Below, in pieces: positions 1 to 28,356 of a stretch of DNA of 28,356 nt. The notes below the pieces were generated by a model. The model was given only the letters and a program-made list of their open reading frames with translations, was not told the DNA's origin and searched no databases. A program made the translations under genes and the position numbers. The first letter of the stretch is position 1. The number at the start of each line of letters is the position of its first letter. The DNA comes from a virus: positions 1 to 28,356 of IMG/VR virus record IMGVR_UViG_3300037140_000043; one strand, given 5' to 3'.

Positions 1-195
1 CGGTTGCGACTGTGCAACGCGTGTTGGGCACTCTGCCCCCCCCCACAGGAGCCCGACCAGCTAGAACAAGCGTATAAAAACGCTGTGGCTTTCGGTGATC
101 AACACGAAGCGGAGATGCTGTTTAGGATGATTCAGGAGAAAAAGCAGCGTCTTGATCAGCCGGGTACAACGATCTTTCCGTCCGCCTGGGCTTGA
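1..195 (+). CDS. C-terminal end of an unidentified protein (5' truncated)
   Basis: An open frame enters from the left edge and stops with TGA at 193-195, giving 64 residues. It starts with a cysteine cluster (C-x2-C-x3-C) followed by a proline run encoded by a nine-C tract, then a charged helical stretch rich in Glu, Gln and Lys. No good start codon or ribosome site is visible inside the window, so the true start is probably upstream. Its place just before an HNH gene and the portal would suit a packaging gene such as a terminase, but nothing in these residues shows that. The C-tract is also a place where an indel could shift the frame. Function unknown. Confidence 0.5.
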   Translation, partial: RLRLCNACWALCPPPQEPDQLEQAYKNAVAFGDQHEAEMLFRMIQEKKQRLDQPGTTIFPSAWA

Positions 196-209
196 ATAGA
201 TTCGTTACC

Positions 210-218
210 TGCTATGAT
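210..218 (+). promoter_or_regulatory. Extended -10 promoter, leaderless start of HNH gene
   Basis: TGCTATGAT fits the extended -10 form TGnTAnnnT. Only 8 nt separate it from the ATG at 227, so transcription should begin at or beside the start codon. A TTGAAT at 192-197 is a possible but badly spaced (15 nt) -35 box. Confidence 0.5.
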
Positions 219-226
219 CATGGTGC

Positions 227-694
227 ATGATTCAGCCTGCACAAAAGATGCGAGAATATCGTCAACGTCATCCTGGCGTTGATAAAGAAAGCAAAGAACG
301 ATATCGGGCTAAGCCTCAAACCCAAATCCGCGAAAAAGCGGTTCGTTTGGCTAAAGATCGTCGATGGCGTAGTGACAATCGTGAAAAGGTACGTGCTTCA
401 CAACGCCGACAAAACCATATTCGACGCGCGTCGGAGGGGTCGTACACAGATGATCAATTGATGGCGCGGGTAATTTTTTGGGGTGGGTTGTGTTATCTCT
501 GCGGGTGTGATTGGGAAGCTCTGCCGACTAAGGCCAATGTCCTTCTGGGCCAACGTTACAAAACCATCGATCACGTAAAGCCCGTGAGTCGAGGCGGTTC
601 TAGCTGGCCTGCCAATTTGCGTCCCGCTTGTAACCTGTGCAACTCCAGCAAGAATGCCCGAAACAGAGGGGTAATAGTAGATGCCCGAGTATGA
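227..694 (+). CDS. HNH homing endonuclease
   Basis: A 155-residue protein with a very basic N-terminal half (about residues 8-70, rich in Arg/Lys, probably DNA-binding). A C-terminal HNH/McrA-type nuclease has zinc cysteines C89, C92, C135 and C138, the metal and catalytic pair D115-H116, and N130. Free-standing HNH genes of this type are usually mobile elements in phage genomes that cut DNA lacking the insertion. It lies between the upstream gene and the portal and overlaps the portal start by 14 nt. It has its own extended -10 box and no clear ribosome site. Its codons are more A/T-rich than those of the portal, as expected for an acquired element. Nuclease class is confident; target unknown. 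Confidence 0.88.
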   Translation: MIQPAQKMREYRQRHPGVDKESKERYRAKPQTQIREKAVRLAKDRRWRSDNREKVRASQRRQNHIRRASEGSYTDDQLMARVIFWGGLCYLCGCDWEALPTKANVLLGQRYKTIDHVKPVSRGGSSWPANLRPACNLCNSSKNARNRGVIVDARV

Positions 695-3311
695 TTCAAA
701 GCGGTTGGACGCCGAGTTGCAGCGTCTTCGGCAAAATGGTCTAGTGATGCCCCGGCACTCTGGTCGTGCCGCGCAGTCATACGGTGAGGCCGTTGACACG
801 ACCCGTCGTCTTCAGCGCGCCGCAGGGGTGGGTCTTGACAAGCTGTCTTACTCAGTCGGCAAGCCGATCAGAGACGGCGACGATCTCAACTCTCCTGAGG
901 TCCGTAGGATGCTCAAGGAGAACGAGGCCAAGGTACAGGCCATGGGCAGTAAACGCATCCTCTCGAAGAAGATGCAGCGCACGGGGGGTATCAATCCTTC
1001 CTCGCCAATGGGCGGCGACGCCTACAACGCGATTCCGCGCTTCTATGACCCACTGGAGTACTGGGACCTATCGGGCCTCCCGTGGAACGTCGCGGACGAG
1101 GGCCATCGCCACAAGCTTCACAAGTGGCTACGTCTGTACTACGCGACCCATTACCTGGTGCCGACGCTGATCGACATCTTCACTCGCTTCCCGTTGATCG
1201 GCATGGAGCTAGAGTGCAAGGACAAAGGGCTCACCGATGTCTACGAGGAGATATTCCTCAACAACCTCAAATACGCTGACTTCCTCGTGGCCCTCGGTCG
1301 CGAGTACTGGTGCGTTGGCGAGGCATTCCCGCTCGGCTCCTTCGATGAGGACCTCGGCGTCTGGGAGCACGAGGAGTTGATCAACCCGGAGGATGTCGTG
1401 ATCGACAACTTCCCGTTCCTCAATACGCAGCAGTTGAAGATCGTTCCACCGGACTACCTGCGCCGCATCGCTCAGACCAAGAGTCCCGCGCGAGAGTGGT
1501 ACCTACTCCAGGAGCAGTACACGGACCTCATCCCGTACTTGCTCAAGGGCGAGCACATTCCGATCTCTCCGGTGATGATCCGCCAGGTTGCCAACAAGAC
1601 GAACAACTGGGACGACCACGGCACGCCGATCCTCCTGCGTGGACTCCGCACGCTGCTCTACGAGGAAAAGCTACTCGCGTCTCAGGAAGCTATCGCCGAG
1701 CGCTTGTACTCGCCGCTCATCCTAGCGAAGCTTGGCATCATGGACATGGGCGATGGCCTACCGCCGTGGTTGCCGACGCCTTCTGAGCTTGAGTCCGTTC
1801 GAGACGACCTCGACATCGCGTTGTCGTCGGACTTCCGCCTCATGGTCCACCACTTCGGGCTCGACATCACATCGGTCTTCGGGCGCGAGCAGATGCCGCG
1901 TCTGGGCGACGACTTCGACCGCATCGAGCGTCGCATCATGCAGGTCTTCGGCGTCAACCCGTCGCTCCTCTCCGCAGGCTCGAACTCGCAGCCGTATGCT
2001 TCGAGCGCCCTCCAGGCCGAGTTCATGAATCAGGTCTTGAAGACCTTCCAGAACATGCTCAAGAACCACTACAAAGAGCGCGCTCTGGTTGTCGCCGAGG
2101 CACAGGGTCATCAGGACTACGAAATGAAGGGCTCGACACGCGTCCCGATCTTCGAAAGGGTCGTCATCTACGACGAGGAGGGCAACAAGGAAATCAAGGA
2201 GGTCCCGAAGCTTCTCGTGCCCGAGTTGAAATTCTCGACCTTCGATCTACGCGACGAGCAGACCGAGCGTCAGTTCCTCATGGAGCTACGTCAGATGGGC
2301 GTGCCGCTCCCGAACGAGGACCTCTTGATCGGCGTCGAGTGGAAGTACAAGGACAAGTTCGAAGCCTACAATCGCGAGTTGAAGGAACAGACCATCGCGC
2401 AGCAGCGTGCGAAGATGGAGACGTACTACGCGCTTACCGTCCAGGGCTTGCCGGTGCCGCTCGACCTCAAGGCTGAGTGCGAGTCTGTGCTGGTCCACGG
2501 TCCGGGCGCTGGAGGCGGAGCCCCGCAGGGCGCAGAGCAGGGCATGCCGGGTCCTGGTGGACCAGGTGGAGGCGCACCCCCAGGTGGGGCCGCAGGAGGC
2601 GCAGGAGCAGGCCCAGGAGGCGCAGGGATAGTCATGCCGCCAGCACCGCCTGGATTGGGAGCCGGTCCGGGCACAGCGCCTCCAGGGGGCGGACCACCCG
2701 CAGCTAGCCCGATGGCCCCTGGACCGGCTGGTACCGTACCCCAGGTATCCAACGAGCGCCGTCCTGGTTTGACCTACAACACGGCCATGCATCCGGAGAC
2801 GGGCGAGACGATGTGGAAGATCAGCGCACGCAAGGAATCGGACTTCGATGCCTTCATGGAGGAGAACCCGGACCTCGGCCTCGCGTTCACGGACTTCATC
2901 GCTGATCGCACGACGACCGAGTACGCGGACCTCTCGCGTGAGGAACTAGAGGACATTCACGCAGACTGGCCGAAGGATGCCGCGACGTATCAGCAGAAAG
3001 TCTCTGATGAGATCGCTTGGCGCATTGTGGAGGCTAGGGCTACCGAGGAGCGCGAGGATACGGAGAAGACCGCTGCTATAGTGGACGCACCAGCAGAGAC
3101 AGAGTTCGTCTTGAAGGACAACCAAGAGCTTCAGAAGACTGCCAGCGGCGATGAGTACATTGTGGAAACCCCAAGCAAGCGTCGCGTTCGAATCGAGCAG
3201 CAGAAGAAGTACTCGATCATCGACAGCCTTCACGCCGACATCGACCCAGATTTAGACCTCGACCCAAAGGATGATGACAAGAGTGAGTCAACAGAGCCAG
3301 AGTCGTCTTGA
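681..3311 (+). CDS. Phage portal protein with Gly/Pro-rich insert and acidic tail
   Basis: An 876-residue protein that I read as the portal, the ring at the capsid vertex through which DNA is packaged and ejected. The core (about residues 110-600) has features I associate with actinophage-type portals: an N-terminal aromatic segment with THYLVPTLIDIFTRFP, the motif LGREYWCVGEAFPLGSF, and near residue 426 the segment NPSLLSAGSNSQPYASSALQ. Residues about 609-689 are a low-complexity Gly/Pro/Ala linker. After it comes an acidic, helical C-terminal extension of about 185 residues that core portals usually lack. The 876-aa length exceeds typical portals (about 450-600 aa). The ATG at 681 overlaps the HNH stop. 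The 3' end overlaps the metallophosphoesterase by up to 41 nt. Confidence 0.8.
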   Translation: MPEYDSKRLDAELQRLRQNGLVMPRHSGRAAQSYGEAVDTTRRLQRAAGVGLDKLSYSVGKPIRDGDDLNSPEVRRMLKENEAKVQAMGSKRILSKKMQRTGGINPSSPMGGDAYNAIPRFYDPLEYWDLSGLPWNVADEGHRHKLHKWLRLYYATHYLVPTLIDIFTRFPLIGMELECKDKGLTDVYEEIFLNNLKYADFLVALGREYWCVGEAFPLGSFDEDLGVWEHEELINPEDVVIDNFPFLNTQQLKIVPPDYLRRIAQTKSPAREWYLLQEQYTDLIPYLLKGEHIPISPVMIRQVANKTNNWDDHGTPILLRGLRTLLYEEKLLASQEAIAERLYSPLILAKLGIMDMGDGLPPWLPTPSELESVRDDLDIALSSDFRLMVHHFGLDITSVFGREQMPRLGDDFDRIERRIMQVFGVNPSLLSAGSNSQPYASSALQAEFMNQVLKTFQNMLKNHYKERALVVAEAQGHQDYEMKGSTRVPIFERVVIYDEEGNKEIKEVPKLLVPELKFSTFDLRDEQTERQFLMELRQMGVPLPNEDLLIGVEWKYKDKFEAYNRELKEQTIAQQRAKMETYYALTVQGLPVPLDLKAECESVLVHGPGAGGGAPQGAEQGMPGPGGPGGGAPPGGAAGGAGAGPGGAGIVMPPAPPGLGAGPGTAPPGGGPPAASPMAPGPAGTVPQVSNERRPGLTYNTAMHPETGETMWKISARKESDFDAFMEENPDLGLAFTDFIADRTTTEYADLSREELEDIHADWPKDAATYQQKVSDEIAWRIVEARATEEREDTEKTAAIVDAPAETEFVLKDNQELQKTASGDEYIVETPSKRRVRIEQQKKYSIIDSLHADIDPDLDLDPKDDDKSESTEPESS

Positions 3312-4602
3312 CCAGGAGCCATACTTCTCTCTCGCCAAGCAGTTGATAGAGGCAGGCGACACCAACAGCGAAGTGGCACATCGCATCACTGAAGACCTCG
3401 ATCTGCCGACCACCGAGAAGTCAATTCGTAGGTTCCGGAAACGCAATCACATCGGAGCACCATGTCCGGTGGACTCACGAAAGGGCAGCGTGCGTTATCA
3501 CGATGGCGATCAGGCCGACGTGACCACGCCAGCCGGGACTGGGCTTGTGCTGGATGACCCGGATACGATGTTGCGTGAGCGCGGTCTGAATCCCAAAGAC
3601 TGGGTGATCGACGGCGCGACTGTCAACGAGTGGGATGGACCGAGCCAAGAGGGACCGGTCACCTATCACCAGGCGAAGCTCCATATCAAGCGTAAGCGTC
3701 CTGAGCTACAAGTCTTCCCTGCGCGCTCCGATGGATGGACCGCCCCTCCGCGAGCGAAAGCCTCGAACAACAAGACCAAGCTTATCGTCGTCACGGGCGA
3801 TCAGCAAGCACCCTTCCATGACGAGAAGCTGCATTACCTGTTCTGTGGTTGGCTAGAAGAGAACGAGCCGGACCAGGGCGTAGCTCTCGGCGACAAAGTG
3901 GACTTCCCGGACATCAGCCGACACAGGCTCGATCCCGAGAACACCGCTAAGGTCAACGAGTGTGTCCAGTCGGGCTACGATCTATTTCGCGGCTATCGCA
4001 CGGCGAGCCTCGATACCGAGTGGCTCTTCATGCCGGGTAACCACGACGAGCGCATCCGTAACATCCTTCTCGACAAGCCATCGGTACAGCCTCTCTATGG
4101 CGTCAAGCGTGCGACTCCCGAGGGCGAGGAGGACGAGAAGGTTCTCACGCTCCCGCATCTGCTACGTCTAGATGAGCTAGGCATCACGTATGTCGATCCG
4201 GAAGGGCCATACGACATGGCGCAGATCAGCCTAAGCAGCAAGCTCGCCGTGCGTCACGGTTGGATCGCTCGACAGGGCTCTGGCGTTACGGCACTGGCCA
4301 CTCTCGAACACCTGGGCTACAGCGTCATTGTCGGCCACTCCCATCGGCAGTCCCTCGTCTACAAGACGACGCACGACATCGAGGGTGGCACCACGACCCT
4401 GACCGCAGCCGAAGCAGGCTGCATGTGCCGGATCGATCAGCAGGGCGGTAAAGGCGTTCGGAAGTTCCCGGACTTCTCCGTCCTTCCGGACTGGCAGCAG
4501 GGCTTTGCTACGGTCACGCTGCACCCGGATGGGCTCTTCCGCATCGAGCATGCGACCTACGTCAATGGCGTTCTGCTCTGGCGTGATCAACGCTACAAGT
4601 AG
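3271..4602 (+). CDS. Calcineurin-like metallophosphoesterase with N-terminal HTH-like segment
   Basis: A 443-residue protein with a full two-metal metallophosphoesterase signature: D177 and a following His in the first motif (GDQQAPFHD), GD around 207-208, GNHDE at 256-260, H329 in RHGW, and GHSH at 355-358. Such enzymes hydrolyse phosphomono- or diesters of nucleotides, nucleic acids or proteins; the substrate cannot be read here. Residues about 15-60 resemble a helix-turn-helix, suggesting nucleic-acid binding. Possible starts are ATG 3271, ATG 3274 and GTG 3283. AAAGG at 3266-3270 sits best before GTG 3283, so the first four residues may be absent. The gene overlaps the portal and is probably translationally coupled to it. 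Confidence 0.85.
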   Translation: MMTRVSQQSQSRLDQEPYFSLAKQLIEAGDTNSEVAHRITEDLDLPTTEKSIRRFRKRNHIGAPCPVDSRKGSVRYHDGDQADVTTPAGTGLVLDDPDTMLRERGLNPKDWVIDGATVNEWDGPSQEGPVTYHQAKLHIKRKRPELQVFPARSDGWTAPPRAKASNNKTKLIVVTGDQQAPFHDEKLHYLFCGWLEENEPDQGVALGDKVDFPDISRHRLDPENTAKVNECVQSGYDLFRGYRTASLDTEWLFMPGNHDERIRNILLDKPSVQPLYGVKRATPEGEEDEKVLTLPHLLRLDELGITYVDPEGPYDMAQISLSSKLAVRHGWIARQGSGVTALATLEHLGYSVIVGHSHRQSLVYKTTHDIEGGTTTLTAAEAGCMCRIDQQGGKGVRKFPDFSVLPDWQQGFATVTLHPDGLFRIEHATYVNGVLLWRDQRYK

Positions 4603-4604
4603 GC

Positions 4605-4613
4605 TGCTACACT
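4605..4613 (+). promoter_or_regulatory. Extended -10 promoter TGCTACACT
   Basis: TGCTACACT begins 3 nt after the metallophosphoesterase stop. The same nine bases recur at 7254, 15138 and 23616, each before a gene. The next start (ATG 4656) is 42 nt downstream with a weak GAGG at 4643-4646, so this transcript would carry a leader of about 35 nt. Confidence 0.5.
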
Positions 4614-4655
4614 GCGCGAACACGTAATCTTTTATCGATCCCGAGGCAATAATAG

Positions 4656-4913
4656 ATGATGACCACGTACGACATATACAAGGGCGACACGAACGTAGGC
4701 ACGGTGACCGTTAGTACGCACCGGGGTTCTTTCAGTTCGTCACGTCTGGTCAATACGTTCGGCACAAGAGCCACCGAGGGCCTTAGTGAAGAGATGGCGG
4801 AGGGTTTCATCACCCACGCGCGCATCGATTGGCCCGTGGTTGATGTAGTGGAGGCAGGCGAGACGGATTGTCCGTGGCGTCTGGTCGAGAGTTCAGAGCA
4901 ACCGCAGGTATAA
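4656..4913 (+). CDS. Small protein of unknown function
   Basis: An 85-residue acidic protein that begins with a likely beta-rich segment (TYDIYKGDTNVGTVTVSTHR). It then has a helical middle and ends in a segment with one Cys. I recognise no family. Two adjacent ATGs (4656, 4659) are possible starts; GAGG at 4643-4646 is slightly far from both. It follows a recurrent promoter element and opens a run of small genes with a 48-nt gap before the next. Antisense frames across it look like shadows. Confidence 0.6.
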   Translation: MMTTYDIYKGDTNVGTVTVSTHRGSFSSSRLVNTFGTRATEGLSEEMAEGFITHARIDWPVVDVVEAGETDCPWRLVESSEQPQV

Positions 4914-4961
4914 GGGTCCGCTACGCGGGCCGTCAAGTCCAGTCACAAGGAGAGAGGCACG

Positions 4962-5159
4962 ATGCCTGTCCCAACAGTCAAGAAGGGCAAGAGGTCGAAG
5001 GGCCAGACGTACCAGCAGAAGCAGAATGCGGTCTGTATCACCCTCTATGACACGACCGGCGAGACGCTGAGTCCCCTCGCGCGGGAGGAGTTCGAAGAAG
5101 ATGCTCTGCGAGTCGCGCAGCAGCACCCCAATGTCCTCCTGAGCATTGCGACGACATGA
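4962..5159 (+). CDS. Small protein of unknown function, basic N-terminus
   Basis: A 65-residue protein with a strong ribosome site (AAGGAGAG ending about 6 nt before the ATG). The first 20 residues are Lys-rich (KKGKRSKGQTYQQKQ), and the rest is acidic with a helix around EEFEEDALRVAQQHP. No family recognised. Its stop overlaps the next start (ATGA), implying coupled translation. Confidence 0.65.
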   Translation: MPVPTVKKGKRSKGQTYQQKQNAVCITLYDTTGETLSPLAREEFEEDALRVAQQHPNVLLSIATT

Positions 5160-5368
5160 GGTTCCGTCGCCGTACTCCCATCGAGCGCCTAGAGAAAGTG
5201 CTTGTGAGGATGCTGGAGCGCGACCTGCGGGAGGATGCTCCCGAGTTCGCATTGATCGAGTGGTCGATGAGTGCGAACGATGGCAGGTTGAACCTACATG
5301 TGGCGACACAACCTGCGTACCGTCGTGAGCCTGTGGTATATTCGGTACCAGGAGGCGGTCCTGACTGA
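5156..5368 (+). CDS. Small protein of unknown function
   Basis: A 70-residue protein starting at the ATGA overlap with the gene before it. It has an Arg-rich N-terminal helix (RFRRRTPIERLEKVLVRML) followed by a mixed alpha/beta stretch. No catalytic motif or known family is visible. The next gene starts on its stop codon (TGATG). Coding is supported mainly by the tight overlaps on both sides. Confidence 0.6.
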   Translation: MRFRRRTPIERLEKVLVRMLERDLREDAPEFALIEWSMSANDGRLNLHVATQPAYRREPVVYSVPGGGPD

Positions 5369-5733
5369 TGAGCAAGCTAGCCAAACTCAACAAGCTGAAG
5401 TTCATCCCGGCCGGTGATCTGCCGAAAGAGCAGCAGAAGGATCGCGACGAGTATGAGGAGAACGTCAAGGAGTTCTTTGCGAATCCCCTCATCCCCTGGT
5501 GGACGAAGGTAGCAAGCGTCGTTTGTCCAGTTCGTCTGCACAAGCCGGAGCGCACACCAACCTGGTGTAAGCGTTGCGGACGCAAGCACAGCAAGCGGGC
5601 TGCGTGTGCCCTCGTCATGGTTGAGGACTTGACGACGGAGCCAAAGCAGTCTGATGACCCGGAGCAACAACGTCCGACCAAGCGCGTCGGACACTACATT
5701 CAACTATCGACATTGAAGGAGCAGACGGCATGA
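5368..5733 (+). CDS. Small protein with a single Cys4-type zinc-ribbon motif
   Basis: A 121-residue protein with a Lys/Glu-rich N-terminal half. Near residues 52-78 it has a cysteine set (C in VVCPVRLHK, then CKRCGRKH and one more Cys) that resembles a compact zinc ribbon. The ribosome site GGAGG at 5351-5355 serves ATG 5368. Stop and next start overlap as ATGA at 5730. Zinc ribbons of this kind often bind nucleic acid or protein partners. Function is not identifiable beyond that. Confidence 0.65.
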   Translation: MSKLAKLNKLKFIPAGDLPKEQQKDRDEYEENVKEFFANPLIPWWTKVASVVCPVRLHKPERTPTWCKRCGRKHSKRAACALVMVEDLTTEPKQSDDPEQQRPTKRVGHYIQLSTLKEQTA

Positions 5734-6107
5734 GTGACACGGCGGAGGTTCGCATCACCAACGAGAAGACCGGGGGGCAAAAGGGACAGAAGTTGCAGCG
5801 CTACGACCTGATCCCTTGGACCGAGATGGACAAGGTGGCTGCACTCTACGCCTTTGGTGCAACCAAGTACGCCGACCACAACTGGCGCAAAGGGTATCTC
5901 TGGTCCTTGTCATTCGCATCGCTCATTCGGCACGCCAAGGCATTCTGGGAAGGCGAGGCTCTCGATCCAGAAACCCAATGTCACCACTTGACCTCCGTCG
6001 TGTTTCACGCTTTGGCCCTGATGTACTTCGAAGACAATCACCCGGACCTGGATGATCGCTTCGCATCTCAAGACCAGAGCGAACCAGTGAGCTTGGAGGA
6101 CCGATAG
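5730..6107 (+). CDS. Predicted dATP/dGTP diphosphohydrolase (DUF5664-type, MazG-like)
   Basis: A 125-residue protein with the signature I associate with the phage family annotated as the N-terminal domain of dATP/dGTP diphosphohydrolase (DUF5664): RYDLIPW, YAFGATKYADHNWRKG, then an all-helical core with RHAKAFWEGEALDPET and a His-Leu/Ala-Leu helix. MazG-related enzymes use acidic residues on these helices to bind Mg2+ and split dNTPs to dNMP and pyrophosphate. In phages this can reshape the dNTP pool or remove unusual nucleotides. A neighbouring DUF4406 gene supports a nucleotide-metabolism role. Length is close to that of stand-alone members. The substrate is inferred from the family name, not from residues. 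Confidence 0.78.
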   Translation: MSDTAEVRITNEKTGGQKGQKLQRYDLIPWTEMDKVAALYAFGATKYADHNWRKGYLWSLSFASLIRHAKAFWEGEALDPETQCHHLTSVVFHALALMYFEDNHPDLDDRFASQDQSEPVSLEDR

Positions 6108-6112
6108 GTCGC

Positions 6113-6247
6113 ATGAAGCTCCTACTGATCTACGTGACCTGCGTTGGCTTCGCGCTCCTGGGCGTCGTAAGCTTCGTAGAAGGCAATCCCAAGGTGGGAG
6201 TCGCGACAGTCTGTCTTGCGACGGCTAACGCGCTCCTTCTGCTATAA
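6113..6247 (+). CDS. 44-aa membrane protein
   Basis: A 44-residue frame from ATG 6113 to TAA 6247 encodes an almost wholly hydrophobic protein. It has two likely membrane-spanning stretches (about residues 2-21 and 29-44) joined by a short polar turn (EGNPK). It sits between two well-supported genes, begins 5 nt after the stop of the diphosphohydrolase gene and ends 9 nt before the next ATG. A purine-rich stretch (GCTTGGAGGA) lies upstream inside the previous gene. Function unknown; small hydrophobic phage proteins can be holin-like or inner-membrane modifiers, but nothing here decides. Confidence 0.55.
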   Translation: MKLLLIYVTCVGFALLGVVSFVEGNPKVGVATVCLATANALLLL

Positions 6248-6256
6248 GGAGGGACC

Positions 6257-6685
6257 ATGAAAACAAAAACGAAGGCATACCTATGTGGGCGGATGAGCGG
6301 CATTCCGCAGTTCAACTTCCCACGGTTCGATGAACGCGCAGCGCACTGGCGCAGCACGGGCGACTGGGACATCGTGTCCCCTGCCGAGCTAGATGATCCG
6401 AAAACGCGAGTAGCCGCACTGGCTTCTCCGGACGGTTCACCGGGCTCCGGATCGAACAACGGCGAGACGTGGGGCGACTTCCTGGCCCGCGATGTCAAGC
6501 TCATCGCAGACGAAGGCATCGAGGCCATCATCTGCTTGGAGGAATGGTACCTGTCGAAGGGCGGACGCCTGGAGGTCTTCATCGCGCGTCTCCTTGGGCT
6601 CCCGATCCTCAAAGACGCTGATCTCCAACCGGTTACGGCACAGGAAATCAAGAAAGCCTACGGTTTCCTCTTCGAGGGTGTTTGA
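6257..6685 (+). CDS. DUF4406 / nucleoside 2-deoxyribosyltransferase-like protein
   Basis: A 142-residue protein with the hallmarks of DUF4406, a Rossmann-like family related to nucleoside 2-deoxyribosyltransferases. The N-terminal strand and loop is YLCGRMSGIPQFNFPRF, the SPAELD segment follows, and the central helix has SKGGRLEVFIARLLGLPI, in which the Glu matches the place of the catalytic acid in the related enzymes. Those enzymes exchange bases on deoxynucleosides; activity of DUF4406 members is generally unproven. A perfect ribosome site (AAGGAGGGA) precedes the ATG. It neighbours the predicted dNTP diphosphohydrolase, consistent with a nucleotide-salvage or modified-base role. Confidence 0.78.
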   Translation: MKTKTKAYLCGRMSGIPQFNFPRFDERAAHWRSTGDWDIVSPAELDDPKTRVAALASPDGSPGSGSNNGETWGDFLARDVKLIADEGIEAIICLEEWYLSKGGRLEVFIARLLGLPILKDADLQPVTAQEIKKAYGFLFEGV

Positions 6686-6942
6686 TGCCGTACATCACGC
6701 CCGAGCATCAGAAGGACGTGGACATGGGTACTCCCCCCGCTAATGTGGGGGAGCTAACCTACAAGCTTCAGCAAGCGCTGCGCGAGTACCTAGAGGAACA
6801 CGGTCTTCGCTATCAGCAGCTTGCTGAGTGCCTTGGCGCGCTTGAGGGTTGCAAGTTGGACCTCATCGAGCGCGTGGTCAAACCCTATGAGGCGAAGAAG
6901 CGCAGCGAAAACGGAGATGTTTGGGGGACTCTTGCCGAGTAG
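6685..6942 (+). CDS. DUF6899-like phage protein
   Basis: An 85-residue protein starting at ATG 6685, on the last base of the preceding stop (TGATG). It matches the pattern I associate with DUF6899: MPYI near the start, GELTYKLQQAL, a middle YLEEHGLRYQQL, then GALEGCKLDLIERVV followed by PYE and ENGDV at the end. The family is widespread in phages and has no known biochemical role. An in-frame TTG three bases upstream is a less likely start. The 3' end overlaps the beginning of the HNH gene that follows. Confidence 0.75.
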   Translation: MPYITPEHQKDVDMGTPPANVGELTYKLQQALREYLEEHGLRYQQLAECLGALEGCKLDLIERVVKPYEAKKRSENGDVWGTLAE

Positions 6943-7264
6943 TTACTACCTCAAGCGCAAGAGCGCAATCCTGAAGCGCCACAAAGCCAACAAAGACAGG
7001 GTTCAGGAATACAAGTTGGCGGTGGGTTGTTCGCGCTGTGGGTACAACAAGTGTGCTCTAGCATTGACGTTCCACCACACCGATCCTTCCAACAAGCGAT
7101 TCAACGTGAGTCGTAGCATGAGCTATTCGTGGGAGACATTGAAGCGGGAGATTGCGAAGTGCATCGTCCTCTGCGCCAACTGCCACTACGAGTTGCACGA
7201 GGAGGACGGGGATAGCTTTGGGCGTTCAAGGGGCGATTTCTTGCCCGAGAGTCTGCTACACTGA
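6917..7264 (+). CDS. HNH endonuclease (homing type)
   Basis: A basic N-terminal stretch (YYLKRKSAILKRHKANKDRV) precedes a compact HNH nuclease. It has C38 and C41 (CSRCG), the catalytic H53-H54 followed by Asp (FHHTDP), then C86 and C89 with H90 (CANCH). ATG 6917 gives 115 residues, but TTG 6932 with GGGGGA at 6922-6927 has the better ribosome site, so the protein may be five residues shorter. The frame stays open further upstream inside the DUF6899-like gene, where it is a shadow. The gene probably arrived by homing, since it overlaps one gene and ends just before a leaderless promoter. It is the second of five such genes here. Confidence 0.8.
   Translation: MFGGLLPSSYYLKRKSAILKRHKANKDRVQEYKLAVGCSRCGYNKCALALTFHHTDPSNKRFNVSRSMSYSWETLKREIAKCIVLCANCHYELHEEDGDSFGRSRGDFLPESLLH
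7254..7262 (+). promoter_or_regulatory. Extended -10 promoter TGCTACACT, leaderless gene
   Basis: TGCTACACT overlaps the end of the HNH gene. ATG 7270 follows after 7 nt, the usual distance from a -10 box to the first transcribed base, so the mRNA should start on the start codon. GAGG at 7263-7266 is too close to act as a ribosome site. No clear -35 box. Confidence 0.55.
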
Positions 7265-7269
7265 GGCCC

Positions 7270-7572
7270 ATGGCCGACATCAAGCACATCAGCATCAAGG
7301 AGTTCCGCGAGCGCGGATACCTCCAGGAGGCCAATCGGCGCTTCTTCCATCCCCTCGGTCTGGCCCTAGAGGTTACGGTCGATGACGAGACAGGCGAGGA
7401 GACGCTGAGCGGCGTCTGGGACTATCGTGAGGACCCCGAGGGCATGATCTTTGCCGAGGGCTATGGCTTGGATGTGACCAAGGCGGACAACGTGGACAAT
7501 GACATTCGGGCGCACGAAGACGCCCGCTTCAAGCTCTTCGGAGCTATCGTGCAACCGTTGGAGCAGTCCTGA
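7270..7572 (+). CDS. Conserved phage protein of unknown function
   Basis: A 100-residue protein. The N-terminal half (ISIKEFRERGYLQEANRRFF, then HPLGLALEV and GVWDYREDPEG) has the look of a family often seen in actinobacterial phages. I recall no function and cannot name the domain with certainty. It is acidic overall, with no cysteines or membrane segments. It is the first gene after a leaderless promoter, and its stop overlaps the next start (TGATG). Likely a soluble small protein made from its own transcript after the homing gene. Confidence 0.7.
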   Translation: MADIKHISIKEFRERGYLQEANRRFFHPLGLALEVTVDDETGEETLSGVWDYREDPEGMIFAEGYGLDVTKADNVDNDIRAHEDARFKLFGAIVQPLEQS

Positions 7573-7910
7573 TGAGCAACATTTCGGCTCCTGATCAACG
7601 GCTGCCCGACGAGCCTGAGATCGAGGAGACAGAGGAGACAGGGGTTCCCGATTGGGACCCAACCGAATACATTCCGGTGATGCGGCATCATCTGCATGAC
7701 ACGCTACTGAGCATTCATAACGCCCTTGGCAAACAGTCGGCAGAAGATATCGCTGAAGCCTACCGTGACAGGCGCGAGGTATCACGAACGTCGAAGCTGT
7801 CTGAGCAACTGATGCGCGTTGCAAATAGACTCGAAGGGTACCTGGGGTTCCTAGACGAGGAGGACGAAGATGAGCGACAAGATCGAGACAGTATTTCCGA
7901 GGATGAGTAG
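7572..7910 (+). CDS. Acidic protein of unknown function
   Basis: A 112-residue, strongly acidic protein. The first 35 residues are Glu/Asp/Pro-rich and probably disordered. A helical middle follows (about residues 38-95), and a run of Glu/Asp ends the protein. No known family recognised. The start overlaps the stop before it (TGATG). The last 41 nt overlap the next gene in another frame, and the acidic codons of this tail (GAGGAGGAC) form the next gene's ribosome site. Confidence 0.62.
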   Translation: MSNISAPDQRLPDEPEIEETEETGVPDWDPTEYIPVMRHHLHDTLLSIHNALGKQSAEDIAEAYRDRREVSRTSKLSEQLMRVANRLEGYLGFLDEEDEDERQDRDSISEDE

Positions 7911-8139
7911 TTTCTCCCAGGAGCGTCCAGTGCGCGTCGAGCGCGCCGTTCCTCGTACGATCACTGAGCACACGAAACCCGGTCCTCCGGAGACGCGGAT
8001 AGCAGCTTCAATTGACGCAGGCCCGAGCAAGCGTGAACTAGAGGAGTGGTATCACGTCCTCAATGACCTGGTACACCAGGGCAACGAAGACGAGGAGGTC
8101 GCCGATCTCCGTGACTCGATCTATAGGTACTTGCGATGA
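7870..8139 (+). CDS. Small protein of unknown function
   Basis: An 89-residue protein starting at ATG 7870 behind GAGGAGGAC, inside the end of the preceding gene. The first half is Pro/Arg/Thr-rich and likely extended; the second half (ELEEWYHVLNDLVHQGNEDE onwards) is helical. No family recognised. The stop overlaps the start of the kinase-like gene (ATGA), so the two are probably co-translated. The ribosome site and both overlaps support it as a real gene. Confidence 0.58.
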   Translation: MSDKIETVFPRMSSFSQERPVRVERAVPRTITEHTKPGPPETRIAASIDAGPSKRELEEWYHVLNDLVHQGNEDEEVADLRDSIYRYLR

Positions 8140-8615
8140 TGGGACGCGTCAGGCCACGCCTGTTCATTTTGGCCGGGGTACCCGGCTGCGGAAAGAGCAC
8201 ATGGGCGCGGACCTTTTTCGAACCTCGGCTGATCGTCAGCACCGATGCCATTCGCGAGGTCAAGTGGCCCGGCGAGCCATACAAAGCAGAGCGCAACGAT
8301 GAGGTCTTTCGAGAGTTCCACACTCGGATCGATTTCCTCTTGCGCCATGACAATGATGCCGTGGCGGATGCGACCTCTTTGGCATCTGCGGCCCGTTACG
8401 AGCTTTTGCGCACTGCCCATCTGCGCGGAGTAGAGGCCCACCTGGTCTTCTTCGACAATCCCTCGCAGGCGTTGCATCGTAATGCACAGCGCGAGGGATA
8501 CGCTCTTGTGCCCGAGGATGCTCAGCAGGGAATGCTCAAGAAGTACCAGCAAGCGCGATGTGATATCCTAGACGAGAAGTACGCTTCCGTCACGATTATC
8601 GCTGGCACGCAATGA
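8136..8615 (+). CDS. P-loop kinase, polynucleotide kinase-like
   Basis: A 159-residue P-loop NTPase. Walker A is GVPGCGKST at residues 14-22 on the first strand (RLFILAG). A DAIR segment follows around residues 38-41, as in the kinase domain of T4 Pnk and zeta-toxin-like kinases. ADATSL near residue 76 fits the second acidic strand, and an Arg-rich lid helix follows. T4-type kinases phosphorylate 5'-OH ends of DNA or RNA and help repair host-cut tRNA. No phosphatase domain is attached. Other P-loop kinases of this size act on nucleotides or small molecules, so the substrate is tentative. Two ATGs (8136, 8139) are possible starts. Confidence 0.8.
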   Translation: MMGRVRPRLFILAGVPGCGKSTWARTFFEPRLIVSTDAIREVKWPGEPYKAERNDEVFREFHTRIDFLLRHDNDAVADATSLASAARYELLRTAHLRGVEAHLVFFDNPSQALHRNAQREGYALVPEDAQQGMLKKYQQARCDILDEKYASVTIIAGTQ

Positions 8616-8971
8616 CATCACAAAAGGGACAAGAGCTAACATTCTGGGACATCCTTCGGGGCGCTCCTGCTTACCTCATCAATTACGTTGTTGGGCTTCT
8701 CCTTGGCGGACTAACAGACCTGACGATCACGAGCACCTTCTTCGCTAGTGTAGCGTTGGCCCTCGCCACCAACGTATACTGGGCTGTCGCGTTCTTCTTC
8801 GTGATTCACATTGTTGTGCGTATCGTCAATGCGGTCAACAGCGCCATCGTGACGAACGGGCGTCTCGCCGGACAAGGCGCTTTGGCAGTTGCCACTGCTC
8901 TTCAGCCACAGGATCACAACAGGCTCGCGCTGGACCCAAAGGACCCTGGCCCGCCAGCGGAGACATCCTGA
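8612..8971 (+). CDS. Membrane protein of unknown function
   Basis: A 119-residue protein. Residues about 18-80 form two or three membrane-spanning helices (the second around FFASVALALATNVYWAVAFF) flanked by short polar ends, and the C-terminal 35 residues are soluble and Pro/Asp-rich. It overlaps the kinase gene by ATGA and the next gene by TGATG. The size and layout would permit a holin-like role, but no lysis genes surround it, so this is only one option. Confidence 0.6.
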   Translation: MTSQKGQELTFWDILRGAPAYLINYVVGLLLGGLTDLTITSTFFASVALALATNVYWAVAFFFVIHIVVRIVNAVNSAIVTNGRLAGQGALAVATALQPQDHNRLALDPKDPGPPAETS

Positions 8972-9243
8972 TGAATCTCTTGACGATCAAGCGCCAGCAC
9001 GATGACGGCAACCCCTATATACCGGGGCATCGGTACGAGGATACTTGGGAGCTTGAAATCGGCTGGAACCGGCTCAAACTCAACTACACCCAGTACTCGA
9101 AGAACCGTGGATTCTGCACCTGGTACCCGTTCTCGTTCTACTGGTGGCCACCGAGCAACCAGTGGTTCCGTTGGCGCATTCTGGGTATCAAAGTGCGCCT
9201 GCGTCAGGGTGGGCCTTTCAGTTACGCCACTCCGGGGGCATAA
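8971..9243 (+). CDS. Aromatic-rich small protein of unknown function
   Basis: A 90-residue protein notable for its tryptophans, tyrosines and phenylalanines (WYPFSFYWWPP and WFRWRI) among basic residues. The pattern suggests a small beta-rich fold; there is no clear membrane helix or signal peptide. No family recognised. It starts on the stop of the membrane protein gene and may share its job. Confidence 0.58.
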   Translation: MNLLTIKRQHDDGNPYIPGHRYEDTWELEIGWNRLKLNYTQYSKNRGFCTWYPFSFYWWPPSNQWFRWRILGIKVRLRQGGPFSYATPGA

Positions 9244-9265
9244 TGTGTGGAAGCAGGAGATCAAC

Positions 9266-9901
9266 GTGCAGGAGCCACAGCAACGATTCAAGGCTAACGC
9301 TCGCGTCCGACTACGCGAGGGGGTTGATCCTGGTTTCTACAACGGATTCAGTCGCGTCGGCAACGAGGGATGGGTCAGGAAGAGAAAACTAGACAAGTAC
9401 GGGTACCCTCAAGTCCTAGTAGAGTGGGACAAGGATCACTGGGCCTACAACGGCCAGCCGGATGGCTGGACCTGGGAGGGTCACTTCGAAATCGCAGAGG
9501 ATGCAAATATGAGCGAGACACCAGATAAAAACCAACGCGATGAGGCGCTTCAGACGCTAGCTGAGACGTTCGTCAAGGGCGTCGTCTCAATCATCGATGG
9601 TGGAGAGGGTCCGGCTAAGTCGGAGCCCGTGGTAGCAGAGGGGGCCGTCGAGGAGCATTGGACGGAAGCTGCGCGCGAGGCCGCTAACGCAGTCTTGAAC
9701 TCTCCAGCATACATCGTGATCGCCCTGGACGAGCGGCAGGGTGAGGGCGAGGATGGTCCAACTATCGTTGTACCGTACATCATGGTCAATGCCCGTGACG
9801 AAAAGCTTCGCATGATCGCACAGTCGCAGCTTGGTCATCTACTGGCATCGCTTCAGGATCGCGCTTTGGAAAGCGCACTCAAGCAGGATACCAATGGCTA
9901 A
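9266..9901 (+). CDS. Protein with N-terminal KOW/SH3-like domain
   Basis: Start chosen at GTG 9266 because AGGAG at 9255-9259 lies 6 nt before it; GTG 9245 is an in-frame alternative, and the frame open further upstream is a shadow. The 211-residue product begins with a small beta domain (about residues 5-75) with VRLREGVDPGFYNGF, then WVRKR and VEWDKDHW, the style of KOW/mib-herc2 folds that bind nucleic acid or protein. The rest (about 80-211) is acidic and helical with one hydrophobic strand region (IVIALDE). The two halves could be separate functions, since an ATG at 9509 begins the second. Role unknown. Confidence 0.65.
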   Translation: MQEPQQRFKANARVRLREGVDPGFYNGFSRVGNEGWVRKRKLDKYGYPQVLVEWDKDHWAYNGQPDGWTWEGHFEIAEDANMSETPDKNQRDEALQTLAETFVKGVVSIIDGGEGPAKSEPVVAEGAVEEHWTEAAREAANAVLNSPAYIVIALDERQGEGEDGPTIVVPYIMVNARDEKLRMIAQSQLGHLLASLQDRALESALKQDTNG

Positions 9902-9903
9902 GC

Positions 9904-10119
9904 ATGGCCGACGAGTTCCAACAGGCAGGCGATATCTGCTCGAACTGTGAAGAGCGGTGGGAGAAGGCTGGTAAGCCTCCCATTGCCCTTGTCTCGCTTC
10001 CTAGCTTCACGATGCGATATCACGCGGCGGTAGCCACCTGCCCGTACTGTGATGGGCCGGTGCATGACATCGCTGCTGCGACGGCTAGAAGGCGAGAGGT
10101 CGATGCTGCTGAGTCCTGA
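9904..10119 (+). CDS. Small zinc-ribbon protein
   Basis: A 71-residue protein with two CxxC knuckles, CSNC near residue 12 and CPYC near residue 46, which together make a Cys4 zinc ribbon. The C-terminal helix is Arg/Ala-rich. Such ribbons in phages often contact nucleic acid or RNA polymerase; nothing here specifies which. It overlaps the next gene by 17 nt, and that gene also starts with a zinc ribbon. Confidence 0.65.
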   Translation: MADEFQQAGDICSNCEERWEKAGKPPIALVSLPSFTMRYHAAVATCPYCDGPVHDIAAATARRREVDAAES

Positions 10120-10879
10120 AGAAGGCATTCCGGCCGTTAGCCCTGAACATGCGGAATCACTGAAGAACTCGGACTATGCTCCGTGTGCTAACTCTCAGTG
10201 TAATTTCCATATCGCGCCAGATACGCAACAGACCATCGCAAGCCACCAGGATCGTGGCTACTACACCTGCCCCAAATGCAAATGGTCGGCCGATCTACTC
10301 GCCGACGAGATGCCATGGCACGGCGCTGATTTCGAGTCCCCTGGCGAGTGGCTTGCAGGCGGCAAAACACGTATCGGACTCACGATGGATGAGCAGGGAG
10401 AAATCGGCGAGAAGCTCATTCAGGGCCTTGGCAGCCTACCTGGGTATGGACCGATCCTCTGGTGGCACCCTGGCTCAGCGAACTCTGGGTCCCCTCTTGA
10501 TGGGGCGACCGCCCAATGGGGGATTGAGGTCAAGACGCGAGGCTTTGACGCCACACACCATCGTTTCGATCCGGGACGACCTGTTGAGCGTGAAGCCAAG
10601 AACCGCGAAGCGGGCGAGATGGGACTCCAGGGCATCCTTGGCATTCTCGTCATGCTCAACTTCCGCACGAGCATGGCCACCATCTATGTCAAAGAGATGC
10701 CGCTTGAACCGTGGAAGAACTCGCAAGGACAGACTTACCAGGGCATTTCTTCTTTCCGCACCAACGCGGGTGAACGCCTTCTGGAGCAGGTCCCATTCAA
10801 GAACCCGTTCATGGACCCCCATCATCCCGCACCGGATGCGCCAGCCCCGCAGCCACCCGAGGATGAGATTCCATTCTGA
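10103..10879 (+). CDS. PD-(D/E)XK nuclease-like protein with zinc ribbon
   Basis: Start chosen at ATG 10103 behind GCGAGAGG; an upstream in-frame GTG at 10049 lies inside the neighbour. The 258-residue product has an N-terminal Cys4 ribbon (CANSQC ... CPKC). A core follows with GEIGEKLIQGL, then SPLDGA with D133 and IEVKT with E142 and K144. This D...ExK order on consecutive strands is the hallmark of PD-(D/E)XK nucleases, which need Mg2+. The family covers restriction enzymes, recombination nucleases and Holliday-junction resolvases. The C-terminus is Pro-rich and ends in an acidic tail (PEDEIPF), reminiscent of single-strand-binding tails. Catalytic assignment is probable, not certain. Confidence 0.65.
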   Translation: MLLSPEEGIPAVSPEHAESLKNSDYAPCANSQCNFHIAPDTQQTIASHQDRGYYTCPKCKWSADLLADEMPWHGADFESPGEWLAGGKTRIGLTMDEQGEIGEKLIQGLGSLPGYGPILWWHPGSANSGSPLDGATAQWGIEVKTRGFDATHHRFDPGRPVEREAKNREAGEMGLQGILGILVMLNFRTSMATIYVKEMPLEPWKNSQGQTYQGISSFRTNAGERLLEQVPFKNPFMDPHHPAPDAPAPQPPEDEIPF

Positions 10880-11283
10880 TGATCGGACGACTCCCTACCT
10901 GCACTTGCGGCTCCTGCCCGAAATGTAAGCGAGCCGCGTATATGCGTAAATGGTGGAGCAATCTAACGCCTGCGCAGCGCAAGGCTAAGACGCGTAAACG
11001 CAACCTTCAGCGTGTGCGTGCCTATGATCGAGAACGTGGATCGCGCAATGATTCGAATGCAAGCAGAACGTCTGAGCAAGTACGAGCGCGCAATGCGGTA
11101 GCGCGAGCATTGCGCAAGGGCGATCTGATACGCCAACCATGTGAGTTTATAAATGACGATTGCTCTGGGCGTATCGAAGCCCATCATGACGATTATGATC
11201 GCCCGCTCGATGTGCATTGGGTTTGCACGAGTCACCATCGGATGCTTGAAGGCATTGGTCCTTTGGTTACTTCGGCAGGGTAA
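10879..11283 (+). CDS. HNH-like endonuclease with N-terminal zinc knuckle
   Basis: A 134-residue basic protein. An N-terminal cysteine cluster (C8, C10, C13, C16) and an Arg/Lys-rich helix (RKAKTRKRNLQRVRAYDRER) precede a C-terminal HNH-like centre: C88 and C95, then EAHHDDYDRP with H102-H103, and CTSHHR with C116, H119 and H120. The AHHDDY form is frequent among phage HNH proteins. It lies directly before the first giant multidomain gene, sharing its stop base with that gene's ATG (TAATG). Codons are more A/T-rich than in the large genes on either side, fitting a mobile origin. Confidence 0.78.
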   Translation: MIGRLPTCTCGSCPKCKRAAYMRKWWSNLTPAQRKAKTRKRNLQRVRAYDRERGSRNDSNASRTSEQVRARNAVARALRKGDLIRQPCEFINDDCSGRIEAHHDDYDRPLDVHWVCTSHHRMLEGIGPLVTSAG

Positions 11284-14200
11284 TGAGTATGGGCTTTGAT
11301 CCCGATACCATCACCCAGGACAAACTGCACGAACTGCGTAGTGCGGCCGAACACGCCTGGGGAGACGAGACGCGTCATCCTGACTTCCAGGGACACCCTC
11401 AGGCTAGTGCCGGTCAGTGCTTCGTCACGTCGCAGTGGCTAGCCGACAAGCTCGGTGGCTTTGTGGGTACTAAGCACGGTCACTACTTTTGGGTGTCTCC
11501 GGACAAGCAGTACGTTATCGATCTCACTGGTGACGAGAACTCTTACGAGCCGACGACCGCAAAGACGAGTCTGTTGGATGAGGACGACGAGCCATATGAC
11601 TTCGAGCCCGAACAGAAGCGCCATCGCTCAGGGCCGATTATCTACACACGCGCAGACAGCCCTCTCTATCGTGACTTCCGCATCAAGACATATCCGGATC
11701 ATCCGCGTGCAGAAACGTTCGCACGTCGAGCCAATGCGGCACTGGAGCGAGGCATCCCTAAGCAGGCGGATAGCGGCGAGTGGGGAGACGCATACCCCGG
11801 CGAAGAGCCGCAGGCCAATCAAGACTTCGAAAATCGCTACTTCCACGATACGCGCAGCGATCTGGAGCTTTCGATGGAGAAACCAAACGAGAAGGAGTAC
11901 AAGTTCTTCTACGGCAATGGTCAGCTTCATGTCTCGCCGATGCATAGCCACGATGAACTACGCGATCACTCTGGGACTCCGGCGAACCATGAGGGTCCTA
12001 TGGCGGTGGGCTACGTCACTGTGCGAGGGCGTGATGCTCTCTGGAGCGTAGAAGGCAACATCGCACTGCGCGGGCTCGTCAAAGAGCTTCAGGACTACGG
12101 CAAGCGCGTGGGTTGGACTTGGGGCGGGCTCGTGGACGGTAGCGGTCAACCCATCCACGATGACTTTGGAGCCAAGAAGTCCTACTGGTACACCACCAAG
12201 GGCGGACTCAAGCTAAGCGAGGCACCGTTCCGTGGCAGCAAGGGACGTATCGTGGTCGAAGGCAAGATGGCGAAGATTCAGGGCAAGCTCAACCCGGCCG
12301 CACGAGCGGGGCTAGAGGAATGGGCTGACGACTTCGGTCTTCGTCTAGCCGAGTATCCCGGCGGCACGGACATGAACGACCGCATGAAGAACAAGGAGTG
12401 GACGGAGGAATACGACAAGGGCAACCCGGAAGCCGAGCCCCAGAAGGCATTCGATGGCGAGCCGCAGGGTGAGCTAACGTGTTCGACATGCGGTGTCGTG
12501 CTGCCGAACTTTCGCCAGTACGTGTTGCACAACAAGCAACATGATCCCCTAGATGCGGCTCCCGCTTACCTGGATGACGGTCACTTCCCAACGCTCAACG
12601 ACAAAGACGACGTTCTTCCTCTTCGTCTTCGCAACAGCGAACCTACGGCGCAACCGCTAGCTTCCTTCCGCGAAGCTTCGACTGTCGAAGACTTCGACCT
12701 CTACTCCAAGCTCTGGGGTTACAATCGCGACGAGGGCTATGTCTTCTACGGCGGCTACCTCGACGGTCAGATCGTCGGCTATGGCGTTGTGCGCCCCGGC
12801 GAGGATGAGGCGGAGGTCGTCATGGTGCATTCGGCAGTGCATAACCGAGGCGTAGGCACGGCCCTTTTGCAACGGATGCTGCTTCACTACCCGAATGCGT
12901 ACACGCATGCAGACTCGCCAGAGGGAGAACGGCTCGTGCGCCGCATGGGCATGGTCAATACGAGCGGGCATCGCTACGTGACCGCAGCGGGCGGCAAGGA
13001 ACCAAAGGACCTGCTCGAAGCGCCTCTTCCGTTCGTCTACGACATCGACAAAGACTACATCACGGTAGGTCATCCTGGTATGAAGACCTCGGACATCATG
13101 GGACAGTTCACGCCGGGTGGTATCGTGGAGGGCTACTACGAGCCCGGTGGCAAGATCGTCATCAACACGACGACCACGATGCCGTACTCGACCTATCACA
13201 TGATGCAGCTTTGGTACTGGAGCCATCCTCACATGGAGATCACGAGCCTCGAACTTGAAAATCAGCAGGGTAAGGCACAGAAGCTCGCCACGGCGGACGT
13301 TGGCTCCTACGTCAAGACACTCACTGCGGCCGATGGAGCAGCCTGGAACGCCTTCCAGGCGCTACGTAAGGCCGGGGGTCATGTCTACGTCGTGGGCGGT
13401 GCCATACGCGATGCTCTACTTCAGAAGGAGCCGCGTGACATTGACTTCATGGTGTCGGGCCTCCCGGCTGAGCAGGTTGAGAATGTGCTCGACAAGCTTC
13501 CGGGCAGCGTCAACTGGGAGGGCAAGCGCTTCGGCACATACAAGTACCGCACCAAAGGACAGGAAGTGGAGATCGCTCTGCCGCGCACGGACACCTACGA
13601 AGAGGGTGGACGACGAGGCCAGGGCAAAATCACCGTAGACCATAACCTACCAGTGGAGAAAGACCTTGCGCGTAGAGACTTCACAGCGAACTCGATGGCG
13701 GTTGACCTTGAGACGGGACGACTTGTCGATCCTTACGGGGGAGCGAAGGATATTGAGTCCCATACCCTCCGTACTACTCACCCCGATTCCTTTGACGAGG
13801 ACCCGACGCGTTTGGTACGCGCTCTCGTTGCTGCTTCACGGCACGGGTTGGTGCCGGATGAGCGCACCCGCAAGGAGATGGAGGAACACGCCTACCGACT
13901 CGACAACGAGTCGCCAGATGCGCTCAAGCAGCAACTAGACAAGCTCCTCGCAAGCCCCAATCCTGCCGGAGCACTACGCCTCGCGCAGGAAACTGGCGTG
14001 CTGCATCACATGTTCCCGGAGCTAGCGAACAACTTCGACTACGATCAGCGCAACCCGCATCACAACTACTCCCTTGGTGAGCACAGCCTGAACGTGCTCG
14101 ACAACGTATCGCATCTGACAGATGATCCCGAGGTCCGTCTCGCGGCTCTCCTCCACGATGTTGGCAAGCCAGCTTCATCATGGGTCGATCCTGCGACAGA

Positions 14201-14726
14201 GGTTACGCATTACTACCCCGGCATGATCGACGGCCAGCCGGTCGGTGCCGATCACGCGAAAGTGGGCGCAGACATCGCCGAGCAACGTCTCCGTGAAACG
14301 TACAACTACCCCGTCTCGAAGATTCGTAACGTCCACAATCTCATCAGCCATCACATGTATCCCGATTTCAGTTCTCCTAAGGGCGCAAGACGTTTTTTGA
14401 ATCGAGTGGGAGATTCGGCAGATGATTTGATGACCTTGCGTGAAGCGGACATTGCCGGAAAGGGTGCAGAGAACAAGCGCAATCAAGCAACGGTTGATCA
14501 GCAGCGCGAACTGGTTGAGCAAGCTCGCCAAGCCGGTGCTCCGACCACCCAATCGATGATCTCTGTGAACGGAAGCGATTTGCTTGTTCTGGGGCTCAAA
14601 GGACCTCAGATAGGCACCGTTTTGCGACAGTTGACAAATGACGTAGTAGAGAATCCCGCCTTGAATGAGCGCCCTGCGTTGCTACAGAGGGCTACAGAAT
14701 ACGCTCAAGCGCAGCCTAATACGTAG
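11283..14726 (+). CDS. Giant multidomain protein: YunG-like, C2H2 finger, GNAT, CCA-adding nucleotidyltransferase-HD
   Basis: A 1147-residue protein. In order: residues about 5-85 resemble YunG (GQCFVTS with C46, HGHYFW with H67, DLTGDE with D80, a possible C-H-D triad). At about 205-290 is a small domain starting FFYGNGQLHVSP. A C2H2 finger has C400, C403, H416 and H420. A GNAT acetyltransferase spans about 470-560 (cofactor loop NRGVGTALLQ near 521). At about 583-656 is a second module like the one at 205. From about 681 to the end is a class II CCA-adding/poly(A)-polymerase-type enzyme: VGGAIRD at 704-710, D719/D721, RRDFTANSMAVD, then an HD domain (H958-D959). CCA enzymes restore tRNA 3' ends and their HD domains hydrolyse phosphoesters. 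All key motifs are intact. Start ATG 11283, or 11289. Codon use shifts after about 14385. Confidence 0.88.
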   Translation: MSMGFDPDTITQDKLHELRSAAEHAWGDETRHPDFQGHPQASAGQCFVTSQWLADKLGGFVGTKHGHYFWVSPDKQYVIDLTGDENSYEPTTAKTSLLDEDDEPYDFEPEQKRHRSGPIIYTRADSPLYRDFRIKTYPDHPRAETFARRANAALERGIPKQADSGEWGDAYPGEEPQANQDFENRYFHDTRSDLELSMEKPNEKEYKFFYGNGQLHVSPMHSHDELRDHSGTPANHEGPMAVGYVTVRGRDALWSVEGNIALRGLVKELQDYGKRVGWTWGGLVDGSGQPIHDDFGAKKSYWYTTKGGLKLSEAPFRGSKGRIVVEGKMAKIQGKLNPAARAGLEEWADDFGLRLAEYPGGTDMNDRMKNKEWTEEYDKGNPEAEPQKAFDGEPQGELTCSTCGVVLPNFRQYVLHNKQHDPLDAAPAYLDDGHFPTLNDKDDVLPLRLRNSEPTAQPLASFREASTVEDFDLYSKLWGYNRDEGYVFYGGYLDGQIVGYGVVRPGEDEAEVVMVHSAVHNRGVGTALLQRMLLHYPNAYTHADSPEGERLVRRMGMVNTSGHRYVTAAGGKEPKDLLEAPLPFVYDIDKDYITVGHPGMKTSDIMGQFTPGGIVEGYYEPGGKIVINTTTTMPYSTYHMMQLWYWSHPHMEITSLELENQQGKAQKLATADVGSYVKTLTAADGAAWNAFQALRKAGGHVYVVGGAIRDALLQKEPRDIDFMVSGLPAEQVENVLDKLPGSVNWEGKRFGTYKYRTKGQEVEIALPRTDTYEEGGRRGQGKITVDHNLPVEKDLARRDFTANSMAVDLETGRLVDPYGGAKDIESHTLRTTHPDSFDEDPTRLVRALVAASRHGLVPDERTRKEMEEHAYRLDNESPDALKQQLDKLLASPNPAGALRLAQETGVLHHMFPELANNFDYDQRNPHHNYSLGEHSLNVLDNVSHLTDDPEVRLAALLHDVGKPASSWVDPATEVTHYYPGMIDGQPVGADHAKVGADIAEQRLRETYNYPVSKIRNVHNLISHHMYPDFSSPKGARRFLNRVGDSADDLMTLREADIAGKGAENKRNQATVDQQRELVEQARQAGAPTTQSMISVNGSDLLVLGLKGPQIGTVLRQLTNDVVENPALNERPALLQRATEYAQAQPNT

Positions 14727-14733
14727 AACAACT

Positions 14734-15183
14734 GTGATTTCAGCGTTTACGGACTACATTTGGGCGGCGGGCTTTCTTGACGGCGAGGGAAGTTTTTACA
14801 TGGACAAGCGATTGACCCGTGGGAAGTACTTGACGGTTCGTTCTCATGTTATGGCAAATCAAGCCGTGTATGCTGCGCCCATTGAAAAGCTACATGGTCT
14901 ATTCGGTGGCACGTATCGGGAACGAAAGGCGCGAACAAGTACGGGCAAGCGTGTCTATGAGTGGCAGGTGACCGCCAATGAGGATGTGGCGAATACTCTA
15001 ACGTTGGTGTTGCCGTTCCTTGTTGTCAAGAAACCGTTGGCAGAACTTCAGCTAGAGCTTACGCATCACCAAGGCAATCGTTTTGGGCGGGGTGGGAATC
15101 CGCACGCCGAGGAGCGCTTGCGTATTTACGACCGCTATGCTACACTCAGAGCAGAATACCATGCCCCTGGGTCTTCCGAGTAG
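14734..15183 (+). CDS. LAGLIDADG homing endonuclease
   Basis: A single LAGLIDADG motif (AAGFLDGEGSF, near the N-terminus) marks a homing endonuclease of the kind that works as a homodimer. The remaining 130 residues have the expected alternation of strands and helices, with basic loops. GTG 14734 gives 149 residues, a normal length; ATG 14665 in the same frame would overlap the giant gene by 62 nt. Neither has a convincing ribosome site. The gene lies between the two giant genes and is A/T-richer at third positions than either. The neighbouring 3' end of the first giant gene has similar unusual codons. Confidence 0.82.
   Translation: MISAFTDYIWAAGFLDGEGSFYMDKRLTRGKYLTVRSHVMANQAVYAAPIEKLHGLFGGTYRERKARTSTGKRVYEWQVTANEDVANTLTLVLPFLVVKKPLAELQLELTHHQGNRFGRGGNPHAEERLRIYDRYATLRAEYHAPGSSE
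15138..15146 (+). promoter_or_regulatory. Extended -10 promoter TGCTACACT inside end of LAGLIDADG gene
   Basis: An exact copy of the recurrent nine-base element. ATG 15161 follows after 14 nt, giving a leader of only about 7 nt, and ATG 15367 of the second giant gene lies further down. It probably drives the short gene and the giant gene behind it. Confidence 0.45.
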
Positions 15184-15358
15184 GATCAAGTACATCAATG
15201 TCAGCCGACGGCCTAAACGTTATTTCGTCAAGCGAGCCGATGGGGCGCTTGAAGAAATCTTCTGCATCCATCTTGTTCATCCCGACCGACGAATTGCCGA
15301 GGCGCTTTCTATGCGCTGGCATCAAGACACGAGATCAGACGTTCATGCTAGTTCATAA
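15161..15358 (+). CDS. Small basic protein of unknown function (frame uncertain)
   Basis: A 65-residue frame with a plausible basic sequence (SRRPKRYFVKRADGALEEIF) placed right after a recurrent promoter element. It overlaps the LAGLIDADG gene by 23 nt and ends 8 nt before the second giant gene. A competing frame, 15198-15404 (68 residues, with FIPTDELPRRFLCAGIK), looks about equally protein-like and has slightly higher GC at third positions by my count. A frameshift joining the first half of one to the second half of the other is possible. Neither has a strong ribosome site. I list the promoter-proximal frame, with low certainty. Confidence 0.35.
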   Translation: MPLGLPSRIKYINVSRRPKRYFVKRADGALEEIFCIHLVHPDRRIAEALSMRWHQDTRSDVHASS

Positions 15359-15366
15359 AGAGTGTA

Positions 15367-18300
15367 ATGCCGAGGATAAACGAACAACCAAGGAGTCTCT
15401 ATGAAACGCCCGAAGGTCCCGGTTGGGGCACACATCAAAGCACACTGGCCGAAAGCCCCGAGGGCAATGGCCAAGCTCAAATAGATGATCCCTACTTCCC
15501 GACTGCCGAGGATGCAGTAGAAGCCAATCGGGCATCTTTCGCGGCCCATGGGCAGGCCAACCATGCTCTTCTTCGTCCCGAGGTCCTACAGGGCGCTCTA
15601 GGCCGCGCACAGAACCAGTACAACTATACGGGCAGCATGGCCAACGCAGCAGCGGCACTCGCTCATGGCGTAGGACAGGCGCAAGCGTTTGAGGATGGCA
15701 ACAAGCGTACAGCCTATTGGTTGACCCATCACTTCCTGCATGAAAATGGGTACGGCCAGATCGCCCCAAGCGATGATGAGGAGCTAGCTGACCATCTCAT
15801 TGGGTATGGAGAGGGCACGCACTCGATGGAAGACACGGCAAACATGTTCCGGGGTCGCGGGCACATCTCTCGCACAGCCAACATCCTTGATGAAATCCAT
15901 GCAGAACTGTCACCCTTGGTATGGGACAACCCCGCCGCGACCAAGCCAGTCCTCAAGCCTCTCCACGCGCACTGGATCAAGAAGTCGATTTACGATACAC
16001 TCGAACATGCGGGTTACACAAACGTGGAGGATTGGCTCACTCTTGTGCTGACGGGAAGTTTGACTACGTACCAGTATTCAGAGGACTCGGACTGCGACGT
16101 GAGCTTGTTTATCGACAGTCGTATTTTTCCTGAGTGGTCCCGCGCAGAGATGATCGCGCTCATGGTAGATAAGCTCGATGGCAGACAGATGCCGGGAACG
16201 CCGTTTCCTCTTCAAGACTTCGTGGTCGGCGGAGGTATCAAGCCCAATGACCTATACAAGCCGGGACTGCGTTCCGGCTATGACATCGACACGAACCAGT
16301 GGATCGTGCCTCCCGAGAAGAACCGCGTGCATGATGTGAAATCAGAACAAGGAGGCTTCTACGCATGGGCGCTCCAGATGGCAGACAAGATGGAACGCCT
16401 TCTGCGCTACGAGCCCGACGCGGCGATTCGCTTCTGGCACTCGATCCACAAGAAACGCCAGATCGACATGAAGAAGGGCAAGGGCGACTATGCCGAGTCC
16501 AACATCATCTACAAGATGCTGGCCAATCGCGGGCTCTTTCCTCAGATCAGCGGCGTAAGCGGCGAGTACATCGCTAAGACGGCCGCAAGCGATTGGTTCG
16601 CCCCGAGCTATATGGTGCCGGATGAGACGAAGCACGCGATCCACGAGTGGGCGCACACGCTTCCGTGGCCACTGGGTTCGCGCATGGCACCCCCTGATCG
16701 CTATCACGTCACGGGCGTCTACAGTCCGAGTGGTTTTGGGGACCCGAGTCACCACGACTGGGCGGAGTCACATAGCGGACTCACGTATCCTGTGCAGACA
16801 ACAGGGGTCGAGAGTTTCTCTCCGCCCAAAGTCGGCGAGCAAGCACCGGTCGTCATGCGCGTGCATCATCCGCAATTGGAGGCAGATACGGAACGTTTGA
16901 TGGACGAAGCGCAGCAACGCGGCCTACCAGTCTCGCGCTTCCCCGGTGGCTACAAGCCTCATATCACTCTGGGCTACAGTCCGACTCCGCTAGAGGTCGA
17001 GCATCCGAACATGAACTTCAAAGTCGGCCCGCTACGCGACCTCCATTCCTACTACGACGAGTTGAAGCAGCAGCGCGAAGGAAAGACTTCCGTGCAGACC
17101 CCGATGGGCTTCCAGACGATGTTCCATGTTTCTCCGCGCAAGAATCGCGAGTCGATCCTAGAGCATGGTCTAGAGGGACATGAGCAGGGACGCCGCGAGG
17201 AGTCGCCGTGGGACTACACTTGGCCGCAGCCTCCGGGCAACTATCTCTTTGACAATCTCGATGATGCGCGCGCATACACGCACACGATGCATCAGCAGAT
17301 CAATCCCCGCGAGCCGGGAGAGTACGGGCATGATAATGAGGACTACGAAGAAGATCGATACGAGTACCCTGATCCTCCCGAGGGTTTTGAGGACTGGCCC
17401 GAGGAGGAGCAAGAGGCGTGGCACGATGAGGCGGAACCTGTCGAGCGAAACGACGATCCTAACGGAATGGACATCTACTCGGTGCAGGCTCATGGTCTGC
17501 CCATAGCTCCGGACCCCGAGGCGCTAGTAAGTCAGAAGGCGCATGACAACGACTGGGACCTCGGTCGCATTCATGATGAGCAGGAGAGGTTGCGTGCTGA
17601 GGAGACGGGGCGCGGATACGATCCAGATAGTCCAAACGAGGAATTGGGCGGCTACCACGGCACCGAGCCCAAGCGTTACTACGTGCCAACGGCCGTACAG
17701 CCATCGCGCCTCGCATTGGAGGAGCACCATCCCTCTTGGGGCCTAACGCCCGAGCATTCAGAAGAGGCTCACGAAGAGACAAACGACAAAGAGATACCGA
17801 CGCCATGGGCGAAGATACCCTTCACGGAACGTCCGGTTCCCGGTCATGAGGCGAAGATCGCAGGCAATCCGCAAGTGGCGAAGTTCGTGTACCACCCGAA
17901 CAGCAATCGTCTACTCTTGGGCCAGATGGGTCGTGAGGAGGGCGAGCATTCAACGCACTCGGAACTCGCCCATCACCCAATATGGGAAGATGTGCTACCT
18001 AAGGAAATGGCGTTTGGGGACATCAACGAGAACGGTTACGTCACAACGCATGCTAGGCCGCAGATCAGCTTGGACCACGATGACATGAATCAGTATCAGA
18101 AGCAGTATATGACCGAGGAGGCTCTTCGTCGCGCGGTGCCGGGGGCTCAGTTCACGAATCCGACTAAGAAGCTCAATCCTGCTTGGGAGCTACCGAGTGA
18201 TCCTGAGGTCACATATATGGGTAAGCCGCCAGTCGTGACACCACGAAATGAACCCGAGGAGCGTTGGCAGTTCAAGGCGAGCAACCCAGTCGCCCACAAG

Positions 18301-18669
18301 GTCTATGACGAGACAATGCAGATGGGTGGCAGCACGCGTGATCTCTACGGCAACGGGCCGACTGCGCGTTATGGCTTTGCTCCTGACCTGGCCACCCAGA
18401 CGCCGATACCCGAGGATCAATTCAGTCCTCAGGCCGTGGAAGACTTTATCGCCAGGTTCAAGGATCGTCTCCATGAGCCGGGGAAATACGTCGGGGCCTG
18501 GAAGCACGAGGGCAACATTGTGCTCGATGTGACCGAAGGCCATGATGATCACGATGAAGCTTATCAGCGAGCCTGGAACGGTCATCAGAAGAGCATGTGG
18601 GATTCGGTTGCGAATCAGGAAGTCCCTGTTCGTGGCCTAGATTACGAACAGCCCTTGACAGCGCAGTAG
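15367..18669 (+). CDS. Giant multidomain protein: Fic, nucleotidyltransferase, 2H phosphoesterase, ADP-ribosyltransferase-like
   Basis: An 1100-residue protein; ATG 15367 behind AAAGAG is the only usable start before the first domain. In order: a Fic/Doc domain (about 1-150) with FEDGNKRTA at 108-116, but Gln106 where the catalytic His is expected. A minimal nucleotidyltransferase (about 215-400) has GS at 230-231 and DxD at 242/244. A 2H phosphoesterase (about 425-565) has YHVTG with H447 and KPHITL with H532. An ADP-ribosyltransferase/KptA-like domain (about 580-710) has FHVSP with H587, GNYLF with Y626 and an IYSVQA strand. An acidic linker follows, then a module FVYHPNSNRLLLG (about 838-905) that recurs in the other giant protein, and a C-terminal domain (about 1015-1090). 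Partners and substrates unknown; the cluster suggests RNA, nucleotide or protein modification. Confidence 0.85.
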   Translation: MPRINEQPRSLYETPEGPGWGTHQSTLAESPEGNGQAQIDDPYFPTAEDAVEANRASFAAHGQANHALLRPEVLQGALGRAQNQYNYTGSMANAAAALAHGVGQAQAFEDGNKRTAYWLTHHFLHENGYGQIAPSDDEELADHLIGYGEGTHSMEDTANMFRGRGHISRTANILDEIHAELSPLVWDNPAATKPVLKPLHAHWIKKSIYDTLEHAGYTNVEDWLTLVLTGSLTTYQYSEDSDCDVSLFIDSRIFPEWSRAEMIALMVDKLDGRQMPGTPFPLQDFVVGGGIKPNDLYKPGLRSGYDIDTNQWIVPPEKNRVHDVKSEQGGFYAWALQMADKMERLLRYEPDAAIRFWHSIHKKRQIDMKKGKGDYAESNIIYKMLANRGLFPQISGVSGEYIAKTAASDWFAPSYMVPDETKHAIHEWAHTLPWPLGSRMAPPDRYHVTGVYSPSGFGDPSHHDWAESHSGLTYPVQTTGVESFSPPKVGEQAPVVMRVHHPQLEADTERLMDEAQQRGLPVSRFPGGYKPHITLGYSPTPLEVEHPNMNFKVGPLRDLHSYYDELKQQREGKTSVQTPMGFQTMFHVSPRKNRESILEHGLEGHEQGRREESPWDYTWPQPPGNYLFDNLDDARAYTHTMHQQINPREPGEYGHDNEDYEEDRYEYPDPPEGFEDWPEEEQEAWHDEAEPVERNDDPNGMDIYSVQAHGLPIAPDPEALVSQKAHDNDWDLGRIHDEQERLRAEETGRGYDPDSPNEELGGYHGTEPKRYYVPTAVQPSRLALEEHHPSWGLTPEHSEEAHEETNDKEIPTPWAKIPFTERPVPGHEAKIAGNPQVAKFVYHPNSNRLLLGQMGREEGEHSTHSELAHHPIWEDVLPKEMAFGDINENGYVTTHARPQISLDHDDMNQYQKQYMTEEALRRAVPGAQFTNPTKKLNPAWELPSDPEVTYMGKPPVVTPRNEPEERWQFKASNPVAHKVYDETMQMGGSTRDLYGNGPTARYGFAPDLATQTPIPEDQFSPQAVEDFIARFKDRLHEPGKYVGAWKHEGNIVLDVTEGHDDHDEAYQRAWNGHQKSMWDSVANQEVPVRGLDYEQPLTAQ

Positions 18670-18684
18670 CGTATCCTGTATACT
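18655..18684 (+). promoter_or_regulatory. Sigma70-type promoter TTGACA-18-TATACT
   Basis: A perfect TTGACA (18655-18660) overlaps the end of the second giant gene and is followed after 18 nt by TATACT (18679-18684). ATG 18692 comes 7 nt later, the leaderless spacing seen elsewhere in the window. That ATG opens only a 25-codon frame in the sequence as given. Confidence 0.7.
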
Positions 18685-18691
18685 ATGGGCT

Positions 18692-18860
18692 ATGCCCCGA
18701 TACCCTGAAAACCAAGTTGGATCGCGCCGTAGGGAGCGCCATTGCTCGCGAGAACGCGGCTGTACTTGAGGAAGAGCACACAGGCAAGCCTGTGGATACG
18801 CCGGACCGTCAATGGTTCCGTGAGCTTATCGCTGAGCCCCTAGATGAGGAGCAGTCATGA
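18692..18860 (+). pseudogene. Small gene apparently broken by one base near its start
   Basis: The leaderless ATG at 18692 runs into a CCCC tract (18695-18698) and then into a frame that stops after 25 codons. If the tract held three C instead of four, the same ATG would read through LKTKLDRAVGSAIAREN to the TGA at 18858-18860, making a 55-residue acidic protein. Without that change, the downstream frame can only start at a non-ATG codon such as TTG 18717 (47 residues), with no good ribosome site. The stop overlaps the next start (ATGA), showing that this frame ends where a real gene should. It could be a sequencing indel, a mutation or a frameshifted gene. Function unknown. Confidence 0.5.
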
Positions 18861-19009
18861 TCATCACGCCATATAACCACGAGACAGACGAGACGCCAGA
18901 GCTTGGCGTCTTCATCGAAGCCGACTCGCTTGAGGAAGCTGAGGAGAAGCTGCGGGAGCTTGGACGCGAGGACCTTCCCCTGCTCATGACGAATGACCCC
19001 TCGGTATGA
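18857..19009 (+). CDS. 50-aa acidic protein of unknown function
   Basis: A 50-residue frame from ATG 18857 overlapping the stop before it. Content: short strands (IITPY, GVFIEAD), then a helix SLEEAEEKLRELG. The outline recalls the strand-helix layout of small regulatory proteins, but no family is recognised. Both ends overlap neighbours (ATGA at 18857; TATGAG at 19006), which supports coding. Confidence 0.55.
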   Translation: MIITPYNHETDETPELGVFIEADSLEEAEEKLRELGREDLPLLMTNDPSV

Positions 19010-19173
19010 GCGTCACGGAGCCCGACAAGATGACGACGGCGCTGCGCATCGCGCAGACTGCCACTGGCCTCTTTTCGCCTGAGGAGATAGAACAGTCTCT
19101 TGCGCGCGATCTCGACCTGGACGAGCGACAGGTTTCTGCTATCATGCAGAGAGTCAACGCACGGTGGAATTGA
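19006..19173 (+). CDS. 55-aa helical protein, possibly HTH-like
   Basis: A 55-residue frame starting on the stop of the previous gene. Two or three helices can be seen (TTALRIAQTATGLF; SPEEIEQSLARDL; DERQVSAIMQRVNARW), with the last two in an arrangement like a small helix-turn-helix. No named family. It ends 26 nt before the next gene. Confidence 0.5.
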   Translation: MSVTEPDKMTTALRIAQTATGLFSPEEIEQSLARDLDLDERQVSAIMQRVNARWN

Positions 19174-19187
19174 CGACCGTACTGCGT

Positions 19188-19193
19188 CATAAT
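19188..19193 (+). promoter_or_regulatory. Possible -10 box CATAAT, leaderless gene
   Basis: CATAAT ends 6 nt before ATG 19200, matching the spacing of the other leaderless starts. A TTGACG at 19170-19175 is too close (12 nt) to be a standard -35 box, and no ribosome site is present. Tentative. Confidence 0.35.
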
Positions 19194-19199
19194 GACTGA

Positions 19200-20426
19200 A
19201 TGTCGTGGTCTAAGGTTATCTCAACGCAAGATATAGGGTCCTGGGAGGAGGATTACTACCGTCTCGCGCTCGCCGACGCGCCACCCGAGCTACCGGCGCA
19301 CTCTTTGCGTATCGGACACACGGACGCAACATGGTTTTCGGTCACGCCGGGGGTCGCTCATGTCTTCGCCAGTGGGGGTTCGATCCTCGACCGCGAGTAT
19401 GCTTGCCGCATCGTGGAGGCGCAGCTAGTTGGCCACGGCATCGAGCGGGCGCAGTATCGTCTCGATTGGGATCACGCCGACACGCAGTTGATCAAGGAAG
19501 CGGACTGGAACGATATCGAAGCAAAGGCCAAGCGTCTTATCCAGTCAGGCAAAGTCCACATCCTGCGCAACAGCGCTCAGATCATCGCTGGCCACGTCGA
19601 AGGCGATCACGGCGACTACACGACAGAAATCACACGGCAGGACCCAAGCTCGCAGGCTATCTCGCTCTGGTCGTGCGGCTGTAAGTGGGATCAGTTCGCC
19701 TGGCAACGCACTCGTCAGTGGAAGAAGTACGAGGGTCGGGTGTGCTCTCATGTGCTGGCCACCTACTGGCTTGCGCAGACAATGCCTCTCGATGAAGAAA
19801 CGGGACCCGGCGCTGAAGGCCCGCAAGCGCCGCAGGAAGGCGGTCCTGGAGCCGTTCCAGCGCCAGAAGGCATGGCGCAGGTCCCTGGTGGCGGCACGGG
19901 TATGGTGCCTCCAGCGACCGCTCCTGGCCCGCAACAGCCTGGGATGCAGAATCAGATAGCCCCCATACCGGCTGGACCAGGCACGCCTCCTCCGGGGCAA
20001 GCGCCCGAGCCACCTGAACTCATTCCGCAGTACCCGCATGATCCCTCCCTTCAGCCCGCGATCAATCCTGTGTCCGTCCCTGGCCTCAAGCCACAGACGC
20101 CACTCAACCCGATCCAGTCTCCAGGCGGCACGTTCTCCCACGTCGCGGCGCAGCAGTTCACGAACGGACAGATGGTCCAGTTGAAACAGGAGGACGTTGG
20201 GCAGACCGTTGGCTTGAATGCAGGCCAGACGGCCACTATTCCGGCCAACAGCATTGGCGAGGTCCTTGGTTCTGATCCTCTAGGGCTCGTGAACGTCTAC
20301 TTCGCGGGACCGCAGGCTCAAGCTGGTAGAATGGAACCTCACGGCATCACAGGATGGTTCTGGCCAAAGGACTTGATCCCACGCGGAGGCATTCAGCCTC
20401 CCGGACCCGCCGTGCAACGACGATGA
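19200..20426 (+). CDS. SWIM zinc-finger protein with Pro/Gly-rich linker
   Basis: A 408-residue protein. The N-terminal domain (about 1-150) is mixed alpha/beta with no known motif. It leads into a SWIM zinc finger with C159-x-C161, 20 residues, then C182-x-H184 (WSCGCKW ... VCSHV). SWIM fingers bind DNA or proteins and occur in recombination and transposition factors. Residues about 200-310 are a Pro/Gly/Gln-rich linker like the one in the portal. The C-terminal 90 residues form an SH3-like beta domain that ends in a Trp-rich segment (GITGWFWPKDLI). It lies behind the two giant genes and may be a virion or DNA-handling protein. No ribosome site; a possible -10 lies 6 nt upstream of the ATG. 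Confidence 0.78.
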   Translation: MSWSKVISTQDIGSWEEDYYRLALADAPPELPAHSLRIGHTDATWFSVTPGVAHVFASGGSILDREYACRIVEAQLVGHGIERAQYRLDWDHADTQLIKEADWNDIEAKAKRLIQSGKVHILRNSAQIIAGHVEGDHGDYTTEITRQDPSSQAISLWSCGCKWDQFAWQRTRQWKKYEGRVCSHVLATYWLAQTMPLDEETGPGAEGPQAPQEGGPGAVPAPEGMAQVPGGGTGMVPPATAPGPQQPGMQNQIAPIPAGPGTPPPGQAPEPPELIPQYPHDPSLQPAINPVSVPGLKPQTPLNPIQSPGGTFSHVAAQQFTNGQMVQLKQEDVGQTVGLNAGQTATIPANSIGEVLGSDPLGLVNVYFAGPQAQAGRMEPHGITGWFWPKDLIPRGGIQPPGPAVQRR

Positions 20427-20614
20427 ACCTAAGGTTTGCCATCAAAGAAATCAAGAACCTGATCGTCTGCCGACTAAAGCAAGCGGGTGAGCTATGGGCC
20501 TCGTGGAATCCGCAGCCTACGTGGCGCGAAGTCTTGCGTTTGACGATCTACGAGACAATCGCTGTTGTTGTGCTAATCATCTTGATCGAAGTCGTTACCG
20601 AACTCATTGCTTGA
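20423..20614 (+). CDS. Small single-pass membrane protein
   Basis: A 63-residue protein starting at ATG 20423 in the ATGA overlap with the SWIM gene. It has a basic N-terminal helix with one Cys, a Trp-rich middle (LWASWNPQPTW) and a C-terminal membrane helix (TIAVVVLIILIEVVTELIA). No family recognised. A promoter for the next gene starts close to its stop. Confidence 0.55.
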   Translation: MNLRFAIKEIKNLIVCRLKQAGELWASWNPQPTWREVLRLTIYETIAVVVLIILIEVVTELIA

Positions 20615-20639
20615 CTTTGGTTCATCGCTCTGATATTAT
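20611..20639 (+). promoter_or_regulatory. Sigma70-type promoter TTGACT-17-TATTAT with extended -10
   Basis: TTGACT (20611-20616), an exact 17-nt spacer, and TATTAT (20634-20639) preceded by TGA make a strong extended promoter. ATG 20648 follows after 8 nt, so the transcript is leaderless. It overlaps the stop of the gene before it. Confidence 0.75.
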
Positions 20640-20647
20640 CTAGGGCT

Positions 20648-20872
20648 ATGCGATACGAAAGTGGTTCTGGCAGTGCGCAGTTGATGGACGATGCTGTGCG
20701 CGTGAGCAAAGGCGTAGCGGCCAATCAATCGCAGGAAAGCCTGGACGACCAGTTGAAAGACATGCTCGTCCTCGCTACGCGCTTTGGCCTGTACGACGCG
20801 GCCGACTGGCTCAAGGACCTTCTGGGTCATCGCGAACGGTTCCAACAAGACTACGGGGAGCTACCGACATGA
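20648..20872 (+). CDS. Small helical protein of unknown function
   Basis: A 74-residue protein made mostly of helices (SLDDQLKDMLVLATRFGL; AADWLKDLL). It is the first gene of the small-gene run from 20.6 to 22.8 kb and is expressed from the best promoter in the region, leaderless. No cysteines, signal or known motif. Its stop overlaps the next start. Confidence 0.6.
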   Translation: MRYESGSGSAQLMDDAVRVSKGVAANQSQESLDDQLKDMLVLATRFGLYDAADWLKDLLGHRERFQQDYGELPT

Positions 20873-20997
20873 GCGCGGGAGAACTACTTCAGAAGTACGA
20901 AAGCGAGTACTTCGAGTTGCGGAAAAGGATGGATCACGCCGAGGCCGTCTGTGAGCTTCGCTCGTACGACTATGAGATGGGTCGGCGAGCAGAATGA
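20869..20997 (+). CDS. 42-aa helical protein
   Basis: A 42-residue frame from ATG 20869 (ATGA overlap) to TGA 20997. It is nearly all one amphipathic, charged helix (GELLQKYESEYFELRKRMDH), like a coiled-coil segment. No family recognised; coding is supported by overlaps on both sides. Confidence 0.5.
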   Translation: MSAGELLQKYESEYFELRKRMDHAEAVCELRSYDYEMGRRAE

Positions 20998-21095
20998 TCG
21001 CGGCGCTCTCTTTCGGATGGGCATTCTTGGGCGCGATAGGCGCTTGTGTGCTCATCAGCTATCTGGGCTATGTCCTCTTGGGAGGGCGACTCTGA
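20994..21095 (+). CDS. 33-aa membrane peptide
   Basis: A 33-residue frame from ATG 20994 to TGA 21095. It is almost entirely hydrophobic, a single membrane helix (GAIGACVLISYLGYVLL) with a short basic end. Starts and stops overlap both neighbours. It may be a small membrane peptide; no function can be read. Confidence 0.45.
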   Translation: MIAALSFGWAFLGAIGACVLISYLGYVLLGGRL

Positions 21096-21355
21096 TGTGG
21101 CGCGATTCTCAATCGCCCCCGGAGGGCCAGCCCGAGCGCAGAAAGCGCAGGGCTCGCTATCTCAAGGCTCGCCAGGAGCAGCGCAGCTTGGCGGTCGCTC
21201 AGGCGCATTACGGCGGGATGCTCGATGACATCTCGACCGAAAGCTTGATCGTACAGCGCGTGAAAACAAGCGAGGACGTATGCGCTTGGCTTTTGACGCT
21301 ACGGCAAATCCACAACGCTGAGATTGCTTTGGCGGAGTTGCTAGAGGAGGCATGA
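21095..21355 (+). CDS. Small basic/helical protein of unknown function
   Basis: An 86-residue protein with a very basic N-terminal part (ERRKRRARYLKARQEQR), then a helical acidic C-terminal half. The start ATG 21095 lies on the last base of the preceding stop (TGATG). The frame stays open upstream but that part is a shadow. The basic segment suggests nucleic-acid contact; no family recognised. Confidence 0.58.
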   Translation: MWRDSQSPPEGQPERRKRRARYLKARQEQRSLAVAQAHYGGMLDDISTESLIVQRVKTSEDVCAWLLTLRQIHNAEIALAELLEEA

Positions 21356-21765
21356 TGACATTCGCTGATCTCAGAGCGTCGCTTGAAGACCGCGTTCGGA
21401 CGCTCGAACATGCGTATAGCGCTGAAATCGATGTGCCACTTGCTAAGCAGAACCGGTACAACGTTTACACGCTTGAGGGTCGGCTGGAAGAGGCACGCGC
21501 CATCCTGCGCCTTGTAGCTTCCGTAGACACGCGACCTGCGCTCATGCAGATAGATGCCGATGGTAGCGTCGAGCTTGTCATCAGCGACCCCGAGCCCGAG
21601 TGGGGTGAGCAGCAGCGCGGTGACTGGCCGATATCTACCTTTGCTGATCTATTGGTCCCGCGTGAGGAACGAGCGCGTATCAAGAAGATCGTCACGACTC
21701 CCGTTGCAACGTGCGAGGACGATGCTGAGCCTGGCACTGATCGACACGATCCAGGGCGGTGCTAG
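21352..21765 (+). CDS. Protein of unknown function, helical N-terminus
   Basis: A 137-residue protein. The N-terminal 60 residues are coiled-coil-like helices (DLRASLEDRVRTLEHAYSAE). A short beta segment follows (ALMQIDADGSVELVISD), then an acidic C-terminus. Two ATGs (21352, 21355) are possible; GAGGAGG just before suits the second better. No known domain. Confidence 0.6.
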   Translation: MMTFADLRASLEDRVRTLEHAYSAEIDVPLAKQNRYNVYTLEGRLEEARAILRLVASVDTRPALMQIDADGSVELVISDPEPEWGEQQRGDWPISTFADLLVPREERARIKKIVTTPVATCEDDAEPGTDRHDPGRC

Positions 21766-22050
21766 ATGATCTTCCGTGAAATCACCCCATCTCGCTATCG
21801 CGTGCTCGCGCATGAGGGCGACACGAAGTTTCGTGGCGTCGTAGAGAAGCACACCTTTCGCGACGAGAAAGGCATCACGCGAAGCTGGTGGCTCGCTCGT
21901 GGCGCAGACGCCGGATGGAAGGTGTCTACCAAGGGCAAGTTCAAGACTCGCAACGAGGCTGGTCGAGCGCTGCTTCAAGACGACAAGGAACCGTACGCAG
22001 ACAAACGTATGTCCTGGAAGAAGAAACAGGGCACTACGGTTGGGACATGA
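21766..22050 (+). CDS. Small beta-rich basic protein of unknown function
   Basis: A 94-residue basic protein that begins directly after the preceding stop. It looks like a small beta fold with repeated short strands (FREITPSRYRVLAHEG; RGVVEKHTFRD) and several Trp and Lys residues. No family recognised. Its stop overlaps the next start. Confidence 0.58.
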   Translation: MIFREITPSRYRVLAHEGDTKFRGVVEKHTFRDEKGITRSWWLARGADAGWKVSTKGKFKTRNEAGRALLQDDKEPYADKRMSWKKKQGTTVGT

Positions 22051-22250
22051 GGATGGATGCATTCGAGGCCCGCGATCAACTGAATGAGCCGTTTGAGGGT
22101 CAGCCCACGCAGGCGCATTTCGAAGCGATCCGTGTCCTGCATGATTTGCCAGCCGACGCTGAGATTGCGTGGGACCCTCATCGAGGGTGGTCCTATCGCA
22201 AGCCAATCGATCTCGATGAGATCAACTTCACCATCACGGTGGGCACATGA
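22047..22250 (+). CDS. Small acidic protein of unknown function
   Basis: A 67-residue protein from ATG 22047 (ATGA overlap). It has a helical N-terminal half (AHFEAIRVLHDLPADAEI) followed by a short strand region ending in TITVGT. The frame is open upstream only as a shadow of the neighbour. No family recognised. Confidence 0.55.
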   Translation: MRMDAFEARDQLNEPFEGQPTQAHFEAIRVLHDLPADAEIAWDPHRGWSYRKPIDLDEINFTITVGT

Positions 22251-22579
22251 TCACCGAGGTCCTTGAGGAGCGCGGCATGCTCGACCTGTCCGCGTGCCGG
22301 GACTGGAAGACCGGTGCCTCTCTCGGCGGGATGGCTCGCTGCAACCGCTGCGGATGGGAGGGCCTCCCTACATACTGGCGGGGCGAGGTCCTGACCGAAT
22401 GTCCGAAGTGCGAAGGCTTCGAGGACGGCGACCTTGATCTCTCAGATGCCGATCCGGATACGATCATCTGTCGCATTCGGCAACGTGTCCTCTTGCGCCC
22501 TCAGGCACCGAAGCAGGGACGGAACGAGCCATGCGCCTGCGGCAGCGGCAAGAAGTTCAAGAAGTGCTGCGGTCGCTGA
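22247..22579 (+). CDS. Zinc-ribbon protein with C-terminal SEC-C motif
   Basis: A 110-residue protein with two zinc sites. A Cys4 ribbon in the middle (CNRCGWEG and CPKCEG) is followed by a C-terminal SEC-C motif, CACGSGKKFKKCCGR. SEC-C is the zinc motif that ends SecA and also occurs on many nucleic-acid or protein-binding proteins; here it is an isolated tail. The stop overlaps the start of the next gene. Specific role unknown. Confidence 0.75.
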   Translation: MITEVLEERGMLDLSACRDWKTGASLGGMARCNRCGWEGLPTYWRGEVLTECPKCEGFEDGDLDLSDADPDTIICRIRQRVLLRPQAPKQGRNEPCACGSGKKFKKCCGR

Positions 22580-22785
22580 TGTTCTACTACCTGGGCATTC
22601 CTGTGGAGATCGTGCCTGATCCCAACGTCAAGGGCAAGCGGGCCATTGAGTTTGGGTTGGGCTACGTCAACGCACGTTGGCCAGATGGTAAGGTCTACAC
22701 GCATTGGCGGGCACAACTCTATCCGACGCCTTGGCCATCGCTCTCACTCGCGCAGGCCGCTCTTGCAGGCGTTAGCCTAGTCTGA
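22579..22785 (+). CDS. Small protein of unknown function
   Basis: A 68-residue protein starting at ATG 22579 on the SEC-C gene's stop (TGATG). It has several aromatic residues and likely strands (PVEIVPDPNVKGKRAIEFGL) with a C-terminal Ala/Leu-rich helix. The frame upstream of this ATG is a shadow. No family recognised. It ends just before a promoter. Confidence 0.55.
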   Translation: MFYYLGIPVEIVPDPNVKGKRAIEFGLGYVNARWPDGKVYTHWRAQLYPTPWPSLSLAQAALAGVSLV

Positions 22786-22791
22786 TATACT
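22763..22791 (+). promoter_or_regulatory. Extended -10 promoter TGATATACT, leaderless gene
   Basis: TGATATACT (22783-22791) has TTGCAG at 22763-22768 spaced 17 nt from TATACT. ATG 22798 follows after 6 nt with no ribosome site. It drives the next two or three small genes. Confidence 0.65.
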
Positions 22792-22797
22792 ATATTC

Positions 22798-22935
22798 ATG
22801 CTTTCTCGCTACACCTATCGATACGCAGAGCGGCTGCGCAAAGCGCAGTTCATCATGAAGAATCAATGTCAGTTTACTGATGCAGAGATTCGCAAAGCAA
22901 AGCGAGTCATTCAGGAGGCCACAGTCAATGACTAA
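22798..22935 (+). CDS. 45-aa basic helical protein
   Basis: A 45-residue frame from ATG 22798 (leaderless, 6 nt after a -10 box) to TAA 22935. It is basic and helical (YRYAERLRKAQFIMKNQ; IRKAKRVIQEA). The end overlaps the next gene by 8 nt, and AGGAGG at its 3' end provides that gene's ribosome site. No family recognised. Confidence 0.55.
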   Translation: MLSRYTYRYAERLRKAQFIMKNQCQFTDAEIRKAKRVIQEATVND

Positions 22936-23155
22936 AAAGGACTATCAAATGGTGGCGGCTGTCCTCAATCGACAGCGCAATGGTTTCTTGGCTGACGCAT
23001 CAAACGAGAGTCTCAGTCGCATGTCTCAACGGCTGCTTGAGAACTATAGTCATGGGATCGAGGTCAGCGCTGAAGCTCTTGCAGACGAATTCGAACGGGA
23101 GAATCCTCGCTTTGATCGCGACCGCTTCCTGATCGCTTGTGGGGTGTCGCGATGA
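22928..23155 (+). CDS. Small conserved phage protein of unknown function
   Basis: A 75-residue protein from ATG 22928, with the ribosome site AGGAGG at the right distance. It has a pattern often met in actinobacterial phages: KKDYQMVAAVLNRQRNG at the start and ENPRFDRDRFLIACGV at the end. I know no function for it. Overlaps both neighbours. Confidence 0.65.
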   Translation: MTKKDYQMVAAVLNRQRNGFLADASNESLSRMSQRLLENYSHGIEVSAEALADEFERENPRFDRDRFLIACGVSR

Positions 23156-23589
23156 TGACTCATAAGGAGGCCAAGGCCATTGCTGCTCTGCTCTCCTATG
23201 GGCGCATCGATTGGTCAAGCGAGCCCGAGTTCGGGCACCTTGAACGGGTGGCGGTCAAAGTCAAGCCGCGTGCCAAGGTCGTCGCTTGGTTGCACGATGC
23301 GGTCGAGGATGGCCCGACCAACTTCGGAGCGCTCAAGAGCGCTGGCATCAGCGACGTGGAGTACTCGGCGCTGTTCCTCCTCACCCGCATGCCGGAGGAA
23401 ACCTACCTTGACTACATTCGAGGCATCGCAATGGCCGAAGGCGAGGCCGGAGAGATCGCTAAGGAAGTCAAGCTGGCAGATAACGACGACAACTGCACTC
23501 GGCCATGTCCTGCGGATAAGCAGGGGATGCGCCAGCCGGGTGGTCGCTACGACAAGGCGAGGAAAATCCTGCGAGGAGAAAAGAAATGA
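23152..23589 (+). CDS. HD-domain (p)ppGpp hydrolase-like protein
   Basis: A 145-residue protein with the H...HD...ED...D order of RelA/SpoT-type alarmone hydrolases (MESH1-like): HLERVA, WLHDAVED, then KLADNDDN near residue 107. These single-domain HD enzymes use Mn2+ to remove the 3' pyrophosphate from (p)ppGpp or related nucleotides. The segment between has the expected helices (YSALFLLTRMPEETYLDYI). No synthetase domain is present. The substrate is inferred from fold only. Start at ATG 23152 or 23155, overlapping the gene before. Confidence 0.78.
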   Translation: MMTHKEAKAIAALLSYGRIDWSSEPEFGHLERVAVKVKPRAKVVAWLHDAVEDGPTNFGALKSAGISDVEYSALFLLTRMPEETYLDYIRGIAMAEGEAGEIAKEVKLADNDDNCTRPCPADKQGMRQPGGRYDKARKILRGEKK

Positions 23590-23615
23590 GTCCTCGCCCC
23601 ATCCATCTCCACTTC

Positions 23616-23624
23616 TGCTACACT
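23616..23624 (+). promoter_or_regulatory. Extended -10 promoter TGCTACACT, leaderless gene
   Basis: An exact copy of the recurrent element in the 43-nt gap after the HD gene. ATG 23633 follows after 8 nt, and no ribosome site is present. Confidence 0.6.
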
Positions 23625-23632
23625 CCTACGTC

Positions 23633-23878
23633 ATGACTAAGATACCGATCACGCTAACGACTTATGCCTCCATCGATGTGCAGGATGACGCCGTTCTGGA
23701 CCTAGATCGAGGCGAGGCCATGTATGGCGTTCCTTTCGCCAGCGAGAAGGCACTCCTTGAGCATTTGGCCATCAATCTGATCGGTCTTGGGCTCTCGCTA
23801 TCCAACTTGGACGGGTGGGCGGATTTGCCCGATGATGCGGTGACCGTGAAAATCGATGACATCGTGAGCGATGACTGA
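23633..23878 (+). CDS. Small acidic protein of unknown function
   Basis: An 81-residue acidic protein (MTKIPITLTTYASIDVQDD at the start), with a helical middle (EKALLEHLAINLIGLGL) and a final strand (TVKIDDIV). It is likely a small alpha/beta fold. Leaderless start after a recurrent promoter. The frame is open upstream as a shadow only. The stop overlaps the next start. Confidence 0.62.
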   Translation: MTKIPITLTTYASIDVQDDAVLDLDRGEAMYGVPFASEKALLEHLAINLIGLGLSLSNLDGWADLPDDAVTVKIDDIVSDD

Positions 23879-24516
23879 TGGCCGCTGCTGATTCACAAGC
23901 TCGTCGGGAGTACGATGCAAGCGTTGAGGCGGCTATAGATGCCCTGACGAACGGGACGTGTGATGATCCGGACTGCGGTATCTGTTACCGGAGGGTCAGT
24001 CCCGCGCCCACGACTCACATTTCCTTCGTGGAGCCCGACGTGCAGGCTCGGCAGGAGATTGATGCATATCTCAATAACGGCGTAAAGCTCGACATCCTTG
24101 CCACGGCCGACATGGCTCCTGACTTGGCATACCGTCTGCGCAAGATGCGCGAGACGGCAGATGAGTTGATGGCCGAACGCGACAGGGCAGAACTCGCGAG
24201 CGAGGAGTGGGAGCAGCTTTACTCCATCGCGATTGGGATCGTCCACGAACATAGGGATGATCTCCGCGAAGCGTGCGCTGAACGTGACAACTGGAAGGAG
24301 TTGGCCTTCGAGGAGGCGACGCTTCGCGGGTCCGTGGAAGCGAGCCTATTCGTTGCTGAGACTAGGGCGTCTGAGGAGGCAGCCGAGGGCGCTCGACAGA
24401 CGCAGCTAGCCCAAGACCGTCTTCAGATCATCAGCTTCCTGGAATCGGCTGTGCTGACCTATGCCAACCACGCTTGGAATGACATCAAGCGTGAGATCAT
24501 GAGACGTTGGCCATGA
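23878..24516 (+). CDS. Coiled-coil protein of unknown function
   Basis: A 212-residue acidic protein. A short N-terminal cysteine group (CDDPDCGIC) may bind zinc. From about residue 85 to 190 the sequence is a long, Glu/Ala-rich helix with heptad-like spacing (RKMRETADELMAERDRAELA onward), ending near a Trp-containing basic tail. Such proteins often act as spacers or scaffolds. No named family. Starts on the stop of the gene before it. Confidence 0.65.
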   Translation: MAAADSQARREYDASVEAAIDALTNGTCDDPDCGICYRRVSPAPTTHISFVEPDVQARQEIDAYLNNGVKLDILATADMAPDLAYRLRKMRETADELMAERDRAELASEEWEQLYSIAIGIVHEHRDDLREACAERDNWKELAFEEATLRGSVEASLFVAETRASEEAAEGARQTQLAQDRLQIISFLESAVLTYANHAWNDIKREIMRRWP

Positions 24517-24767
24517 GTGACGTGATCGATGAGTTCCCGACGCGTCAAGGGCGTCCTCCGATCTACCCATGGGGCATCTGGAGCGACGGCCAGGTCTACA
24601 AGCTCTATGCGGGCGAGGACTTCAATGGGCAAGCTGCATCATTCCGCGTGCTCGCGCACCGGACGGCTAAGACCATGGGACTCAAGGTCGAGACTGCCAT
24701 CGTTGATGACGGCGAGGCCATCATCATCGAGTTCAAAGAAGCTGACGGATCACCCTTGACTTCGTAG
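24513..24767 (+). CDS. Small conserved phage protein of unknown function
   Basis: An 84-residue protein from ATG 24513 (ATGA overlap; the upstream in-frame TTG is less likely). It matches a type I have seen widely in actinobacterial phages, with YPWGIWSDGQVYKLYAGEDF followed by a helix and the GLKVETAIVDD / IIIEFK strands. The layout suggests a small alpha/beta fold. No function known. Its 3' end carries the -35 box of the collagen gene promoter. Confidence 0.62.
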   Translation: MSDVIDEFPTRQGRPPIYPWGIWSDGQVYKLYAGEDFNGQAASFRVLAHRTAKTMGLKVETAIVDDGEAIIIEFKEADGSPLTS

Positions 24768-24784
24768 TTGCAGTCCTGTACACT
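24756..24784 (+). promoter_or_regulatory. Sigma70-type promoter TTGACT-17-TACACT
   Basis: TTGACT at 24756-24761 and TACACT at 24779-24784 are exactly 17 nt apart. The start codon at 24825 is 40 nt downstream with a good ribosome site (AAAGGA), so this transcript has a normal leader, unlike most in the window. Confidence 0.75.
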
Positions 24785-24824
24785 CACGATCAGAACGACT
24801 CTGATCCCCAAGCAAAGGAATATC

Positions 24825-25730
24825 ATGAAGCGCATTCTTGTAGGACTCGTGGCGACGGCGCTTCTGGCGCTTGGCGGTACGAGTACAGCATTGGCAACGA
24901 AGGCCGTATCGGCAAAGGCAACGTATTCGAACTGTACGACGGTTACGGGTACGAAAACCAAATGCAAGAACTACTACGCGCGAGGCCCGGTTGGTCCCAA
25001 AGGTCCTAAAGGCGCTCAGGGCCTTCCGGGCATCCCTGGAGTAGCTGGTCCGATTGGTCCAGAAGGCAAGCAGGGGCTACAAGGGGCCATCGGAGCAACG
25101 GGTCCTGCGGGTCCCGAAGGCAAAGAAGGTTCCGCCAGCACGGTGCCGGGACCCGCTGGTCCGCAGGGTCCTAAGGGCGACACTGGTGCTACTGGAGAGG
25201 CTAGTACCATCCCCGGTCCAGTGGGTCCGGCAGGTGCGACTGGTCCTCAGGGTCCGGCTGGCACTAGCCCGCTGGTCTTTGGTCCATATTCGTCCACGAG
25301 CGAAGATACGTCTGGATGTTCAGGGCCTCCGGAAAACAGCGACCATGAATCGGTTTGGGCGAACGATACGTTCACCAGAACATTCATTGTATCTCCCCAG
25401 TCGGACGGTACATTCGTCGTGACGGAGTTGTTCAACGGCACTTTCGTAACCAATGGCGGCGAAGGCGTAACGCCCAACTGTCAATCGCTGAACGCGGGTA
25501 TCGAAGGGCAATTCGTTGGCGATGAGGTATTCACCGTTCCCACGCCCGTTGGATTCAATCCGGCAGCAGCAGGCGCAGTGAGCAATACGGGAGACTTCTT
25601 CAAAGTCTTCTTCAATGCTTCTGTGCCTGGTAGTTACGCATGGCAGTTCCACTACATCACTACGAGTAACGGAACGTGGGACAATGCTGACGCTTCGGGC
25701 GGCGGCAACGTAGGCAGCATCCATAACTAG
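24825..25730 (+). CDS. Secreted collagen-like protein 1
   Basis: A 301-residue protein. Residues 1-24 are a Sec signal peptide ([18 protein letters not shown] ... ALA). A short domain with two Cys follows. Residues about 53-150 are collagen-like Gly-X-Y repeats ([20 protein letters not shown]), interrupted by EGSAST and GEASTI. The last 150 residues form a globular beta-rich domain with two Cys and many Thr/Asn/Gly. Collagen-like stalks form triple helices and often carry adhesive heads. The ribosome site AAAGGA supports ATG 24825. The signal peptide implies export from the host rather than packing into the virion, which is unusual for a phage collagen fibre. Confidence 0.88.
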
Positions 25731-25751
25731 ACGCTAGTTTAGTTCGCTCAC

Positions 25752-25786
25752 GAGCGCCTCGCCTTCGGGTGGGGCGCTCTTGCGTT
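25752..25786 (+). terminator. Hairpin terminator with TTCG loop after collagen gene 1
   Basis: The arms GAGCGCCTCGCC (25752-25763) and GGTGGGGCGCTC (25768-25779) pair along all 12 positions (two G-T pairs) around a TTCG tetraloop, and a short T-containing tract TTGCGTT follows. It lies 22 nt after the collagen stop. The tail overlaps the -35 box of the next promoter. Confidence 0.75.
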
Positions 25787-25808
25787 AGACGCGATTTCTT
25801 GGTAGACT
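25780..25808 (+). promoter_or_regulatory. Promoter TTGCGT-17-TAGACT with extended -10
   Basis: TTGCGT (25780-25785), a 17-nt spacer, and TAGACT (25803-25808) with TGG in front form a promoter for the second collagen gene. The GTG at 25850 is 41 nt downstream with ribosome site AGGAAGG, the same layout as collagen gene 1. Confidence 0.65.
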
Positions 25809-25849
25809 CCAGGCGAAATGTCATGACATATTCAACAGGAAGGCATATC

Positions 25850-26647
25850 GTGAAGCACAACTTCAAGCGCATCATCGGTATTGTCGCTGCGATAGCAGCG
25901 CTGGCGGTACCGGCATCAGCGATGGCATGGACACCGACGAACCTCTCTCTGTCCTGTGGACAGGTGGATGTCTCGGTACCAACCGCAGGAACGTACAACT
26001 ACAGCGTCACGGGGCTGCCTAACGGCACGTTCACGACCACCACGTCTCCCGAGTGGGTGACGATTGGCGGCGTGTTCGGTAATGGCCTCAAGACGGTCAA
26101 TGTGAAATACGGCACGGAGGCGGGGACATCTGTCACCTATCTCTTTGTCAACTGCACGGAACCAACGGGCAAAGAAGGTCCTCGTGGTCCCGAAGGTCCC
26201 GCAGGTAAAGGTACGCCTGGCGAAAAAGGCGCTACCGGTCCTCAGGGTCCTTCAGGTCCAGCAGGCCCAAAGGGCGACACAGGCCCCGGCGGTCCAGCAG
26301 GTCCTAAAGGCACTACGGGCGAAACAGGTCCGAAAGGTCCTCCTGGCTCGCAAGGTCCGTCAGGTCCTCCGTCTGAGGTCCCCGGTCCTGAAGGACCAGC
26401 CGGTCCCACGGGTCCGATAGGGTCGAAAGGTCCTGAAGGCCCTCAGGGTCCAGCAGGGTCTAAAGGCGAACCGGGGTCGGGTCTTCCTGGCATTCCGGGA
26501 GTAGCCGGAGCGGTCGGTCCTCAGGGACCAACGGGGCTTCAGGGCCTCTGTTGCCCTCCGGTCGTCAAGGCCCCTGCACCAAAGAAGAGCGCACCTAAGA
26601 AGGTCAAGCACCACGTCGTCAAACACACACCGGCCTTCACTGGCTGA
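25850..26647 (+). CDS. Secreted collagen-like protein 2
   Basis: Start chosen at GTG 25850 because AGGAAGG sits 6 nt before it and the product then begins with a clean signal peptide ([18 protein letters not shown] ... SAMA); ATG 25823 is an in-frame alternative. The 265-residue protein has an N-terminal beta domain with two Cys (about 30-105). Collagen Gly-X-Y repeats run from about 108 to 235 ([18 protein letters not shown]), ending in LPGIPGVAG as in protein 1. A Cys pair and a basic Lys/Pro/His tail ([15 protein letters not shown]) close the protein. It is a paralogue of protein 1 with the globular domain moved to the N-terminus. The Lys-rich tail could contact cell-wall polymer. Function in the phage unknown. 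Confidence 0.87.
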
Positions 26648-26651
26648 GGTC

Positions 26652-27317
26652 ATGACGACTCGTAGCATCAAGACAGCGGCAGCCCTCTTCGGAGGGCTGC
26701 TCTGTCTTTTTTCTTCTACGGCGTTGGCGAACACGCCGACCGTTACGCTGCACAGGACGATGCCCGTGCATGCGAGCCCACATGGGCGAGTGACGGGAGC
26801 AGTCAGCGCCACAACTCCGCTCACGCATCAGCTTACGGTGTTGCCGATCATCGCCTCGAAGCCCGGATGGGATCGCGTGCGACTGCCACAGCGGCCCGAT
26901 GGCTCGACAGGTTGGATTAGCACCATTGGCACCACTCTTGGCACTACTCCGTGGCTCATACGTGTCAATCGCGCCGAACGCAAAGCCCGTATCTATCGCT
27001 CAGGGCGTTTGCAGCGCACCTATAGCGTCGTCGTGGGCCGACCGAGCCTTCCCACTCCTGCGGGGACGTTCTTCGTGGCGGAGGTCTTCGAAGATCGAGG
27101 CTCTGTCTCAGGTCCGTATGCACTCGCTACGTCGGCTTACTCGAACGCCCTTCAGGAATTCGATGGCGGGCCAGGACAGATCGCGCTCCATGGTCGAGAA
27201 GGGTTGCCTGAACCATTGGGTACGGCCTCTTCTCATGGCTGCATTCGCTTCGACAACGCGGCCATTGGATGGCTCGCGTGGCATGTGCTTCAGGGGACCT
27301 TGATAGTGATACACTAA
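26652..27317 (+). CDS. Secreted L,D-transpeptidase (YkuD domain)
   Basis: A 221-residue protein: signal peptide at residues 1-26 (AAALFGGLLCLFSSTALA), an SH3-like segment at about 35-95 (VHASPHGRV ... GSTGWIST), then the YkuD catalytic domain. The catalytic signature is HG in ALHGREG and SSHGCIRFD, whose Cys is the active nucleophile. These enzymes make 3-3 peptidoglycan cross-links or attach proteins to the wall, and act outside the membrane. The style (ALATSAYSNALQEFDGGPGQ) resembles L,D-transpeptidases I associate with Thermoleophilia, suggesting acquisition from a host. It starts 4 nt after the collagen 2 stop, and a strong terminator hairpin lies within its signal-peptide codons. Confidence 0.9.
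   Translation: MTTRSIKTAAALFGGLLCLFSSTALANTPTVTLHRTMPVHASPHGRVTGAVSATTPLTHQLTVLPIIASKPGWDRVRLPQRPDGSTGWISTIGTTLGTTPWLIRVNRAERKARIYRSGRLQRTYSVVVGRPSLPTPAGTFFVAEVFEDRGSVSGPYALATSAYSNALQEFDGGPGQIALHGREGLPEPLGTASSHGCIRFDNAAIGWLAWHVLQGTLIVIH
26670..26712 (+). terminator. Intrinsic terminator inside the L,D-transpeptidase signal-peptide codons
   Basis: Arms GCAGCCCTC (26679-26687) and GAGGGCTGC (26692-26700) pair perfectly around TTCG. Outer arms AAGACAG (26670-26676) and CTGTCTT (26702-26708) extend the stem by 7 bp across a small bulge. A run of T (26707-26712) follows. It is the strongest terminator in the window and lies 18 nt into the next gene. Confidence 0.85.
27307..27315 (+). promoter_or_regulatory. 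Extended -10 promoter TGATACACT, leaderless gene
   Basis: TGATACACT overlaps the last codons of the L,D-transpeptidase. GTG 27322 follows after 6 nt with no ribosome site. No clear -35 box. Confidence 0.55.
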
Positions 27318-27321
27318 CGGC

Positions 27322-27921
27322 GTGAAGCGCATCCCGCTGTACGGCAACGGAAATGTTATTCGAGCATACGCGCTCGTGGATGACGGAGACTTTGAGGACC
27401 TCAATCAGCACCGTTGGTGCTTGTCTGACGGGCGTGCCGTGCGTACCGTTTTGATGCATCGACAGATCATGGGCGAGCGCGTTGATCATCGGGACCGCGA
27501 TCCTCTCAATAACCGGCGTGAGAATCTACGCCCTGCCACGTTGGCACAAAACAATCAGAACAAAGGGCTGTCTCGCGCGAACAAATCGGGCTATCGAGGA
27601 GTCTCCTGGAACAAGAAGCGCGAGAAATGGGAAGCACAGGCAAAGCTCAATTACCGTAGTTACCACCTTGGGCGTTATGATACCCCTGAGGAAGCGGATG
27701 AGGCGGTCAAAGCCTTGATACTAGAAAAGATCGAACCTCATCTCCTCTCTCGTCGTCTATCTCGGCTCAAGGAAGCCCAACGGCGACTGTCGCGTGTTCG
27801 GTGCCCTGGATTCTGTACACAGGGACACAAGTTGACTCCCGACAACCTTTACGGAGTCAAGGGAAAGCAGCAAAAGTGTCGAGCTTGTACGATAGAAAGA
27901 GGAAAATCTAAGACAACGTAG
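27322..27921 (+). CDS. HNH endonuclease with AP2 DNA-binding domain
   Basis: A 199-residue protein. The HNH motif has MHRQIMG, VDHRDRDPLNN with D55-H56, and NRRENLRPAT. An AP2 domain follows at about residues 89-128 (SGYRGVSWNKKREKWEAQ, then HLGRYDTPEEA), a DNA-binding fold typical of phage homing nucleases. A C-terminal Cys group (C161, C165, H169, C186, C189) suggests an additional zinc site. GTG 27322 is 6 nt after a -10 box; a leaderless start is likely. It is the fifth homing-type gene and probably inserted itself after the transpeptidase. Confidence 0.87.
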   Translation: MKRIPLYGNGNVIRAYALVDDGDFEDLNQHRWCLSDGRAVRTVLMHRQIMGERVDHRDRDPLNNRRENLRPATLAQNNQNKGLSRANKSGYRGVSWNKKREKWEAQAKLNYRSYHLGRYDTPEEADEAVKALILEKIEPHLLSRRLSRLKEAQRRLSRVRCPGFCTQGHKLTPDNLYGVKGKQQKCRACTIERGKSKTT

Positions 27922-27964
27922 AGGTAATACCTGAAATGGTGTCTCTCCCGTCCTCGACCGATGA

Positions 27965-28336
27965 ATGACGCAGCGAAGGAAACCCCGGTGGCCCGGTCTG
28001 TTGCGCGATCTGTTTCTGGGCAGCCTAGCGTTGGTCATTCTCTACACCCAACTCTTTTTGGACAAACCGGCACAGCCCATCTTGATCTTCCTGGTGATCT
28101 TTCTTTTCGGATCAATCCCGGCCCTTCGAGGAGACAACAAAGGAAATCGTCCGAGCACATTCGCACGGATTATCATGTCCCTGATGGGGGTACAATTCCC
28201 AGAGAACTACAGCGAGAACGAAGAGGGCACGCAACCATTCGCAGATGGCCCAACACCGTCGCCTGGACCTTCGCATGCGGGGCACTCGGCGTCATCCTCC
28301 AAGTCGCACTCAGCATCCACTAAGGATCGGCAATGA
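27965..28336 (+). CDS. Membrane protein with two membrane helices
   Basis: A 123-residue protein. It has a basic start (MTQRRKPRWPGLLRDLF) and two membrane helices at about residues 14-34 (LFLGSLALVILYTQLFL) and 37-55 (PILIFLVIFLFGSIPAL). The cytoplasmic tail is polar, Ser/Pro/His-rich and probably disordered. The overlapping frame at 27961 encodes a less protein-like sequence and is rejected. No ribosome site is obvious. Function unknown; the stop overlaps the next start. Confidence 0.65.
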   Translation: MTQRRKPRWPGLLRDLFLGSLALVILYTQLFLDKPAQPILIFLVIFLFGSIPALRGDNKGNRPSTFARIIMSLMGVQFPENYSENEEGTQPFADGPTPSPGPSHAGHSASSSKSHSASTKDRQ

Positions 28337-28356
28337 CGACCCAACGCTTTAGGACA
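28333..28356 (+). CDS. Start of an unidentified gene (3' truncated)
   Basis: ATG 28333 overlaps the stop of the membrane protein gene in the ATGA manner typical of this window and runs off the right edge after eight codons (MTTQRFRT). Too short to identify. The overlap is the only evidence. Confidence 0.4.

What the first reader, a model, noticed from the sequence alone, without database searches (positions are those of the whole stretch)
26670..26712. Strong terminator embedded in the signal-peptide codons of the L,D-transpeptidase gene
A perfect 9-bp stem with TTCG loop, a 7-bp outer stem and six T lie entirely inside the coding region, 18 nt after the start. Any transcript from the collagen promoter would mostly stop before finishing the transpeptidase signal peptide. 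Expression would then depend on read-through, or on ribosomes opening the hairpin (attenuation by coupled translation).
Basis: seen in the sequence. Interest (0 to 1): 0.65.

Follow-up and report, generated by a model that had tools for sequence, protein, structure and literature searches.

The report
Terminator inside a phage transpeptidase gene
A strong transcription stop signal that ends a phage surface-protein gene is written inside the first codons of the next gene, a cell-wall-linking enzyme, and soil bacteria carry the same pair of genes with similar hairpins, which suggests a way to make much protein but little enzyme and points to an undescribed way of fixing proteins to the cell wall.

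Summary
The hairpin at 26670-26712 folds at about -30 kcal/mol and lies inside the L,D-transpeptidase (LDT) frame. No synonymous recoding of the signal peptide matched it (0 of 30,000).

The setting explains it. The hairpin begins 22 nt after the stop of the collagen-like gene. A sister phage (G003) that lacks the LDT has a terminator-like hairpin at the same distance after that stop, so this is most likely the collagen gene's terminator, over which the LDT reading frame runs.

The LDT family comes mainly from Thermoleophilia (soil actinobacteria). There, too, the gene before the LDT usually encodes a secreted protein ending exactly in [FVL][TAS]G* (45 of 56 loci), as does the phage collagen (...PAFTG*). 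Perfect stems of 9 bp or more follow the stop in 17 of 46 such pairs, against 2 of 51 other tandem gene ends. In about ten pairs the stem lies in LDT N-terminal codons. Ice-binding proteins with xTG* always had an LDT downstream (24 of 24); the four without LDT end in LPxTG-type signals.

Best reading: a leaky terminator gives much substrate and little of a dedicated LDT. Ribosome-controlled attenuation is possible but not shown. Nothing was measured: termination, stoichiometry and anchoring are inferred.

The parts
25850..26647 (+). Collagen-like secreted protein gene (265 aa, GTG start after AGGAAGG), signal peptide, collagen repeats, basic tail ending ...KHTPAFTG*; proposed substrate
   Evidence: Pfam Collagen PF01391; coordinates and C-terminus; xTG* motif shared with bacterial LDT neighbours
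26633..26644 (+). Codons for the C-terminal A-F-T-G motif, directly before the stop; altered to T-E-T-G-R-G in sister phage G003, which lacks the LDT
   Evidence: codon comparison
26652..26654 (+). LDT start codon, 4 nt after the collagen stop
   Evidence: first start of the frame; bacterial homologues often overlap as ATGA or TTGA
26652..26732 (+). Signal peptide and first mature residue, MTTRSIKTAAALFGGLLCLFSSTALA|N, of the LDT
   Evidence: hydrophobic core and ALA|N site, read from sequence
26670..26708 (+). Terminator hairpin: 7-bp outer stem, CG/T internal loop, 9-bp inner stem, TTCG loop
26707..26712 (+). Run of six T (two pair with the base of the outer stem)
26652..27317 (+). Secreted L,D-transpeptidase (221 aa), YkuD domain with HG...SHGC motif
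   Evidence: Pfam PF03734 E 1e-18; PDB sequence hits to B. subtilis YkuD; alignment with bacterial relatives
27322..27921 (+). HNH/AP2 endonuclease-like gene directly downstream; its last codons remain in G003 where LDT and HNH appear deleted
   Evidence: Pfam AP2 and HNH_3

Best explanation
The hairpin is the intrinsic terminator of the collagen-like gene. The start codon of the next gene, a secreted L,D-transpeptidase, lies 4 nt after the collagen stop, so the terminator is at the same time the codons of the transpeptidase signal peptide. Most transcripts would end there and encode only the collagen protein; a minority would read through and also encode the transpeptidase (and perhaps the HNH gene). 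The result would be many substrate molecules per enzyme molecule. Inferred use: the transpeptidase acts on the protein encoded next to it, recognising its extreme C-terminus (FTG*), and links it to peptidoglycan. Shown here: the hairpin, its position, its independence from the peptide code, a terminator-like hairpin at the same place in the sister phage, the recurrence of hairpin and gene pair in soil bacteria, and the tight association of xTG* ends with a neighbouring transpeptidase. Inferred: that it terminates, how leaky it is, and the anchoring chemistry.
For: Strong fold and synonymous excess. Begins 22 nt after the collagen stop; other clean terminators of this phage group lie about 16-37 nt after gene ends. 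Sister phage without LDT has a hairpin plus T-tract 24 nt after its collagen stop, with TTCTACG following in register. In 46 xTG-LDT pairs, 17 have a perfect stem of 9 bp or more within 80 nt of the stop, against 2 of 51 other tandem gene ends. Paired gene ends in [FVL][TAS]G* in 45 of 56 loci; ice-binding proteins: 24 of 24 with xTG* have the LDT, 4 of 4 without xTG* do not. Precedent: internal terminators set subunit ratios in clostridial ABC importer operons (PMC9045158).
Against: No expression data. Most bacterial counterparts lack a clear U-tract, and in several the LDT start lies after the hairpin. About two thirds of the pairs have no long perfect stem, so the hairpin is frequent, not universal. 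2 of 200 shuffled windows contain an equally stable hairpin. Transcription antitermination by the phage could make the site irrelevant late in infection.
Confidence: 0.62

Rival explanations
1. Translational attenuator: ribosomes that reinitiate at the LDT ATG move into the hairpin and prevent termination, so LDT is made only when the collagen mRNA is well translated.
For: LDT start 4 nt after the collagen stop, overlapping ATGA or TTGA in many bacterial pairs; the hairpin lies in the first codons, where a moving ribosome would open it.
Against: The initiating ribosome ends before the stem; in L104, L110, L059 and others the LDT starts after the hairpin, where this control cannot work. No leader peptide or alternative antiterminator fold was identified.
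Confidence: 0.18
2. The hairpin works after transcription: it protects the 3' end of the collagen mRNA or slows LDT translation, rather than terminating.
For: Most bacterial counterparts have strong stems without a U-tract.
Against: The phage copy has TTTTTT directly at the stem, and L058, L059 and L105 have T-rich tails.
Confidence: 0.12
3. Accident of recombination: the LDT gene came to lie over an existing terminator, with no regulatory meaning; the LDT may hardly be expressed.
For: G003, lacking the LDT, has a terminator at the same place; cassette gain and loss occurs here.
Against: The spacer of G003 looks like a remnant of LDT and HNH, so the overlap may predate the split; the same arrangement recurs in bacteria; reading frame, signal peptide and catalytic residues are intact.
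Confidence: 0.08

Closest known systems
Internal operon terminators that set subunit stoichiometry (clostridial ABC importers, PMC9045158)
   Same: Stem-loop after the gene of the abundant extracellular partner, lowering the downstream gene; long GC stems, poorer U-tracts
   Different: Those are intergenic; here the terminator lies inside the downstream gene's signal-peptide codons
ORF-internal 3' ends and premature termination in E. coli (PMC7815308)
   Same: 3' ends inside coding sequence, some assigned to intrinsic termination
   Different: Here the site sits at the boundary of two linked genes and belongs to the upstream one
LDT attachment of proteins to peptidoglycan in Gram-negatives (Lpp, BbpA, Lpg1810; reviewed in PMC12729407)
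   Same: YkuD-family enzymes fix envelope proteins to peptidoglycan through a short terminal motif
   Different: Known acceptors are C-terminal-region Lys residues or N-termini of outer-membrane proteins; here the motif is an exact C-terminal [FVL][TA]G, in actinobacteria and a phage, with the LDT encoded next door; attachment not shown
Sortase / LPXTG cell-wall sorting
   Same: C-terminal signal on modular surface proteins; ice-binding homologues without LDT carry LPxTG-type signals instead
   Different: No hydrophobic helix or charged tail after TG; the protein stops at Gly, and the neighbour is a YkuD enzyme, not a sortase

Membership tests
Intrinsic (Rho-independent) terminator | GC-rich stem of suitable length with a short loop | tested here: met
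   9-bp inner plus 7-bp outer stem, TTCG loop, -30.1 kcal/mol
Intrinsic (Rho-independent) terminator | U-tract directly after the stem | tested here: met
   TTTTTT at 26707-26712, two of them pairing in the outer stem
Intrinsic (Rho-independent) terminator | Transcripts end there in vivo or in vitro | not testable with these tools
   no RNA data for this phage
Stoichiometry-setting internal terminator | Lies between two functionally linked genes of one transcription unit | tested here: met
   same strand, 4-nt gap; the pair is conserved in bacteria; a shared transcript is inferred
Stoichiometry-setting internal terminator | Upstream:downstream mRNA ratio set by the stem-loop | not testable with these tools
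   needs RNA-seq or reporters
Translation-controlled attenuator | Leader peptide or mutually exclusive antiterminator fold | tested here: inconclusive
   RNA fold of 26600-26760 shows the hairpin as part of the MFE structure; no leader was found, but the LDT frame itself could act
YkuD-type L,D-transpeptidase | YkuD domain with catalytic His and SHGC cysteine | tested here: met
   AlphaFold model too shallow to add weight
Sortase substrate (LPXTG) | LPXTG motif, hydrophobic helix, positively charged tail | tested here: not met
   phage collagen and bacterial partners stop at xTG*
Lpp-type LDT substrate | C-terminal Lys side chain as acceptor | tested here: not met
   The C-terminal residue is Gly and several substrates have no Lys near the end, e.g. 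...ALRPTFGPSRFTG*

The most novel reading that the evidence does not exclude
A hitherto undescribed cell-wall sorting system: a dedicated secreted L,D-transpeptidase recognises proteins that end exactly in [FVL][TA]G*, uses the C-terminal glycine (achiral, like D-Ala4 of the stem peptide) as leaving group and joins the protein to peptidoglycan. It occurs across Thermoleophilia, replaces LPXTG on homologous adhesins, has been taken up by a phage for a collagen-like protein, and is dosed by a terminator hairpin that in part doubles as the enzyme's N-terminal codons.
Probability: 0.45. Interest if true: 0.9.

Novelty: new variant of a known kind. Interest (0 to 1): 0.72.

Why it matters
It shows a terminator and a signal peptide written in the same bases, kept with a gene pair that recurs in soil bacteria and a phage. 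The pair itself (xTG* protein plus neighbouring L,D-transpeptidase) looks like a sortase-independent way to fix surface proteins to the wall in a large, little-studied soil group, and makes a direct test possible: C-terminal deletion, LDT knock-out, and mass spectrometry of sacculi. Eight searches of an open-access paper library returned no description of it; most subscription papers were not covered.

Tried and rejected
Downstream alternative start (TTG 26724, ATG 26760): rejected, it loses the signal peptide and hydrophobic core. Chance fold of a GC-rich region: rejected by the synonymous null, while the whole-window shuffle gives only about 1%. Riboswitch or known RNA family: none at Rfam gathering thresholds. 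LDT relatives in phages: none in INPHARED or by single-protein scan of IMG/VR; the alignment scan found one distant viral LDT (27%) whose neighbours do not end in xTG. Single-protein scan of genome contigs found none; the motif pattern did. The same 20-bp hairpin core in three other viral contigs lies outside long ORFs: shared core, not homology. AlphaFold of the LDT was shallow (pLDDT 61.7), so the C-terminal motif's fit to the active site was not modelled. Insertion of LDT+HNH in the window lineage was considered: G003 instead carries apparent remnants (a 28-nt match to window 26917-26944, better than 1000 codon shuffles and than every tile of other phage DNA apart from the source itself; and the HNH tail codons), favouring deletion in G003.

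Full report
WHAT IS THERE. The window is a fragment of an uncultured phage (a 28,356-base virus record). Its portal protein is about 40% identical to those of large Mycobacterium, Gordonia and Rhodococcus phages. At 26670-26708 lies a hairpin with a 7-bp outer stem, a CG/T internal loop, a perfect 9-bp inner stem and a TTCG loop, with T26707-26712 at its foot. It folds at -30.1 kcal/mol, z = -8.1. It is the only convincing terminator of the window and the lowest-energy one in about 397 kb from this and three related phage records. In shuffled 28-kb windows the best hairpin averages -18.6 and reached -28.7 in 2 of 200. Given the peptide, it is far outside expectation: none of 30,000 synonymous recodings reach its energy. 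The LDT frame has its first start at ATG 26652, and later starts lose the signal peptide, so the coding overlap is real.

WHOSE TERMINATOR. The collagen-like gene (GTG 25850 to TGA 26647) stops 22 nt before the hairpin. Other clean terminators of these phages lie about 16-37 nt after gene ends. A sister phage, G003 (IMGVR_UViG_3300037222_000100, 168 kb), is 99% identical up to the start of this collagen gene and has no LDT, yet carries a terminator-like hairpin 24 nt after its collagen stop. The stem sequences differ, but TTCTACG follows the T-tract in register in both. In G003 the LDT and HNH genes appear deleted: its 36-nt spacer holds a 28-nt match to LDT codons at 26917-26944 (0 of 1000 codon shuffles as good) and the last codons of the HNH gene.

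WHERE THE LDT COMES FROM. It has a YkuD domain with the invariant catalytic residues. Its relatives (about 39-53% identity) are in Solirubrobacterales, other Thermoleophilia and soil actinobacterial MAGs; the phage protein branches beside the main group of them, which suggests, but does not prove, such a host.

THE PAIR. In 45 of 56 non-redundant bacterial loci of this LDT family that have an upstream same-strand ORF, that ORF ends exactly in [FVL][TAS]G*, mostly FTG*. Among 214 control ORFs, 6 end in [FVL][TAS]G, and some of those are themselves near an LDT. The upstream proteins differ: ice-binding (PF11999), a DUF7507 protein, and in the phage a collagen. Starting instead from ice-binding proteins in 199 genomes of the class: of 28 with enough downstream sequence, 24 end in xTG* and all 24 have an LDT next; 4 do not and none has an LDT, ending in LPxTG-type sortase signals instead (three LPxTG, one FPFTG-plus-helix; Fisher p = 5e-5). 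In G003, which has lost the LDT, the motif is changed from PAFTG* to PTETGRG*. This is consistent with an LDT-dependent C-terminal sorting signal. No biochemical evidence exists here.

THE HAIRPIN RECURS. Within 80 nt after the xTG stop, 17 of 46 pairs (phage included) have a perfect stem of 9 bp or more, against none inside the LDT or the upstream gene, 2 of 51 other tandem gene ends (p = 5e-5) and 6 of 206 other gene ends. In L046, L052, L066, L121 and the phage no start codon after the stem leaves room for a signal peptide, so the stem is coding there. In L064, L053, L084 and L085 it is coding from the first start; in L058 only if a TTG start is used; in L104, L110 and L059 it precedes or overlaps the likely LDT start. 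Most of the coding cases exceed synonymous recoding. U-tracts are clear only in the phage and a few others, so termination in the bacteria is less certain than in the phage.

MECHANISM. Every transcript that could encode full-length LDT must pass the hairpin. The simplest reading is a leaky terminator giving high substrate and low enzyme, as shown for ABC importer operons, where internal terminators have long GC stems and poorer U-tracts (PMC9045158). But a ribosome at that stop leaves the stem free (general knowledge of ribosome footprints), and the layout also occurs with the LDT start downstream of the stem. For the enzyme, a C-terminal L-residue followed by Gly could mimic the L-centre/D-Ala end of a stem peptide; this is conjecture. 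Known LDT-mediated protein attachment uses Lys side chains or N-termini in Gram-negatives (PMC12729407).

LIMITS. No expression data; loci are phylogenetically related, so counts are not independent events; gene ends were taken from open frames rather than curated calls; ribosome-spacing arguments were not tested; the literature search covered open-access papers only.

Noticed in passing
L058-L156 and the isolate genomes G006-G008 (LDT loci): Single Solirubrobacter and Paraconexibacter genomes hold nine LDT matches each, and several have their own xTG* partner with distinct C-terminal flavours (FTG, VTG, FAG), suggesting specificity classes.
   Followed up: partly
L124, L126, L129, L131: Ice-binding homologues without a neighbouring LDT end in sortase-type signals (LPxTG plus helix plus basic tail), so homologous adhesins appear to have swapped anchoring signals.
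   Followed up: yes
window 27322-27921 against L008 (G003): HNH/AP2 gene and LDT together are missing in the sister phage, leaving short remnants; possible homing-endonuclease-linked gain or loss.
   Followed up: partly
window 24768-25730: A second collagen-like secreted protein upstream, without the xTG* end, is 99% conserved in the sister phage.
   Followed up: no
window 11283-14726 and 15367-18669: Two very long proteins carry enzyme domains: a tRNA nucleotidyltransferase domain in one, and Doc-like plus RNA-ligase-like matches in the other.
   Followed up: no
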